From the NCBI RefSeq assembly GCF_014873755.1, contig NZ_JADBEG010000001.1, positions 2,501 through 66,500 on the forward strand: DNA of 64,000 nt. The letters are read 5' to 3'. The position numbers and the translations under genes were made by a program. Below the pieces are notes generated by a model. The model was given only the letters and a program-made list of their open reading frames with translations, made no database searches and was not told where the DNA came from. Below, one piece after another: positions 1 through 64,000 of this stretch. This DNA comes from Amycolatopsis lexingtonensis (GTDB lineage: Bacteria > Actinomycetota > Actinomycetes > Mycobacteriales > Pseudonocardiaceae). How positions within the stretch are numbered: the stretch's first letter is position 1; each line of letters begins with the position of its first letter.

Positions 1-2727
<2,727 letters not shown>

Positions 2728-2799
2728 TACGAAGATGTTGCGCATCCACTCTACGGTTCTGAAACACCACGCTAGGTGCGTGTGTTGTTTTAGAGATGT
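2728..2799 (+). other. 23S-5S internal transcribed spacer
   Basis: Short spacer between the large rRNA and 5S rRNA, with no tRNA. It holds an imperfect hairpin around 2763-2790 (ACACCACGC facing GCGTGTGT) that could be a processing signal for releasing 5S; that role is inferred. Confidence 0.6.
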
Positions 2800-2916
2800 T
2801 TCGGTGGTTTTAGCGTCAGGGAAACGCCCGGTCCCATTCCGAACCCGGAAGCTAAGCTTGACAGCGCCGATGGTACTGCAACCGAAGGGTTGTGGGAGAG
2901 TAGGACACCGCCGAAC
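2800..2916 (+). rRNA. rrf: 5S ribosomal RNA
   Basis: A 117-base RNA with the standard 5S landmarks: 5' end TTCGGTGGTTTTAGCG, loop CCATTCCGAACCCGGAAG, and 3' part GGGAGAGTAGGACACCGCCGAA, which pairs back with the 5' end. It is the last gene of the rRNA operon. Confidence 0.97.
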
Positions 2917-2924
2917 TTACCTTC

Positions 2925-2972
2925 CGTACGGCCCGTTAGGATAGCCAGTTGGCTGCCCTAGCGGGCCGTACG
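2925..2972 (+). terminator. rRNA operon hairpin terminator
   Basis: Two 16-base arms (2925-2940 and 2957-2972) pair with a single G-T wobble. An inner AGCCA/TGGCT stem extends them, making one long hairpin of 48 bases. The only T-run (2991-2996) is about 18 bases further on, not directly attached. The position right behind 5S makes an rRNA terminator the natural reading. Confidence 0.85.
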
Positions 2973-3013
2973 CGTATGTCCAGAACAAGATTTTTTCCAT
3001 GGCAGGAGGCCAG

Positions 3014-5089
3014 GTGTCCGAGTTCGGTCGACGAGACTCAGCGGATGATGGGTCCGGCCGATCGGCACGCCGGGACGAAGGCTCCCGGGACCGGTCGGAC
3101 GCACCCCGAGGGGACCGGCGCGGTGCGCGCCAGGACCGCGGCGGCCGCGACGGCGGACACCAGGGTCGGCCTCGCCGTGACGACCGCGGAGTCCGCGGTG
3201 GCGGCAAGCCCTTCCGCGGCGGCGACGGTCCCCGTGACCGCGACCAGCGCGGAAGCGGCGCAGGTCAGAGCCGCGAAGGCGCCCGTAACTTCAGCGACCG
3301 CGACGACCGTCGCGGCAGCTCCGGCAGCCGGCCGAGCGGTGGCGGCTACGGCGGCAACCGCGACTCCGGTGGGCGTGACGACCGCCGGGGCGGTGGCTAC
3401 AACCGGGACTCCGGCCGACCCAGCGGCGGTGGCTACGGCAACCGCAACGCCAGTGACCGGGACGACCGTCGCGGCGGTGGGTACGGCAACCGTGACTCGG
3501 GCAGCCGCGACGATCGCCGTGGTGGCGGGTCCGGCAGCCGCGATTCCGGTGGCCGCAGTGGCGGGTATGGCAGCCGTGATTCCGGTGGCCGTGACGACCG
3601 TCGCGGTGGCGGCTACAACCGCGCTTCCGGTGGCAGTGATGATCGCCGTGGTGGCTACAACCGCAACTCCGGTGGCAGCGATGACCGCCGCGGTGGCGGC
3701 TACAACCGTGATTCCGGTGGCCGCGATGACCGCCGTAGTGGTGGGTACGGCTCCCGTGATTCCGGTGGCAGTGATGATCGCCGTAGTGGCGGCTACAACC
3801 GTGACTCTGGTAGCCGGTCGGGCGGTGGCTACGGCTCCCGCGACTCCGGCCGGCCGAGCTACGGTGACCGTGACTCCGGTGGCCGTGGTGGGTACAACCG
3901 CGACTCCGGTCGGCCCAGCAGCGGCGGCTACAACCGCAACACCGGCGACCGCGACGACCGCCGAGGTGGCTACAACCGCGACTCCGACCGGCCGAGCTAC
4001 GGCAACCGGGACTCCGACAGCCGCGACGAGCGGCGGGGCGCTGGCTCCGGCAGCCGTGACTCGGGCGGGCGTGGCGGAAGCTACGGGAACCGGGACTCCG
4101 GTCGCCCGACCAGCAGCGGCAGCCGGTATTCGGATGGGCCCGCTCGCTCCGGCGGCGACCGTTCCGAGAACCGCTCCGACAACCGCAGCTCAGAAAGCCG
4201 CAGCTCCGACAACCGTGCCGCGCGGCCGCAGGGCAAGGCGTCCTACGGCGATCGCAAGCCGCGGTCCGGTGGGGACTTCAAGCGCCGGGACGACCGGGAT
4301 GACCGGCCCGTGCGGGGTCCGCGGCCCAAGTTCGGTGCCGCGCTCGATGACGAAGCTCTGGCCAAGGAACTCCTCGAGGCGCCCGAGCTGCCCGAAGACA
4401 TCGAGTTCTCCGACCTCGACGAGGAAGCCCGCCGCGAGCTGAGGACGTTGCCGAAGGGGCTGGCCGAGACCGTCGGGAAGCACCTCGTCGCCGCCGGGGG
4501 GCTGATCGACAGCGATCCCGAGGCCGCGCTCGAACACGCCAAGTACGCCAAGGCGAAGGCCTCGCGCGTGCCGATCGTGCGCGAGGCGCTCGGGCTCGTC
4601 GCCTACCACGCCGGCAACTGGTCCGAAGCCCTCTCCGAGCTGCGGGCCGTCCGGCGGATGACGCGGACGGATGACCACATCGCCATCATCGCCGACGCCG
4701 AGCGGGCGCTCGGCCGGCCGGAGCGGGCGCTGGACCTGGCGAAGGAGGCCGACACGGCGAAGCTGCCGAAGGCCATTCAGGTCGAGCTCGCGATCGTCGC
4801 CGCCGGGGCGCGGCGGGATCTCGGGCAGCTCGACGCCGCCGTCGTCTCGCTGCAGGGCGACGACCTCAAGGCCGAGAAGCGCGATCCGTGGAGCGCGCGC
4901 CTCTTCTACGCCTACGCCGACAACCTCGCGGCGGCCGGGCGCGAAGAGGAAGCCGTGCGGTGGTTCCTCAACTCGGCCGAGGCCGACGAAGAAGACGAGA
5001 CCGACGCCGCCGAGCGCGCCGCCGAGCTGGCGAACGGGCCGAAGGACCAGGCCGCCGAGGAAGAGGACACCGAAGACACCGATGAGTGA
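3014..5089 (+). CDS. RG-rich disordered protein with C-terminal TPR domain
   Basis: A 691-residue protein of unknown biochemical role at the position of Rv1691 in the conserved mycobacterial order. Residues 1 to about 435 are low complexity: dozens of copies of units like GGYNRDSGGRDDRRGG, rich in Arg, Gly, Asp, Ser and Tyr and resembling RGG RNA-binding tails. From about residue 439 an alpha-helical TPR-like domain follows, then an acidic tail (EEEDTEDTDE). No signal peptide or membrane segment. GTG 3014 is preferred because AGGAGG (3004-3009) lies just upstream; ATG 2999 has no ribosome-binding site. The stop overlaps the next start by 8 bases, so the genes are coupled. RNA or ribosome binding is inferred from composition and from the place behind the rRNA operon. 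Confidence 0.85.
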   Translation: MSEFGRRDSADDGSGRSARRDEGSRDRSDAPRGDRRGARQDRGGRDGGHQGRPRRDDRGVRGGGKPFRGGDGPRDRDQRGSGAGQSREGARNFSDRDDRRGSSGSRPSGGGYGGNRDSGGRDDRRGGGYNRDSGRPSGGGYGNRNASDRDDRRGGGYGNRDSGSRDDRRGGGSGSRDSGGRSGGYGSRDSGGRDDRRGGGYNRASGGSDDRRGGYNRNSGGSDDRRGGGYNRDSGGRDDRRSGGYGSRDSGGSDDRRSGGYNRDSGSRSGGGYGSRDSGRPSYGDRDSGGRGGYNRDSGRPSSGGYNRNTGDRDDRRGGYNRDSDRPSYGNRDSDSRDERRGAGSGSRDSGGRGGSYGNRDSGRPTSSGSRYSDGPARSGGDRSENRSDNRSSESRSSDNRAARPQGKASYGDRKPRSGGDFKRRDDRDDRPVRGPRPKFGAALDDEALAKELLEAPELPEDIEFSDLDEEARRELRTLPKGLAETVGKHLVAAGGLIDSDPEAALEHAKYAKAKASRVPIVREALGLVAYHAGNWSEALSELRAVRRMTRTDDHIAIIADAERALGRPERALDLAKEADTAKLPKAIQVELAIVAAGARRDLGQLDAAVVSLQGDDLKAEKRDPWSARLFYAYADNLAAAGREEEAVRWFLNSAEADEEDETDAAERAAELANGPKDQAAEEEDTEDTDE

Positions 5090-6047
5090 CGCCCTGCTCG
5101 CGGCCTACGACGCCGTCCTGTTCGACCTCGACGGCACCGTCTACCACGGCACCCGGGTGATCCCGGGCGCCCCGGAGACGATCCAGGCGGCCCGCGAGCA
5201 CGGCACCCCCGTCCGGTTCGTCACGAACAACGCCTCCAAGGCGCCCGACGAGGTCGTCGCGCACCTCACCGGCCTCGGCATGCCCGCCGACGTCGGTGAG
5301 GTGCACACCAGCGCTCAGGCCGGCGTCGTCCTGCTCAAGGACCGGCTCGAGCCCGGCGCCGAGGTGCTCGTCGTCGGCACCGAGTCGCTCGCCGCCGAGG
5401 TCACCGGGGCAGGGTTGAAGCCGGTGCGGGAGAACGGTGACGACGTCCGGGCGGTCGTCCAGGGGCACTCGCCCGACAACACCTGGGCCGCGCTCGCCGA
5501 GGCCTGCCTGGCCATCCGCGCGGGCGCGCTCTGGGTCGCCTGCAACGTCGACGCGACCCTGCCCAGCGAACGCGGCCTGCTGCCCGGCAACGGCTCGATG
5601 GTCGCCGCGCTGCGGACCGCCACCGATGTCGAACCGCTGGTCGCCGGGAAGCCGCAGCCGCTGTTGTTCGAGACCGCGGCGCGGTCGGCGGGTGCCGAAA
5701 AGCCGCTCGTCGTAGGCGACCGGCTCGACACCGACATCGCCGGCGCGGTCGCGGCGGGCATCGACTCGCTCGTCGTGCTCTCCGGGGTCGCGACGCCGGA
5801 GCAGCTGATCAAGGCCGTCCCGGCCGAGCGCGGGACGTACCTGGCCAAGGACCTCACCGCGCTCACCGAGTCGCCCGAAGACCTGAAGATCGGGCCGCGG
5901 CCCGGGTGGTCCGTGACCACCCGGAACGGTGTCCTGGAAGCGACCGGCGACGGCGACGGCCTGGACCTGCTCCGCGCGCTGTGCCACGTGGCCTGGGAGA
6001 CCGGCGTCACCGAACTCGGCGAGGACACGCAGGCCCGGCTGCACTGA
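5082..6047 (+). CDS. HAD-IIA family sugar-phosphatase-like hydrolase
   Basis: A 321-residue cytoplasmic hydrolase of the haloacid dehalogenase superfamily, subclass IIA (NagD/PGP type). Motif I is FDLDGTVYHG, with nucleophile D15 and acid/base D17; motif II is FVTNNASK; the later PLVVGDRLDTDIAGA segment supplies the Mg-binding aspartates. The cap lies between motifs II and III, as usual for IIA. The true substrate cannot be read from sequence; a phosphoglycolate- or nucleotide-type phosphatase is likely. ATG 5082 overlaps the stop of the TPR gene (ATGAGTGA). It occupies the Rv1692 position. Confidence 0.9.
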   Translation: MSDALLAAYDAVLFDLDGTVYHGTRVIPGAPETIQAAREHGTPVRFVTNNASKAPDEVVAHLTGLGMPADVGEVHTSAQAGVVLLKDRLEPGAEVLVVGTESLAAEVTGAGLKPVRENGDDVRAVVQGHSPDNTWAALAEACLAIRAGALWVACNVDATLPSERGLLPGNGSMVAALRTATDVEPLVAGKPQPLLFETAARSAGAEKPLVVGDRLDTDIAGAVAAGIDSLVVLSGVATPEQLIKAVPAERGTYLAKDLTALTESPEDLKIGPRPGWSVTTRNGVLEATGDGDGLDLLRALCHVAWETGVTELGEDTQARLH

Positions 6048-6051
6048 CTGC

Positions 6052-6057
6052 TACCGT
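6052..6057 (+). promoter_or_regulatory. -10 box TACCGT, 7 bases before GTG 6065
   Basis: A TANNNT hexamer exactly seven bases upstream of the start codon. With the usual -10 to start-site distance this predicts a transcript that begins at or next to the GTG (leaderless). Confidence 0.5.
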
Positions 6058-6064
6058 TTGTGAC

Positions 6065-6262
6065 GTGCAGGATCATCCGTACCCCGTGCCGGGCCCCCCG
6101 CCCGGTTCGTTCTCGCAGCAGACCGACCCGCGGGCCGGCATCGACGAAGCCGTCGCCGGCTTGGACGACCTCGACGCGTTGCCGCTCGCGGAGCATGTCG
6201 AGCGTTTCGACGCCGTGCACACCGAGCTGACGGTCGCCCTCTCCAGCATCGACAAGGTCTGA
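6065..6262 (+). CDS. small conserved protein between the HAD and tlyA genes
   Basis: A 65-residue protein with a Pro-rich N terminus (PYPVPGPPPGS) and an acidic, helical C-terminal half. It has no cysteines, membrane segment or known domain. Its place between the HAD hydrolase and tlyA matches the small Rv1693 protein of M. tuberculosis. GTG 6065 is chosen because it follows a TACCGT box at 7 bases; the longer frame upstream merely overlaps the HAD gene. Function unknown. Confidence 0.7.
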   Translation: MQDHPYPVPGPPPGSFSQQTDPRAGIDEAVAGLDDLDALPLAEHVERFDAVHTELTVALSSIDKV

Positions 6263-6267
6263 CCACG

Positions 6268-7095
6268 GTGCCCAAGCGGGCGCGCCTCGACGCGGAACTG
6301 GTTCGGCGCGGCCTCGCGCGGTCGCGCGAGCAGGCCTCGGCCCTGATCACCGGCGGCAAGGTCACCGTGCGCGGCATGGTGGCCAGCAAGCCCGCCACCG
6401 GCGTGGAGACCGACGCGCCCATCGTCGTCAAGGACGAGGACGACCCCGGCTGGGCTTCCCGCGGCGCGCACAAGCTGCTCGGCGCGCTGGAGGCGTTCAC
6501 CGACCTCAGCGTCGAGGGCAAGCGCTGCCTCGATGCCGGCGCGTCCACCGGCGGCTTCACCGACGTCCTGCTCCGCAACGGCGCCGCGACCGTGATCGCC
6601 GCCGACGTCGGCCGCGGCCTGCTCGACTGGCGGATCCGCACTGACGAACGTGTAGTGGTCATGGACCGCACCAATGTTCGCAACCTCTCTCCCGACGACC
6701 TCGGTGGCCAGGTCGACGTCGTCGTCGGGGACCTCTCGTTCATCTCCCTGAAGCTCGTGCTGCCCGCGCTCGCCGCCTGCGCGCGCGAAGGCGCCGACCT
6801 GGTGCCGATGGTCAAGCCGCAGTTCGAAGTGGGCAAGGACCGGCTCGGCAGCGGCGGCGTCGTCCGCGACCCCGAACTGCGCGCCGAATCCGTGCTCACC
6901 GTCATCGACGAAGCCGCGAAGCTCGGGCTCGCGCTGCGCGGGGTGACCGCGAGCCCGCTGCCGGGGCCGTCCGGGAACGTCGAGTACTTCGTGTGGCTGA
7001 AGAAAGAACACGTGGCCGAGTCCACTGTGGACGCGGTAGACAGGTCTGAGGCCGAGCGGCTCGTCCGAACCGCCGTCGAGGAAGGGCCCGCATGA
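6268..7095 (+). CDS. tlyA: TlyA 16S/23S rRNA 2'-O-methyltransferase
   Basis: A 275-residue enzyme that in mycobacteria methylates the 2'-OH of cytidines in both ribosomal subunits; loss gives capreomycin resistance. The N-terminal S4 RNA-binding domain spans about residues 5-60. The FtsJ-like Rossmann domain follows, with SAM motif LDAGASTGGF (88-97), catalytic-type Lys in SRGAHKL (64-70), VVGDLSF and MVKPQFEVG. Length is normal for the family. It starts at GTG 6268, five bases after the small gene, and overlaps nadK by 4 bases (ATGA), so the two are probably cotranslated. Confidence 0.95.
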   Translation: MPKRARLDAELVRRGLARSREQASALITGGKVTVRGMVASKPATGVETDAPIVVKDEDDPGWASRGAHKLLGALEAFTDLSVEGKRCLDAGASTGGFTDVLLRNGAATVIAADVGRGLLDWRIRTDERVVVMDRTNVRNLSPDDLGGQVDVVVGDLSFISLKLVLPALAACAREGADLVPMVKPQFEVGKDRLGSGGVVRDPELRAESVLTVIDEAAKLGLALRGVTASPLPGPSGNVEYFVWLKKEHVAESTVDAVDRSEAERLVRTAVEEGPA

Positions 7096-8018
7096 CCACC
7101 GAACGTGAAGTGCTCCTCATGGTCCACCCCGATCGCGAGGCGACGGGCGAGGCCGCGCGCGAGGTTTCGGCGCGCTTCGCCAAGGCCGGCATCCGGATCC
7201 GGGTGATCGAGCACGACGTCTGCGCGCTGATCAATCCCGACGAGCACGGCGTCGGCGCGACGTGCACCGTCGTCGACCCGGACGACAACCCGGCCGAGGG
7301 CGTCGAGCTGGTCTTCGTCCTCGGCGGTGACGGCACGCTGCTGCGCGCGGCCGAGCTGGCCCGCCCCGCCGGCGTGCCGGTGCTGGGCGTGAACCTCGGG
7401 CGCGTCGGCTTCCTCGCCGAGGCCGACTCCGACGCGCTGGCCGACACTGTGCAGCGCGTCGTCGACGGCGACTACCAGGTCGAAGAGCGGATGACCATCG
7501 ACGTCACGGTCACCCACGGCGGCGAAGAGGTCGCCCGCACCTGGGCGCTCAACGAAGCCAGCGTCGAGAAGAGCACCCGCGAGCGCGTCCTGGACGCGCT
7601 GATCGAGGTCGACGGCCGCCCGGTGTCGGCGTTCGGCTGCGACGGTGTGCTCTGCGCCACACCGACCGGTTCGACGGCGTACGCGTTTTCGGCGGGCGGC
7701 CCGATCATCTGGCCGGACGTCCAGGCGCTGCTGGTCGTGCCGAGCAACGCGCACGCCATGTTCGCGCGGCCGCTGGTCGTCTCGCGGGACTCGGTGATCA
7801 CCGTCGGGATCGACCCGGACGGCTCGTCGGCGGTCTTGACCTGCGACGGGACCCGGCACGTCGACCTGCCGCCCGGCGTGCGGGTGCGCGTCACGTGCGG
7901 CACGACGCCGGTGCGGCTGGTCCGGCTGTGGGACGGGCCGTTCACGGATCGGCTGGTCCAGAAGTTCTCGCTGCCGGTGAAGAGCTGGCGAGAGCGGCAC
8001 GCGCGCCCCTGCGACTGA
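7092..8018 (+). CDS. nadK: NAD kinase
   Basis: A 308-residue cytoplasmic enzyme that phosphorylates NAD to NADP using ATP or polyphosphate. The signature GGDGT lies at residues 78-82 (FVLGGDGTLLRAAEL); the second signature GCDGVLCATPTGSTAY and the NE pair in WALNEASVEKS are both present. The start overlaps the tlyA stop by 4 bases. It holds the position of Rv1695. Confidence 0.96.
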   Translation: MTTEREVLLMVHPDREATGEAAREVSARFAKAGIRIRVIEHDVCALINPDEHGVGATCTVVDPDDNPAEGVELVFVLGGDGTLLRAAELARPAGVPVLGVNLGRVGFLAEADSDALADTVQRVVDGDYQVEERMTIDVTVTHGGEEVARTWALNEASVEKSTRERVLDALIEVDGRPVSAFGCDGVLCATPTGSTAYAFSAGGPIIWPDVQALLVVPSNAHAMFARPLVVSRDSVITVGIDPDGSSAVLTCDGTRHVDLPPGVRVRVTCGTTPVRLVRLWDGPFTDRLVQKFSLPVKSWRERHARPCD

Positions 8019-8095
8019 CCGCCGCTTAACGATTCATTCGAACATATCGGCGACTCGCCGGGGTCCCGGGCGCGCAGAGTGTCGGTGGTGGCCGC

Positions 8096-8101
8096 TACGG
8101 T
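8096..8101 (+). promoter_or_regulatory. -10 box TACGGT, 7 bases before GTG 8109
   Basis: A TANNNT hexamer seven bases upstream of the inferred recN start, consistent with a leaderless recN transcript. It also argues for GTG 8109 over the in-frame start at 8079. Confidence 0.55.
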
Positions 8102-8108
8102 AGGCGGC

Positions 8109-9890
8109 GTGCTGGCCGAGATGCGCATCCAGGGCCTCGGAGTCATCGAGGACGCCCTGCTGGAACTGCACGCGGGCTTCACCGTCGTGACCGGTGAGAC
8201 GGGTGCCGGGAAGACCATGGTCGTCACCGGGCTGCACCTGCTGTCCGGGGGCCGGGCCGAGGTGTCCAAGGTCCGGACGGGGATGCTCAAGGCGTTCGTC
8301 GAAGGGCGGTTCACCTACGCCGGCGTCGAAGGCGCCGAGCGGATCGTCACCGATTCGGGTGCCGACGTGGACGAAGACGGCAGCGTGATCGCGCTGCGGG
8401 CGGTCGCTGTCGACGGGCGGTCGCGCGCCCACCTCGGCGGGCGGTCCGTGCCGGTCGGCGTGCTCGCGGAGCTGTCCGAACAGCTGATCGCGGTGCACGG
8501 GCAGAACGACCAGCTCCGGCTGCTGCGCCCGGCCGAGCAGCGCGCGGTGATCGACCGGTTCGCCGGGGACGCCGTGGCGAAGCCGCTGGCCGCCTACCAG
8601 GAGGTCCGGGCGGAGTGGCTGGCGGTGATCGCGGAGCTGACCGAGCGCTCGACGCGGTCGCGGGAGATGGCCCAGCAGGCCGACCTGCTCAAGCACGGGC
8701 TCACCGAGATCGACGCCGTCGCGCCCGAGCCGGGCGAGGACGTCGGGCTCACCGAGCAGATCAAGCGGCTCGCGGCGGTCGACGAGCTGCGCGCGACCGC
8801 GACCGAAGCGCACGTCGCCGTTTCCGGCTCCCCGGACGGTGATCCGGACGCCCCGGGCGCGGCCGGCCTGGTCTCCGAGGCGCTGCGGCGGTTGTCGACG
8901 TCCGAGGACGCTGTGCTGCGTGAGCTGGCGCCGCGGCTGGAAGAGGCGTCGGTGCTGCTCGCCGACGTCGGGGCCGAGCTGGGCAGCTACGTCGAGACGC
9001 TGGACGCCGACCCGGCGCTGCTGGAGAAGGTCCTGGCCCGCCAGGCCGACCTCAAGCGGCTGACCCGCAAGTACGCGGCGGACGTCGACGGCGTGCTCGC
9101 CTGGGCCGACGACGCCCGGCGCCGCCTGGAGTCGATGGACACCTCGGAGGAGGCGCTCGCCGGGCTGGCGCTGCGCCGCGACCAGCTCGGGATCCAGCTG
9201 GCCGCGCACGCCGCCGAAGTGTCGGCGGCGCGGGAAAAGGCCGCCGCCGAACTGGCGGCCGAGATCACCCGTGAACTGTCCGGCCTGGCGATGGGCCAGG
9301 CGGCGATCGAGGTGACGGTCGAGCAGCGTCCCGCTGAGCACGGCGACACGCACGCGCTGACCATCGACGGCCGCGCGGTGCACGCGGGCGCGGACGGCGT
9401 CGACGACGTCGAGCTGCTGCTGCGGGCCCACGACGGCGCCCCGCCGCTGCCGGTGCACAAGGCGGCGTCGGGCGGTGAGCTGTCGCGGGTGATGCTGGCG
9501 ATCGAGGTCGTCCTGGCCCACGCCGACACGGTGCAGACGCTGGTGTTCGACGAGGTCGACGCGGGCGTCGGCGGCCGCGCGGCGGTCGAGATCGGCCGCC
9601 GGCTGGCGCGGCTGGCGCGCACCCACCAGGTCCTGGTGGTCACGCACCTGCCGCAGGTGGCCGCGTTCGCCGACCAGCACCTGGTGGTGGACAAGGGGCA
9701 CAGCGGCGGCGTGACGCGCAGCGGCGTGAAGAACCTGAAGCAGGCCGAGCGGGTCAGCGAACTGGCCCGGATGCTCGCCGGGATGGACAACGAGACCGGG
9801 CGGGCGCACGCGGAGGAACTGCTGGCCACGGCGGAGAAGGACAAGGCCGAGTTCACGCCGAAGCGGAAGCGGGCGGCGAAGAAGAAGTAG
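8109..9890 (+). CDS. recN: DNA repair protein RecN
   Basis: A 593-residue SMC-like ATPase that acts at double-strand breaks during recombinational repair. Walker A is GETGAGKT at residues 29-36, followed by the RecN-typical LIAVHGQNDQLRLL. The middle is the helical coiled-coil arm, and the ABC signature (ASGGELSRVMLAIE) and Walker B (LVFDEVDAGVGG) lie near the C terminus. The start at GTG 8109 (MLAEMRIQGLG) fits RecN N termini. The C terminus is lysine-rich. No LexA box was recognised upstream. Confidence 0.96.
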   Translation: MLAEMRIQGLGVIEDALLELHAGFTVVTGETGAGKTMVVTGLHLLSGGRAEVSKVRTGMLKAFVEGRFTYAGVEGAERIVTDSGADVDEDGSVIALRAVAVDGRSRAHLGGRSVPVGVLAELSEQLIAVHGQNDQLRLLRPAEQRAVIDRFAGDAVAKPLAAYQEVRAEWLAVIAELTERSTRSREMAQQADLLKHGLTEIDAVAPEPGEDVGLTEQIKRLAAVDELRATATEAHVAVSGSPDGDPDAPGAAGLVSEALRRLSTSEDAVLRELAPRLEEASVLLADVGAELGSYVETLDADPALLEKVLARQADLKRLTRKYAADVDGVLAWADDARRRLESMDTSEEALAGLALRRDQLGIQLAAHAAEVSAAREKAAAELAAEITRELSGLAMGQAAIEVTVEQRPAEHGDTHALTIDGRAVHAGADGVDDVELLLRAHDGAPPLPVHKAASGGELSRVMLAIEVVLAHADTVQTLVFDEVDAGVGGRAAVEIGRRLARLARTHQVLVVTHLPQVAAFADQHLVVDKGHSGGVTRSGVKNLKQAERVSELARMLAGMDNETGRAHAEELLATAEKDKAEFTPKRKRAAKKK

Positions 9891-9904
9891 CGGTCAGCCC
9901 GGCG

Positions 9905-9957
9905 GTCTTGAATGAGTCATTCAGGACCGCCGGTGACCTGAATGACTCATTCAAGAC
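9905..9957. repeat. perfect inverted repeat, GAATGAGTCATTC family
   Basis: Arms of 21 bases (9905-9925 and 9937-9957) are perfectly complementary around an 11-base loop, each holding TTGAATGAGTCATTCAGG or its complement. Nearly the same element occurs at 58991-59045, again with an 11-base loop. Here it sits 15 bases after the recN stop, between recN and the converging MarR relic, so it may act as a bidirectional terminator. Confidence 0.9.
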
Positions 9958-9968
9958 ACCGCGGGCGG

Positions 9969-10165
9969 TCAGTCGAGGCCCGTGGTGATGCCGCGGAACA
10001 CCTCCGCCCGCACGACCAGCGTGGACCGGCGGTTCGCCGGGTCCGGCTCGCGGCGGGCGTAACCCGAGGACTCGAGGTCGTCCAAGATCCGGGTCAACCC
10101 GCTCGCGCTGTGCACGAGCGCTCCGCCGGTAGTTCGGCGTCGAGCATGCGCGGCAGCAACGGACT
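9969..10165 (-). pseudogene. MarR-family regulator relic with internal deletion
   Basis: On the minus strand two pieces of a MarR-type regulator can be read in different frames. LPRMLDAELPAE (about 10160-10125) resembles the dimerisation helix. LVHSASGLTRILDDLESSGY (about 10125-10065), followed by ARREPDPANRRS, is the recognition helix and wing. The 40-50 residues normally between them are missing, and the frame stops at 9969 soon after the wing, without the C-terminal helices. This looks like a decayed regulator that once faced the oxidoreductase gene at 10192, a common MarR arrangement. Confidence 0.6.
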
Positions 10166-10191
10166 GTTCGCAGGCGAAGAAAGGACCCAGG

Positions 10192-11178
10192 ATGCGCGCG
10201 GTGGTACTCCGAGAACCCGGTCCCGTCGAGAACCTCGAGCTCAAGGAGCTTCCGCTGCCGGAGGTGAAACCCGGCTGGGTCCGGATCGCCGTGAAGGCGT
10301 TCGGGCTCAACCGGTCCGAGCTGCACACCCGCCTCGGGCTGGCCGAAGGCGTCACGTTCCCGCGCGTGCCCGGGATCGAGGCCGTCGGGATCGTCGACGC
10401 CGGCGACGGCTTCGCACCCGGGCAGCAGGTCGCCACGATGATGGGCGGGATGGGCCGGACGTTCGACGGCGGCTACGCCGAGTACACCCTGGTCCCGCGC
10501 GAGCAGGTCATCCCGTTCCGCTCCGACCTGCCGTGGGAGGTCCTCGGCCAGGTCCCCGAGACGCTCCAGACCGCGTACGGCTCGCTCACCACCGGGCTCG
10601 ACCTCGGGCGTGGCCAGACCCTGCTGATCCGCGGCGGCACCTCGGCCCTCGGCTTCGCGACCGCCACCTTGGCGAAAGACCTCGGCGCCACCGTCTTCGC
10701 CACCACCCGGCAGGCCGACCGCCTCGACGCCCTGCGCGACCACGGCGTCGACCACCCGCTGCTGGACGACGGGAACGTCGCGGAACAGGTCCGGGAGATC
10801 GTCCCGGACGGCGTCGACGCGGCGCTCGAACTTGTCGGGACGCCGACTCTGCCGGACACCCTGAACGCCACCCGCGTGCACGGGACCGTCTGCTTCACCG
10901 GCATGCTTTCCAACCAGTGGACGGTCAAGAATTTTTATCCGATCGGCTACCTTCCCGCCGGGGTGCGGCTGACCGCTTATGGTGGTGAGGCGGACGACCT
11001 GCCCGCCTCCGTCCTCCAGCGGTACCTCGACCGGATCGCGGCCGGCGAAGCCAGTCTCGGCCCGGCGAAGGTCTACCCGATGGCGGAGATCCGGCAGGCG
11101 CACGACGACCTGGAGCACAACCGGACGGCGGGCAAGCTCGTCGTGCTGACCGGCCGATCGGAGGGAGCCGCCCCGTGA
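10192..11178 (+). CDS. zinc-independent MDR-family quinone oxidoreductase-like enzyme
   Basis: A 328-residue NADPH-dependent medium-chain dehydrogenase/reductase of the quinone oxidoreductase branch. The N-terminal GroES-like fold reads VKAFGLNRSELHTR and PRVPGIEAVGIV; the Rossmann fold reads TLLIRGGTSALGFATATLAK. The zinc-binding cysteines of alcohol dehydrogenases are absent. The likely reaction is reduction of quinones or enones; the substrate is unknown. ATG 10192 follows AAAGGACCC. It overlaps the next gene by 4 bases and lies next to a broken MarR gene, so it may have lost its regulator. Confidence 0.85.
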   Translation: MRAVVLREPGPVENLELKELPLPEVKPGWVRIAVKAFGLNRSELHTRLGLAEGVTFPRVPGIEAVGIVDAGDGFAPGQQVATMMGGMGRTFDGGYAEYTLVPREQVIPFRSDLPWEVLGQVPETLQTAYGSLTTGLDLGRGQTLLIRGGTSALGFATATLAKDLGATVFATTRQADRLDALRDHGVDHPLLDDGNVAEQVREIVPDGVDAALELVGTPTLPDTLNATRVHGTVCFTGMLSNQWTVKNFYPIGYLPAGVRLTAYGGEADDLPASVLQRYLDRIAAGEASLGPAKVYPMAEIRQAHDDLEHNRTAGKLVVLTGRSEGAAP

Positions 11179-12350
11179 TCCTGCCGCCGCCCGCCGACGT
11201 CGAAGCCCAGCTCGCCGCCTCGCGGCGGGACGGCGACCTCGACCGCTACCTCGGGCTCCTCGCCGGCGAGGAGCTGTTCGTGCCGATCCGGCGGGTGGAC
11301 GCCCGCAGCATCCTCGACGAGCGGGCGGAGACCTTCCCGAACGTCTACTTCGAGACCGGCGGCGACGAGTTCCTCCAGGTCTTCACCCGCGGCGCGCTGC
11401 CCGACTTCGGCCCGGACGTCGTGGCCATGAGCGGCGCGCTGGACTGGGCGGTCGACGGCGTCGGGCGGCACGAGCGGGTCGTGTTCAACCGCGGCACCCG
11501 CGGCGAGTGGCGGCTGGCGGGCGCGACGCTGCAGCCGTGGCTCGACGCGCACCTCGACGACGTCACGCCGCTGGAGGAGCAGGTCGAGCGGCTGATCACG
11601 GCGCCGTACGGGCACCTCGAGGGGCCGATCGCGCACGGGCTCGCCTGCGGCGCGCACCTGGCGGTACTGGAAGCGACGCCGTGGAACGTCCTCGACGCGC
11701 GCTTCCACGACTACGTCGCCGAGGTCCGGAGCCTGCGGGACTGGTGGAGCGTGCCCGATCCGCCGGAGTGGCGCACGACCATGACCCGGCTGATCGGCGA
11801 CGGCTACGCGCTGACGCCCGGCAACCTGGTGCTCATGCTGCGCCTGCGGTTCGCCGCCGAGTACGGGCTGCCGGGCGGCGAGTTCGACCCGCTGACCTGG
11901 GCCGGGCTGGTTGACCGGTGGTGTGCGGAGAACGACGCCGCCGACCAGGCCGACGAGCTGCGCCACACCGTCCGCCGGGTGTCCCGGTACGAGCAGCGGT
12001 TCCGCGCCGACGGCCTGGTCGACGCGGACGGGTTCGTCACGACGGCGCTGTCCTGGGACGTCGGCCGGGCGATCGCGATCGCCCGCGCCGGGCTGGCGGC
12101 CGGCTACTGCGACGCGCTCACCGCCGAGCTGATGGTGCTCGAAGCCGGCTCGCTGGCGCGCCGCTACCACCAGTCATGGGCCGACCTGTCGGCCGGGTAC
12201 GTCATGGGCCGGGTGCTGCACGCGGACGGGGACGACTTCGGCGAGTGGTACCCGGCGGCCGTGCGGGTCCACCACCAGCTCCTTCAGGACCCGGCGAGCC
12301 CCTGGCTGAACCTCGACTTCGGGTCGCTGTCGGAGGAGTCCGAGGCCTGA
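11175..12350 (+). CDS. SseB-like / DUF1266 protein
   Basis: A 391-residue cytoplasmic protein of unknown function. The first 110 residues resemble the SseB-like fold (EELFVPIRR, then ALPDFGPDVVAMSGALDWA). The C-terminal half carries the DUF1266 pattern: LSWDVGRAIAIARAGLAAGY, then RRYHQSWADLSAGYVMGR. DUF1266 proteins turn up around secretion and toxin-immunity loci, but nothing here proves that role. GTG 11175 overlaps the oxidoreductase stop (GTGA), so the two are one transcription unit. Confidence 0.7.
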   Translation: MILPPPADVEAQLAASRRDGDLDRYLGLLAGEELFVPIRRVDARSILDERAETFPNVYFETGGDEFLQVFTRGALPDFGPDVVAMSGALDWAVDGVGRHERVVFNRGTRGEWRLAGATLQPWLDAHLDDVTPLEEQVERLITAPYGHLEGPIAHGLACGAHLAVLEATPWNVLDARFHDYVAEVRSLRDWWSVPDPPEWRTTMTRLIGDGYALTPGNLVLMLRLRFAAEYGLPGGEFDPLTWAGLVDRWCAENDAADQADELRHTVRRVSRYEQRFRADGLVDADGFVTTALSWDVGRAIAIARAGLAAGYCDALTAELMVLEAGSLARRYHQSWADLSAGYVMGRVLHADGDDFGEWYPAAVRVHHQLLQDPASPWLNLDFGSLSEESEA

Positions 12351-12448
12351 CCCGCGCGGGGGATGGCGACGGGGCTCACCACAACGAGTCACAGCGGCTA
12401 CGGCGTGGCGTACCTCGTCCCACGAGCAAATTTGTCACCATCGGCCAC

Positions 12449-13633
12449 ATGAAGCTCACCGGCTTGCTCACGCGGAACCAAGAACCCCTCCCGGGGATCA
12501 CCGGGGTCGCCCGGGTCGACCGCCGCACCCGGGAGCTCCTGCGCCGGATCAGTCCCGGCGACATCGTCGTGCTCGACCAGCTGGACCTCGACCGCGCGAC
12601 GGCCGACGCCCTGGTCGAGGCCGAGGTCGCCGGCGTGGTCAACGCGTCGCCCTCGATTTCCGGCCGGTTCCCGAACATGGGCCCGGAAATCCTCGTCGCC
12701 GCCGGCATCCCGCTCGTCGACTCGGTCGGCGGCGAGCTGCTGCGCTCGATCAAGGACGGCACGAAGCTGCGCTTGCTCGACGGCGTCGTGTACATCGGCG
12801 AGCGGCAGGTCGCCTCCGGCATCGAGCAGACCACCGAGAGCGTCGCCGACCAGATGATCGAGGCCAAGGCCGGGATGTCGACGCAGCTCGAAGCGTTCTC
12901 GGCCAACACCATCGAGTTCCTGCGCCGCGAGCGCACGCTGATCCTCGACGGCGTCGGCGTGCCGGAGCTGAAGGCGCAGATCCGCGACCGGCACGTGCTG
13001 GTCGTCGCGGGCGGCAACGGGCACGCCGAAGACCTCAAGAAGCTCAAGAAGTACGTCGCCGAGCACCGCCCGGTGCTGGTCGGGGTCGACGCCGGCGCGG
13101 ACACCCTGCGCGTGCAGGGCTATCAGCCGGACATCATCGTCGGCGACCCCACCGGCATCGGCACGGCCACGCTGCGCGGCGGCGCCGAGGTCGTGGTGCC
13201 CGCCCAGCCCGACGGGCACGCCCCCGGCGTCGAGCGGATCCAGGACCTCGGCATCGGCGCGGTGACGTTCCCCGCGTCCGGCAACGCCGAAGACCTCGCG
13301 CTGCTGCTGGCCGACGCGCACGGCGCGAGCCTGGTCGTCACCGTCGGGTTCCAGGCGACCCTGCGCGAATTCCTCGACCACGGCCGGTCCGGTTCGAACC
13401 CGTCGACGTTCCTGACCCGGCTGAAGCTCGGCACGAAGCTCGTCGACGGGAAAGCGGTGGCGACGCTGCACCGCAGCCGGGTCTCGATCGGCGCGGTCGT
13501 CCTGCTCGTGCTCGCCGCGGTCGTGGTGGTCGCCGCGGCTCTGCTGGTGTCCGACGTCGGTTCGGTCTACCTGGACTGGCTCCGCGACACCTGGAATTCG
13601 CTCTTCGCCTGGGTCAAGGGATTGTTCACGTGA
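12449..13633 (+). CDS. steA: SteA-like cell-separation protein
   Basis: A 394-residue protein homologous to actinobacterial SteA (Rv1697 position). With SteB it links the divisome to peptidoglycan hydrolase activation in Corynebacterium. The cytoplasmic part has a thiamin-pyrophosphokinase-like fold: VVAGGNGHAEDL, LVGVDAGADTL and DIIVGDPTG. One membrane helix follows near residues 348-370 (ALLVSDVGS end), with a short C-terminal tail. ATG 12449 gives MKLTGLLTRN. Longer frames upstream only overlap the DUF1266 gene. The stop overlaps steB by 4 bases. Confidence 0.9.
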   Translation: MKLTGLLTRNQEPLPGITGVARVDRRTRELLRRISPGDIVVLDQLDLDRATADALVEAEVAGVVNASPSISGRFPNMGPEILVAAGIPLVDSVGGELLRSIKDGTKLRLLDGVVYIGERQVASGIEQTTESVADQMIEAKAGMSTQLEAFSANTIEFLRRERTLILDGVGVPELKAQIRDRHVLVVAGGNGHAEDLKKLKKYVAEHRPVLVGVDAGADTLRVQGYQPDIIVGDPTGIGTATLRGGAEVVVPAQPDGHAPGVERIQDLGIGAVTFPASGNAEDLALLLADAHGASLVVTVGFQATLREFLDHGRSGSNPSTFLTRLKLGTKLVDGKAVATLHRSRVSIGAVVLLVLAAVVVVAAALLVSDVGSVYLDWLRDTWNSLFAWVKGLFT

Positions 13634-14580
13634 TTTCGCTGCGCTACCACGTCGTTTCCATCGCCGCCTGCTTCCTCGCGCTGGCCGTCGGCGTCGTGCT
13701 CGGCTCGACCGCGCTGAACGGCACGCTGCTGTCGGGGCTCGCGGGGGAGAAGAAGGACCTCGGCAGCCAGGTCTCCGACCTCGAGGCGCAGCGCAACGCG
13801 CTCAACGCCCGGCTCGCCGACGCCGACGCGTTCGCCGGCTCGATGGGCCCGAAGGTCGTCGCCGGCGCGCTCGACAAGCGCTCGGTGGTGCTGGTGACCA
13901 CCGAGGACGCGCGCCCGGCCGACCGGGACGCGCTCAAGCAGCTGATCGGCCAGTCCGGCGCGTCGGTGACCGGCGAGGTCCAGCTGACGGCGGCGTTCGC
14001 CGACCCCGACAAGGCCGACCAGCTCCGCGACGTCGTCACGCGGCTGCAGCCGGCCGGGTCGAAGTTCCCGACCGCGGGCGACTCCGGCACGCTCGCCGGC
14101 GCGCTGCTCGGCTCGGTGCTGCTGCTGGACAAGACCACCGCGAAGCCGCAGTCCTCGGGTGAGGAGCTCGCGGCCGCGATCGGCGGCCTCACCGACGGCG
14201 GCTTCGTCAAGGCAGGCGGGGACGTGAAGCCGGCACAGCTGGCGATCGTGCTGACCGGCGCCCAGTCGACCGGCGACGGCGCGGGCGACCGCGCGGCGAC
14301 GGTCGCCCGCTTCGCCACGCAGCTCGACCGCTCCGGCGCCGGCACGGTGCTCGCCGGCGACGCCGGTTCGGCCGACGGCACCGGCGCGCTCGGCGTCGTC
14401 CGCGCGGACACCTCGGCGACGTCGATCCTGTCCACTGTGGACAACGTCGATTCCTCGGCCGGGCGGGTGAGCACCGTGCTGGCGCTGAAGGAACAGCTCG
14501 ACGGCGGGGCCGGCCGCTACGGCATCGCGGGCAACGCGACCGCCCCGGCCCCCGGCGTCGGCACCCCCAACGGCAACTGA
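13630..14580 (+). CDS. steB: SteB/MctB-type envelope protein
   Basis: A 316-residue protein at the position of Rv1698 (MctB, linked to copper homeostasis in M. tuberculosis), homologous to corynebacterial SteB. It has an N-terminal membrane helix (IAACFLALAVGVVLGSTAL), then a coiled coil (GEKKDLGSQVSDLEAQRNAL) and an extracytoplasmic domain. GTGA overlap with steA indicates coupled expression. Cell separation with SteA is the better-supported role; copper transport is an alternative family label. Confidence 0.88.
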   Translation: MISLRYHVVSIAACFLALAVGVVLGSTALNGTLLSGLAGEKKDLGSQVSDLEAQRNALNARLADADAFAGSMGPKVVAGALDKRSVVLVTTEDARPADRDALKQLIGQSGASVTGEVQLTAAFADPDKADQLRDVVTRLQPAGSKFPTAGDSGTLAGALLGSVLLLDKTTAKPQSSGEELAAAIGGLTDGGFVKAGGDVKPAQLAIVLTGAQSTGDGAGDRAATVARFATQLDRSGAGTVLAGDAGSADGTGALGVVRADTSATSILSTVDNVDSSAGRVSTVLALKEQLDGGAGRYGIAGNATAPAPGVGTPNGN

Positions 14581-14584
14581 GCGG

Positions 14585-14845
14585 TCAGCTGACGAGCTCG
14601 TAGTCGTGCGAGGCGTTCTCGGCGGCGAGGCTGCCCAGATCCCCCTCGCCGCCCGGGTTGTAGGTGAAGTTCGACCCGCCGTAGTAGCTGTTGTAGTACA
14701 GGCAGAACTCGCCCTTTTCGCAGATGCCGTTGCGGGCCGTGGCCGCGTTCGCCGCGGGCGCGGCGGTGGCGAGCAGGGCGACGGCACCCGCGGCGGCGAG
14801 CGATGCCCGGACCAGGCGCTTTCCGGTGGTTCCCAAGGTGATCAC
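14585..14845 (-). CDS. small secreted peptidase-inhibitor I36-like protein
   Basis: An 86-residue exported protein with a Sec signal peptide ending in AAPAANAA (about residue 35). The mature domain of about 50 residues carries CEKGEFCLYYNSYYGGS, with two cysteines. This matches the beta-gamma-crystallin-like SMPI/I36 inhibitor family common in actinomycetes. Start GTG 14845. It is convergent with steB and lies directly downstream of the alginate-lyase-like gene, with a 13-base gap. The target protease is unknown. Confidence 0.75.
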   Translation of the reverse strand: MITLGTTGKRLVRASLAAAGAVALLATAAPAANAATARNGICEKGEFCLYYNSYYGGSNFTYNPGGEGDLGSLAAENASHDYELVS

Positions 14846-14858
14846 CCGAACGGCCGAA

Positions 14859-16124
14859 TCACTTCAGCGGCGGGTCCAGAGGGAAGCAGGAAACGCGCAC
14901 CGGCCACGTGTCCCCGCCCGCGGGCAAGGGCATCTGCTTGAGCGCCGCCGCCGCGTCGGTGTCGTGTGCTTCCTCGGCCGCGGCGTGGAAGATGTCCGCC
15001 GCAATCGACTGGTCGAACACGCCGATCTGCTGGTGCGGCCAGGCTTCCGCGCCGTGCAGCGCGCCCGGGATCAGCTGGTCGACGACCTTCCGCAGCGTGA
15101 CGCCGTTCGGGGCCTGGTACTTCCAGACGTCGACGCCGAGGTTCTTCCCGACCTCCGCCAGCCGGCCCCACGCGGTGAGGTTGAAGTTGACGTAGTGCCA
15201 CGACATCGTGCGCGAGAGTTCGAGCGGCTGGCTGCCGTCGGCGGCGAACTGCACCGGGAACCGCTTCTGCTCCGCGTCGAGGACGATCTTCCGCGCCGCT
15301 TCGCGATGACCCAGGTACGCCGAGATCGTCGCGTTCTGCATGTCGAGGAACGTGCCGTGGTTGTTGGTGGCGGCCAGTTCCAGCTTCGCCTGCGGGCTGG
15401 TCTGCATCCAGGTGAGGTACTGGCCCAGCCACGCCTTGATGCCTGAGCGGTCCTTGCCCGTCCAGCCCGGCGCGCCGCCGTCGAGCAGCGCGAACGCGTC
15501 CATCAGCTGGCTGAACGACTGGGTCGAGTCGATGATCCCGGTGCCGCTGACGGTGGTGCGGCACGGCACGATCTGCGAGTACGTCATGTTCGGGTTCATC
15601 CGCGTCGCCGGGTCGAGGAACCACGTCCGGATGTCCAGCGCCGCGCGCTTCGCGTACTTCGCGTCGCCGGTGTAGTACCAGGCCAGCGAGAGGTAGTACA
15701 TCGCGTCCCAGGCCCACATCCGGTACGTGTGGTCGGTGATCGCGTCCGCCTCCGGGTTGCGCTGGCCGTCCTTGTTGACGTACGGGCAGCCCTGCGGGTT
15801 CTCCGGCGTCTTCGGCTGGCTCGCCCACCAGTACGGCGCCTGGCTCAGGTAGTCGTGCTTGTCGCCGCTCGGGGGCGCGGACGGCTTGTCCAGGACCGAC
15901 CACGGGCCGGCCGTCAGCGCGGTGTCCGCCTTGGCCAGCACGGCTTTCAGCGCGTCCCGCTGGGCCGTGGTCGCATGGCCGCTGCGGATCGCGTGCCGGA
16001 TGTTCGCGAGCTTGGCGCCGTCGGTGACGACCGTGTGCGGTGCCGCCGCCGCCACCGCCGTCCCGCTCACCGGGACCAGGAGCATGCTCGCCGACACCAC
16101 CAGCGCGCCCAGGACTTTTCGCAC
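14859..16124 (-). CDS. secreted alginate-lyase-family protein
   Basis: A 421-residue secreted enzyme with a signal peptide (MRKVLGALVVSASMLLVPVS, cleavage near AVAAAA). The body is an (alpha/alpha) toroid of the PL5/alginate_lyase family: APYWWASQP, DHTYRMWAWDAMYYLSLAWY, LAATNNHGTFLDMQ (Asn-His of the active site) and ELSRTMSWHYVNFNL (catalytic Arg and Tyr). It probably cleaves a uronate polysaccharide by beta-elimination; alginate itself is not certain. Start GTG 16124. The I36-type gene follows in the same direction. Confidence 0.82.
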   Translation of the reverse strand: MRKVLGALVVSASMLLVPVSGTAVAAAAPHTVVTDGAKLANIRHAIRSGHATTAQRDALKAVLAKADTALTAGPWSVLDKPSAPPSGDKHDYLSQAPYWWASQPKTPENPQGCPYVNKDGQRNPEADAITDHTYRMWAWDAMYYLSLAWYYTGDAKYAKRAALDIRTWFLDPATRMNPNMTYSQIVPCRTTVSGTGIIDSTQSFSQLMDAFALLDGGAPGWTGKDRSGIKAWLGQYLTWMQTSPQAKLELAATNNHGTFLDMQNATISAYLGHREAARKIVLDAEQKRFPVQFAADGSQPLELSRTMSWHYVNFNLTAWGRLAEVGKNLGVDVWKYQAPNGVTLRKVVDQLIPGALHGAEAWPHQQIGVFDQSIAADIFHAAAEEAHDTDAAAALKQMPLPAGGDTWPVRVSCFPLDPPLK

Positions 16125-16215
16125 GTCGACCGCCCTTCGGGGACGTCAAAATCCCCACGTCGTCACCGGGCGGCGGTACGGCTGCAGGGATTCTGACCGG
16201 GCGGAGCGGCGGGTG

Positions 16216-16923
16216 TCAATCGGGCCAGGTGCGGCGCTTGTCCAGCGGCCGCGCGTACGAACCCGCGCGGCTCGTCTTGAGTCCCAAAGCCACGAGCGAC
16301 TCCGCGAGCCGGACCGCCGCCGCGACGCCGTCGATGACCGGGATGTCCAGCATCGTCGCGATCTTCCGGTCCAGCCCGGTCATCCCGGCGCAGCCGAGCA
16401 CGAGCACCTCCGCGCCGGCGTCCCGCGCGCGGCGGCCCGCGGTCAGCAACGCCGATTCCGTGCGGCGCTCGTCCGTCAGCTCCAGCACGCCGAGCCCGGC
16501 ACCGGTGACCGTGACGCAGTTCTGCGCGACGCCGGCCGCGTGCAGGCTGTCCTCGATCAGCCCGCACGTCCGGTCCAAAGTGGTCACCACACCGTAGCGG
16601 CGGCCGAGCAGGCAGGCCAGGTGCGCGGCGGCTTCGGTGATGTCGACGACCGGGACGTCGAGCAGCTCGCGCGCGCCCTCGCGGCCGTGCTCGCCGAACC
16701 CGGCGAGCACGACGGCGTCGAACGGTTCTTCCAAGCCCCGCAACAGGTCCAGCACGGCCGCGGCGGACAGGAAGCTGTCGAGCCACCCCTCGGCCGACTC
16801 CGGGCCCCAGCGCGGCGTCCTGGCGAGGATCTCGGTGCCGGGACTCGCGGCCGCGCGGGCCCCGGCACCGATCTCCTTCGTCATCGCCTCGGTGGTGTTG
16901 CAGTTGGTGACGACGATCCTCAT
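16216..16923 (-). CDS. Asp/Glu/hydantoin racemase family protein
   Basis: A 235-residue cofactor-independent racemase. The two catalytic cysteines are placed in MRIVVTNCNTTEAM (N-terminal region) and EVLVLGCAGMTGLD (C-terminal region). Such enzymes interconvert D- and L-5-substituted hydantoins or allantoin. ATG 16923 overlaps the permease stop (ATGA), so uptake and racemisation are coupled. No hydantoinase or carbamoylase lies in the window. Confidence 0.85.
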   Translation of the reverse strand: MRIVVTNCNTTEAMTKEIGAGARAAASPGTEILARTPRWGPESAEGWLDSFLSAAAVLDLLRGLEEPFDAVVLAGFGEHGREGARELLDVPVVDITEAAAHLACLLGRRYGVVTTLDRTCGLIEDSLHAAGVAQNCVTVTGAGLGVLELTDERRTESALLTAGRRARDAGAEVLVLGCAGMTGLDRKIATMLDIPVIDGVAAAVRLAESLVALGLKTSRAGSYARPLDKRRTWPD

Positions 16924-18341
16924 CGGTGCTTCCTCGAAACCGCGAAGTACAGCAGTGCCGACGATCCCGTGCCGATGAACCACGAGTAGGGCGCGGCCGG
17001 GGCGAAGAACGGCACCAGCGCGATCACCGCGGCCAGTGCGGCGGTCGGGAAGAACGTGACCAGGGCGCGCGGGTTCACCCGCGGGTAGATCCCGCCGTCG
17101 ACGAAGAGCTGTGCGACGTCGACCTTGCCCCGCCGGATCAGGTAGTAGTCGACGATCATGATCCCGAACAGCGGGCCGAGGAACGCGCCGAGCCCGCCGA
17201 GGAAGTAGTTGACCACCGCCGGCGACGAGTAGAGTTTCCACGGCAGCACGCAGAGCGCGGCCACCGCGCTGATCAGCCCGCCGACGGTGAACGAGATCCG
17301 CTTCGGCCAGATGTTGGCCAGGTCGTAGGCGGGGGAGACGAAGTTCGCGACGATGTTGACGCCCATGGTGGCGACGGCGAACGTCAGCGCGCCGACGATC
17401 AGCACCGGCGTGTTGTGCACTTTGGACAGCAGCTCGGCCGGGTCGGTGATGGCCTCGCCGAACACCTGCATGCTGCCCGCGGTGACGATCACCGACAGCA
17501 GCGCGAACGCCGTCGAGTTGATCGGCAGGCCCCAGAAGTTGCCGCGCTTCACCGTCTTCTGGTCCGGGGCGTTGCGGGAGAAGTCGCAGAAGTTCAGCAT
17601 CAGCGTGCCGTAGGTGGCCAGGATCAGCCCGGCCGCGCCGAACCATTGCCGGATCTGCTCGCCCGTCGAGAGCTGTTTCGGGCTGCTGGTCAGGGAAATG
17701 TGCCAGTTTCCGGCGGCGAGGATCCAGACGGCGAGCGCGATCATCACGACCCAGATGGCCGGCCCGCACCAGTCCTGGAACTTGCGCACCGACTCCATGC
17801 CGCGGGTCAGGATCAGCGCCTGGACCGCCCACAGCGCGACGAAGCAGATCCAGCCGAGCGCGTGCAGGCCGAGGAAACCGTGCTCGGTCAGCGGTTTCAG
17901 GCCCGGGTCGATGGCGAGCACGAGCAGCGTGATGGCCACGCTCGCGAGGTAGGTCTGGATGCCGTACCAGAAGATCGCGATGATCGCGCGGATCAGCGCG
18001 GGCAGGTTGGCGCCGAACGTGCCGAAGCTGATCCGCGCCACCACCGGGAACGGCACGCCGGTGCGCTGGCCGATCCGGCCCATCAGGTTCATGCCGAAGT
18101 AGATGATCACGAAGCCGAACAGCAGGGCGGTGAACACCTGCCACGCCGACAGGCCGAGCACGAACAGCCCGGCGGCGAAGGTGTAGTTGCCGAGGTTGTG
18201 CACGTCGGACATCCACAGTGCGAAGATGTCGTAGACCTTCCACCGGCGTTCCTTCGCCGGCGCGAGGTCTTCGTTCCAGAGCCGGGGATCCGGCGGCGGG
18301 CTGGTCTCTTGCTGGGATTCGGTGAGCGGGGCGGCGGTCAA
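16920..18341 (-). CDS. NCS1-family hydantoin/allantoin/nucleobase permease
   Basis: A 473-residue membrane transporter with about 12 helices. NCS1 landmarks are RLWNEDLAPAKERRWKVYDI at the N terminus, FALWMSDVHNLGNYTFAAG in helix 1, and VARISFGTFGANLPAL. The family carries purines, pyrimidines, allantoin or hydantoins by Na+ or H+ symport. Pairing with a hydantoin racemase favours a hydantoin- or allantoin-type substrate (inferred). It is transcribed away from the GntR gene at 18481, with a palindromic operator between them. Confidence 0.9.
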   Translation of the reverse strand: MTAAPLTESQQETSPPPDPRLWNEDLAPAKERRWKVYDIFALWMSDVHNLGNYTFAAGLFVLGLSAWQVFTALLFGFVIIYFGMNLMGRIGQRTGVPFPVVARISFGTFGANLPALIRAIIAIFWYGIQTYLASVAITLLVLAIDPGLKPLTEHGFLGLHALGWICFVALWAVQALILTRGMESVRKFQDWCGPAIWVVMIALAVWILAAGNWHISLTSSPKQLSTGEQIRQWFGAAGLILATYGTLMLNFCDFSRNAPDQKTVKRGNFWGLPINSTAFALLSVIVTAGSMQVFGEAITDPAELLSKVHNTPVLIVGALTFAVATMGVNIVANFVSPAYDLANIWPKRISFTVGGLISAVAALCVLPWKLYSSPAVVNYFLGGLGAFLGPLFGIMIVDYYLIRRGKVDVAQLFVDGGIYPRVNPRALVTFFPTAALAAVIALVPFFAPAAPYSWFIGTGSSALLYFAVSRKHR

Positions 18342-18374
18342 AGCGGGCCTCCGATCGACGTGCAGCGACGGCGA

Positions 18375-18403
18375 TTTGGGATACCAAAATTTGGCATCCC
18401 AAA
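18375..18403. promoter_or_regulatory. GntR operator between permease and regulator
   Basis: A 29-base imperfect palindrome made of two half units, TTTGGGATACCAAA and TTTGGCATCCCAAA, each itself close to palindromic. It lies 34 bases upstream of the permease start and about 78 upstream of the gntR start. GGNATNCC is typical of FCD-type GntR operators, so control of both divergent promoters is likely. Confidence 0.75.
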
Positions 18404-18480
18404 TATCACCCCGATGTCCGCCGCCGTCAACCCTCCGGCCCGTAAACTCTTGTTACGGGCGTGTTGAGGAGAGGGGACCG

Positions 18481-19161
18481 GTGACGACGGCGAGTGAGCG
18501 GCAACCTCTCGCGGCCACCCGCCAGCGGGTGCGCGACGAGCTGCGCGAACGGATCCTGACCGGCCGGCTCCGCCCGGGTGACCGGCTGGTCGAGCGCGAG
18601 CTGGCCGAGGACTTCGGCGTGTCCCGCGTCCCGGTCCGCGAGGCCATCCGCGCGCTCGAAGCCGAGGGGTTCCTCGTCGAGCAGTCGGCGCGCCGGATCG
18701 TCGTCCGGCAGCTGGCGCGAGTCGACGTCGAGGAGCTGTTCGACGTCCGGGAAGCCCTCGAAGGGCTCGCGGCGGGGCGTGCCGCCGAACGGGCGGGCGC
18801 GGCGGAGCTGAAGCGGCTCGAGCGGGTGCTCGCCGACGCCGCCCGCGCGACCGCCCGCGGCGACGCGGCCCGGATCACCGTGCTCAACTCGCGCTTCCAC
18901 GACGAGATCGTCGCCATCGCCGGCAACACGCTGCTCACCACGATGCTGCAGCCCCTGCAGGGCAGGCTCCGCTGGCTCACGAGCCAGAACGAGCACTGGG
19001 CCGAACTGCTCGACGAGCACCGCCGGCTTTACGATGCCATCGCGTCCGGCGACGCGGACCGGGCGCACGCCGAAGCCGTCGAGCACGTGCGCGTGAACCG
19101 CGAGGTGACGCTGAAGTCCCTCTTCGGCGCGGCCGAAGCGGGGGAGCGCCCGGCGGGCTGA
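18481..19161 (+). CDS. GntR/FCD-family transcriptional regulator
   Basis: A 226-residue regulator. The N-terminal winged helix reads RLRPGDRLVERELAEDFGVS and RVPVREAIRALEAEGFL. The C-terminal FCD ligand domain carries the metal-binding acidic and histidine residues (FDVREALEGLA, NSRFHDEIVAIAGN, LDEHRRLYDAI). GTG 18481 is chosen for the GAGGAGAGGGG just upstream and for where the domain begins; the longer frame runs through the operator. It probably represses the divergent permease-racemase operon in response to a hydantoin or allantoin-like ligand. Confidence 0.9.
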   Translation: MTTASERQPLAATRQRVRDELRERILTGRLRPGDRLVERELAEDFGVSRVPVREAIRALEAEGFLVEQSARRIVVRQLARVDVEELFDVREALEGLAAGRAAERAGAAELKRLERVLADAARATARGDAARITVLNSRFHDEIVAIAGNTLLTTMLQPLQGRLRWLTSQNEHWAELLDEHRRLYDAIASGDADRAHAEAVEHVRVNREVTLKSLFGAAEAGERPAG

Positions 19162-19345
19162 CCGCTACTGGGAGTAGAGCGGAGGCGAAGTCCGGTTTGG
19201 CGGGGATTGCCGCCGCGCGCCCGGATTTTCCACCATTGGGAGCAACCGAGACACGACTTTGGTCTGTGTCACACGGCTGAACGGCTGCTTATTGTCTTCG
19301 CTCACCGGTCCCGCTGACCGGGTCCCCACCTCCCGGAGGTTCACT

Positions 19346-20536
19346 GTGCGTAGAGCGACAGTATTCGCCGCAGCCTTCACCCTGGCCCTGACCGCCGCCG
19401 GCGTCGCCGAGGCGGCACCCGCGCAGCACGGCCACGTCCAGCGCGTCTGTTCGGCCGCACCGGCCGGGTACGCGTCCTGCAACGCCTGGATCGACACCGA
19501 CCACGTCGCCGCCGCGGCCGCGACACCGTCCGGGCTCGGCCCGGCCGACCTGCTCTCCGCGTACAACCTCGGCTCGCTCGCGGGCAGCGCGGGCGCCGGC
19601 CGGACGATCGCGATCGTCGACGCCAACGACGACCCGACCGCCTTCGCCGACGTCAACGTCTACCGCGCCCAGTACGGCATCCCCGCCCTGGCGTCCTGCA
19701 CGCCGTCGTCGGTCGACGCGAGCACCACGCCGTGCTTCGCCAAGTCCGACCAGAACGGCGGGACGTCGTACCCGCGCAAGGACGGCGGCTGGGCGCAGGA
19801 GATCTCCCTCGACGTCGACATGGCCTCGGCGATCTGCCCGAAGTGCAACATCCTGCTCGTCGAGGCGAGCTCGGCCAGCATGGCCAACCTCGGGACGGCG
19901 GTGAACACCGCGGTCCGGCTCGGCGCCGAGGTGGTCAGCAACTCCTACGGCGGCGGCGAGTACTCCGGCGAGACGACCGACGAGGGCAAGTACTTCAACC
20001 ACCCCGGCGTCGCGATCACGGTCAGCTCCGGTGACTCGGGTTACGGCGTCGAGTTCCCGGCGGCGTCGCGCTACGTCACCGCGGTCGGCGGCACCAGCCT
20101 GAAGAAGGCGTCGACCACCCGCGGCTGGAGCGAGACCGCGTGGAGCGGCGCGGGCAGCGGCTGCTCGGCCTACGTCGCCAAGCCGTCGTGGCAGACCGAC
20201 AGCGGCTGCGCCCGGCGCACCGTCGCCGACGTCAGCGCCGTCGCCGACCCGGCCACCGGTGTGGCGGTCTACGACAGCACGTCCTACCAGGGCCGCAGCG
20301 GCTGGATGGTGTTCGGCGGCACGAGCGTCGCGGCTCCGGTCGTCGGCAGCGTGTACGCCCTCGGCGGCGTGAGCGGGGTCAGCGGCGCGAACACCGCGTA
20401 CTCGCACACCTCCTCGCTCTACGACGTGAGCGGCGGCAGCAACGGCTCGTGCGGTGGCACCTACCTCTGCACGGCCGTCGCCGGGTTCGACGGCCCGACC
20501 GGGCTCGGCACCCCGAACGGGGCCGGCGCGTTCTGA
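19346..20536 (+). CDS. secreted S53-type (sedolisin-like) serine peptidase
   Basis: A 396-residue exported peptidase. A Sec signal peptide (RRATVFAAAFTLALTAAGVAEA) is followed directly by the catalytic domain, with only a short propeptide. Sedolisin residues are visible: Glu and Asp in GGWAQEISLDVDMA, oxyanion Asp in SSGDSGYG, and nucleophile Ser in FGGTSVAAPV. The domain ends with FDGPTGLGTPNGAGAF, as is usual. GTG 19346 has GGAGG at 19335-19339. The missing large prodomain separates it from classical acidic sedolisins. It is followed by a strong hairpin. Confidence 0.87.
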   Translation: MRRATVFAAAFTLALTAAGVAEAAPAQHGHVQRVCSAAPAGYASCNAWIDTDHVAAAAATPSGLGPADLLSAYNLGSLAGSAGAGRTIAIVDANDDPTAFADVNVYRAQYGIPALASCTPSSVDASTTPCFAKSDQNGGTSYPRKDGGWAQEISLDVDMASAICPKCNILLVEASSASMANLGTAVNTAVRLGAEVVSNSYGGGEYSGETTDEGKYFNHPGVAITVSSGDSGYGVEFPAASRYVTAVGGTSLKKASTTRGWSETAWSGAGSGCSAYVAKPSWQTDSGCARRTVADVSAVADPATGVAVYDSTSYQGRSGWMVFGGTSVAAPVVGSVYALGGVSGVSGANTAYSHTSSLYDVSGGSNGSCGGTYLCTAVAGFDGPTGLGTPNGAGAF

Positions 20537-20547
20537 TCGTTCTCCTC

Positions 20548-20593
20548 GAAGGGCCATCACGTGGGTGTCGTCACGCCCGCGTGGTGGCCCTTC
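20548..20593 (+). terminator. hairpin after the S53 peptidase gene
   Basis: Arms GAAGGGCCATCACG (20548-20561) and CGTGGTGGCCCTTC (20580-20593) pair over 14 bases with one G-T wobble around an 18-base loop. It starts 12 bases after the stop and lacks a T-run, as many actinomycete terminators do. Confidence 0.75.
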
Positions 20594-20771
20594 ACGCTGA
20601 GCACTAACATGGTCACAGGAACGACGCATCCCGAGCGGGAGTGGCATATCCGACAGCCCGGCAGGGGCCGCCCAACAGGCGCCGCCCAGTGCCTTCATGG
20701 GAAATTCACAGAATGGGTGGCAAGTCTGACAACGTGAACCACGCCGACGACGGTGCCGGAACGGCGGCACG

Positions 20772-21923
20772 ATGACGACTGCCCAGGCCACTCTCGAAGC
20801 TCCCGCCCGGCTCACGAGACCGGGCGGTAGAGCGCCTTACCTCCACCAGATCGACCTGTTCCGGCTCATCACGTTCGCCTGCGTGATCCTCATCCACGTG
20901 GTGGGCGCGACGAACTTCGCGCAGGACGTCGGTGCGAACGCCGTCGAGACGCCGCTGCACTTCACGCGTGAGGCGTTCTTCGCGCTGACCGGGTTCGTGC
21001 TCGTCTTCCAGAACCGCGGCCGCGAGATCACGCCGTCCGACTTCTGGCGCCGCCGACTGCCGCTGGTCGCCACCCCGTACCTGGCGTGGACGATGTTCTT
21101 CTGGGCGTTCTCGCTGGTGACCGGCACGCAGCAGCCGGACTCGCTCGAGGCGTCGATGCGCCTGCTGCTCAAGGACCTCGTCACCGGCGGCGCCTGGTAC
21201 CACCTGTACTTCCTGCTCGTGACGATGCAGGTGTACCTGCTGTTCCCGTGGATCATGAAGCTGCTGCGGGCGACCGAGGGCAAGCACAAGTGGCTGCTGC
21301 TCGGCAGCGGCGTGCTGCAGGTCGGCGTGACGCTGTTCATGACCTACCAGCCGTTCGGCGTCAGCTACGAGACGATCACCCACCTGTACGCCACCGTGCT
21401 GCCGTACCAGTTCTACACACTGTTCGGCGCCGTGGTGGCCATGCACTTCGAGACCGTGCACGCCTGGGTCGGCCGGCACCGGCTGCTACTCGGCGGCCTG
21501 CTCGTGGCGGTGCTGGCCGGCACCGAGTGGTGCTACCTGCACACCGTCCACAGTGGAACGTTCCCGCAGGTGGCCAGCGACCCGTTCCAGCCGTACCTGA
21601 TCCCGTGGTGCGTCACCGTCATCGCCGCGATCTACGCGTTCACCACCCGGTGGTCGGGCCGCCGCCGCGAGGGCAGCCGGGGCGCCCGCCTGGTGTCCTG
21701 GGCGGCGAACCGGTCGTTCAGCATCTTCCTGGTCCACCCGCTCGCGCTGGCCCTGCTCGGCCCGGCGATCCCGCACGTGGCCGAACGCTTCGGCGCGCCA
21801 TGGCTGAGCCTGATCATCTACCTGGCGACGATCGCGCTGACGATCGTGATCGTCGAGGTGCTGCGGCGGCTGCCGGGCAGCCGCGCGCTCACCGGCCGTC
21901 CCCGGCTGAAGGTCGCGGCCTGA
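20772..21923 (+). CDS. acyltransferase 3 family integral membrane protein
   Basis: A 383-residue polytopic membrane protein with about ten helices. The conserved N-terminal block has YLHQIDLFRLITFACVILIH (Arg/His of the family active region) and FFALTGFVLVFQN. Members transfer acyl groups to extracytoplasmic sugars or lipids; the target here is unknown. It stands alone. The 235 bases upstream hold the peptidase terminator and otherwise nothing I recognise. The ribosome-binding site is weak. Confidence 0.85.
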   Translation: MTTAQATLEAPARLTRPGGRAPYLHQIDLFRLITFACVILIHVVGATNFAQDVGANAVETPLHFTREAFFALTGFVLVFQNRGREITPSDFWRRRLPLVATPYLAWTMFFWAFSLVTGTQQPDSLEASMRLLLKDLVTGGAWYHLYFLLVTMQVYLLFPWIMKLLRATEGKHKWLLLGSGVLQVGVTLFMTYQPFGVSYETITHLYATVLPYQFYTLFGAVVAMHFETVHAWVGRHRLLLGGLLVAVLAGTEWCYLHTVHSGTFPQVASDPFQPYLIPWCVTVIAAIYAFTTRWSGRRREGSRGARLVSWAANRSFSIFLVHPLALALLGPAIPHVAERFGAPWLSLIIYLATIALTIVIVEVLRRLPGSRALTGRPRLKVAA

Positions 21924-21999
21924 GTTGGCCCGACCGGGTGGTCAGGGGCACAAAAGACAGTTCGGGCATGTCACAGCGAGCGGATCCGCGGGCTTGGGA

Positions 22000-22005
22000 T
22001 ATGCT
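22000..22005 (+). promoter_or_regulatory. -10 box TATGCT, 8 bases before GTG 22014
   Basis: A TANNNT hexamer placed so that transcription would start at or one to two bases before the pyrG start codon. No pyrG attenuator-type C-run leader is seen. Confidence 0.5.
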
Positions 22006-22013
22006 GGCGGCCC

Positions 22014-23714
22014 GTGGGACTTCAGTCACGGGCAACCAAGTACGTCTTTGTCACCGGAGGCGTCGCCTCCTCTCTGGGTAAGGGACTAACGGCTTCCAGC
22101 CTCGGTCAGCTCCTTACCGCACGCGGGCTTCGCGTCACGATGCAGAAGCTCGACCCCTATCTCAACGTCGACCCCGGGACGATGAACCCGTTCCAGCACG
22201 GTGAGGTGTTCGTCACCGACGACGGCGCCGAGACCGACCTCGACATCGGGCACTACGAGCGGTTCCTCGACCGCGATCTCGACGGCAAGGCCAACGTCAC
22301 GACCGGCCAGGTCTACTCCGAGGTGATCGCCAAGGAACGCCGCGGGGAGTACCTCGGCGACACGGTGCAGGTCATCCCGCACATCACCGACGAGATCAAG
22401 GCCCGGATCACCGCGGCCGCGGTGCCCGACGAGACCGGCCAGGCGCCGGACGTCGTCATCACCGAGGTCGGCGGCACGGTCGGCGACATCGAGTCCCTGC
22501 CGTTCCTGGAGGCCTGCCGCCAGGTCCGCCACGACGTCGGCCGCGACCACTGCTTCTTCCTGCACGTCTCGCTGGTGCCGTACCTGGCGCCGTCGGGCGA
22601 GCTCAAGACGAAGCCGACCCAGCACTCGGTCGCCGCGCTGCGCAACATCGGCATCCAGCCCGACGCGCTGGTCTGCCGGGCCGACCGCGAGATCCCCGAG
22701 GACCTCAAGCGCAAGATCGGCCTGATGTGCGACGTCGACACCGAGGCCGTCATCGCCTGCCCGGACGCGCGGTCGATCTACGACATCCCGAAGGTGCTGC
22801 ACGGCGAGGCGCTCGACGCCTACGTCGTCCGCCGCCTCGGGCTGCCGTTCCGCGACGTCGACTGGACGGTGTGGGGCGACCTGCTCGACCGGGTGCACAA
22901 CCCGAACGAGGTCGTGCGGATCGCGGTCGTCGGCAAGTACATCGATCTGCCGGACGCCTACCTGTCGGTCACCGAGGCCCTGCGCGCGGGCGGGTTCGCC
23001 CACCGCGCCAAGGTCGAGATCGTCTGGGTCGCCTCCGACGACGCGCAGACCGCGTCCGGCGCGGCCTCCGTGCTGTCCGATGTGGACGGTGTGCTGATCC
23101 CGGGCGGGTTCGGCATCCGCGGCATCGAGGGCAAGGTCGGCGCGATCGAGTACGCCCGCACCCGCGGCGTGCCGCTGCTCGGCCTGTGCCTGGGCCTGCA
23201 GTGCATGGTCATCGAGGCGGCCCGGAACCTGGCCGGCATCGAGGACGCGGGCTCGTCGGAGTTCGACGAAAACACCAAGCACCCGGTGATCTCGACCATG
23301 GCCGACCAGCGCGACGTCGTCGCGGGCGAGCGGGACATGGGCGGCACCATGCGCCTGGGCGCGTACCCGGCGAAGCTCAAGCCGGGCTCGCAGGCCGCGA
23401 AGGCGTACGGCACCACCGAGGTCTCCGAGCGGCACCGGCACCGCTACGAGGTCAACAACGCCTACCGCAAGCAGCTCTCGGACGCGGGGCTCGTGTTCTC
23501 GGGCACCTCGCCGGACGACCACCTGGTCGAGTTCGTCGAGCTGCCCGCCGACAAGCACCCGTTCTTCGTCGGCACGCAGGCGCACCCCGAGCTCAAGAGC
23601 CGCCCGACCCGGCCGCACCCGCTGTTCAGCGCGTTCGTCAAGGCCGTGGTGGACCGCAAGGTCGCCGAGCGGCTCCCGGTCGAGCTGCCCGAGGCCCCGG
23701 TGGCGGCCCGGTGA
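22014..23714 (+). CDS. pyrG: CTP synthase
   Basis: A 566-residue enzyme converting UTP, ATP and glutamine to CTP. The amidoligase domain opens with [20 protein letters not shown] and holds [13 protein letters not shown] and [17 protein letters not shown]. The class I glutamine amidotransferase domain has [11 protein letters not shown] and nucleophile Cys in [11 protein letters not shown], with His/Glu in [12 protein letters not shown]. Length is normal. GTG 22014 is the start; the stop overlaps the Nudix gene by 4 bases, as in mycobacteria. Confidence 0.98.
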
Positions 23715-24340
23715 CCGCGCCCGGCGAGCACGAGTTCAGCGTCGCGGCCAGCCGGGACGTCCACATCGGACGGGTCGTCGGCCTCCGGATCGACGAGGTC
23801 GTCATGCCCGGCGGCGACACCGCGACCCGCGAGGTGATCGAGCACCTCGGCGCGGTGGCGATCGTCGCGCTGGACGAAGATCAGCAGGTCACGCTCATCC
23901 ACCAGTACCGGCACCCGATCGGGCACCGGCTGTGGGAGCTGCCGGCGGGGCTGATCGACCACGTCGGCGAGGACCCGGTGGACACCGCTCGCCGGGAACT
24001 GGTCGAGGAGGTCGGGCTGGCCGCGTCGGACTGGGTGACGCTGGTCGACGTCGCGGCGTCGCCCGGGTTCACCGACGAGGTCGTGCGGGTGTTCCTGGCC
24101 CGCGGGCTGTCCGATGTGGAGCGTGACGTGCTCGGCGAGGAGGAGGCGGACCTGGTGATCCGCAAGTTCCCGCTGGCCGAGGCGGTGCGGATGGCACTGG
24201 CGGGCGAGCTGGTCAACGGCGCCACGGTGTCCGGCGTCCTGGCCGCGCACGCGGTGCTGTCGAGCGCGGCCCCGGCCCGCCCGGCAGATGCGCCGTGGGA
24301 GGACCGCCCAACGGCGTTCGCCAAGCGCAAGGAGTCCTGA
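23711..24340 (+). CDS. Nudix hydrolase, ADP-ribose pyrophosphatase type
   Basis: A 209-residue enzyme likely hydrolysing ADP-ribose to AMP and ribose 5-phosphate. The family context is clear: [20 protein letters not shown], then a Nudix box with E, seven residues, and RELVEEVGL. Six rather than five residues separate the first Gly from the first Glu of the box (GLIDHVGE). GTG 23711 overlaps the pyrG stop. It lies at the Rv1700 position. An inverted repeat follows 4 bases after the stop. Confidence 0.9.
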
Positions 24341-24344
24341 GGAA

Positions 24345-24399
24345 GTCCGTGAATGCCACATTGAGGGACCTAGTGTCCGTGAATGTGGCATTCACGGAC
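24345..24399. repeat. perfect inverted repeat, AATGCCACATT family
   Basis: Arms of 18 bases (24345-24362 and 24382-24399) are exactly complementary and carry GAATGCCACATT and AATGTGGCATTC around a 19-base loop. It fills the whole gap between two convergent genes (stops at 24340 and 24401), so a bidirectional terminator role is likely. The core AATGTGGCATT recurs at 48712-48722. Confidence 0.9.
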
Positions 24400-24400
24400 A

Positions 24401-24892
24401 TCAGGGGCGCAGCGGGCGGCCTTCGGCGTCCAGGCCGCCGTTGGCGAGCAGCATGATGCCGTCGATGATCGGCCAGATCGCGCCGAAGCCGAAGGTGATC
24501 ATGCAGACGAACAGCTGCAGCACGCCCAGCCCGATCTGGCCGGTGTAGAACCGGCCGACGCCGAACGGCAGGACGATCTGCAGCACCCCGGCCACCGTCT
24601 TCGAGCGGTAGGAGTAGGGCACCGGCTGCTGGGCGTACGGCATCGGCATGGGGACGGGCGGCGGCGCGTAGACCGGCATGGGCGACGGCGGCAGGCCGAA
24701 GAACCCCGGGTGGGGCGGCGGCAGGTCGCGGAACAGCGGCCGCAGCTCGCCCAGCGTGGCCGCCGCGTAGGCGTCGGTCACCCGGGTCTCGTACTCGTCC
24801 GGCGTGATGCGGCCCATGCCGAAGTGGTCGGCGAGCAGCCTCGCCGCTTCCTCCCGCTCGGCGGTGCCGATGCGGAGCGCGTCCGACTCCAT
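24401..24892 (-). CDS. DUF1707 / TM2-domain membrane protein
   Basis: A 163-residue protein. Residues 1-55 form the DUF1707 domain (RIGTAEREEAARLLADHFG, ITPDEYETRV). A Pro/Tyr-rich linker follows (PPPVPMPMPYAQQPVPYSY). A C-terminal TM2 module with two helices (RFYTGQIGLGVLQLFVCM, FGAIWPIIDGIMLL) ends the protein. ATG 24892 begins at MESDALRIG; frames starting further up only add non-domain sequence over the xerD promoter. Function unknown; similar proteins are common in actinomycetes. Confidence 0.85.
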   Translation of the reverse strand: MESDALRIGTAEREEAARLLADHFGMGRITPDEYETRVTDAYAAATLGELRPLFRDLPPPHPGFFGLPPSPMPVYAPPPVPMPMPYAQQPVPYSYRSKTVAGVLQIVLPFGVGRFYTGQIGLGVLQLFVCMITFGFGAIWPIIDGIMLLANGGLDAEGRPLRP

Positions 24893-24958
24893 GGAATCCA
24901 AGGTAACCGCGTGAAGCTGAGAACGGGGTTTCTGCCGGGTCACGAGCCCCGGGCGGCC

Positions 24959-24964
24959 TAAGGT
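24959..24964 (+). promoter_or_regulatory. -10 box TAAGGT, 7 bases before GTG 24972
   Basis: A TANNNT hexamer exactly seven bases before GTG 24972. Because it overlaps the alternative GTG at 24963, it decides the xerD start in favour of 24972. Confidence 0.55.
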
Positions 24965-24971
24965 GTCCCCC

Positions 24972-25901
24972 GTGGCAGGCGCGGGAAGCACGGCCGACGT
25001 GATCGCCGCGTACCTCGACCACCTGGTCGTCGAACGCGGGACCGCGCGCAACACCCTGGACAGCTACGCCCGTGACCTGCGCCGGTACGCCGCGCACCTG
25101 GACGGCGCGGGCATCGCCAAGATCGCCGACGTCACGGCCGCGCACGTCACCGGCTTCGGGGCCGCCCTGCGGGAGGGCGACGGCGAGCACCAGCCGCTGG
25201 CCGCGTCGTCGGCCGCGCGGGCGCTGGTCGCCGTGCGGGGCCTGCACAAGTTCGCCCACGCGGAGGGCTTCACCGAGCACAACCCGGCCCGCGAGGTCCG
25301 CCCGCCGACGCCGGCGAAGCGGCTGCCCAAGGCCCTGCCGGTCGACGACGTGCTCCGGCTGCTGGAGACCCCGCCACCGGACGGCGAACGCCCGCTGCGC
25401 GACCGGGCGCTGTTGGAGCTGCTCTACTCCACCGGGGCCCGGATCTCCGAGGCGGTCGGCCTCGACCTCGACGACGTCGACGACGCCGAGCGCACGGTGC
25501 TGCTCGACGGCAAGGGCGGCAAGCAGCGGCTGGTCCCGATCGGGCGGCCCGCGCTCGCCGCGCTGCACGCCTACACCGTCCGCGCCCGGCCGGCGCTGGC
25601 CGCGCACGGCCGGGGTACCGCGGCGCTGTTCCTCAACGCCCGCGGCAGCCGCCTCTCGCGGCAGAGCGCGTGGCAGGTGCTCAAGGACACCGCCGGCCGC
25701 GCGGGGATCGTGGCCGCCGTCTCGCCGCACACGCTCCGCCACTCCTTCGCCACGCACCTGCTCGAGGGCGGCGCCGACGTCCGCGTCGTCCAGGAACTGC
25801 TCGGCCACGCGTCGGTGACGACGACACAGGTGTACACGCTGGTCACGGTCAACACCCTGCGCGAGGTGTACGCGACGGCGCACCCGCGGGCGTTGGGCTA
25901 G
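24972..25901 (+). CDS. xerD: site-specific tyrosine recombinase XerD
   Basis: A 309-residue recombinase resolving chromosome dimers at dif with XerC. An N-terminal SAM-like core-binding domain ([20 protein letters not shown]) leads to a catalytic domain with the full set: Arg in [12 protein letters not shown], Lys in [12 protein letters not shown], His-x-x-Arg in [13 protein letters not shown], His in [12 protein letters not shown] and the Tyr nucleophile in QVYTLV. No integrase-type extension and no att site nearby, and the gene order matches Rv1701, so this is the housekeeping enzyme. GTG 24972 follows a TAAGGT box; GTG 24963 is the alternative. Confidence 0.95.
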
Positions 25902-25903
25902 AC

Positions 25904-25926
25904 GGCCCTATAAACCGCAAAGGGCC
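25904..25926 (+). terminator. short stem-loop after xerD
   Basis: GGCCCT (25904-25909) pairs with AGGGCC (25921-25926) across an 11-base A/T-containing loop, directly behind the xerD stop. A short stem with no T-run, so only a possible terminator. Confidence 0.4.
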
Positions 25927-26048
25927 TTCCCAGCCTGCACCGACGGTCGAGTGACATTGCCCCGTCGAGTCCGGCGCGTTGCTTTGCCGGGGCTCCGACT
26001 CCGCGCATAGGCTGCGGCGGACGCTGACGAACAAGGAGCTTTCGCGCC

Positions 26049-27020
26049 ATGTCGACACCGAACCAGCCGGCCCCTTCGGCCGAGTCCGCCGGGTCGGCGG
26101 CGGCGAACCTCAGCCAGGCCACCATCGCCACGCCCGCGGTCCACGAAGGCGACGAACCGCAGGAGCGCAACGGCAAGAAGGTCAAGCTCGAGGGCATCGG
26201 GCCGACCGGCCGCCCGATCCGCGAGCACCCCGATCCGGCGCCGCTGGACAAGCACGGCCCGGCCAAGATCATGGCGATGTGCAACCAGAAGGGCGGCGTC
26301 GGCAAGACGACGTCGACCATCAACCTGGGTGCCGCCCTCGCCGAGTACGGCCGCAAGGTGCTGCTCGTCGACTTCGACCCGCAGGGCGCGCTCGCCGTCG
26401 GCCTCGGCATCCAGCCGCACGAACTGGACCACACGGTCTACAACGCCATCATGGAGCGCTCGGTCAGCGCCACCGACGTGCTCATGAAAACCCGCGTGGA
26501 CGGCGTTGACCTGCTGCCGAGCAACATCGACCTGTCCGCGGCGGAGGTCCAGCTCGTCGCTGAGGTAGGGCGCGAGCACACGTTGTTACGGGTCCTTCGT
26601 CCGGTCATGAACGACTACGACTATGTTCTTGTGGACTGCCAGCCCTCGCTCGGCCTGCTCACGGTGAACGCGCTGACCGCCGCGGACGGCGTGATCATCC
26701 CGCTGGAGTGCGAGTTCTTCAGTCTGCGAGGCGTCGCCCTCCTGATCGACACCATCGAGAAGGTCCAGGAACGCCTCAACCCCAAACTGGACATAGTCGG
26801 GATTCTCGCCACCATGTACGACCCGAGAACCCTGCATTCGAAGGAGGTCATGGCTCGCGTGGTGGAGGCATTCGGCGAGACCGTGTTCGACACGGTCATC
26901 AACCGCACCGTGCGGTTCCCCGAGACGACGGTCGCGGGTGAGCCGATCACGACCTGGGCGCCCAAGTCGGCCGGCGCGGCGGCGTACCGCCAGCTGGCCC
27001 GTGAGGTGATCGCTCGGTGA
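26049..27020 (+). CDS. ParA-like ATPase (PldP/Soj type)
   Basis: A 323-residue deviant Walker ATPase. After a hydrophilic N-terminal tail of about 70 residues comes CNQKGGVGKTTSTINLG (Walker A, 81-87), then LLVDFDPQGALAVGLG (A') and YVLVDCQPSLGLLTVNAL (B). It corresponds to Rv1708 and to corynebacterial PldP, a second ParA-type protein tied to division rather than to the oriC parAB pair. AAGGAG lies upstream of ATG 26049. It opens an overlapping operon with the RHH-like gene, scpA, scpB and a pseudouridine synthase. Confidence 0.92.
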   Translation: MSTPNQPAPSAESAGSAAANLSQATIATPAVHEGDEPQERNGKKVKLEGIGPTGRPIREHPDPAPLDKHGPAKIMAMCNQKGGVGKTTSTINLGAALAEYGRKVLLVDFDPQGALAVGLGIQPHELDHTVYNAIMERSVSATDVLMKTRVDGVDLLPSNIDLSAAEVQLVAEVGREHTLLRVLRPVMNDYDYVLVDCQPSLGLLTVNALTAADGVIIPLECEFFSLRGVALLIDTIEKVQERLNPKLDIVGILATMYDPRTLHSKEVMARVVEAFGETVFDTVINRTVRFPETTVAGEPITTWAPKSAGAAAYRQLAREVIAR

Positions 27021-27430
27021 GCAGGCGCGCTTCCCTGCCCGGAGCGTCGGAACTCTTCAGGATCACCTCCAGTCCCGCCCTCGACCTCCCGCCCCAGGCG
27101 CCACCCGCGCCCGCGGAGCCGGCCGAGAAGGCCAAGCCCGCGGGCACCGGCCGGACGGAACAGCTGGCCCGGAGCGCGGCCCCGCACGGGTCCGGCCGGA
27201 CCAAGCACGACGCGAAGATCACCGTGTACGTCTCCGGGGACGAGCTCGTGGCCATGGAGCAGGCCCGGCTGACGCTGCGCGCCAAGCACGAGCTGGTCGT
27301 CGACCGCGGCCGGCTGGTCCGCGAGGCGGTCGCGGTGCTGCTGGCCGACTTCGACGCGAACGGCGAGGAGTCGGTGCTGGTGCAGCGGCTGCGGGTGGTC
27401 GGCTCAGACGGCGGCGAAACCGAGGGCTGA
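27017..27430 (+). CDS. ribbon-helix-helix-like protein between parA-like and scpA
   Basis: A 137-residue protein. The first 65 residues are Pro/Ala-rich and probably disordered. Residues about 66-115 read KITVYVSGDELVAMEQARLT then VVDRGRLVREAVAVLLADF. One strand with alternating residues and two helices fit the CopG/RHH DNA-binding fold. It starts at GTG 27017, overlapping the ParA gene by 4 bases, and its stop overlaps scpA by one base. A DNA-binding partner for the ParA-like ATPase is inferred from this coupling and the RHH pattern; nothing else confirms it. Confidence 0.7.
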   Translation: MSRRASLPGASELFRITSSPALDLPPQAPPAPAEPAEKAKPAGTGRTEQLARSAAPHGSGRTKHDAKITVYVSGDELVAMEQARLTLRAKHELVVDRGRLVREAVAVLLADFDANGEESVLVQRLRVVGSDGGETEG

Positions 27431-28332
27431 TGGACGAGCCGGCACCGGCTCCGGAGGAACAGGTCCCCGAAGAGCACCAGACGGTGCACGGCGGGATGAT
27501 CCCCGAAGGCGTCAACACCGAAGAACTGAGCACGTCGAAGTTCAAGGTGCGGCTGGCCAACTTCGAAGGGCCGTTCGACCTGCTGCTGCAGCTCATCTCG
27601 CAGCACCAGCTCGACGTCACCGAGGTGGCGCTGCACCGGGTCACCGACGACTTCATCGCGTACACGCGCGCGCTGGGCACCGAGTGGAACCTCGACGAGA
27701 CGACGGAGTTCCTGGTCATCGCGGCCACGCTCCTGGACTTGAAAGCGGCGCGCCTGCTGCCCGCGGCCGAGGTCGAGAGCGAAGACGACCTGGCGTTGCT
27801 GGAAGCCCGCGACCTGCTCTTCGCCCGGGTGCTGCAGTATCGCGCGTACAAGCAGGTGGCGGCGCTGTTCGGCGAGCTGGAACAGGGCGCGCTGCGGCGG
27901 TACCCGCGGTCGGTGGCGCTGGAGGACCGGTTCGTCGGGCTGCTGCCCGAGGTGATGCTGGGCGTCACGCCGCAGAAGTTCGCGGAGATCGCGGTGGCGG
28001 TGTTCCGGCCGAAGCCGCCGCCGACGGTGTCGATCGCGCACATCCACATGGGCCGCATCTCGGTGCGCGAGCACGCGGCGATCCTGCGGGTGATGCTGGC
28101 CGAGCGCGGCCAGGCGACGTTCGGCGAGCTGGTCGACGACTGCGAGCACACGGTGGAGGTCGTCGCGCGCTTCCTGGCGCTGCTGGAGCTCTACCGCGAG
28201 GCGACGGTCCAGTTCGAGCAGAGCGAGGCACTGGCGGAACTGCACGTCCGCTGGACGGGCGGCTCGAAGGAAGAAGCCTCCGCGGCGGCCGAGCTGGACC
28301 GCGCCGCCGGAGACGAAGAGGAGTACGGGTGA
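27430..28332 (+). CDS. scpA: segregation and condensation protein A
   Basis: A 300-residue kleisin subunit of the SMC-ScpAB condensin. Family landmarks are FKVRLANFEGPFDLLLQLIS at the N terminus, EFLVIAATLLDLKAARLLP, and a C-terminal winged helix (RISVREHAAILRVMLAERGQ). ATG 27430 overlaps the preceding stop (TGATG). The stop overlaps scpB by 4 bases. Confidence 0.96.
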   Translation: MDEPAPAPEEQVPEEHQTVHGGMIPEGVNTEELSTSKFKVRLANFEGPFDLLLQLISQHQLDVTEVALHRVTDDFIAYTRALGTEWNLDETTEFLVIAATLLDLKAARLLPAAEVESEDDLALLEARDLLFARVLQYRAYKQVAALFGELEQGALRRYPRSVALEDRFVGLLPEVMLGVTPQKFAEIAVAVFRPKPPPTVSIAHIHMGRISVREHAAILRVMLAERGQATFGELVDDCEHTVEVVARFLALLELYREATVQFEQSEALAELHVRWTGGSKEEASAAAELDRAAGDEEEYG

Positions 28333-29189
28333 GCCCCGAGAACGACGAAGCACCGGTCACGCCGACGGGCGAACCGGCCGAAGCCGCGGCGGAGCTGGCA
28401 CTGGAGGAGGCGCTGTCCGGCGAGCCCGTGGACGAGGACGGCACGCCGGTGGAGCCCGTGGCCGAGCCGTCACTTTCACGTGAAAGTGACGCGCCCGAGG
28501 CTGGAGAAGGGGCCGCCGAGGAGACTCAGGCCGAGCCGGAGGCGGAGCTTTCACGTGAAAGTGACGCGCCCGAGGACGAGCCCGCCCCCGACGATCCCGA
28601 GTCCGACCTGGTCGCCAGCGGGGACATCAGCTTGCTGCCCGACGTCACCTCCGACGAAGCCCTCGAAGCCGCCCTCGAGTCGCTGCTGCTCGTCGTCGAC
28701 TCGCCGGCCAGTGAGGAGCTGCTCGCCGAAACCCTCGAGCAGCCGAAGGCGCGGATCGTCGTCGCGCTGCGGACCATGGGGCAGAAGTTCACCGACCGGA
28801 CCTCCGGGATCGACCTGCGGCGCGTCGGTGAAGGGTGGCGGTTCTACACTAGGGACGTCTACGCCCCGTTCGTGGAGAAGCTCCTGCTGGACGGCCAGCG
28901 GTCGAAGCTGACCAGGGCCGCGCTGGAGAGCCTCGCCGTGATCGCGTACCGGCAGCCGGTGACCCGGGCCAGGGTCGCCGCGGTGCGCGGTGTGAACGTG
29001 GACGGCGTGATCCGGACGCTGCTCGCGCGCGGCCTCATCGAAGAGATGGGGACCGACCCCGACACGACCGGCACGCTGTACGTGACGACCGAGCTGTTCC
29101 TGGAGCGACTGGGGCTGTCGTCACTGAACGACCTGCCCGCGATCGCTCCGTTGCTACCCGAAGTGGACACCATCGATGACATCCAGTGA
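28329..29189 (+). CDS. scpB: segregation and condensation protein B with extended N terminus
   Basis: A 286-residue kleisin-associated winged-helix protein. The ScpB core starts only near residue 103 (SDEALEAALESLLLVVDSPA) and runs through SLAVIAYRQPVTRARVAAVR and RGLIEEMGTDPDTTGTLYVT. The first 100 residues are an acidic, Pro/Glu-rich tail absent from minimal ScpB proteins. That tail contains two copies of LSRESDAPE, each encoded by a TTTCACGTGAAA palindrome. GTG 28329 overlaps scpA (GTGA). The end overlaps the next gene by 14 bases. Confidence 0.94.
   Translation: MSPENDEAPVTPTGEPAEAAAELALEEALSGEPVDEDGTPVEPVAEPSLSRESDAPEAGEGAAEETQAEPEAELSRESDAPEDEPAPDDPESDLVASGDISLLPDVTSDEALEAALESLLLVVDSPASEELLAETLEQPKARIVVALRTMGQKFTDRTSGIDLRRVGEGWRFYTRDVYAPFVEKLLLDGQRSKLTRAALESLAVIAYRQPVTRARVAAVRGVNVDGVIRTLLARGLIEEMGTDPDTTGTLYVTTELFLERLGLSSLNDLPAIAPLLPEVDTIDDIQ
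28469..28490. repeat. 22-base perfect palindrome, parS-like core, in scpB
   Basis: A perfect palindrome whose central 12 bases, TTTCACGTGAAA, equal the centre of the ParB site parS; the flanking bases (AC/GT rather than TG/CA) differ. It is translated in frame as part of SLSRESD. Confidence 0.9.
28548..28561. repeat. second parS-like palindrome in scpB
   Basis: CTTTCACGTGAAAG, a 14-base perfect palindrome. With the 14 bases after it, it repeats the first site for 28 identical bases, 79 bases further downstream and in the same frame. Confidence 0.9.
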
Positions 29190-29928
29190 GCACCCCGACG
29201 GCATCCGCCTGCAGAAGGTGCTGTCGCAGGCCGGGGTCGCCTCCCGGCGCGCGGCGGAAGACCTCATCGTCGCCGGCCGGGTCGAGGTGGACGGCGAGGT
29301 CGTCACCGAGCTGGGCCGCCGGGTGCACCCGGACGAGGCGGTCATCCACGTCGACGGCACCCGGGTGAACCTGCGCGACGACCTGATCTACCTCGCCCTG
29401 AACAAGCCCAAGGGCGTGCACTCGACGATGTCGGACGACCGCGGCCGCCCGTGCGTCGGCGACTACCTCGCCGGCCGCTACGAGGAGACGCCCGGGGTCG
29501 TGCACGTCGGCCGGCTCGACGAGAACACCGAGGGCCTGCTGCTGCTGACCAACGACGGCGACCTCGGGCACCGGCTGATGCACCCGTCCTACCGGGTGCT
29601 CAAGACCTACCTCGCCGAGGTCGACGGCCTCGTGCCGCGCGGGCTCGGCAAGGAGCTGCGCAACGGCTGGGAGCTGCCGGACGGCATCATCAAGGTCGAC
29701 CAGTTCCGGGTGAAGGACATGCACTCCGGCAAGTCGCTCGTCGAGCTGGTGATCCACGAGGGCAAGAAGCACATCGTGCGCCGCCTGCTCAAGGACACCG
29801 GCCACCCGGTGCTCAAGCTGGTCCGGACCGCGGTCGGCGACGTCCAGCTCGGCAACCAGCGCGTCGGCTCGATCCGGCGGCTGACGAAGGGCGAGGTCGG
29901 CGCGCTCTACCGCAACGTCGAGCTCTGA
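29176..29928 (+). CDS. rluB: RsuA/RluB-family rRNA pseudouridine synthase
   Basis: A 250-residue enzyme converting uridine to pseudouridine, probably in 23S rRNA. The N-terminal S4 domain reads IRLQKVLSQAGVASRRAAED. The catalytic motif with Asp is GRLDENTEGLLLLTND. A C-terminal block HEGKKHIVRRLLKDTGHPVL completes the family pattern. ATG 29176 overlaps scpB by 14 bases. RluB is favoured over RsuA from similarity and from the Rv1711-like position; the exact uridine is not proven. It is convergent with the methyltransferase gene, overlapping it by 22 bases. Confidence 0.93.
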   Translation: MTSSEHPDGIRLQKVLSQAGVASRRAAEDLIVAGRVEVDGEVVTELGRRVHPDEAVIHVDGTRVNLRDDLIYLALNKPKGVHSTMSDDRGRPCVGDYLAGRYEETPGVVHVGRLDENTEGLLLLTNDGDLGHRLMHPSYRVLKTYLAEVDGLVPRGLGKELRNGWELPDGIIKVDQFRVKDMHSGKSLVELVIHEGKKHIVRRLLKDTGHPVLKLVRTAVGDVQLGNQRVGSIRRLTKGEVGALYRNVEL

Positions 29929-30737
29929 AACCGGGCGGTGACGAAGCCGTCGAGCGTCTCGTCGCCCGGGCGGTCGTACTTCGCGGCCAGCTCGGCGTGG
30001 GACACGACGGTGGGGGACCAGCCGTGGCCGCGTAGCCACTCCGGCGCCTTGCCGCCGAGACCGCCCTGCCACAGCCGGGTGACGCGCTCGGCGCCCGGGG
30101 TGGCCTTGGCGCGGGCCAGCAGGCCGTCCCGCGTTTCGGCCGACCGGTGTTCGAACGATACGTGGCTCCCCGGCGCCGACAGCTCGGTCACGGTCGAAAG
30201 CAGCTTTTCGGCATCGTCGCGTGACAGGTAGACCAGCAGGCCCTCGGCGAGCCACGCGGCCGGGACGCTCGGATCGAACCCGGCCGCCCGCAGCGCGGCC
30301 GCCCAGTCGCCGCGCAGGTCGGCCGGGACCACCACCCGCTCGCACGACGGCACGGCGTCCTGGCGGGAGAGAACCTCGTCCTTGAACGCGAGGACTTCGG
30401 GCAGGTCGAGCTCGAACAGCCGCACACCCGGCGCCCAGCCGAGCCGGAACGCGCGCGCGTCGAGGCCCGCGGCGAGTACCACGACCTGCGCGCACCCGGC
30501 GGCCAGCAGGTAATCGTCGTAGAACCGGGTGCGGATCGCCACCTGCCGGGCGAAGAGCGCGCCGAGGCCACCCTGCGGGGTCTCGCCCGGCGAGATGGGC
30601 AGCAGGGCGCGCCCCGCAGCGTGGAAGGCGGCCGCGTACGGGTCGTCGAACAGGCGGTCCGGGCGGCGGCTTTCGTACGCGCGCAGCGCGGCGACGCCGA
30701 CGGCGGTGACGCTCACGGCGGGCAGGGACTCCGTCAC
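29907..30737 (-). CDS. SAM-dependent methyltransferase, TIGR00027/leucine-carboxyl type
   Basis: A 276-residue methyltransferase of the actinobacterial family with leucine-carboxyl-methyltransferase fold. Landmarks are LRAYESRRPDRLFDDPYAAA, RTRFYDDYL, QVVVLAAGLDARAFRLGW (SAM-binding glycine loop), ELDLPEVLAFKDEVL, and WLAEGLLVYLSRDDAE. The substrate is unknown; relatives act on lipids or polyketides. GTG 30737 is chosen for the TACGTT box 7 bases ahead. The last 22 bases overlap the end of rluB. Confidence 0.88.
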   Translation of the reverse strand: MTESLPAVSVTAVGVAALRAYESRRPDRLFDDPYAAAFHAAGRALLPISPGETPQGGLGALFARQVAIRTRFYDDYLLAAGCAQVVVLAAGLDARAFRLGWAPGVRLFELDLPEVLAFKDEVLSRQDAVPSCERVVVPADLRGDWAAALRAAGFDPSVPAAWLAEGLLVYLSRDDAEKLLSTVTELSAPGSHVSFEHRSAETRDGLLARAKATPGAERVTRLWQGGLGGKAPEWLRGHGWSPTVVSHAELAAKYDRPGDETLDGFVTARFQSSTLR

Positions 30738-30744
30738 GATCTCC

Positions 30745-30750
30745 AACGTA
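30745..30750 (-). promoter_or_regulatory. -10 box TACGTT, 7 bases before GTG 30737
   Basis: Minus-strand TANNNT hexamer with the same seven-base spacing seen at other starts here. It lies back-to-back with the box for the divergent peptidase gene, about 42 bases apart. Confidence 0.5.
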
Positions 30751-30791
30751 CCTCCGACTTTCCGCCGTGGTGCGCGCGTTCCCCGGCTCGC

Positions 30792-30797
30792 TAGCGT
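30792..30797 (+). promoter_or_regulatory. -10 box TAGCGT, 7 bases before ATG 30805
   Basis: TANNNT hexamer predicting a leaderless transcript for the X-Pro dipeptidyl-peptidase gene, divergent from the methyltransferase promoter. Confidence 0.5.
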
Positions 30798-30804
30798 GAC
30801 GGGC

Positions 30805-32646
30805 ATGCGACTCGGAGTGGTGTGCGGAATCCTCGCGGTGCTCCTGTCCGGCGCGGTGGCCCCGGCGGCCGCGGCTCCCGCGGGGAGCGAACCGGTCTAC
30901 GACTACGCGTCGGCGATCCGGGAGACCGTCTGGGTCGACATCGGCCGCGACGGCGACGGCGACGGCCGCTCCGACCGCGTCGCCGCCGACATCGTGCGTC
31001 CGTCCGGCGCGACCTCGGGCGTGCCGGTGATCATGGACGCCAGCCCGTACTACTCGTGCTGCGGGCGCGGCAACGAGAGCGAGCTCAAGACCTACGACAG
31101 CGCCGGCAAGCCGGTGAAGTTCCCGTTGTTCTACGACAACTACTTCGTGCCGCGCGGCTACGCGGTGGTGCTCGTCGACCTGGCCGGGACGAACCGCTCG
31201 GCGGGTTGCGCGGACGTCGGCGGCGCTTCGGACGTCGGCTCGGCGCGCAAGGTCGTCGACTGGCTCAACGGCCGCGCCACCGGCTACAGCGCGAAGACCG
31301 GCGGCAGCGCGGTGACGGCGGCCTGGAGCACCGGGAACGTCGGGATGATCGGGAAGTCCTACGACGGGACGATCGCCAACGGCGTCGCGGCGACCGGCGT
31401 CGCCGGGCTCAAGACCATCGTGCCGATCTCGGCGATCAGCTCCTGGTACGACTACTACCGCTCCGACGGCGCCACCTTCGGGTTCAACCCGGCGGGTCTC
31501 GCCCAGACCGTCGAAGCCCGCAACTCCGGGCAGAACTGCTCGGCCCAGAACCAGGTCCTCACCCAGGGCGCGACGGCGAACGGCGACTACGGACCCCTGT
31601 GGGCCGACCGGGACTACGTCAAGAACGCGGGCAACGTGCGCGCCAGCGTGCTGCTTTCCCACGGCGTCAACGACCTGAACGTCAAGACCATCCACTTCGG
31701 ACAGTGGTGGGCCGGGCTGAACGTCGAGAAGAAGATCTGGCTGTCGCAGACCGGGCACGTCGACCCCTTCGACTACCGGCGCGCGGACTGGGTCGACCTG
31801 CTGCACCGGTGGTTCGACCACTACCTGCTCGGCATCGACAACGGCGTCCAGAACGGCCCGCAGGCGAGCGTCGAGCGGCAGCCCGACCAGTGGGTGGACC
31901 AGAGCGCGTACCCGGCGGCGAACGCGGTCGCGACCACGTTGCGGCCGGGGGCGTCCGGAACGCTGGGCACGTCGCCCTCGTCCGGCACCGCGTCCTTCAC
32001 CGACAACCCGAACCTGGGCGAGGACACCTGGGTGACGAACCCGGGCAGCGCCGCGCTCACCTACTCGACCGGGACGCTGACGTCGGACGTCCAGGTGTCC
32101 GGGACCACGACGCTCACCGTGACGGCGACGCCGAGCACGTCGTCGGCGCGGCTTTCGGCGCTGCTGGTCGACCTCGGCCCGGCGACGATCCGCAACTTCG
32201 CCGGCAGCGGCGAGGGGATCAAGACCGGCACGACCGAGAACTGCTGGGGATCGTCCACGACCGGGGACGACGCCTGCTACCGGATCGCGTCGGCGGACGT
32301 GAAGAAGGTGAACTACACGATCCTCAGCCGGGGCTGGGCGGACCTCGCGAACTACGCTTCCCTTTCCCAGGAACAGGTTTTGACCCCGGGTACGGCGTAC
32401 CCGATGACGTTCCGGCTGGCTTCGACGGACCACGTCGTGCCGCGCGGGCACGCGCTGGCGCTGATCGTCGGCGGCACGGACGGCAGCTTCATCCGCGGCC
32501 CCGCTCAGCCGGGCCGGGTGACGCTGGACCTGGCGCGCACGTCGGCGTCGATCCCGCTGACGGGCCTCCCGGCGGCGGCGACCACGCACCCGGCCCCGGC
32601 CGGCGGCGAGCACGTGCCGTCGGCGGGCCCGGCGGACCTGCGGTAG
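30805..32646 (+). CDS. secreted X-Pro dipeptidyl-peptidase (S15/CocE type)
   Basis: A 613-residue exported serine hydrolase. A Sec signal peptide (VVCGILAVLLSGAVAPAAAA) precedes an alpha/beta hydrolase domain with SPYYSCCGRGNES, nucleophile Ser in MIGKSYDGTIAN, Asp in SHGVNDLNVK and His in QTGHVDPFDYR. A jelly-roll beta domain (about residues 390-600; SADVKKVNYTILSRGW) follows. Close actinomycete relatives release X-Pro dipeptides; cocaine-esterase-like activity is the alternative. ATG 30805 lies 7 bases after a TAGCGT box. Confidence 0.9.
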   Translation: MRLGVVCGILAVLLSGAVAPAAAAPAGSEPVYDYASAIRETVWVDIGRDGDGDGRSDRVAADIVRPSGATSGVPVIMDASPYYSCCGRGNESELKTYDSAGKPVKFPLFYDNYFVPRGYAVVLVDLAGTNRSAGCADVGGASDVGSARKVVDWLNGRATGYSAKTGGSAVTAAWSTGNVGMIGKSYDGTIANGVAATGVAGLKTIVPISAISSWYDYYRSDGATFGFNPAGLAQTVEARNSGQNCSAQNQVLTQGATANGDYGPLWADRDYVKNAGNVRASVLLSHGVNDLNVKTIHFGQWWAGLNVEKKIWLSQTGHVDPFDYRRADWVDLLHRWFDHYLLGIDNGVQNGPQASVERQPDQWVDQSAYPAANAVATTLRPGASGTLGTSPSSGTASFTDNPNLGEDTWVTNPGSAALTYSTGTLTSDVQVSGTTTLTVTATPSTSSARLSALLVDLGPATIRNFAGSGEGIKTGTTENCWGSSTTGDDACYRIASADVKKVNYTILSRGWADLANYASLSQEQVLTPGTAYPMTFRLASTDHVVPRGHALALIVGGTDGSFIRGPAQPGRVTLDLARTSASIPLTGLPAAATTHPAPAGGEHVPSAGPADLR

Positions 32647-32683
32647 GCGGGAAAACCGCACGACAGCCCGGCTCCGCCGTGGC

Positions 32684-32689
32684 TACGGT
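32684..32689 (+). promoter_or_regulatory. -10 box TACGGT, 6 bases before ATG 32696
   Basis: TANNNT hexamer close to the GNAT start, again suggesting leaderless transcription. Confidence 0.5.
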
Positions 32690-32695
32690 CGGCGC

Positions 32696-33649
32696 ATGCG
32701 CGCACTCACGTGGCGGCCGCTGACCGGCGCGGACGCCAGGGCGTCGGCCGACCTGCTCAACGCCATCGAGACCGTGGACCGGATCGGGGAGCACTACACC
32801 GAGGAGGACACGCTCCAGGAACTGATCGACCCGTACGCGGACCTGGAGCGGGCGAGCCTCGCGGTGTTCGACGGCGAGGTCATGGTCGGCTACATGAAGG
32901 TCCGCCACAAGGCGTCCGCCGAGGAAGTCCACCGGGTCTTCCTGGACGGCGGGGTGCACCCGGCCTACCGCCGTCGCGGCATCGGGACGGCGCTGGTGGA
33001 AGCGGGGGTGGCGGCGGCGAAGGTCGTGCACGCCCGGCACCACCCGGCGCTGCGGCTCGTGGTCGACGTCCACAAGGCCGAGCACATCGCCGGGGTGCCC
33101 GAACTCGTGCGCTCGCAGGGGTTCGCGCCGGCCCGGTACTTCCAGCGCATGGAGCACCCCCTCGGCGCGGCGGGCGAAGTCGTGTTGCCGGCCGGGGTGC
33201 GGATCGAAGGGTGGTCGCCGTCGGCCGACGAGGACTTCCGGGCGGTGCGGAACGCGGCCTACCGCGACTTCTGGGGCGCCGCGCCGATGCCGGCGGACCA
33301 GTGGCGGAACAAGATCGTCAACCAGACCTTCCAGCCGGAAGTCAGTTTCCTGGCGCGGGACGGCGGGACCGCGGTCGGCGTGCTGGTGACGATGTCGTGG
33401 GCGGCCGACACAGCGGCCACCGGCGTCCGCGACGCGCACTTCATGGTCGTGGGGACGCTGCGGGAGCACCGGCGGCGAGGGGTGGCCGGCGCGCTGCTGG
33501 GGCACGCGCTGCGGGCCGCCGCCGGGCTCGGGTACGACCAGGCCAGCCTGAACGTCGACTCTGCGGACCCGGCCGGGGCGTCCGGCGTGTTCGCGAAGGC
33601 GGGCTTCACGCCGAAGCAGCGGTACGTGCGCTGGGCCCTGGAGGTCTAG
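32696..33649 (+). CDS. tandem GNAT acetyltransferase
   Basis: A 317-residue protein with two GNAT domains. The first has the acetyl-CoA loop VHPAYRRRGIGTALVEAGV (about residues 87-105); the second has VVGTLREHRRRGVAGALLGH (about 250-270) and a typical C-terminal AGFTPKQRYVRWAL. The layout resembles mycothiol synthase and other double-GNAT proteins, but the substrate cannot be named. The TAG stop (33647-33649) is part of the CTAG that is the duplicated target of the insertion sequence directly behind it, so the protein is unaltered by the insertion. Confidence 0.87.
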   Translation: MRALTWRPLTGADARASADLLNAIETVDRIGEHYTEEDTLQELIDPYADLERASLAVFDGEVMVGYMKVRHKASAEEVHRVFLDGGVHPAYRRRGIGTALVEAGVAAAKVVHARHHPALRLVVDVHKAEHIAGVPELVRSQGFAPARYFQRMEHPLGAAGEVVLPAGVRIEGWSPSADEDFRAVRNAAYRDFWGAAPMPADQWRNKIVNQTFQPEVSFLARDGGTAVGVLVTMSWAADTAATGVRDAHFMVVGTLREHRRRGVAGALLGHALRAAAGLGYDQASLNVDSADPAGASGVFAKAGFTPKQRYVRWALEV

Positions 33650-33657
33650 CTTGAGTT

Positions 33658-35127
33658 TTAACCTGTTTGGCGGGGTCGTGGGTTGCTGGACTTGGTTTTC
33701 TTGCCGTGTTTGGGTTTTTGCTTGTTCGTGCCGGTGACGGTGTGGACGTCGTGGCGTGTGGCGGGCTGCTGGTTGGGCAGTCCCGCGGGTCGTCCGGGGC
33801 CGGGCCGGGAAGGTTTCGGGACACGGGCGGGACAGGCCAGTTGTGGACGCAGGTTGCGAAACCCCCGTCGGATCCGTGCCGGGCTGAGTCGCTGGGCGGG
33901 GCGGGGTTTCTCCCAGGGGCGGCGCAGATCCTCGGTGAGGTCGCGGGCGAGGCGGAGCTGGGTGTAGGCGATCAGAAGAAGCCAGGTCCAGCGGTCGGCG
34001 GCGTCGGCTGAGCGCAGTTTCGGGGTGGTCCAGCCGAGGGTTTGCTTGAGCATGCGGAAGGTGTGCTCGATGTCGAACCGGCGCAGGAAAGCCTGCCAGG
34101 CCAGATCGACCTCGGCGACCTCGAGGCCGGTGCGGGAATGCCAGAGCCACACGGGTTTCGGGATCGCGCCGGAAGGCAGCCGCTGGACCTGCAGAAGGAT
34201 GACGGTGCCGTCGAGGATGGGCAGGTCTCCGGTGTGGCCGGTCCAGGCGGTGCGGGAGGTGAGCTTGGGGTGCAGCCGGTCCCAGGCCCGGATCAGTGCT
34301 GGGCCGTAGAGCCGGGTCGTGGTCTCGATGGTGATATCCGGCTCGCCCCAGGTGGCCGGGTCGCCGAAGGCGAACTCGGCGCCGTGGCGGGCGGGGCGGC
34401 CGGGGCTGGGGCCGGGCCGCAACGGCGGCGCGGGACGGCGCAGCACCCGGTCCGACCGCATCCGCACCAGCACGACGACCGGGAGATCGGCCAGCACGTG
34501 CGCGAGCCGGGGTCCGTCGTAGCCGGCGTCGGCCACGAGCAGGATTTCCGGATCCCCTGGTGACCAGTGTCCGGCGGTGATCAGCCGGTCCACGACGTCG
34601 CGGATCTGGCGGGCGGTCACGCTCGCGGTGTCGTCTCCGGGCGCGAGTCGGACCGCGTCCAGCGGCGCGGTCCACGAGTGCCGCCCGCTCTCCAGAGCGG
34701 CGACGATCGAGTAGGGCCAGCCCGGCACCATGATGTGCTGGTCCTTGCCCCGGCCATAGGTGTGACACAGGATCCGTTGCGGGCTCGTGTGTGCTTCCGG
34801 GCGCAGCCAGCAGGTGACGTCCACCGCCAGCACCAGCCGCCCGTCCGCGGCACGAGGCAGCGACACCGTGGTCAGGGCGGTGCGTAACCGGTGGAAGTCG
34901 ACCCGGCCCTGGGCCAGCGCGGCATAACCGCTGCCATGCCCGCGGCGATGCTCACCGGTCAGTGACAACTCCGCGACCGAGCGGACCGGGCCGTCCACGC
35001 ACAACACCGCGTCGGTCAGCTCGAACAACGCGTCCGCCCGCCGGGGCAGACAACGGTAGAACTCCTGCCGCAACGCCGACAGCTCCCCGGCCGCATCGAC
35101 GTCCCCAGCATGGTGCACACTGATCAA
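33658..35127 (-). CDS. DDE transposase of insertion sequence A
   Basis: A 489-residue transposase of the IS4/IS701-like superfamily, in the group whose members begin with a FYRCLPRRADALFELTDAVL segment. Acidic catalytic positions are plausible at LVLAVDVTCWLRP (D), LLVADAGYDGPRL (D) and FLRRFDIEHTFRMLKQTLG (E). The basic C terminus (KQKPKHGKKTKSSN) runs into the left inverted repeat. TTG 35127 or GTG 35118 could be the start. A hairpin lies just upstream. The family name within the IS classification is not certain. Confidence 0.85.
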   Translation of the reverse strand: MISVHHAGDVDAAGELSALRQEFYRCLPRRADALFELTDAVLCVDGPVRSVAELSLTGEHRRGHGSGYAALAQGRVDFHRLRTALTTVSLPRAADGRLVLAVDVTCWLRPEAHTSPQRILCHTYGRGKDQHIMVPGWPYSIVAALESGRHSWTAPLDAVRLAPGDDTASVTARQIRDVVDRLITAGHWSPGDPEILLVADAGYDGPRLAHVLADLPVVVLVRMRSDRVLRRPAPPLRPGPSPGRPARHGAEFAFGDPATWGEPDITIETTTRLYGPALIRAWDRLHPKLTSRTAWTGHTGDLPILDGTVILLQVQRLPSGAIPKPVWLWHSRTGLEVAEVDLAWQAFLRRFDIEHTFRMLKQTLGWTTPKLRSADAADRWTWLLLIAYTQLRLARDLTEDLRRPWEKPRPAQRLSPARIRRGFRNLRPQLACPARVPKPSRPGPGRPAGLPNQQPATRHDVHTVTGTNKQKPKHGKKTKSSNPRPRQTG

Positions 35128-35128
35128 C

Positions 35129-35187
35129 TGAAGCCTTTGGTTCGATCTTCCATCTGTCGCAAGAGGAATGATCGACCAAGGGCTTCA
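35129..35187. promoter_or_regulatory. hairpin in the transposase leader
   Basis: Arms 35129-35147 and 35170-35187 pair over about 18 bases with one bulge around a 22-base loop. They sit between the right inverted repeat and the transposase start. The hairpin may block read-through translation or transcription from outside promoters; that is inferred. Confidence 0.6.
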
Positions 35188-35259
35188 CTCATGATCAACC
35201 AGGGTCTCACCCAGCCACGCAAACGTTAAAACTCAAGCTAGGGCCTGTATCGAAGTCGG

Positions 35260-35763
35260 TCAGAGCCATTCGTCGATAGCTGCGATGTGGATGGTGGCTT
35301 CGTAGCGGACGGCGAGTTTGTCGTATCGGGTGGCCACGGCGCGGTGGCGTTTGAGGCGGTTGATGCCGCACTCCACGGCGTGACGCTGCTTGTAGGTTTC
35401 GGGGTCGAAGGCCGGTGGCCGGCCGCCCTTCGACCCCTTGGCCTTGCGGTGCGCGTCTTGATCAGCTTTGCTCGGAATTGTCGCCTTGATCCCACGTTTG
35501 CGCAGGTGAGCCCGATTGGCCTTGGAGGTGTAGGCCTTGTCCGCCAGCACCCGGTCCGGCCGTGTGCGTGGGCGCCCGCCACCGGTCAGCCGGGGCACCC
35601 GGATACCACGCAGGACGGGAATGAACTGCGGGCTGTCACCACGCTGCCCGGCGGTCAGCACGATCGACAACGGCTTCTGCCCCTGCTCACAGCCCAGATG
35701 CAGCTTCGTGGTCCACCCACCGCGGGACCGGCCCAACGCATGATCGTCCGGCTCGGCGGTCAC
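35260..35763 (-). CDS. IS5-family transposase, orfB (C-terminal part)
   Basis: A 167-residue frame holding the C-terminal catalytic half: [40 protein letters not shown], and [20 protein letters not shown] (final Glu of the DDE triad and the Y-(2)-R-(3)-E-(6)-K-type region). It has no proper start of its own; in the family it is made as a fusion with orfA by -1 frameshifting. The joined product would be 317 residues (36212 to 35260). Confidence 0.88.
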
Positions 35764-36212
35764 CCCGCCCGGCGACTCAGCTTGCAGATCCCCCTTTTAC
35801 GCGCACCTGCGGCATGCTGATGCGCCCGAGTGATCGTGGAGTCCACGCTCACGTCCCAGACGATCCGCCCCGCCGCCTCGGCCAACGCCTGCAATGCGGT
35901 CAATATCCGCCTCCAGGTGCCATCACGCTGCCACCGCCGAAACAGCCCATACGCCGCAGCCCACGAGCCATACCCAGCGGGGATGTCCCGCCACGGCGCA
36001 CCGGCACGCACCCGCCACCGGATCGCGTCGATCAGCTGCCGCTTGGTCCACATCGACGGTCGCCCGGGCCGCTTCGGCTCGGGCAGCAACGGCTCCAGCG
36101 CTGCCCACTGAGCGTCGGTCAGGTCGAACCGCCCCGCCACCGCTAGGGTGTCCACGAGGTCTCCGGTGTTCAGGTTCTTCTTGGTCGACGAACCATCTAC
36201 CGGAGACCTCAC
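35760..36212 (-). CDS. IS5-family transposase, orfA (N-terminal part)
   Basis: A 150-residue frame starting at GTG 36212. It has the DUF4096-type helix-turn-helix segment ([40 protein letters not shown]) and the first catalytic Asp in [19 protein letters not shown]. After AGARKRG the frame leaves the conserved sequence and stops, as expected when the ribosome does not shift. Confidence 0.88.
35790..35798 (-). promoter_or_regulatory. -1 frameshift site AAAAGGGGG
   Basis: On the minus strand the zero frame reads AAA AGG GGG ATC. Slipping back one base on the G-run gives GGG GAT CTG CAA, which restores the family sequence [13 protein letters not shown]. This is the normal programmed frameshift of the IS427 group, not a mutation. 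Confidence 0.8.
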
Positions 36213-36286
36213 CCATTCCCGGCCACCGACACGCTCAACGGCGCCGACTCCAGCTCAACCTGCCCGAAACGACTTCGATACAGGCC

Positions 36287-36649
36287 CTAGGTCGCGGCCC
36301 GCGTCCCTTGGTGGTGGAAGATCCGCCACTGCCCGTCGTCCTCGCGACGCCACAGCGAAGTGCGGTGAGAGCGCCGCCCGGCGCGCTCGGAGGTGTACTT
36401 CACCATGACGACGCCGTCCGCGACGAGCTGGCCGCGCATGTCCCGGACCTCGATCGGCTCGCCGTCCGCGGCCGATTCCGCCACGACGCGGAGGGCCGCG
36501 GCGTAGTCGAGTTCGCGGCCGGACGTGCCGAACTCGTGGAAGTCCGGCGCGAGCAACCGCGCGAACCGAGGGGCGTCGGCCCGGCAGTCGCCGCGCAAGG
36601 ACTCGCGTTCGGCGGCGATCGCCGCCGCGATCTGGGCTTTTTCGTTCAC
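36287..36649 (-). CDS. SnoaL-like / DUF4440 protein
   Basis: A 120-residue cytoplasmic protein of the NTF2-like fold: LRGDCRADAPRFARLLAPDF, FGTSGRELDYAAALRVV, then SLWRREDDGQWRIFHHQGT. Members are small enzymes or binding proteins; no substrate can be given. GTG 36649. Its stop codon TAG (CTA on the plus strand, 36287-36289) consists of two bases of the duplicated target and the last base of insertion sequence B. The insertion therefore ends exactly at the stop and leaves the protein whole. Confidence 0.82.
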   Translation of the reverse strand: MNEKAQIAAAIAAERESLRGDCRADAPRFARLLAPDFHEFGTSGRELDYAAALRVVAESAADGEPIEVRDMRGQLVADGVVMVKYTSERAGRRSHRTSLWRREDDGQWRIFHHQGTRAAT

Positions 36650-36673
36650 GGCGTCGATCGTGGCAGGGCGGCT

Positions 36674-37867
36674 TCAGTTCGCCTCGGCCGGAGCCGTCTT
36701 CGCGGCCGATTTGCGTTGCAGCGCACGGGCGATCGGCTCGACGACCCGCGCGGCCGTCGGGCCGAGGATCGCCATCAGCAGGACGTACGCCGTGGCCAGC
36801 GCGGCCAGCTCGCCGTCGACCGCGCCCGCGGTCACCGCCAGGCCCGCGATGACGATCGAGAACTCGCCGCGCGCCACCAGCGCCGCTCCCGCGCGAGCGC
36901 GGCCCATCTTCCCGATGCCCTGCCGGCGCGCCGCCCACCAGCCGGTGCCGACCTTGGTGGCCGTCGTCACCACCGCCAGCACCACCGCCCAGCCGAGGAC
37001 CGGCGGGATCGACGCCGGGTTCGTGTTGAGGCCGAAGACCACGAAGAACACCGCGGCGAACAGGTCGCGCAGCGGCTCCAGCAGGTGCGTCGCGTTCTCG
37101 GCCGTCGACCCCGAGATCGCGATGCCGAGCAGGAACGCGCCGACCGCGGCCGACACCTGCATCGCCGACGCGAGCCCCGCCACCAGCAGCGCCGCGCCGA
37201 GGACCTTGAGCAGGAAGACCTCGCGGTCGGGGCTGTCGACGGCGGCCGAGACGTACCGGCCGAACTTCAGCGCGATCACCAGCACCACGGTGATCACCAG
37301 CAGCGAGATCCCGACGGCCTCCATGCCGCCGAGCAGCGACACCCCGCCCAGCACCGCCGTGAGGATCGGCAGGTAGAGCGCCATCACCAGGTCCTCGAAC
37401 ACGAGGATCGACAGCACGACCGGCGTTTCGCGGTTGCCGAGCCGGCCCAGGTCGCCGAGCACCTTGGCGACGATGCCGGACGACGAGATGTAGGTGACGC
37501 CCGCCATCACCATCGCGCCGACCGGGCCCCAGCCCAGCAGCAGCGCGACCGCCGCGCCCGGGGCGGCGTTGAGGACGATGTCGAGCAGGCCCGCGGTCCA
37601 GGAGCGGCGCAGGCCGGTGAACAGCTCGGCCGCGGAGTACTCCAGGCCCAGCAGCAGAAGCAGCAGCACGACGCCGATTTCGCTGGCCAGGTGGGTGAAG
37701 CCGCCGATGTCGGTCAGCGGGATCAGCCCGCCGGAGCCGAAGCAGAGGCCGCCGAGCAGGTAGAGCGGGATGGGGGAGAGGCCGATCTTCCCGGCCAGGC
37801 GCCCGAGCGCGCCCAGCACGAAGAAGACCGCCCCCAGTTCGATCAGGGACAGCGCGGTGTGGTCCAT
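36674..37867 (-). CDS. khtU: CPA2-family cation:proton antiporter (KhtU-like)
   Basis: A 397-residue membrane protein with about 12 helices of the KefB/CPA2 type: LGGLCFGSGGLIPLTDIGGF, EIGVVLLLLLLGLEYSA, VLVFEDLVMALYLPIL-like helix, FAAVFFVVFGLNTNP and GRARAGAALVARGEFSIVIA. It lacks the large C-terminal TrkA-N domain of KefB; the regulatory part is the separate KhtT-like protein encoded 7 bases upstream. Together they should form a K+(or NH4+)/H+ antiporter. Confidence 0.9.
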   Translation of the reverse strand: MDHTALSLIELGAVFFVLGALGRLAGKIGLSPIPLYLLGGLCFGSGGLIPLTDIGGFTHLASEIGVVLLLLLLGLEYSAAELFTGLRRSWTAGLLDIVLNAAPGAAVALLLGWGPVGAMVMAGVTYISSSGIVAKVLGDLGRLGNRETPVVLSILVFEDLVMALYLPILTAVLGGVSLLGGMEAVGISLLVITVVLVIALKFGRYVSAAVDSPDREVFLLKVLGAALLVAGLASAMQVSAAVGAFLLGIAISGSTAENATHLLEPLRDLFAAVFFVVFGLNTNPASIPPVLGWAVVLAVVTTATKVGTGWWAARRQGIGKMGRARAGAALVARGEFSIVIAGLAVTAGAVDGELAALATAYVLLMAILGPTAARVVEPIARALQRKSAAKTAPAEAN

Positions 37868-37874
37868 CGGCCGC

Positions 37875-38357
37875 TCAGCCGTACTTGAGGATCTTGGCGG
37901 CGGCTTCGAGGCCCTCGCTCGTGCCGACCGCGACCAGCAGATCGCCCCCGGTGAGGGCGAAGTCCGGCGCGGGCGAGGGGTGCACCTGGCCGGCCCGCGC
38001 CACCGCGACCACCGAGACCCCGGTGCGCGTGCGCATCGCCGTGTCGCCGAGCGTCCGGCCGTCGAACGGGCCGGACGGTTTGATCGGCAGCTGCTTGGTG
38101 CTGATCCCCGGCAGGTCCTGGTGCTCCTCGGTGAGCTGCGCGACCAGCTGCGGCGCGCCGAGGAGGTTGGCCAGCGTGCCCGCCTCGTCCGCGGTCAGCG
38201 GGATCGAGGCGGCACAGGCGTCGGGATCGTCCGATTTGGACACGATCAGCTCGGTGTGGCCGTCCCGCTGGCTGACGACGCCGATGCGCCGACCGGTACG
38301 GGTGGCGAAGTCCTTGCGGACCCCGATGCCGGGCAGGGGAGTTACTTCGACGTTCAC
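37875..38357 (-). CDS. khtT: KhtT-like TrkA-C regulatory subunit
   Basis: A 160-residue cytoplasmic protein. The N-terminal part (VEVTPLPGIGVRKDFATRTG, RRIGVVSQRDGHTELIV) is the KhtT-specific module. The C-terminal part is a TrkA-C/RCK_C domain (TGVSVVAVARAGQVHPSPAP, LTGGDLLVAVGTSEGLEAAA) that in Bacillus KhtT senses c-di-AMP and pH. GTG 38357. It is the first gene of the two-gene antiporter operon. Confidence 0.88.
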   Translation of the reverse strand: MNVEVTPLPGIGVRKDFATRTGRRIGVVSQRDGHTELIVSKSDDPDACAASIPLTADEAGTLANLLGAPQLVAQLTEEHQDLPGISTKQLPIKPSGPFDGRTLGDTAMRTRTGVSVVAVARAGQVHPSPAPDFALTGGDLLVAVGTSEGLEAAAKILKYG

Positions 38358-38393
38358 CCGACCACCGTAACCCACGTGTCCGATTCGCGGAGT

Positions 38394-38762
38394 TCAGCCG
38401 AGCAGCAGGAGCAGGGCCGCGACGACCATCACGGCGGCGGTCAGGCCGTGGACCCCGAAGGCGATGGCCTTCTTCCCGCGGTGGCGCAGGACGATCAGCA
38501 TGTCGAAGAGGGGCCAGGCGGCCGCGGTGAGGAAGACCCAGCCCAGCGCGTGCGGGTCGCCGTAGATCACCAGGGCCAGCGGGACGAGACCGGCGCCGAT
38601 GTCGCGGCCGCCCTTGACGTTCAAGAAAGTCTCGGCGTTTTCGGGGACCTCGGTGAAGCCGAAGCCCGCGGCGATCTTCGCCGGCGCGAAGAGGTAGTTG
38701 AGGCCCACGTAGATGATCCCGAGCGAGACGATCGCGACGAGGACGTAGCCGGTGACGAGCAT
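38394..38762 (-). CDS. DUF4267 small membrane protein
   Basis: A 122-residue protein with four predicted helices (YVLVAIVSLGIIYVGLNYLF and AVMVVAALLLLLG at the ends) and the conserved loop KGGRDIGAGLVPLAL. Function unknown. It is divergent from a TetR gene across an array of four operators and is probably its main target. Confidence 0.82.
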   Translation of the reverse strand: MLVTGYVLVAIVSLGIIYVGLNYLFAPAKIAAGFGFTEVPENAETFLNVKGGRDIGAGLVPLALVIYGDPHALGWVFLTAAAWPLFDMLIVLRHRGKKAIAFGVHGLTAAVMVVAALLLLLG

Positions 38763-38780
38763 GGTGTTCCCTCCAGTTTT

Positions 38781-38843
38781 CTAGCATCGCTAGGATTGCT
38801 AGCAACGCTAATCTAGCGGCGCTAGTTTGTCTAGCGGTGCTAG
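38781..38843. promoter_or_regulatory. array of four TetR operators, CTAGCNNNGCTAG
   Basis: Four 13-base palindromes occupy 38781-38793, 38799-38811 (last base degenerate), 38813-38825 and 38831-38843. They start 18, 14 and 18 bases apart, between the divergent DUF4267 and TetR genes. The last overlaps the TetR -10 box (TAGCCT at 38841-38846), so the regulator should repress itself and its neighbour. Confidence 0.88.
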
Positions 38844-38853
38844 CCTGTGACCC

Positions 38854-39420
38854 ATGACCCAGCGACAGCGGCGTGTGCGCGACCGGACCGAGCGCGGGCG
38901 GCGGATCGTCGCCGCGGCCAGGGAACTGGCCGAGGCGGAGGGCTGGGACGCGGTCACCACCCGGCGGCTCGCGGCGCTGATCGAGTACAGCCAGCCGGTG
39001 CTCTACAGCCACTTCCCCGGCGGCAAGGACGCGATCATGGCGGCGGCCGCGCTGGAGGGCTTCGCCGAGCTGGCCACCGCACTGGCCGGAGCGCGCGACG
39101 GCGGTCTCGCCGGGATCGCGGGCGCGTACATCGAGTTCGCCGACGCGAAACCGGCGCTCTACGACGCGATGTTCACGCTCGCGTCCGAGCTGCGGTTCGC
39201 CCAGGACGACACCCCCGAGGTGATGAAAGCGAACTTCGCGGAACTCCTCGCGGTCATCGAGCCGGTGGCGGGGGAGCAGAACGCCGGCCCGCTGACCGAG
39301 GTGTTCTGGAGCACGTTGCACGGCCTGGTGACGCTGGACCGTGGCCACCGGCTGTCCCCGGCGCACCGCGACGAGCGCCTGGCACTGGTGGTCGCCCGCT
39401 TCGGGGCGCGGGGCGACTGA
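38854..39420 (+). CDS. TetR-family regulator
   Basis: A 188-residue regulator. The N-terminal helix-turn-helix reads VTTRRLAALIEYSQPVLYSHFPGGKDAIMA; the C-terminal ligand domain (TetR_C_33-like: GAYIEFADAKPALYDAMFTL) follows. ATG 38854 stands 7 bases after TAGCCT, suggesting a leaderless message. It probably controls the divergent DUF4267 gene and itself through the CTAGC palindromes. Confidence 0.9.
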   Translation: MTQRQRRVRDRTERGRRIVAAARELAEAEGWDAVTTRRLAALIEYSQPVLYSHFPGGKDAIMAAAALEGFAELATALAGARDGGLAGIAGAYIEFADAKPALYDAMFTLASELRFAQDDTPEVMKANFAELLAVIEPVAGEQNAGPLTEVFWSTLHGLVTLDRGHRLSPAHRDERLALVVARFGARGD

Positions 39421-39491
39421 TCTCCTCCGCACCCCGCCCGGCAGAATGGGCACCGAAGCCGATCGAGTGCGAGAACGCGAGGAGAGTGCTG

Positions 39492-40217
39492 GTGACGGGA
39501 GCCCTACGTGGTGTGGTCGCTCTGGACGGCCCGTCGGGGACCGGGAAGACCACCGTCGCCCGCAAGCTCGCCGACCGGCTCGGGGCCGGCTACCTCGACA
39601 CCGGCGCGATGTACCGGATGGTCACCCTCGCCGTGCTGCGCGCCGGCGTGGACCCGGCCGACCCGGCCGCCGTCGCCGAAGTCGCCGACCAGGCGGACTT
39701 CAGCATCGGGACCAGTCCCGAGCGCCCCGAGATCCGGCTCGGAGGCGAAGACGTCGCCGCCGACATCCGGGGCCCCGAGGTCACCAAGGCCGTCTCGCCC
39801 GTCTCCGCCGTGCCGCACGTGCGCGAGCTGCTGGTCGGCCGGCAGCGGCAGATCATCGACGACGTCGTCGGGCACCGCGGCGGGATCGTCGTCGAGGGCC
39901 GGGACATCGGCACCGTGGTCGTGCCGGACTCGCCGCTCAAGGTCTTCCTGACCGCCTCGGCCGACGTCCGCGCCTCGCGCCGGAGCACCCAGGACACCGC
40001 CGCCGGGCGGACGTCGTCGGTCGCCGACGCGCTGGCCAGCGTCGAGCGCCGCGACCACCTCGACTCGACCCGCGCCGCCTCGCCGCTGCGCGCGGCCGAC
40101 GACGCCGTGCACGTCGACACCTCGGAACTGTCGATCGACCAGGTGATCGTCGCGCTGAGCGAACTGGCCAGCCGTCGTGGGCTGCTGGCGGGGTGCAACG
40201 CCGAGGTGGCTCGATGA
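39492..40217 (+). CDS. cmk: (d)CMP kinase
   Basis: A 241-residue kinase phosphorylating CMP and dCMP with ATP. The P-loop is DGPSGTGKT (12-20), then YLDTGAMYRMVTLAVLR and the CMP-binding VVEGRDIGTVVVPDSPLKVF. The lid region holds SRRSTQDTAAGRT. GTG 39492 is preferred since AGGAG (39480-39484) lies 7 bases before it; GTG 39486 is too close. It overlaps the acyltransferase gene by 4 bases. Confidence 0.95.
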   Translation: MTGALRGVVALDGPSGTGKTTVARKLADRLGAGYLDTGAMYRMVTLAVLRAGVDPADPAAVAEVADQADFSIGTSPERPEIRLGGEDVAADIRGPEVTKAVSPVSAVPHVRELLVGRQRQIIDDVVGHRGGIVVEGRDIGTVVVPDSPLKVFLTASADVRASRRSTQDTAAGRTSSVADALASVERRDHLDSTRAASPLRAADDAVHVDTSELSIDQVIVALSELASRRGLLAGCNAEVAR

Positions 40218-40873
40218 GCGCTGACGGACTCCCCGAGGGATCCGTCGGCGCACTCCACGACGCCGGGCGGGTCTTCGCCCGGTACCATCTGCGGTCGGCC
40301 TTCCGGATCCGGGTGCACGGCCGCGAGCGCATGCCCGCCACCGGGCCGGTGGTCGTGATCGCGAACCACAGCTCGATGATCGAACCGCAGCTGATCTTCG
40401 GAATGCTGCCGCGGCGTTCGGCGTTCCTGGTCAAGGCCGAGCTGTTCAAGGGACTGGCCGGGAAGTTCCTGCTGGCGATCGGGCAGATCCCGCTCAAGCG
40501 CGGCGAGATCGACCGCAAACCGCTGATGACCGCGGTCGGCGTGCTCAAGGACGGCGGCGTCGTCGGGATCTTCCCCGAGGGCACCCGCGGTGCCGGGGAC
40601 GTCGGCGCGGCCGAACGCGGCGCGGCCTGGCTGGTCCGGGCCTCCGGCGCGACCGTGCTCCCGGTCGCGACGCGGGGCACGCGCAAGCCGGCAGACGGCA
40701 AGCGGCGCTGGCGCCCGCGCGTGGACATCCTCGTGGGGGAGCCGTTCACGCCGAAGGTCGGACCCGGGAAGACCGGGCTCGACCAGGGCACCGAAGAGCT
40801 CCGCGGCGAGCTCGCGGCGCTCGTGAAGACTTTGGACGATTGGCGCAGCGAAAACGGATTCGCTACGCCATAA
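40214..40873 (+). CDS. PlsC-type lysophospholipid acyltransferase
   Basis: A 219-residue 1-acylglycerol-3-phosphate acyltransferase-like protein. Acceptor and donor blocks are [14 protein letters not shown] (motif I), [15 protein letters not shown] and [12 protein letters not shown] (motif III). Motif I shows H-x4-E instead of the usual H-x4-D. It sits between cmk and der, as in many actinobacteria. ATG 40214 overlaps the cmk stop. Catalytic competence with Glu is plausible but untested. Confidence 0.85.
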
Positions 40874-40889
40874 GGGAAATTGGGTAGTG

Positions 40890-42350
40890 ATGGAAGAGCT
40901 GGACAGCGTCGGCGAAGTCGACGGCACCTGGTCGGAAGAGACCGAGTTCGCCGCGCTCGACGCGCAGATCGAGGCGGCCGAGCTGGCCGAGGAGGCCGCG
41001 CTCGCGCAGCCGGTGCTTGCCGTCGTCGGCCGCCCGAACGTGGGCAAGTCGACGCTGGTCAACCGCATCCTCGGCCGCCGTGAAGCCGTCGTGCAGGACG
41101 TGCCGGGTGTCACCCGTGACCGCGTCGCCTACGACGCCTACTGGGGTGGCCGCCGGTTCACCCTGGTCGACACGGGCGGCTGGGAGCCGGACGCGACCGG
41201 GCTGCAGGCCTCCGTCGCCGCGCAGGCCGAGCTGGCCATGCAGACCGCGGACGCGGTGCTGCTGGTGATCGACGCCTCGGTCGGCGCCACGGCCACCGAC
41301 GAAGCCGTCTCCAAGGTGCTGCGCCGCTCGAAGAAGCCGGTGCTGCTGGCCGCGAACAAGGTCGACGACGACCGCCTGCTCGCGGACACCGCGTCGCTGT
41401 GGTCGCTCGGCCTCGGCGAGCCGCACCCGGTCAGCGCGCTGCACGGCCGCAGCTCCGGCGACCTGCTCGACGCGATCCTCAAGGCCCTGCCCGAGTCGCC
41501 GCGCGAAGGCGGCGCCGTGACGTCGGGGCCGCGGCGCGTCGCGCTGGTCGGCAAGCCGAACGTCGGCAAGTCGAGCCTGCTCAACAAGCTTTCGGGCGAG
41601 GAGCGCTCGGTCGTCGACTCGGTCGCCGGCACCACCGTCGACCCGGTCGACTCGCTGGTCGAGCTGGACGGCGAGACCTGGCGGTTCGTCGACACGGCGG
41701 GCCTGCGCAAGCGCGTCAACTTCGCCGCCGGCGCCGAGTACTACGCCTCGCTGCGCACCAAGACCGCGATCGACGCGGCCGAGGTCGCGATCGTGCTGCT
41801 CGACGCGGCCGAGCCGCTGTCGGAGCAGGACCTGCGGGTGCTGACCATGGTCGTCGAGGCCGGGCGCGCCTGCGTGCTGGCGTTCAACAAGTGGGACCTG
41901 GTCGACGAGGACCGCCGGCACGCGATGGTCCGCGAGCTGGACCGCGGCCTGGTCCGGGTGCCGTGGGCGGAGAAGGTCAACATCTCCGCGCTGACCGGCC
42001 GTTCGGTGCGCAAGCTGGCGCCGGCGCTGCGGACCGCGCTGAAGTCGTGGGACCAGCGGGTGCCGACCGGCCAGCTCAACGCGTGGCTGTCCGACCTGAT
42101 CGCGGCCACCCCGCCGCCGGTCCGCTCGGGCAAGCAGCCGAAGGTGCTCTTCGCGACGCAGGCCGGCATCCGGCCGCCGACGCTGGTGCTGTTCACCACC
42201 GGCTTCCTCGAGGCGGGCTACCGCCGGTTCATCGAGCGCAAGTTCCGCGAGCAGTTCGGCTTCACCGGCAGCCCCGTTCGGGTGAACGTCCGCGTCCGGG
42301 AGAAGAAGGCGAAGCCGAAGGTCGGCGGGAAGGCCGCCCGAACCCGGTGA
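40890..42350 (+). CDS. der: ribosome biogenesis GTPase Der
   Basis: A 486-residue double GTPase needed for 50S assembly. An acidic N-terminal tail (residues 1-38) precedes G domain 1 ([26 protein letters not shown]), G domain 2 ([32 protein letters not shown]) and the KH-like C-terminal domain ([20 protein letters not shown]). ATG 40890 is chosen over the adjacent GTG 40887. Confidence 0.96.
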
Positions 42351-42559
42351 TTTCCCCACGTGGCGGGCCCGCGTGAGGTCCGACACTCCCCTGTGACCCT
42401 GTGGACACCTTTTCGTCATCCGCGGGTATGGTGAAAGGTCGTTGCGGGCGCCTCAACCAGGAGAGCGAGCCCGGTTGAGGCTCCCGGAAGGTGAGTGGTG
42501 GGCTTGCGCGCCCATGGTTTGTCCTTGCACGTCTTCGGCACGGCCGAGGTGAGCGGTCG

Positions 42560-45500
42560 ATGACCGTCACGATCGAACCCACCGGTTCCGCCGCGGTCAC
42601 CGCGGCGCCGGCCCCGGTCGCCGACCGCGCCCTGTTCTGGTCGGGGCTCGGCGCGAGCGAGCGCACGCTGCTCGACATCGTCGCGGCGACCGCCGAGCTC
42701 CACCCCAACGCCGCCGCGATCGACGACGGCAGCACCACCCTGACCTACCGGCGCCTGCTCGAGGAGATCGACGCCTACGGCCGCCGCCTGCGCGGCTACG
42801 GCGTCGGCCTGGGCGACCGCGTCGGCATCCGCATCTCCTCCGGCACCGCCGAGCTGTACATCGCGATCCTCGCCACCCTGTCCGTCGGCGCCGCCTACGT
42901 GCCGGTCGACGCGGACGACCCGGACGAGCGCGCCGAACTGGTCTTCGAAGAGGCCCAGGTGGCCGCGGTCGCGACCGACGGCAAGATCAACGTCCACTCC
43001 ACGCCGGGCGGCCGCGACGGCGTCCCCGGCCCGGCCTACGACGCCTGGATCATCTTCACCTCCGGGTCCACCGGCAAGCCCAAGGGCGTCGCGGTCACCC
43101 ACGCGAGTGCCGCCGCCTTCGTCGACGCCGAGGCCGAGCTGTTCCTCGCCGACGAGCCGATCGGCCCCGGCGACCGCGTCCTGGCCGGGCTGAGCGTCGC
43201 CTTCGACGCCTCCTGCGAAGAGATGTGGCTGGCCTGGCGCCACGGCGCCTGCCTGGTCCCGGCGCCCCGCGCGCTGGTCCGCACCGGCGTCGACCTGGGG
43301 CCCTGGCTGGTCGCGCAGGGCATCACCGTCGTCTCGACCGTGCCGACGCTGGCCGCGCTGTGGCCCGCCGACGCGCTCGAAGACGTCCGCCTGCTCATCT
43401 TCGGCGGCGAAGCCTGCCCGCCGGAGCTGGCCGAGCGCGTCGCCGTCGAAGGCCGCGAAGTCTGGAACACCTACGGCCCGACCGAGGCCACCGTCGTCGC
43501 CTGCGCCGCGCAGCTGACCGGCGAGGGCCCGGTGCGGATCGGCCTGCCGCTGTCCGGCTGGCAGCTCGCCGTCGTCAACGACGAGGGGCAGCCGGTCGCC
43601 ATGGGCGAGACCGGCGAGCTGGTCATCGGCGGCGTCGGGCTGGCCCGCTACCTCGACGCGGAGAAGGACGCCGAAAAGTTCGCGCCGCTGCCGTCGCTGG
43701 GCTGGCAGCGCGCCTACCGCTCCGGCGACATGGTCCGCGCCGAAGAGGAAGGTCTGCTGTTCCTCGGCCGCCTCGACGAGCAGGTCAAGCTCGGCGGCCG
43801 CCGCATCGAGCTGGGCGAGGTCGACGCCGCGCTGCAGGCCCTGCCGGGCGTGCAGGGTGCGGCCGCCGCGATCCGCCGCACCAAGGCGGGCAACCAGGTC
43901 CTCGTCGGCTACGTCGTCCCGGCCGCCGGTGTCCCGTTCGATCAGGACGAGTCCGCGACCCGGCTGCGCGAGCAGCTGCCCGCCGCGCTGGTGCCGCTGC
44001 TCGCCGTCGTCGACGACCTGCCGACCCGCACTTCCGGCAAGGTCGACCGCAACGCTCTCCCATGGCCACTGTCCACAGTGGAGGCTTCCGGGCTGACCCC
44101 GACCGAGACGTGGCTCGCCGAAGGCTGGGCCGAGATCCTCGGCGTCTCGGTCGACAGCCCGAAGGCGGACTTCTTCACCCACGGCGGCGGCAGCCTGACG
44201 GCCGCGCAGGTCGTGGCGCGCATCCGCACCCGGCACCCGCAGGTGTCGGTCGCCGACGTCTACGCCTACCCGAAGCTCGGCGCGCTGGCCGCGATGCTGG
44301 ACGCGCTGAGCGGCCAGGCCACCGAACGTCGCGAGATCGCGCCGACCCCGCGCCGTGCCGGCGTGCTCCAGACGCTGCTGACGGTCCCGCTGATGGGCCT
44401 GGTCGGCCTGCGCTGGGCGACGCTCGCCGCCGCGCTGTCGAACGTCCTGTCGCTGCTCGGGTTCGCCTGGGCGCCGACGCTGAGCTGGGCGTGGCTCGGC
44501 CTGGCGTGGGTGGTGCTGTTCAGCCCCGCGGGCCGGATCGCGATCGCCGCCGGCGGTGCGCGAGTGCTGCTTTCCGGTGTCCGCCCCGGAACGTACCCGC
44601 GCGGCGGGAGTGTCCACTTGCGACTGTGGACGGCCGAGAAGCTCGCCGAGTTCTCCGGTGCGGACAGCGTCGCCGGCGCGTCCTGGATGACGACGTACGC
44701 GAAGGCGCTCGGCGCGCGGATCGGCAAGGACGTCGACCTGCACTCGCCGCCGCCGGTCACCGGCTTCCTCAAGCTGGGCCGCGGCGCCGCGATCGAGCCC
44801 GAGGTCGACCTGACCGGCCACTGGGTCGACGGCGACGTCGTGCACATCGGCAAGGTCCGCGTCGGCGCGGAAGCCCGCATCGGCGCGCGCAGCACACTGT
44901 TCCCGGGGGTCCGGATCGGCAAGGGCGCGGAGATCGCGGCCGGCTCGACCGTCCGCGGCGCCGTCCCGGCCGGGCAGCGCTGGGCCGGCTCGCCCGCCGC
45001 CCGCGTGGCCAAGGACGAGCGTGACGCGCTGAAGTGGCCGTCGAGCCGCCCGCCGCGGTCGCACTTCTGGGCCACCGTCTACGGTGCGACCTCCCTGGCG
45101 CTCGGCTTCCTGCCCGGCGTGGCCGCCCTGGCCGGCGTCGCCGTACTCGGCTACGCGATCGCCGGTGCGCCGACGCTGCTCGACGCGTTCACCCGCGCGC
45201 TGATCTTCGTGCCGGCCGCGACGGCCGCGTACTTCCTGGCCTACATGCTGCTCGTGCTCGTCGGCGTCCGGTCGCTGAGCATCGGCATGGTCGAGGGCTA
45301 CCACCCGGTGCACGGCCGCGTCGCGTGGCAGGTCTGGGCCACCGAACGCCTGATGAGCATGGCCCGCGAAGGCCTGTTCCCGTTGTACGCCAGCCTGTTC
45401 ACGCCGGTGTGGCTGCGGCTGCTCGGCGCCAAGGTGGGCCGCAACGTCGAGGCGTCGACCGTCCTCGCGCTGCCGAAGATGACCAAGGTCGACAGCGGCG

Positions 45501-46450
45501 CGTTCCTGGCCGACGACACCATGGTCGCCACCTACGAGCTGGGCCACGGCTGGCTGCACGTCGCCCCGGCCCGGATCGGCAAGCAGGCGTTCCTCGGCAA
45601 CTCGGGGATGACCGCGCCCGGCCGTTCGGTGCCGAAGCGCGGCCTGGTCGGCGTCCTGTCCTCGACGCCCCTGAAGGCGAAGAAGGGCTCGTCGTACCTC
45701 GGCATGCCGCCGCTGCCGGTGCGCCGCGCGATCGGCGACGCCGACACCAGCCGCACCTACACCCCGGCGCTGCACCTCAAGGCGGCGCGGTCGCTGGTCG
45801 AGCTGTGCCGGATCATCCCGGTCATGTGCGGGGTCGCGCTGACCGTCACGGTCGCCTTCGGGCTGCTGTGGGCGGCCTCCGCATACGGCTTCGGCGTCGC
45901 GCTGCTGCTGGCCGGGCCCGCGCTGCTGGCCGCCGGGGTCGTCGCGGCGCTGACCGCCACCGTGATGAAGTGGCTGCTGGTCGGCAAGTTCCGCGAGATC
46001 GACCACCCGCTGTGGAGCTCCTTCGTCTGGCGCAACGAGCTGGCCGACACCTTCGTCGAGGCCCTGGCGGTGCCGTGGCTGATCGGCTCGGTCGGCGGCA
46101 CCCCGCTGCTGACCGCGTGGCTGCGCACGATGGGCGTCAAGATCGGCCGCGGCGTCTGGCTCGAGACGTACTGGCTGCCCGAGGCCGACCTCGTCGAGCT
46201 GGGCGACGGCGCGACCATCAACCGCGGCTGCGTCGTGCAGACGCACCTGTTCCACGACCGGATCATGAGCATGTCGCGGGTCGCGCTCGGCGAAGGCGCG
46301 ACGCTCGGCCCACACGGCATCGTGCTGCCGGGCGCGGGCATCGGCGCGCGCACCACGGTCGGCCCGGGCTCGCTGGTGACCCGCGGCGACGAGGTGCCCG
46401 CCGACACGCGCTGGCTCGGCAACCCGATCTCCGCGTGGACGGGTAAGTAG
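42560..46450 (+). CDS. Pls/PosA-type NRPS-like synthetase
   Basis: A 1296-residue multidomain protein. Adenylation domain (about 40-520): IIFTSGSTGKPKGVAVTHAS, NTYGPTEATVVACAA, YRSGDM, ELGEVDAAL. Carrier domain with Ser545 in THGGGSLTAAQ. Then a membrane part with about six helices alternating with left-handed beta-helix (hexapeptide) segments, for example IGARSTLFPGVRIGKGAEIA and LGDGATINRGCVVQTHLFHD. This is the layout of epsilon-poly-lysine synthetase and its relatives, which have no condensation domain and polymerise one amino acid or amine. The monomer cannot be predicted here. ATG 42560; a TATGGT box lies at 42427-42432, giving a leader of about 120 bases. Confidence 0.88.
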   Translation: MTVTIEPTGSAAVTAAPAPVADRALFWSGLGASERTLLDIVAATAELHPNAAAIDDGSTTLTYRRLLEEIDAYGRRLRGYGVGLGDRVGIRISSGTAELYIAILATLSVGAAYVPVDADDPDERAELVFEEAQVAAVATDGKINVHSTPGGRDGVPGPAYDAWIIFTSGSTGKPKGVAVTHASAAAFVDAEAELFLADEPIGPGDRVLAGLSVAFDASCEEMWLAWRHGACLVPAPRALVRTGVDLGPWLVAQGITVVSTVPTLAALWPADALEDVRLLIFGGEACPPELAERVAVEGREVWNTYGPTEATVVACAAQLTGEGPVRIGLPLSGWQLAVVNDEGQPVAMGETGELVIGGVGLARYLDAEKDAEKFAPLPSLGWQRAYRSGDMVRAEEEGLLFLGRLDEQVKLGGRRIELGEVDAALQALPGVQGAAAAIRRTKAGNQVLVGYVVPAAGVPFDQDESATRLREQLPAALVPLLAVVDDLPTRTSGKVDRNALPWPLSTVEASGLTPTETWLAEGWAEILGVSVDSPKADFFTHGGGSLTAAQVVARIRTRHPQVSVADVYAYPKLGALAAMLDALSGQATERREIAPTPRRAGVLQTLLTVPLMGLVGLRWATLAAALSNVLSLLGFAWAPTLSWAWLGLAWVVLFSPAGRIAIAAGGARVLLSGVRPGTYPRGGSVHLRLWTAEKLAEFSGADSVAGASWMTTYAKALGARIGKDVDLHSPPPVTGFLKLGRGAAIEPEVDLTGHWVDGDVVHIGKVRVGAEARIGARSTLFPGVRIGKGAEIAAGSTVRGAVPAGQRWAGSPAARVAKDERDALKWPSSRPPRSHFWATVYGATSLALGFLPGVAALAGVAVLGYAIAGAPTLLDAFTRALIFVPAATAAYFLAYMLLVLVGVRSLSIGMVEGYHPVHGRVAWQVWATERLMSMAREGLFPLYASLFTPVWLRLLGAKVGRNVEASTVLALPKMTKVDSGAFLADDTMVATYELGHGWLHVAPARIGKQAFLGNSGMTAPGRSVPKRGLVGVLSSTPLKAKKGSSYLGMPPLPVRRAIGDADTSRTYTPALHLKAARSLVELCRIIPVMCGVALTVTVAFGLLWAASAYGFGVALLLAGPALLAAGVVAALTATVMKWLLVGKFREIDHPLWSSFVWRNELADTFVEALAVPWLIGSVGGTPLLTAWLRTMGVKIGRGVWLETYWLPEADLVELGDGATINRGCVVQTHLFHDRIMSMSRVALGEGATLGPHGIVLPGAGIGARTTVGPGSLVTRGDEVPADTRWLGNPISAWTGK

Positions 46451-46540
46451 AAGGTCACGAAGTACCCACCTGGCTCGCCGGACTCACCCGTCCGTGCGAG
46501 CCTGGTTTGGTACGTCGGCACGAGGAAAGGTTCGGCACGG

Positions 46541-47953
46541 GTGATTGCGAAGGCTCCTGCTCCGGCACCCGGCGCGGACACCTCCGGTGATCCCTACCTC
46601 CCCGCCCACGGCAACGGCGGTTACCGGGTCCGGCACTACGACCTCACGCTCGACTACAAGGTCGCGCCGAACCGGCTGTCGGCCTCGGCCGTGATCACCG
46701 CCGAGGCGACGCAGGCGCTTTCCCGTGCCAGCTTCGACTTCGGCGAGTTCCGGATCAACCGCGTGCTGGTCGACGGGAAGCCCGCGAAGTACGTGAAGCG
46801 CGGCGCGAAGCTGCACGTGAAGCCGGCGAAGTCGATCGCGGTGGGTGCCGCGTTCACCGTCGAGGTCCACTACGTCGGCAACCCGCGCCCGGTGGGCAGC
46901 CGCTGGGGTGACGTCGGCTGGGACGAGCTGACCGACGGCGCGCTGGTGGCGAGCCAGCCGGTCGGCGCGCCGTCCTGGTTCCCGTGCAACGACCATCCCT
47001 CGGACAAGGCGTCGTACCGGGTGAGCTTGACGACGGCGTCGCCGTACCTGGTCGCGGTCACCGGCACGCTCGTCGAGCGGTCCACCTCGGCCAGCACGAC
47101 GAAGTGGGTGTTCGACCGGCCCGAGCCGACCGCGACGTACCTGATGAGCGTGCAGATCGGCCGCTACGACGACGTCGAGCTGACCGGCCGCGGCTGGTTC
47201 CCGCACACGGGCGTGGGCCTGCGCCGGCTGAGCCTCGGCATCGGGCGCGCCAGCGGGCAGGTGGAGTCGATCTTCGAGACCGTGCCGCAGCGGGCCGCCG
47301 TGCCGCCGCGGCTGCGCCGGGCGTTCGACCGCGACTTCGGCAGGCAGGGCCGGATGATGGAGTTCCTGCAGCGGCTGTTCGGCCCGTACCCGTTCGCCGA
47401 GTACGTCATCGTCGTCACCGACGACGACCTCGACGACCCGATCGAAGCCCAGGGCATGTCGATCTTCGGCGCCAACCACGTCGACGGCCGCCGCACGTAC
47501 GAGCGGCTCGTCGTGCACGAGTTGTCGCACCAGTGGTTCGGCAACAGCCTGACGGTGGCGGACTGGCGCCACATCTGGCTGAACGAGGGCTTCGCGACCT
47601 ACGCCGAGTGGCTGTGGTCGGAGGAGTCCGGCGGGCCGTCCGCGCAGGCGCTGGCCCGGGACTGGCACGCGCGCATGAAGCTCAAGCCGGCCGACGTCCG
47701 CATCGCCGACCCGGGCGTGGCGCGGATGTTCGACGAGCGCGTGTACAAGCGCGGCGGCCTGACCCTGCACGCGCTGCGCGGGGAGATCGGCGATCCGGCG
47801 TTCTTCGCACTGCTGAAGGCGTGGGCGGTCGAGCACCGGCACGGGCTGGTCACGACGGGCCAGTTCGTGACGACGGCGGAGGCGTACGCGGGCCGGTCGC
47901 TGACCGCGTTCTTCACCCGCTGGCTGGATTCGACCGCGCTCCCGCCGCTTTAG
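46541..47953 (+). CDS. M1-family metallopeptidase
   Basis: A 470-residue zinc aminopeptidase without signal peptide. Zinc site HELSHQWFGN at 326-335 with the third ligand in NEGFATYAEW (Glu349). The substrate-recognition loop is IEAQGMSIFGANHV rather than canonical GAMEN, as in short actinobacterial M1 enzymes; the C-terminal ERAP-type domain is lacking. GTG 46541, preceded by GAGGAAAGG. It starts 90 bases after the Pls-type gene on the same strand and may process or recycle that product (inferred). Confidence 0.9.
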   Translation: MIAKAPAPAPGADTSGDPYLPAHGNGGYRVRHYDLTLDYKVAPNRLSASAVITAEATQALSRASFDFGEFRINRVLVDGKPAKYVKRGAKLHVKPAKSIAVGAAFTVEVHYVGNPRPVGSRWGDVGWDELTDGALVASQPVGAPSWFPCNDHPSDKASYRVSLTTASPYLVAVTGTLVERSTSASTTKWVFDRPEPTATYLMSVQIGRYDDVELTGRGWFPHTGVGLRRLSLGIGRASGQVESIFETVPQRAAVPPRLRRAFDRDFGRQGRMMEFLQRLFGPYPFAEYVIVVTDDDLDDPIEAQGMSIFGANHVDGRRTYERLVVHELSHQWFGNSLTVADWRHIWLNEGFATYAEWLWSEESGGPSAQALARDWHARMKLKPADVRIADPGVARMFDERVYKRGGLTLHALRGEIGDPAFFALLKAWAVEHRHGLVTTGQFVTTAEAYAGRSLTAFFTRWLDSTALPPL

Positions 47954-48639
47954 GTCTCGCAGCCGAAGACCGAGCGGCAGACCGCGCAGCGGGCCCGCAC
48001 CGAACGTCCGGCGGGCAGCCGGGTGCCGTGACCGCAGGCGGGGCAGGCGAACGCGACCTTGCCGCCGGCGAAGTGGTAGTCCGCGGCCGATCGGCTCAGC
48101 TCGCGGTCCCGCCGGTATCGCGCGCGGGCCGCGCGGCCCGCGCCCGACAGCGGGGGACGGGCGTAGTCCGCCAGTGCGCGGGTGTGGCCGAGCCGGTACG
48201 CCTCCGCCGCGGCGCCGGAGAACGGCCGGACCTCCTCGCCGAACGCCAATGCGCGCTTCGCCAGCACGTAGCCCATCTCCGGCGGGGACAGGTAGCCGAC
48301 CCGGGACGTCGTCCGGCGGCGCGTGTAGCGGCCCTGCGTGACGTCGACGCGGTACGCCGCCGGCATCGGGTGGCCGAGACCGAGGTAGAGGGCCGCCGTG
48401 TCGGTCAGGATCTCGTGGCGGGCGAGGTCGGCGTGGCGGAGCCCGTGGCGGTGCAGGAAGACGTGCGTCACCTCGTGCGCGAGCACGGCCGGGATGTCGC
48501 GCGGGTCGTCCTGGTAGTGCGCGCCGAGGGTCACGAAGTACTCCGGGCCCGGGCCCAGCTCGACCTCGCCGACGTGCCCGCCGAGCGCGCTGAAGCCGAC
48601 GATCACCCGGGCGTCGCCGATGCCGACGTGGCGGGCCAT
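47950..48639 (-). CDS. HExxH protein with C-terminal zinc ribbon, N terminus uncertain
   Basis: A 229-residue protein. A zincin motif AVLAHEVTHVFLHRHGLRH (HExxH) lies near residue 55, and a C-terminal zinc ribbon pairs CPACGHG with CAVC. A protease or matrix-type zinc protein is likely; I do not recognise a named family. ATG 48639 is the first start codon in frame, but about 24 codons before it still look coding (PLSPEHDPLTGAQRIAAA). The frame is then closed by a TGA inside the repeat at 48705-48789, so the N terminus may have been cut by that element. The end overlaps the M1 gene by 4 bases. Confidence 0.65.
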   Translation of the reverse strand: MARHVGIGDARVIVGFSALGGHVGEVELGPGPEYFVTLGAHYQDDPRDIPAVLAHEVTHVFLHRHGLRHADLARHEILTDTAALYLGLGHPMPAAYRVDVTQGRYTRRRTTSRVGYLSPPEMGYVLAKRALAFGEEVRPFSGAAAEAYRLGHTRALADYARPPLSGAGRAARARYRRDRELSRSAADYHFAGGKVAFACPACGHGTRLPAGRSVRARCAVCRSVFGCET

Positions 48640-48704
48640 CGCCGCGGCGATCCGCTGGGCGCCGGTGAGCGGGTCGTGCTCCGGGGAAAGGGGCGGCCGG
48701 GCAC

Positions 48705-48789
48705 GCGCCCCAATGTGGCATTGGGTGCGTCAGACGCACCGAACGCCACATTGGGTGCGCTGGACGCACCGAACGCCACATTGGGGCGC
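48705..48789. repeat. composite palindromic/tandem repeat, AATGTGGCATT family
   Basis: Outer arms GCGCCCCAATGTGGC (48705-48719) and its exact complement (48775-48789) enclose two tandem copies of about 40 bases of GACGCACCGAACGCCACATTGGG type. The core AATGTGGCATT is shared with the element at 24345-24399. Confidence 0.88.
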
Positions 48790-48942
48790 TCACTGGCACC
48801 GGGTTCCGGCGACAGTATTCATCGGATGTCTCTGCCGCTTTCCGGGTGAACAACTCTGGCCTTTTGGGGCACCCTCTGCAAGTATGGCCGCACGCCGCCG
48901 CTTGAACGCACCGAAACGTAGTATGAATTCGGAGGATGCTTC
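48790..48942 (+). other. leader of the first GH95-like gene
   Basis: The 303 bases from 48640 to 48942 hold the possible lost N-terminal codons of the zinc-ribbon gene, the repeat at 48705-48789 and this leader. In it I see only the ribosome-binding site GGAGG (48931-48935), seven bases before ATG 48943, and no clear promoter box. Confidence 0.5.
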
Positions 48943-51234
48943 ATGGACTCGATGTCCCGGCGGACGGTGCTCCGTGCTGCCTCGGTCGCGGCCGGGGCCG
49001 CTGCCTTCGGGGGTCTGTGGGCCCGGGCGGCGCCACCCGCGCTGGCCGCGGCGAACCCGCACCGCGACGTCGCCGCGGACGCGCGGATGATCTGGAAGCG
49101 GCTGCCGAAGAACTGGCGGGAAGGCCCGTTCCTGGCCAACGGCTACCTCGGCGCGCAGGTCTACGCCGGCCAGGCGCCGCAGGTGCTCAAGGTGATGCTG
49201 AGCCACACCCAGGTGCAGGACCAGCGGATCCAGTGGGAGGCCGGCATCGGCCTGTCCCGGCTGCCGATCGGCTACCTCACGCTCACCTTCGCCGGCGCGA
49301 TCACCGCCGTCGACTGGACGCTCGACCTCTACAACGCCGAGCTGGGCGGCACCATCACCACGACGCAGGGCTCGGTCGCCTTCTCCGCGGTGGTGCACAA
49401 CGACCTCGGCGTGCTGCTCGTCTCGACGACCCCGAGCGCGGGCGAATCCGGTGCGGCCTGGGCGTTCCAGCCGCTGGAGTCCGCCACGACGCGGACGGTC
49501 CGCAAGCCGCCCGAGTACGTCGCGAACCCCGCGCCCGAGCTCGCGGACGGGTACTGCGCGCAGCCGATGCTCGCCGGGGGCGGGTACACGACGGCGTGGC
49601 GGGAACGCGCGATCGGGGCCCGCCGGCTCCTCGCCGCGACCGTCGCCTACAGCTTCCCGGGCACCACGCACACCGCCGACGCCGTCGCGTCGGTCCGGAA
49701 AGCGCTTGCCCTGAATCCGGACTTCCTCCTCGCGCGCCACCGCCACTGGTGGAACGACTACCACCGGCGCAGCTTCGTTTCGGTGCCGGACAAGCAGGTG
49801 CAGCGGTTCTACTGGATCCAGCTGTACAAGATCGCGTCCGCCACGCGCGCGGACGGGCCCGTGGTCTCGGAGTGGGGCCCGTGGTTCCCCGAGGTCGGCA
49901 ACAGCTGGACCGCGGTCTGGTGGAACCTCAACGTCCAGGTCACCTACCCGATCGTCAACAGCAGCAACCACCCCGAACTCGACGCCGTCACCGAGACCTT
50001 CCGGCGCGACCGCGCGAACCTCGAGGCGTCCGTGCCGCCCGCGTACCGCGACGGCGACACCTACGCGCTTTCGCACCCGGGCGACTGGCGCCTGCGCCCC
50101 GGCGGCACACGCTCGGTCGGCGTACCCGGGACGACGTCCAAGACCGACCAGACCGGGAACCTGTTGTGGGGCCTGCACAACGTCTGGCTGGCCTACCGCC
50201 ACCACCTGGACCGGCGCGTGCTCCGCGACGTCCTGTACCCGACGCTGGCGAAGGCGCTGAACTTCTACCGCCACTTCCTGGTCACCGGTCCCGACGGCGC
50301 CCTGCACCTGCCGCTGACCCGGTCGCCGGAGTACGCCGACGCTCCGGACTGCACCTACGACCTGTCGCTGATCCGGTGGGCGGCCCGCACCCTCGTCGAC
50401 ACGGCCCGGATCCTGCGCCTCGACGAGCCGCGCGTGCCGATCTGGCAGGAGATCAGCGCGAAACTGGTGCCCTACCACGAAGATCCCGTCAACGGCGTGC
50501 TCATCGGCGACGGCGTCCCGCTGGCCGCGTCGCACCGGCACTTCTCGCACCTGCTGTGGTTGTACCCGCTGCGGGAAAAGGTCTGGGACAACCCCGCCGA
50601 CCGGGACATCATGACCCGCACCTTCGACCACTGGGCCGCCGACCAGTCCGCCTGGCACGGCTACAGCTACGCGGCCGCGTCCTCGATGAAGTCCGTGATG
50701 GACTCGCCGGAAGAAGCGTTGCGGTACCTGAAGTTCTTCCTCGACCGCAACATCGTCGCGGACACCGAGCTGACCGCGAACACGATGTACCGCGAGGGCT
50801 CGAACTTCGCCATCGAAAGCCCGATCACGGCCGCGCAGTCCGTGGTGGACATGGTGCTGCAGGGGTCCGGGGGCGTGCTCAAGATCTTCCCGTCGGTGTC
50901 GGCGACCTGGCGGGACGCCTCGATTTCGGGGCTGCGCGCGGAGGGCGCGTTCCTCGTGGACGCTTCCCGGCGCGCGGGCATCACGGAGTTCGTCCGCGTG
51001 CAAAGCGAAGCCGGGGAACCCCTGGTCCTGCAGCACGGCATCACCGGGGACGTCGACGTCCGCGACGAGCACGGCAGGCACCTGCCGTGGCGCGCCACCG
51101 GCCCGGGCCGGATCTCGATCGGGCTGCGGCGCGGCGGCACCGCCGTCGTCACCCCGCGGGGCGGGCGGCCGGACTGCGCGCCGCGAGACGTTCCCGCCCT
51201 CGGCTCGGCGCCCGCGTGGGGCCTGCCTGACTGA
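48943..51234 (+). CDS. exported GH95-like glycoside hydrolase, copy 1
   Basis: A 763-residue secreted enzyme with a twin-arginine signal (SRRTVLRAASVAAGAAAFGG). An N-terminal beta-domain contains REGPFLANGYLGAQVY. The (alpha/alpha)6 barrel carries WWNLNVQVTYPIVNSSNHPE, RSPEYADAPDCTYDLSLIRW and SHRHFSHLLWLYPL, the last typical of GH95 alpha-L-fucosidase/galactosidase relatives. Substrate unknown. ATG 48943 or 48952 could be used; the GGAGG supports 48943. Only 25 bases separate it from a paralogue. Confidence 0.82.
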   Translation: MDSMSRRTVLRAASVAAGAAAFGGLWARAAPPALAAANPHRDVAADARMIWKRLPKNWREGPFLANGYLGAQVYAGQAPQVLKVMLSHTQVQDQRIQWEAGIGLSRLPIGYLTLTFAGAITAVDWTLDLYNAELGGTITTTQGSVAFSAVVHNDLGVLLVSTTPSAGESGAAWAFQPLESATTRTVRKPPEYVANPAPELADGYCAQPMLAGGGYTTAWRERAIGARRLLAATVAYSFPGTTHTADAVASVRKALALNPDFLLARHRHWWNDYHRRSFVSVPDKQVQRFYWIQLYKIASATRADGPVVSEWGPWFPEVGNSWTAVWWNLNVQVTYPIVNSSNHPELDAVTETFRRDRANLEASVPPAYRDGDTYALSHPGDWRLRPGGTRSVGVPGTTSKTDQTGNLLWGLHNVWLAYRHHLDRRVLRDVLYPTLAKALNFYRHFLVTGPDGALHLPLTRSPEYADAPDCTYDLSLIRWAARTLVDTARILRLDEPRVPIWQEISAKLVPYHEDPVNGVLIGDGVPLAASHRHFSHLLWLYPLREKVWDNPADRDIMTRTFDHWAADQSAWHGYSYAAASSMKSVMDSPEEALRYLKFFLDRNIVADTELTANTMYREGSNFAIESPITAAQSVVDMVLQGSGGVLKIFPSVSATWRDASISGLRAEGAFLVDASRRAGITEFVRVQSEAGEPLVLQHGITGDVDVRDEHGRHLPWRATGPGRISIGLRRGGTAVVTPRGGRPDCAPRDVPALGSAPAWGLPD

Positions 51235-51259
51235 CACCTGCTTCGACGAGGAGGCCGGA

Positions 51260-53530
51260 ATGGACATCACCCGCAGGACTGTGCTCGGCGGCGCGCTCGC
51301 CGGGCTGGCCGCCGCCGGGATCACGCCCGCGTACGCGGACACCCCCGGCAGCGACGACTTCGGCTGGGCCGGGTTCCTGGGCACCGCGGACCTGTACTGG
51401 CGGCGGCTGCCGAAGACCTGGTACGAGGGCCCGTTCCTGGGCAACGGGTTCCTCGGCTCGGGCATTTACGCCGAGCCGGGGCAGAACGCGATCCGCTTCA
51501 ACGTCCAGCACAGCCAGGTGCAGGACCACCGGCCGGAGTTCGGCTCGCTCTTCGGCCTGGCCCGGCTGCCCATCGGGTACTTCACGCTGGAGCCGGTCGG
51601 CGCGATCACCGCGATCGACTGGCGGCTGGACCTCTGGAACGCCGAGCTGACCGGCAGGATCACGACCGCGGCGGGCAGCCTGAGCCTGCGCGCGATCGTC
51701 CACACCGGACAGTCGCTGCTCGCGGTCGAAGTCCGGCCCAGCGAAGGCGAACGGGCGTTCAAGTGGGTGTTCCACCCGGCGGTGGCGGTCAGCCCGCGCG
51801 CCGATCCGGTGTGGAACAAGCCGCCGCCGGCCGGCTACACCGCGAACCCGCCGGTGAACGTGAGCACCAACGGCGATGCCCAGCTCGCCGTCCAGCCGCT
51901 GCTGGCCGGCGGCGAGCACGTGACGGCCTGGCGGGAGGTGCCGCGCGGGGCCGCGCGCACGCTGTACACGTCGGTCGCGTGGTCGCACCCGGAGAAGACG
52001 TCGGTGGCGCGGGCGCTCGGCACGGTCCGCCGGGCGGGCGCGTTCCCCGAGCTGACCCGCGACCACCGGCGCTGGTGGCACGACTTCTACCGCGGCAGCT
52101 TCCTGTCCATTCCGGACACCCGGCTGCAGAGCTTCTACTGGATCCAGCTGTACAAGGTCGCGTCGGCGGCCCGGCGCGAGGCACCGGTGATGGCGACGTC
52201 CGGGCCGTGGCTGGAGAACACGCCGTGGCCGGCCACGTGGTGGAACCTCAACGTCCAGCTCGAGTACTGGCTGATCCACGGCTCCAACCACCTGGAACTC
52301 GACGCCGTCAGCCACACACTGGACAAGTACCGGGCGAACCTGACGAGCCAGGTGGCCGAGCCGTACCAGGCCGACTCCGCCGGCATCCCGCGCACGACCG
52401 ACATGACCCTGCTCAACGGCGTCTCGAACGCCACCAGCGGGTTCCCCGTCGGCATCCCGGGGAAGGACACGCCGACGCCGGAGGTCGGCAACCTGACCTG
52501 GGCGCTGCACAACGTGTGGCTGTCCTACCGGCACACGATGGACCGCGAGCTGCTCGCCGGCACGCTGTTCCCGTTGCTGCGCAAGGCGATCAACTACTAC
52601 CTGCACTTCCTCGCCCCGGGCCCGGACGGGAAGCTGCACCTGCCGCCGACGTTCTCGCCCGAGTACGGCGTCAACGCGCCGGACTGCAACTACGACCTCT
52701 CGCTCATCCGGTGGGGCTGCAAGACCCTCCTGCAGATCGCGCCCGGCGACCCGCTCGCGACGAAGTGGCGGGACGTCCTCGCGAACCTCGTGGCCTACCC
52801 GGCCGACGCGAACGGCTACATGATCGGCGCCGGGGTGCCGTTCGCGAAGTCGCACCGGCACTACTCGCACCTGCTGCAGATCTACCCGCTCTACGACGTC
52901 ACCTGGGAGCAGCCGGAGCACCGGCAGATCATCGAGACGTCGCTGAACCACTGGGTGGGCTTCGAAGGCGCCCTGCAGGGCTACACGTTCACCGGGGCCG
53001 CGTCGATCTCGGCGCAGATGCTGCGCGGCGACCAGGCCGCGTTCTACCTCGGCGAGCTGCAACGCCGCTACATCCAGCCGAACACCATGTACAAGGAGTC
53101 CGGGCCGGTCATCGAAACGCCGCTCTCGGCGGCGAAGTCCCTGCAGGACATGCTGGTGCAGAGCTGGGGCGGCGTGCTCCGGCTGTTCCCCGCGGTGCCG
53201 TCGGCGTGGGGCGACATCGCGCTGCGGGACTTCCGCACCGAGGGCGCGTTCCTGCTCAGCGCGTCGCGGGCCGGCGGCAAGACGCGCTGGCTGAAGGTGC
53301 ACAGCGAGGCCGGGGCGCCGTGCGTGCTGCGGCCGGGCATCGACGGCGAGCTCGCCGTGACGGACGCGCGCGGCCGGGCCCGCCGGTGGCGGCGGCTGGC
53401 CACGGGGGACGTCCAAGTCGAACTCGGGCGCGGCGAGGACGCCTTCGTTTACCGGAAGGGGGACAAGCCGGACTTCGGCGTCCGGCCGGTCACCCCCGGC
53501 GGGCCGAGTTCGCCCTGGGGCCTGCCGTGA
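51260..53530 (+). CDS. exported GH95-like glycoside hydrolase, copy 2
   Basis: A 756-residue paralogue of the preceding gene. Twin-arginine signal (ITRRTVLGGALAGLAAAG), YEGPFLGNGFLGSGIY, TWWNLNVQLEYWLIHGSNHL, FSPEYGVNAPDCNYDLSLIR and SHRHYSHLLQIYPL follow in the same order. GAGGAGG precedes ATG 51260. The two genes arose by tandem duplication and probably act on related but different alpha-linked sugars (inferred from their divergence outside the motifs). Confidence 0.83.
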   Translation: MDITRRTVLGGALAGLAAAGITPAYADTPGSDDFGWAGFLGTADLYWRRLPKTWYEGPFLGNGFLGSGIYAEPGQNAIRFNVQHSQVQDHRPEFGSLFGLARLPIGYFTLEPVGAITAIDWRLDLWNAELTGRITTAAGSLSLRAIVHTGQSLLAVEVRPSEGERAFKWVFHPAVAVSPRADPVWNKPPPAGYTANPPVNVSTNGDAQLAVQPLLAGGEHVTAWREVPRGAARTLYTSVAWSHPEKTSVARALGTVRRAGAFPELTRDHRRWWHDFYRGSFLSIPDTRLQSFYWIQLYKVASAARREAPVMATSGPWLENTPWPATWWNLNVQLEYWLIHGSNHLELDAVSHTLDKYRANLTSQVAEPYQADSAGIPRTTDMTLLNGVSNATSGFPVGIPGKDTPTPEVGNLTWALHNVWLSYRHTMDRELLAGTLFPLLRKAINYYLHFLAPGPDGKLHLPPTFSPEYGVNAPDCNYDLSLIRWGCKTLLQIAPGDPLATKWRDVLANLVAYPADANGYMIGAGVPFAKSHRHYSHLLQIYPLYDVTWEQPEHRQIIETSLNHWVGFEGALQGYTFTGAASISAQMLRGDQAAFYLGELQRRYIQPNTMYKESGPVIETPLSAAKSLQDMLVQSWGGVLRLFPAVPSAWGDIALRDFRTEGAFLLSASRAGGKTRWLKVHSEAGAPCVLRPGIDGELAVTDARGRARRWRRLATGDVQVELGRGEDAFVYRKGDKPDFGVRPVTPGGPSSPWGLP

Positions 53531-53599
53531 TCGCGCGTTCTCGCCCGGAAGGCGGCCCGTAGCGGCAGAATGGTGCTCTCGACGAGGGGAGCAGCGGGC

Positions 53600-54496
53600 A
53601 TGAGCGAGCCGGGGGAGCGGTCCCAGCCGCACGGGCAGTGGCAGCCGCCGGTGCCGCCGAAGCAGTCGTCGGCGACGGCGATCGCGCTGGTCACGGGGTC
53701 CGTTGTGGTCGTCGTCGTGATGGTGCTGGCGTTCCTGGCCTGGGGCTACCCCGGCTTCCTGCGCAAGCCGGACGCCCAGGCCGGCGGTGGTTTCTTCACC
53801 GCACCGGCGTCGACGACGGCGTCGTCAACGCCGCCGGTCGCGGTCACTTCGCCGGTCTCGATCCCGGGCGGCCGGGCCGCGATGCCGAAGCGGACGAAAC
53901 CGCTCGCCGACCCGGTGACCTGCGCGTTCACCCCTGACCCGGGCGCACCGGCCCCGAAGAAGGTCGCGCTCCCGCCGGACGGCCCGGCGCCGTCCTCCGG
54001 GACCGCCGACGTGCGGCTCGCCACGAGCGCGGGTGCCATCGGGCTGACGCTGGACCGCGCGCTGGCGCCGTGCACGGTGGTCAACTTCCTGAGCCTGGCG
54101 AAACAGGGCTTCTACGACGGCACGTCGTGCCACCGGCTCTCGGTGACGTCCGGGCTGCAGATGCTCCAGTGCGGCGACCCGGTCGGCGACGGGACCGGCG
54201 GCCCCGGCTACACGATCCGCGACGAGGTGTTCCCCGAGCTGACCTACGGCCGCGGCGTCCTGGCCATGGCGAAGACGACCCAGCCGGACACTGGCGGCTC
54301 CCAGTTCTTCCTGGTCTTCGGCGAGACGCGGATCCCGCCGGAGTACACGGTGTTCGGCAGCATCGACGACGCCGGCCTCGCCGTCCTGGACCGGGTCGCC
54401 CGCGGCGGCATCGACCCCGCGAAGCCGGGCATCGGCGACGGCAGCGGGCCCCCGAAGACCCCGGTGACGTTCACCGGGGTCACCACCACGCCGTGA
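53600..54496 (+). CDS. membrane-anchored cyclophilin-type peptidyl-prolyl isomerase
   Basis: A 298-residue extracytoplasmic foldase. One membrane helix (IALVTGSVVVVVVMVLAFLA, about residues 27-50), a Pro/Thr/Ser-rich linker, then the cyclophilin domain from about residue 125: TVVNFLSLAKQGFYDGTSCH, GGPGYTIRDE, GVLAMAKTTQPDTGGSQFFL. It catalyses cis-trans isomerisation of Xaa-Pro bonds in exported proteins. ATG 53600 has GAGGGGA upstream; an earlier in-frame ATG at 53570 is less likely. It is convergent with the monooxygenase gene, with no spacer. Confidence 0.9.
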   Translation: MSEPGERSQPHGQWQPPVPPKQSSATAIALVTGSVVVVVVMVLAFLAWGYPGFLRKPDAQAGGGFFTAPASTTASSTPPVAVTSPVSIPGGRAAMPKRTKPLADPVTCAFTPDPGAPAPKKVALPPDGPAPSSGTADVRLATSAGAIGLTLDRALAPCTVVNFLSLAKQGFYDGTSCHRLSVTSGLQMLQCGDPVGDGTGGPGYTIRDEVFPELTYGRGVLAMAKTTQPDTGGSQFFLVFGETRIPPEYTVFGSIDDAGLAVLDRVARGGIDPAKPGIGDGSGPPKTPVTFTGVTTTP

Positions 54497-56239
54497 TCAG
54501 GGCCGGTCGAGGACCGTCCGCACCGCGCTGAGCAGGGTTTTCGCGGCGTCGGGCGACGCGGCCGCGTGGCGCCAGGCGACGTAACCGTCCGGGCGGACCA
54601 GCAGGCAGCCGTCCTCGTCGATACCGCTCAGCCGGGACCAGTCGCCGTAGGCGTCGCGGGCGCCGGGGTCGCCGATCCGGACGGCGCGCAGGTCGAAGCC
54701 CAGCTCGGCGCCCACCTTGGCCGCCGCGTCGCGCCATGGCGTGCCGGTCAGGCCGGTCAGCACCGTACACCGGCCGCCGCCGACGAGGTCCAAAGTGGAC
54801 ACCCGGCGGCCGTGGGAGCCCACCAGCCACGCGTGCGGCAGCTTCGCGCCCGGCTCGGTGCTCGGCCGGTGGAACAGCTCGGGGTCCCGCTCCGGTTCCG
54901 CCGCGACGCCGTCGGGCAGCACCGCGCCGGAGACGTACCGCTGGTCCAGCTCGACGCCGTGCGCGTTGAACTCGTAGTGCTTCAGCTCGATCGCTTTTTC
55001 CAGCTCACGACGTTTGCGCGCGCCTTCGGCCGTGGCCGCCAGGCAGGTCTCGAGCCCGGCCATGATGCCGTCGGCGTCGGTGTCGCCGGTGATGCCCAGC
55101 GCGGCGAAGATCGGCCCGAACTGCTCGCGGCTGAGATTGGCCCGGTCGACGATCTGCTTGCCCACTGGCGCCCGTTCGGCGCTGTAGCTGTCCAGCAGTC
55201 CTTCGCCGGCCTCGCCGCGCAGGACCATCGCGAGCTTCCAGGCCAGGTTGTAGGAGTCCTGGATCGACGTGTTCGAGCCGAGCCCGTTGGACGGCGGGTG
55301 CCGGTGCACGGCGTCCCCGGCGCAGAACACCCGGCCGGACCGGTACTCGGTGGCGTAGTTGTGGTTGACCGTCCACAGCGACGTCGAGGTGATCTCGACC
55401 TCGAGCTCCGGGTCGCCGACCAGGTCGCGCACCAGCCGCGTCGCCTCCTCGACGTCGACCTCCGGCGGGGCCTGCTCGATGTCGTAGCCCCAGGTCAGCA
55501 GCCATTCGCGCCACGGCCGGACCATCCGGACCAGACCCATCCCGATCCCGCCGAGGTGCGCGCCCGGCCGCATCACCCAGTACAGGACGCTCGGCCGGTG
55601 GGCCACGTACGGCGCGAGGTCGGCGGTGAACGTGATGTTCATGCTGCCCGCCTTGCCGGTCTGCCCGGCGATCGGCAGGCCGGCCTGCTCGGCGACGCGG
55701 CTGCGGGCGCCGTCCGCGCCGATCAGGTACTTGGCGCGCAACGTGAACTCGTCACCGCGGACGCGGTCGCGGAACCGGGCCGTGACACCGTCGCCGTCCT
55801 GGGTGAAGTCGAGGAACTCGGTGTCCAGCCGCAGTTTCGCGCCGCGCGCGGCGGCCTCGCTCACCAGGATCGGTTCGAGGTAGGTCTGCGGCAGGTCGAT
55901 CATGTGGCACGGGCTGGCCGCGGCGTACTCCGCCGCCGACCGGTCGCCGGTGCCCCAGCTGGCGATCCGGCCGATCTCCGGCCCGGTCAGCGAGGTGCAG
56001 AGCACGGTGTCGCCCATCAGCTCCGGCGGGGTGCCGGCGGCGAGGGCCTTGTCCTCGACGCCGAGGTCGCGCAGCACCTCCATGGTGCGCTGGTTGGTGA
56101 TGTGCGCGCGGGGCGTGTTCGCCGTCCAGCCGTACTTGGTGGCCAGCACCGTGGGTACGCCGTAGGTGGCGAGCAGCAGGGCCGCCGAGCCGCCGGCCGG
56201 GCCGCTGCCGACCACGATGACGTCGGTGTCGTAGCTCAT
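54497..56239 (-). CDS. FAD-dependent aromatic monooxygenase (PheA/TfdB type)
   Basis: A 580-residue flavoprotein hydroxylase. FAD fingerprint VIVVGSGPAGGSAALLLATY at the N terminus, the DG motif YLIGADGARSRVAEQAG, and GD motif VFCAGDAVHRHPPSNGLG. A C-terminal thioredoxin-like domain follows. Next to a hydroxyquinol dioxygenase its natural role is hydroxylation of resorcinol or a related phenol to hydroxyquinol using NADPH and O2 (inferred). ATG 56239 overlaps the upstream gene stop by 4 bases. Confidence 0.9.
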   Translation of the reverse strand: MSYDTDVIVVGSGPAGGSAALLLATYGVPTVLATKYGWTANTPRAHITNQRTMEVLRDLGVEDKALAAGTPPELMGDTVLCTSLTGPEIGRIASWGTGDRSAAEYAAASPCHMIDLPQTYLEPILVSEAAARGAKLRLDTEFLDFTQDGDGVTARFRDRVRGDEFTLRAKYLIGADGARSRVAEQAGLPIAGQTGKAGSMNITFTADLAPYVAHRPSVLYWVMRPGAHLGGIGMGLVRMVRPWREWLLTWGYDIEQAPPEVDVEEATRLVRDLVGDPELEVEITSTSLWTVNHNYATEYRSGRVFCAGDAVHRHPPSNGLGSNTSIQDSYNLAWKLAMVLRGEAGEGLLDSYSAERAPVGKQIVDRANLSREQFGPIFAALGITGDTDADGIMAGLETCLAATAEGARKRRELEKAIELKHYEFNAHGVELDQRYVSGAVLPDGVAAEPERDPELFHRPSTEPGAKLPHAWLVGSHGRRVSTLDLVGGGRCTVLTGLTGTPWRDAAAKVGAELGFDLRAVRIGDPGARDAYGDWSRLSGIDEDGCLLVRPDGYVAWRHAAASPDAAKTLLSAVRTVLDRP

Positions 56240-57987
56240 TCGGTGCTCCCCTGGATCCGGAAGGTGAAGTCGAGCCGCTGCCGGGAGAAGTCGACGATCA
56301 GGCCGTCCTTGACGCCGAACACGGTGTCGGAGTCGAGGTAGTCGCCGCCCGCGACGAACAGCTGCGTGATCAGCGTGCGGTAGCCGGGCTTGGCGATCAT
56401 GAAGTGCACGTGCGGCGCGCGGTAGGGGTGCCGCCCGACGGCGTTCAGCATCTCGCCGACCGGGCCGTCGGCCGGGATCGGGTACGCGCTCGGCACGATG
56501 GTCCGGAAGTTCAGCCTGCCATCGGCGTCGGTCCGGAACCGGGCGCGCAGCACCGGACCCTCCACTTCGGGCAGCTGGACGTCGTAGAAGCCGTCCTCAT
56601 TGGACTGCCAGACGTCGACGATCGCTTCGGGCACGGGCCGGTCTTCGGTGTCGGTGACCCGGATGTCGGTCCACAGTGGAGTGCCGGGGAGGCCGTCCGC
56701 GATGTCGGCGCCCTGCGGCGTCTCCGGCGGGCCCTCGACGTAGAACGGTCCCAGCACGGCCGACGGCGTCGTGTCCGGCGTGCGCGAGTTGGTCAGGACG
56801 TCGACGACGCTGGAGACGCCGAGGGTGTCCGACAGCAGGATGAACTCCTGCCGGGTGTCGGTCGTGATGTGCCCGGCGCGGGTCAGGAAGCCGATCGCGT
56901 ACTCCCACTCGTCCTGGGTGAGATCGGTGCGGATGGCGTAGCCGTGCAGGGTCTCGACGAGGTCGGTGAGGAGGGTGCGGACGCGGTCCGGCGCGCCGGC
57001 GAAGCTGGCGACGACCTGTTTCGTGAGCGCCTTGAGGCTCGGGCGCGCGGCCGGGCGGGTGCCGTGCAGGGCCTGGCGGAGGAGGTCGGCTTCGGGCTCG
57101 TCCTCGATGTCCGCTTCGGTGAGCCCGAGTTCGGCCAGCGAGTGCGGGATGGGGAGGCTCGCGGTGAGTTCGAAGACGTCGTCCGCGTCGTCGAGACCCT
57201 GGTGCGCCATGACGTACGGGAGGAGGACGGCGTGGGTTTCGGCGTGCGGCAGGCCGAACTTGCCGCCGAGGCGGTGGCAGAGCCGGTGGTGCAGTCCCAT
57301 CTCGACGGCGTCGAGGCAGCTGCCCGCCAGCCAGGCGCCGCGGAGGGCGTCGGTCCGGGCGTCCACATCGGACGGATCGGCGGCGATGCGCGGCAGGGCG
57401 CTCGTGAGCAGCCTGGTCGCCTCCGCGGCGAGCAGGTCGGTCATCGGGTTGGCGTCGGGGGCGTAGCGGGCTTCGACGGCGTGGGCGAGCGCGTTGAGGC
57501 CGCTGGCCGCGGAGACGCTCACCGGCAGGTCGAGGGTCAGGCCGACGTCGTAGAGGACGGCTTCGGGCCGGACCTTCGGGGTCTTCTGCGTGGTCTTGCG
57601 GCCGTCGGTGGTCTGGCCGAGCACGGAGGTCAGCTCGGAGCCCGCGTACGTCGTGGGGACGATCAGCTGCGGCAGGTCGGTGTGGAGGGCGATCGCCTTG
57701 GCCAGCCCGGTGGCCGAGCCGCCGCCGATCGCGACGACGCCGTCGACGTCGTGCTCGGCGACGAGCTTGAGCGCGCGCTCGGTGACGTCGACGGGGGTGT
57801 GCATGGCGGGCTCTTCGAAGCGCGCGGCGAGCCGGGAGCCGAGCGCTTCGGCGGCGCGGTCGCCGTGCCGCGGCCGCCCGATCAGCAGGACGCGGGTGAG
57901 CCCGAGCCGGCCGGCTTCGGCGCCGAGGGTGTCGAGCGAGCCGAAGACCACCCGGACGGGGTTCGCGGCGTAGCTGAACGAGGTCAT
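56236..57987 (-). CDS. maleylacetate reductase fused to hydroxyquinol 1,2-dioxygenase
   Basis: A 583-residue bifunctional protein. Residues 1 to about 335 form an iron-type dehydrogenase, maleylacetate reductase: AIGGGSATGLAKAIALHTDL, IVPTTYAGSELTSVLG, and metal site LGGKFGLPHAETHAVLLPYV. Residues about 345-583 are an intradiol dioxygenase: EWEYAIGFLTRAGHITTDTR, VLGPFYVEGPPE, and the iron ligands Tyr/Tyr/His/His in PSAYPIPADG and HPYRAPHVHFMIAKPGY. Together they cleave hydroxyquinol to maleylacetate and reduce that to 3-oxoadipate. The order on the chain is the reverse of the reaction order. The reductase half is slightly short at its C-terminal end. Confidence 0.9.
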   Translation of the reverse strand: MTSFSYAANPVRVVFGSLDTLGAEAGRLGLTRVLLIGRPRHGDRAAEALGSRLAARFEEPAMHTPVDVTERALKLVAEHDVDGVVAIGGGSATGLAKAIALHTDLPQLIVPTTYAGSELTSVLGQTTDGRKTTQKTPKVRPEAVLYDVGLTLDLPVSVSAASGLNALAHAVEARYAPDANPMTDLLAAEATRLLTSALPRIAADPSDVDARTDALRGAWLAGSCLDAVEMGLHHRLCHRLGGKFGLPHAETHAVLLPYVMAHQGLDDADDVFELTASLPIPHSLAELGLTEADIEDEPEADLLRQALHGTRPAARPSLKALTKQVVASFAGAPDRVRTLLTDLVETLHGYAIRTDLTQDEWEYAIGFLTRAGHITTDTRQEFILLSDTLGVSSVVDVLTNSRTPDTTPSAVLGPFYVEGPPETPQGADIADGLPGTPLWTDIRVTDTEDRPVPEAIVDVWQSNEDGFYDVQLPEVEGPVLRARFRTDADGRLNFRTIVPSAYPIPADGPVGEMLNAVGRHPYRAPHVHFMIAKPGYRTLITQLFVAGGDYLDSDTVFGVKDGLIVDFSRQRLDFTFRIQGSTE

Positions 57988-58028
57988 GCGGGGAGTATCG
58001 GACGTCCTGGGGGACGTGGTCCTGCACG

Positions 58029-58051
58029 TTCGTGCTGCCGGGCGGCACGAA
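58029..58051. promoter_or_regulatory. inverted repeat TTCGTGC/GCACGAA before the fusion gene
   Basis: Arms TTCGTGCTGCC and GGCGGCACGAA (one mismatch), separated by a single base, lie in the 75-base gap between the AraC gene and the fused enzyme gene. It could be an operator or a hairpin in the transcript. Confidence 0.5.
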
Positions 58052-58062
58052 ACGCGCGTGTG

Positions 58063-58935
58063 TCAGCCCGCCCGGCGCAGGGCGGCTGGGGTCGTGCCGA
58101 GCTGGGCACGCAGGACCCGCGTCAGGTGTTCCTGGTGCGAGAACCCGCAGCGGACGGCGATCTCCGCGATCGGGGCGTCGCCGGTACGCAGCAGCAACCC
58201 CGCCTGTTCCACGCGCAGCCGCAGCAGGAAGCGGTGCGGGGGCAGGCCGGTGCGGGCCTTGAAGCGGCGGGAGAACTGGCTGACGCTCAACCCCGCGAGC
58301 GCCGCCAGCTCGGCCAGCGGGACCGGCTCGGCCAGCCGGTCCGCCATGAAGTCCCGGACCGTCGCGAACTGCCGGTCCGAGAGCCCGCGGCCGACGGCTT
58401 CCGGCACGGTCCCGGCACCGTGGCGGCGGACGAGCTGGGCCGCGACGAGCGCCCCCAGCTGGTCGGCGTAGGTGCGGGCGCTGGGTTCCCAGTCGCGAAC
58501 GACGCCGTCGAGGCTCAGCACGAGCTGTTCGAGCAGGGGATCGGTGCTGCCCAGCTCCTCGGCGAGCCGGACCGGCGCGTTCTCCCCGGCGGCTTCCTGC
58601 ACGGCGTCGTCGGCGAGGTAGACGTGCACGGTGTCGAGCTCGCCGCCCAGCTCGACGGACAGCTCCGCGTGCGAGGGCTGCAGGAAGAGCCCGCCGACGG
58701 GCATCCGCTTGCTCTGCTCGCGCGCGGTCCCGACGCCGCGGCGTACGGTCACCGGGCCGTCGAGGTGCAGGATCAGCTGGTGGCTGCGCGCGGCCCCGAA
58801 CTCGGCGCGGTAGGGGCGTTCGCGCTGCCGGGAGACGTAGACGCGGTCCCAGCCGAGGCCCGCGCTGGTCCGGTCCGGGCGCACCCAGGGCAGGGCGAGG
58901 ATGCCGTTGGTGTCGGCCAGCCCGAGTTCGCCCAC
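58063..58935 (-). CDS. AraC-family regulator of the hydroxyquinol genes
   Basis: A 290-residue regulator of the AraC/XylS family. The N-terminal sensing part resembles AraC_binding_2 (YVSRQRERPYRAEFGAARSH). The C-terminal double helix-turn-helix has PLAELAALAGLSVSQFSRRF and IAEIAVRCGFSHQEHLTRVL. It lies upstream of and co-directional with the fused dioxygenase and the monooxygenase; likely activator of all three. GTG 58935, with GAGGAG ahead. Confidence 0.9.
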   Translation of the reverse strand: MGELGLADTNGILALPWVRPDRTSAGLGWDRVYVSRQRERPYRAEFGAARSHQLILHLDGPVTVRRGVGTAREQSKRMPVGGLFLQPSHAELSVELGGELDTVHVYLADDAVQEAAGENAPVRLAEELGSTDPLLEQLVLSLDGVVRDWEPSARTYADQLGALVAAQLVRRHGAGTVPEAVGRGLSDRQFATVRDFMADRLAEPVPLAELAALAGLSVSQFSRRFKARTGLPPHRFLLRLRVEQAGLLLRTGDAPIAEIAVRCGFSHQEHLTRVLRAQLGTTPAALRRAG

Positions 58936-58990
58936 GCCCGTCTCCTCGTCGTCGAGGCTGCTCGCGATGGTACGCCCGCCCTACTGCCAA

Positions 58991-59045
58991 CGTCTTGAAT
59001 GAGTCATTCAGGACCTCCGAAGACCTGAATGACTCATTCAAGACG
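58991..59045. repeat. perfect inverted repeat, second GAATGAGTCATTC copy
   Basis: Arms of 22 bases (58991-59012 and 59024-59045) pair perfectly around an 11-base loop. The arms are identical to those at 9905-9957 over 21 bases; only the loop differs. It lies between the AraC promoter region and the 3' end of the redox operon. Confidence 0.9.
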
Positions 59046-59083
59046 TTCGGCGAGCCGATCACCGGCGGCCAACGCACCGCGGC

Positions 59084-59881
59084 TCACCCCGGCGCGGCCC
59101 GCCCCTGTCGCCAGTAGCCCAGGAACGCGATGTCCCCCTTCGCCCAGCCCCGCTCCCGCACCAGGTGACGGCGCGCCCCGGTGGCCAGCGCCGCCTCCCC
59201 GGCCACCCACGCATAAGCCGGTCCGGGCGGAAGGTCCGCAGCCACGAGCGCCGACAGAGCCAGCTCGCCCGGCCGGTCCTCCGCCCGCGCCCGGGGCAGC
59301 CACCGCACACGCACCCCCGCAGGCACCTCGACCTCCCGGACATCGGCCGCCGAAGGCACCTCCAGGAACACCTCCGCCACCAGCCCGGCAGGCGCGTGGT
59401 CGAGGATCGCCAGGATCGCGGGCACCGCGCTCTCGTCCCCGGCCAGCAGCTGCCACGGAACCCCGGGCGGCGGCAGGTAACTGACACCGAGGTCGAACAC
59501 CCCGGCCGGATCGCCCGGGCGCGCCCGCCGGGCCCAGGAAGCCGCCGGGGCGTCGCCGTCGTGCAACGCGAACTCGATGTCGATCTCGCCGGGACGGGCT
59601 CGGCGGATCGTGTAGTTGCGGACCCAGGGGCGGCGGCTCTTCGGCAGCATCAGCACCTCGGCCATCCAGCCCTCGTTGTCCGGCGTCGGCATCCGCAGCC
59701 GGTCCTGGCCCGCGCGCGGGAAGAACAGCCGCACGGCCTGGTCGTGGCCCGCCGGTTCGAGGTCGGCGAGGTCCGGGCCGCCGAGGGTGATCGTGCGGAA
59801 CGACGGGCTCGGCGCCGTGTTCGCGCGGACTTCGAGGGTGAGCATCCGCCGCGTCTTCGGGCGGCGCACCTTGGGGATCAT
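59084..59881 (-). CDS. siderophore-interacting protein family flavoprotein
   Basis: A 265-residue FAD/NAD(P)H ferric-siderophore reductase-like protein. FAD-binding barrel with WVRNYTIRRARPGEIDIEFA and HDGDAPAASWARRARPGDPA, and the SIP nucleotide domain with LLAGDESAVPAILAILDHAP and AYAWVAGEAALATGARRHLV. It would reduce Fe(III)-siderophore to release iron, or act as a general flavin reductase. ATG 59881 overlaps the upstream stop (TGATG). It is the last gene of a three-gene operon. Confidence 0.9.
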   Translation of the reverse strand: MIPKVRRPKTRRMLTLEVRANTAPSPSFRTITLGGPDLADLEPAGHDQAVRLFFPRAGQDRLRMPTPDNEGWMAEVLMLPKSRRPWVRNYTIRRARPGEIDIEFALHDGDAPAASWARRARPGDPAGVFDLGVSYLPPPGVPWQLLAGDESAVPAILAILDHAPAGLVAEVFLEVPSAADVREVEVPAGVRVRWLPRARAEDRPGELALSALVAADLPPGPAYAWVAGEAALATGARRHLVRERGWAKGDIAFLGYWRQGRAAPG

Positions 59882-60762
59882 CAGACGTCCAGCACGAGCC
59901 GGGGCGAGCGCGCCCGTGACACGCAGGCGTACATCCGGCCCTCGGGTGCGCCGATGTCGTCGCGGTGCTCGGGTTCGCCGTCCAGCACGGAAAGCTCGCA
60001 GCTGCCGCAAACCCCTTCGCGGCAGCCCGACGGCACCGGACGGCCGGCGTGGTTCAGCGCGTCGAGCAGGGATTCGTCGGCGGGGACGCGGATCGTGCCG
60101 CCGGACCGCGCGCACTCCACTTCGAACGGCGTATCGGGCCCGAACTCCCGCCGCGTGGGCTGGAAGCGTTCGGTGTGCACGCGCGGGAACAGCGCTTCGG
60201 CCGCGTCCACCATGGACGCCGGGCCGCAGCAGTAGACCTCCGCCGCCGGGAACTCCGCCGCCAGTGCCGCGAGGTCCGGGCGGCCGTGGCCGAACAGCCG
60301 CACGCGGTCGCCGAACTCGGCGCGGAGGTCCGCCGCGAACGGCATCGTGCTGGGCGAACGACCGGCGTACACCAGCGTCGCCGCGGGCCCGGCGGCGCGC
60401 AGCATCGGCAGGATCGGCGTGATCCCGATGCCGCCCGCCAGGAACAGGTATTCCGGCGCCGGCACGAGCGGGAAGTGGTTGCGCGGCGCGGAAACTTCGA
60501 GCGTCCGGCCCGGTTGCAGGAACAGGTGGACGTACTCCGAGCCACCGCGGCTGAGCGGGTCGTGCCGGACCGCGATCCGGTACGCCGAGAGGTCGGCCGG
60601 GTCCCCGCACAGGGAATACTGCCGGGTCAGCCAGTTCGGCAGCGCGAGGTCGATGTGCGCGCCCGGTTCCCACGCTTCGAGCGGCCCTTCGTCGCCGCGC
60701 AGGACGAGGGAAACGACGTCGTCGGCGACGCGCTCGACGCGGTCGAGGATCGTTTTCTGCAT
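59881..60762 (-). CDS. PDR/VanB-family ferredoxin-reductase fusion protein
   Basis: A 293-residue oxidoreductase with three modules: flavin barrel (EPGAHIDLALPNWLTRQYSL), NAD domain (YLFLAGGIGITPILPMLRAA) and a C-terminal plant-type 2Fe-2S ferredoxin (SGCREGVCGSCELSVLDGEP, plus the last Cys in MYACVSRAR). Such proteins feed electrons to Rieske oxygenases or other partners; no oxygenase component is nearby. ATG 60762 begins at MQKTILDRV, 3 bases after the PPOX gene; the longer frame overlaps that gene. Confidence 0.9.
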   Translation of the reverse strand: MQKTILDRVERVADDVVSLVLRGDEGPLEAWEPGAHIDLALPNWLTRQYSLCGDPADLSAYRIAVRHDPLSRGGSEYVHLFLQPGRTLEVSAPRNHFPLVPAPEYLFLAGGIGITPILPMLRAAGPAATLVYAGRSPSTMPFAADLRAEFGDRVRLFGHGRPDLAALAAEFPAAEVYCCGPASMVDAAEALFPRVHTERFQPTRREFGPDTPFEVECARSGGTIRVPADESLLDALNHAGRPVPSGCREGVCGSCELSVLDGEPEHRDDIGAPEGRMYACVSRARSPRLVLDV

Positions 60763-60764
60763 GG

Positions 60765-61385
60765 TCAGTACAGCTTCCGGTAGCCCTCTTCGAGCAGCTG
60801 CTCGAGGAGTTCGGGATCGGCACCCATCGCCTCGGCGGCGACCTCGCCCGCCGACGGCAGCTCCGCCGCCAGCGCCTGGCTCGCCGGATCCCACAGCCGC
60901 GAGCGGATCAGCGCGCGGCCGCAGTGGAAGTACACCTGCTCGACCTCGATGATGATGGCGAGCATCGGCTCCTTCGCTTCAGTGCGCATGCGGGCCAGGA
61001 CGTCGGGCTCGTCGGTGACGTACGCGCGGCCGTTGACACGCAGGGTTTCCCGCGTGCCGGGGACGAAGAACAGCAGGCCGACGCCGTCGTTCTCGGCGAT
61101 GTTGCGGAAGGAGTCCGCGATCTTGTTGCCGGTGCGGTCGGGCATGGCGAGGGTGCGTTCGTCGAGGACCTTCACGAACCCGGGGTAGTCGCCCCGGGGC
61201 GAGCAGTCGGCGCGGCCCGCGGCGTCGGCGGTGGCCAGCGTCAGGAACGGCGAATGGGCGATGAAGCGGCGGGCGTGCCGGTCGATGCGGTCGCCGATCT
61301 TGGCTTCGATCATCGCTTCGGGCTCGCCCAGCCGGGCGCGCACCTCGGCCATGGTGACTCGGCTCAGCGTGTTTTTGCTGGTCAT
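60765..61385 (-). CDS. pyridoxamine-phosphate-oxidase-like FMN/F420-fold protein
   Basis: A 206-residue split-barrel flavoprotein: RFIAHSPFLTLATADAAGRA, CSPRGDYPGFVKVLDERTLA, FFVPGTRETLRVNGRAYVTD. It resembles the MSMEG_1061-type FMN-dependent group; the substrate is unknown. It is first in an operon with the ferredoxin-reductase and SIP genes. A minus-strand CATAAT box lies 6 bases before ATG 61385, overlapped by the likely TetR operator. Confidence 0.85.
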   Translation of the reverse strand: MTSKNTLSRVTMAEVRARLGEPEAMIEAKIGDRIDRHARRFIAHSPFLTLATADAAGRADCSPRGDYPGFVKVLDERTLAMPDRTGNKIADSFRNIAENDGVGLLFFVPGTRETLRVNGRAYVTDEPDVLARMRTEAKEPMLAIIIEVEQVYFHCGRALIRSRLWDPASQALAAELPSAGEVAAEAMGADPELLEQLLEEGYRKLY

Positions 61386-61395
61386 GGCACAATTA

Positions 61396-61409
61396 TGAGC
61401 AAATACTCA
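61396..61409. promoter_or_regulatory. probable TetR operator TGAGCAAATACTCA
   Basis: An imperfect palindrome with TGAG/CTCA ends in the 67-base gap between the divergent PPOX and TetR genes, overlapping the PPOX -10 region. It is the only symmetrical AT-rich sequence there. Confidence 0.55.
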
Positions 61410-61452
61410 GATCCTGCGCTACTCGCTTTCGAGCAGCGCGCGAGGAGGGGCC

Positions 61453-62070
61453 GTGAGTTCGGCCGAGCGCCGCATCCAGCCACGTAAACAGCCGCGTCAG
61501 GTCCGCGCCGAGCTGACCCGGGAGCGGATCCTGACCGCGGCTGCTCACGTTTTCGGCGAGTTCGGCTACGCCGCGGGCACCACGAACCGCATCGCCGAGC
61601 ACGCCGGCATCTCCATCGGCTCGCTGTACCAGTACTTCCCGAACAAGGACGCGATCCTGGCCGAGCTGCTGGTCCGCCACCTCGATAAAGGCACCGCCGC
61701 CACGGAACGGATCCAGCACGGGGAACTGCCCGCCTCGATCGAGGAGATCTTCCGCGTGTTCGTCCGCGGCGCGATCGAAACCCACCTCGGCGACCCGCAG
61801 CTGCTGCGCCTGCTCATCGAACAGGCGCCGCGGTCGAAGGAGCTGCTCGACAAGGTCGAGCGGCTGAAGCAGTCCCTGGTCTCCTACGTCCAGGAGCTGT
61901 TCGACCACCACCCCGAGGTCCGGGTCGCCGACACCGAGACGGCGGCCCGGCTCTGCGTCACCACGACCGAGCTCGTCGTCCACCAGCTCGTGGCCGACCG
62001 CGAGCCGGTGGACGCCGGGAAGCTGGAGAACGAGATGGTCGCGATGCTGACCCGGTACGTCACGGGGTGA
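61453..62070 (+). CDS. TetR-family regulator of the redox operon
   Basis: A 205-residue regulator. Helix-turn-helix: RERILTAAAHVFGEFGYAAG, TTNRIAEHAGISIGSLYQYF, PNKDAILAELL. The C-terminal domain (TetR_C_17-like) includes LLRLLIEQAPRSKELLDKVE. GTG 61453 follows GAGGAGG. The divergent three-gene flavin/iron-sulfur operon is its probable target. Confidence 0.9.
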   Translation: MSSAERRIQPRKQPRQVRAELTRERILTAAAHVFGEFGYAAGTTNRIAEHAGISIGSLYQYFPNKDAILAELLVRHLDKGTAATERIQHGELPASIEEIFRVFVRGAIETHLGDPQLLRLLIEQAPRSKELLDKVERLKQSLVSYVQELFDHHPEVRVADTETAARLCVTTTELVVHQLVADREPVDAGKLENEMVAMLTRYVTG

Positions 62071-63328
62071 ACTGGTAGGCGCCCGCGTCGATCCGCGTGC
62101 CGATCGCGTTTCCGTCGACGTCGACGTCCGCGTACTTCGTCGTGCCGAGGCCGATCGCCGGGCTCGTCGGCTGCAGGATCAGGTTAGTGGCCGAGGTGAA
62201 CTTCGGGTCGGCGACCTTGTCCGTGGTGCCCGGTGTGAACTGCCGCTGGCCGCCGTAGAAGACGTTGTGGTCGGTGGCGGTCCAGCCGGTGTCGGCGTAC
62301 CCGACCTTCATGGCGGCCTGGACGACGTTCTGGGTGAGCTTCAGGGTCTGGTTCGTGCAGCCGCCGTAGCAGACGAAACCCTCGGATTCGGCGTTGCTCA
62401 GCCGGACCGAGTTGTTGCGGAAGACGGTGCCGGTCACCGGGCCGTTCTGGTCGTCGGCGCCGCGCGTCACGATGCCGCCGCGGGTCTTGGCGCCGAAGAC
62501 GGCGTTGTATTCGTAGACGTTGTCGCGGGACACGCCGTCCGGGTCGCCGGCGTCGGTGCCGAGCTCGGTGAAGGACTCGTTGTCCTCGGAGATGTTGTGG
62601 TGGATGACGTTGCCGGAGCCGTAGAAGATCTCGACCGCGGCGCCGTCGAGGCCGCCGAAGTCGTCGCTCACCGCGATCGAGCCGCTGATCCGGTTCCAGC
62701 CGATGTCGGATCCGTTGCCCTGCACCAGGATCGCGAACGCGCCCGAGTCGTCGCTGCCGCCCGGCGTCACGACGGTCATGTGGTTGTTGTCGACGAGGTC
62801 GTTCTGCGTGACTTCGGTGCCGTCGGCGCTGGGGGCGATGTAGACGCCCGCGCCGGCGCCGGTGATGTAGTTCGAGAGCACCTTGTCGTGGTCCCCGCCG
62901 ACTTCGACGCCCGCCCAGGAGCAGCGCCCGGCGTCCGCCGCGACGCCGACCTGCAGGTCCTGCACCGTGAGGTAGCTCCCCGGCAGGTCGACGCAGGCTT
63001 CTTCGTTCCCCTGGACGATCGGGCGCGCGCCGGTGCCGTAGGCGCCGATGGTCACCGGCGCGGCCGCGCTGCCGGAGCCGCGGACGGCGAGCCCGCCGCT
63101 CCAGGTCCGGCCGCGGCGCAGCAGCACGGTGTCCCCGGGGGCCAGGGTGGTCGCGGCGACCTTGGCGAGGGACTTCCACGGCGCCGACTGCGACGTCCCG
63201 GCCGCGGTGTCACTGCCGGCGGCCTGGTCGACGTAGTAGGTCTTCGGCGCGGCGGCCGCGTCGGTGGCGGTGAAGGCGGTGGCCGCGAGTGCGGCGAACA
63301 CGCCCAGCGAAAGCAGCTTCTTCGACAT
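62060..63328 (-). CDS. secreted right-handed parallel beta-helix protein
   Basis: A 422-residue exported protein. Signal peptide LLSLGVFAALAATAFTATDA; mature start near APKTYYVDQAAGSDTAAGTS, the usual opening of pectate-lyase-fold proteins (PTYYVDPAAGSD type). Repeated coils such as NYITGAGAGVYIAPSADGTE, NRISGSIAVSD and VFRNNSVRLSNAESEG mark the beta-helix. It probably binds or cleaves a polysaccharide; no catalytic set is clear. ATG 63328. It converges with the TetR gene, overlapping by 11 bases. Confidence 0.85.
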   Translation of the reverse strand: MSKKLLSLGVFAALAATAFTATDAAAAPKTYYVDQAAGSDTAAGTSQSAPWKSLAKVAATTLAPGDTVLLRRGRTWSGGLAVRGSGSAAAPVTIGAYGTGARPIVQGNEEACVDLPGSYLTVQDLQVGVAADAGRCSWAGVEVGGDHDKVLSNYITGAGAGVYIAPSADGTEVTQNDLVDNNHMTVVTPGGSDDSGAFAILVQGNGSDIGWNRISGSIAVSDDFGGLDGAAVEIFYGSGNVIHHNISEDNESFTELGTDAGDPDGVSRDNVYEYNAVFGAKTRGGIVTRGADDQNGPVTGTVFRNNSVRLSNAESEGFVCYGGCTNQTLKLTQNVVQAAMKVGYADTGWTATDHNVFYGGQRQFTPGTTDKVADPKFTSATNLILQPTSPAIGLGTTKYADVDVDGNAIGTRIDAGAYQFTP

Positions 63329-63382
63329 GGCGCGCGACGCTAGGGCGGGCTTGTACACGCGGCGTACAAGCCCGGGCCCGGA

Positions 63383-63811
63383 TCAGGCCACCGCGCGCGT
63401 CACCAGCTCGGCGATTCTCTGCTCCACCGCCGGGGTCACCGCGGTGAGCGCGAAGCCCGCCGCCCACATCTCGCCGTCGTCGAGGTTCGCCTGGTCGCTG
63501 AAGCCGAGCGTCGCGTAGCGGGCTTTGAACTTCTCCGCGCTCTGGAAGAAGCAGACGATCTTGCCGTCGCGCGCGTAGGACGGCATGCCGTACCACAGCT
63601 TCGGCTCGAGCACCGGCGCGTTCGCCGTGACGACGGCGTGGACGCGCTCGGCCAGGATCCGGTCCGCCGGCGCCATTTCCGCGATCTTCGCGAGCACGTC
63701 CCGTTCCGCCTGCGCCGCTTTGTCCGCCTGCGACGCGCGGCGCGCCGCGGTCTTGAGCTCTTTGGCGTGCTCCTTCATCGCGGCGCGCTCTTCGGCCGTG
63801 AACGTGGTCAT
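63383..63811 (-). CDS. DUF1801 / YdhG-like protein
   Basis: A 142-residue cytoplasmic protein with the DUF1801 pattern: ANAPVLEPKLWYGMPSYARD, GKIVCFFQSAEKFKARYATL and GEMWAAGFALTAVTPAVEQR. The first 45 residues are helical and charged. Function unknown. ATG 63811 (MTTFTAEERAAM); an earlier start at 63838 would lie in the operator region. It is divergent from a TetR gene across two palindromes. Confidence 0.82.
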   Translation of the reverse strand: MTTFTAEERAAMKEHAKELKTAARRASQADKAAQAERDVLAKIAEMAPADRILAERVHAVVTANAPVLEPKLWYGMPSYARDGKIVCFFQSAEKFKARYATLGFSDQANLDDGEMWAAGFALTAVTPAVEQRIAELVTRAVA

Positions 63812-63832
63812 GGCGGTACTCCTTCGCGTTAT

Positions 63833-63849
63833 CGGCACGGATCGTGCCG
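63833..63849. promoter_or_regulatory. TetR operator 1, CGGCACG-GAT-CGTGCCG
   Basis: A 17-base perfect palindrome with a 3-base centre, 21 bases upstream of the DUF1801 start and so covering its promoter. Confidence 0.75.
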
Positions 63850-63889
63850 TTGGGCGCCATCATGGACGCGGCCGCGCCGGGCTGTCAAT

Positions 63890-63904
63890 GGCACGGCGCG
63901 TGCC
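63890..63904. promoter_or_regulatory. TetR operator 2, GGCACG-GCG-CGTGCC, with -10 box
   Basis: A second palindrome of the same type, just upstream of the TATGCT box at 63907-63912, which is 7 bases before ATG 63920. Together with operator 1 it implies repression of both divergent genes by the TetR protein. Confidence 0.75.
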
Positions 63905-63919
63905 GTTATGCTCCGGGGC

Positions 63920-64000
63920 ATGGCCGAACCGCGACGCCGGGGCGCCGCCCGGACCGCCGAACTCCTCGACGTGACCCTCGAACTCGCCGCCGAGGCCGGC
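63920..64000 (+). CDS. TetR-family regulator, 5' fragment only
   Basis: Only the first 27 codons are in the window. They read MAEPRRRGAARTAELLDVTL, then ELAAEAG, which fits the first helix of a TetR DNA-binding domain (ILDVALELAAEAG pattern). The divergent DUF1801 gene and the paired palindromes support the call. A TATGCT box 7 bases upstream suggests a leaderless start. Confidence 0.7.
   Translation, partial: MAEPRRRGAARTAELLDVTLELAAEAG

Follow-up and report, generated by a model that had tools for sequence, protein, structure and literature searches.

An IS701-like insertion sequence next to an IS5-family element in Amycolatopsis lexingtonensis, and a probable preference of its lineage for IS5-type ends

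Two insertion sequences at a CTAG shared by convergent stop codons

The window analyzed here is a 64,000-nucleotide stretch of the genome of Amycolatopsis lexingtonensis, which consists of a single contig of 10.74 Mb with 71% GC. Two insertion sequences, designated A and B, adjoin each other in the window and separate a GNAT acetyltransferase gene from a convergent SnoaL/DUF4440-type gene. Three CTAG tetramers (33646-33649, 35238-35241, and 36287-36290) mark their borders. The features of the site are as follows.

32696..33649, plus strand: GNAT acetyltransferase gene, 317 aa, with its TAG stop within the left CTAG
33646..33649, no strand: left CTAG, the outer target duplication of A, carrying the GNAT stop TAG (33647-33649)
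33650..35237, minus strand: core of element A, 1588 bp, with ends CTTGAGTTTTAAC / GTTAAAACTCAAG
33658..35127, minus strand: A transposase, 489 aa in one ORF, DDE-type (NCBIfam NF041680 and Pfam DDE_5)
35238..35241, no strand: middle CTAG, comprising the right duplication of A and the TA of B (35239-35240); G 35241 is the first base of B
35241..36287, minus strand: core of element B, 1047 bp, IS5 family
35260..35763, minus strand: B transposase ORF 2, 167 aa, overlapping ORF 1 (DDE_Tnp_1; NF033580 positions 114-257)
35760..36212, minus strand: B transposase ORF 1, 150 aa (DUF4096; NF033580 positions 2-113)
36287..36290, no strand: right CTAG, comprising the last base of B (36287), the TA duplication (36288-36289), and the target G, and carrying the SnoaL stop
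36287..36649, minus strand: SnoaL/DUF4440-type gene, 120 aa, with its TAG stop within the right CTAG

Removal of A (33646-35241) and B (35238-36290) from the window letters reconstructs the site as GGAGGTCTAGGTCGCG, in which the TAG stops of the two convergent genes overlap in a single CTAG. A previous sequence-only reading had described both elements at one CTAG, with these coordinates, as well as the shared convergent stops, and both descriptions are correct. It had also held that the neighboring genes keep their original ends, and each does still stop at the TAG in its outer CTAG; as that reading stated, the SnoaL ORF ends at 36287, the last base of B. Both genes survive because the CTAG or TA duplication rebuilds both TAG stops and because CTAG is rare and seldom intragenic in a 71% GC genome, as a 240-kb sample shows (see below). 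Both elements keep complete ends. Among the relatives’ loci compared, no empty site was found in a close or same-strain genome. In another species (G030), a CTAG lies at the SnoaL stop and is shared with the stop of a convergent gene other than GNAT; GNAT is absent from that 3.3-kb locus. In G069, the GNAT stop is TGA without a CTAG, and the SnoaL match covers just 84 of 120 residues.

Family assignment and target duplications

Element B is a member of the IS5 family and shares several of its features. Its transposase frame is split, both ORFs score above the NF033580 cutoff (114.7 and 137.5 bits; cutoff 110), and it duplicates TA within CTAG or TTAG, as do IS5-family elements and related MITEs. 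We infer that the two ORFs are joined by frameshift expression. The inverted ends of B are perfect over 21 bp, CTAG included, and the genome holds two identical copies, each with CTAG at both ends. No unusual feature of B itself relative to the IS5 family was found.

The A transposase scores 567 bits against NF041680, above the curated cutoff of 440, and carries an F(2)R(3)E(6)K motif at residues 347-361. The inverted ends of A are perfect over 13 bp inside the CTAGs, or 17 bp counting them. Four full copies are present in the genome (99.7-100% identical), all with CTAG on both sides. One A insertion is common to G039, of the same genus, and Amycolatopsis sp. NBRC 101858. The IS701 family is described as a split from IS4 with a 4-bp target duplication, a single-ORF transposase, and a YREK motif without the tyrosine (PMC2266710). 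A shares all three properties, with F in place of the tyrosine. Unlike the IS701 family, A falls below the cutoffs of the curated IS701 models (NF049999, 66 bits, cutoff 170; NF033540, 31 bits, cutoff 150), and NF041680 is the fitting model. At 1588 bp, A lies outside the typical IS701 length of 1400-1550 bp, and its ends (CTTGAGTTTTAAC) depart from the tabulated ---YACT-Y--YR, a consensus that the same text states does not represent the whole family (PMC2266710).

The sequence-only reading had A duplicating CTAG and B duplicating TA, and the copies at other sites bear this out. CTAG/CTAG flanks all four A copies of the genome, and relatives of A are flanked by CTAA/CTAA (L039) or TTAG/TTAG (L060 and L241), which indicates a 4-bp duplication of YTAR. 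For other relatives of A, a 5-bp CTNAG duplication is the better fit, and in a few the two flanks differ. IS5-type copies in TTAG are bordered by TTAG at one end and by CTAG at the opposite end; thus, TA is duplicated and the element starts with G and ends with C. A scan of the copies of both elements, which the reading had proposed, confirmed the choice of CTAG or TA for 4/4 A and 2/2 B copies in the genome.

CTAG as a landing site

A sample of twelve genomic stretches of 20 kb each (240 kb in all, with 89% called coding by a basic gene finder that relies on codon usage) contains 48 CTAGs, against 625 expected from base composition, in agreement with the description of CTAG as a rare tetramer. 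Of the 48, three coincide with two overlapping (shared convergent) stops and eight with a single stop; 31 are intergenic, and six are inside genes. On this profile, CTAG-directed elements are largely harmless by target choice. The idea of a selectively silent landing site stands as a property of CTAG (6/48 intragenic); the A sites are not enriched at stops.

Stop-codon targeting by A was considered and rejected, since stops occur at 16/52 A-family sites and 15/65 CTAGs (p 0.4); the 52 usable sites are 55 minus three with short flanks, and L036 and L168 among them are the same copy. Among the A copies of the genome itself, 3/4 are at stops. In the genome itself, 11/13 sites occupied by A, B, or a B-ended MITE lie at stop codons versus 11/48 CTAGs (p 8e-5). 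With few sites, chosen by hand out of 20 pattern matches (a backward-pattern control gave 19), this excess serves only as a lead; the stop calls for L019 and L024 come from an intact right end read by hand. A second A copy in the genome is joined to a B-ended MITE at a shared CTAG inside a stop codon. The corresponding locus in G069 and G038 has neither element, and the stop reads TTAG and CTGA, respectively.

Adjacency of A-family copies to IS5-type ends

The sequence-only reading missed that the junction of A and B is not an isolated incident. With TGT at bases 6-8 of the neighbor of A taken as an IS5-type end (the register test), 33/73 distinct A-family copies abut such an end. The first 55 copies (54 distinct) contribute 27 and were seen before the test was devised, so that it is post hoc for them. 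Split by identity to A at 65%, a boundary chosen once the full table had been seen, adjacency is found for 30/49 copies at or above and 3/24 below. The 19 later copies, from few genomes, are the only ones free of the post hoc test choice; with the test unchanged, 6/6 at 65% or more (G186, G211, and G237) and 0/13 below (nine from G258) abut an IS5-type end.

Background rates are low, at 1/341 sites in stretches of the genome itself and 5/239 in stretches of G055 (6/580 pooled). In the same loci, 34/587 other YTAR/CTNAG sites score as IS5-type, and the excess over these regional controls is about 25-fold in odds. Fisher p values for the register test are 1e-4, 2e-32 (pooled backgrounds), and 4e-21. 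TGT offsets in 110 flanks peak only at 8 (17 flanks) and 9 (12 flanks), with at most 4 elsewhere. A stricter test, demanding an inverted partner with the same TA or TNA at its border, selects 16/55 A copies and 14/587 regional sites; the hits include L176 and L177, whose 100- and 286-bp neighbors are putative IS5-type elements. Its TA-only form selects 5/20 genus copies versus 0/193 background YTARs.

The first sample began with a contig scan of 80 loci, of which 36 had recognizable ends and 33 were kept after L171, L207, and L217 were dropped for poor ends; 22 copies from the genus complete the 55, with L168 duplicating L036. The later sample went from 96 loci (31 + 65) to 24 with both ends and 19 distinct copies, L257, L286, L299, L317, and L318 being repeats of earlier ones. 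Ends were called with one mismatch per end in the later sample and two per end, three in sum, in the earlier one. L260, with an IS5-like end one base out of register, was scored as a miss. Within the genus, the register test finds 13/20, a figure that omits the G073 copies L045 and L062 (one with an IS5-type end) and eight untabulated copies; these ten further copies add 3. The eight have both ends but lie outside the 73 (L041, L042, L061, and L130-L134), and two of them (L041 and L131) score, giving 35/81 overall. For L131 and L062, the match lies within a different repeat of G073 and looks fortuitous.

Ten hand-picked, transposase-like ORFs beside A copies were compared with family models; nine match IS5-family models at E <= 2e-5, three of them above a curated IS5 cutoff (L125, L180, and L191), and B is a tenth IS5-family match. 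The partners belong to two NCBIfam IS5 models and differ in end sequence. No evident IS5 transposase was found in the flanks of L166, L189, L190, L240, and L243; L190 adjoins a long coding ORF. The flank of L038 resembles another transposase type, and that of L188 is only 150 bp long. Among close copies (at least 65% identity), 19/49 do not abut an IS5-type end, including 2/4 in the genome itself. Where A has no IS5 end beside it, no clear residual motif was found beyond a slight excess of G after CTAG (13/32 flanks vs 45/154). In G073, all five NF041680-family copies seen lie next to a single short GTCCGTGAAGGG-type repeat; in G008, both copies flank a repeat other than that of G073. Taken as sequence evidence, the adjacency counts suggest that an A-type element habitually inserts right at IS5-type ends.

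Order of insertion

The sequence-only reading had derived an order of events, A then B, from the window. This does not hold: the reconstructed A-then-B and B-then-A sequences are identical to each other and to the observed sequence, letter for letter, because CTAG is palindromic and B starts with G and ends with C. An order read from the window alone was accordingly rejected. At other sites, the order can be read from the outer duplication of A where the first base of the IS5 element differs from the genomic base past its far end. Of 31 abutting sites examined (L288 and L294 were left out of this count), 15 are uninformative, the far end was not found at 13, and three were called by script as A second. 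Two of these, L039 and L184, are clean and have A second, opposite to the order of the sequence-only reading; the third, L243, was set aside, its partner having five mismatches. L060, whose mutated far end was read by hand, is consistent with A second. The duplications of L166 (CTAA/CTAG; far end not found) are as expected with the IS5 element second and hint at the reverse order, A then IS5.

Proposed mechanism and competing explanations

The lineage of A (roughly at least 65% identity, IS701-like, NF041680) probably prefers YTAR or CTNAG at the termini of IS5-family elements. The target would be the YTAR (or CTNAG) that an IS5-family element duplicates or creates at its terminus, and it would be chosen by the A-lineage transposase. 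The likely cue is the tetramer together with bases common to IS5-family ends, chiefly TGT at element positions 6-8. A would then enter immediately outside the IS5 element and duplicate the tetramer. The diversity of IS5 partners and the concentration of adjacency in one A clade point to the transposase of A as the chooser. If this clade targets IS5-family ends, B was probably first in the window: B would have entered the CTAG common to the convergent stops, and A the left CTAG of B. B first and A second is thus the most likely order, by precedent at other sites, the window sequence itself fitting both.

A chance meeting of two independent CTAG-specific insertions at a site that tolerates them, A before B, could also explain the junction. 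In favor of such an account, A and B share CTAG/TA as target, CTAG is infrequent and falls mainly outside the interiors of genes, and 19/49 close A copies have no adjoining IS5-type end. It is nevertheless unlikely, since abutment in 30/49 close relatives far exceeds that at 6/580 background sites, and its order, A then B, is one that the window sequence does not convey. The preference might instead belong to IS5-family elements homing to the CTAG duplications of A, given that the geometry is symmetric and that L166 resembles the IS5-second order. Several IS5 types would then each need this preference, distant A relatives mostly show no such adjacency, and A came second at L039 and L184, which makes IS5 homing very unlikely.

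Survivorship is the least probable account. Here, insertions would accumulate in IS-rich, expendable DNA, with target recognition limited to YTAR, and IS5-type ends are indeed commoner in the regional controls (34/587) than in the genome background (6/580). However, the base-exact, roughly 25-fold excess in odds persists over those regional controls, and only 2/29 IS5-type elements of the genus themselves adjoin a second IS5-type end.

Our preferred reading, target choice by the A lineage, can be extended to a broader one in which we place slightly more belief than doubt. An actinomycete DDE clade may have evolved recognition of an end signature that much of the IS5 family shares, namely YTAR or CTNAG with TGT after a spacer of four bases. 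The 4-bp YTAR duplication would pair with TA-type IS5 elements and the CTNAG type with TNA-type elements, so that other insertion sequences would serve as safe harbors that are left unbroken. A bolder possibility is that the NF041680 family as a whole consists of repeat-seekers, with one repeat per clade.

Known end-targeting elements and significance

The RNA-guided IS1111 group is known to include mobile elements that seek the ends of others. Within this group, IS4321 and IS5075 encode DEDD transposases and target the terminal inverted repeats of Tn21-type transposons, inserting within the repeat (PMC8269217; PMC11187229). A resembles both in having the end of another element family as its usual target. 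Unlike them, A is DDE-type and lands just outside, so that the IS5 ends stay whole. An IS4-family element of Bacillus thuringiensis, IS231A, reportedly inserts into the ends of Tn4430. A is similar in being an IS4-type element with insertion specificity, IS231A being said to favor another transposon’s ends. It differs in that IS231A makes duplications of 10-12 bp (PMC2266710) and has a different partner family. Elements that target the ends of others are therefore a known kind. For IS701-like elements at IS5 ends, no earlier report was found in the literature searched, which is weak evidence of absence since most subscription journals lie outside that literature.

Nested palindromic targets of this kind call for caution in inferring insertion order. 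The difference between clades provides natural positive and negative transposases with which recognition could be mapped. If the proposed preference is true, it would account for insertion sequences found back to back in actinomycetes of high GC content, and a DDE lineage that reads the common IS5 end would represent a protein-based route to safe sites.

Short elements with B-type ends

Short elements whose ends are of the type found in B, the IS5-family element of the window, were listed by hand in this genome at the following loci:
L019, short element with B-type ends
L021-L027, short elements with B-type ends
L020:1501-1760, short element with B-type ends

These miniature elements (MITEs) form a family; they are 164-221 bp long in the six cases measured, and one that adjoins A, the IS701-like insertion sequence, is ~260 bp. 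A stop codon lies at 8/9 of the listed sites. At one of these eight, in L026, the element is placed where a short pqqA-like ORF ends.

These MITEs also contain a ~55-bp inverted repeat (CTTGAATGACTCATTCAGGACC...), as seen in the L020 copy. This repeat occurs at many further places in the genome (93 matches, with most places counted on both strands) and possibly predates the MITE that contains it. In another genome (G064), two adjoining B-type IS5 copies have one CTAG in common (L141:2094-4180).

The GNAT locus in another species

The presence of the GNAT gene was compared between two loci:
window 32644-33649, GNAT locus of this genome
L010:1495-1498, corresponding locus of G030, another species

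The GNAT gene is absent from the G030 locus, where the SnoaL TAG overlaps the TAG of an upstream peptidase-like gene within CTAG. Loss or gain of GNAT seems to have been bounded by the two TAG stops.

Relatives of A

All five A-family copies returned from Saccharopolyspora rosea (L179, L184, L185, L191, and L192) lie in CTNAG pentamers next to ends that are IS5-type or resemble those of MITEs. Among distant A relatives, a GTCCGTGAAGGG-type repeat flanks 5/5 copies seen in G073 (L045, L062, L130, L131, and L132), and a GACTC-TTCATGAC-type repeat flanks 2/2 copies in G008 (L133 and L134). Distant relatives, too, seem to be placed in repeats. These copies hint that each clade of the A family has its own repeat target.
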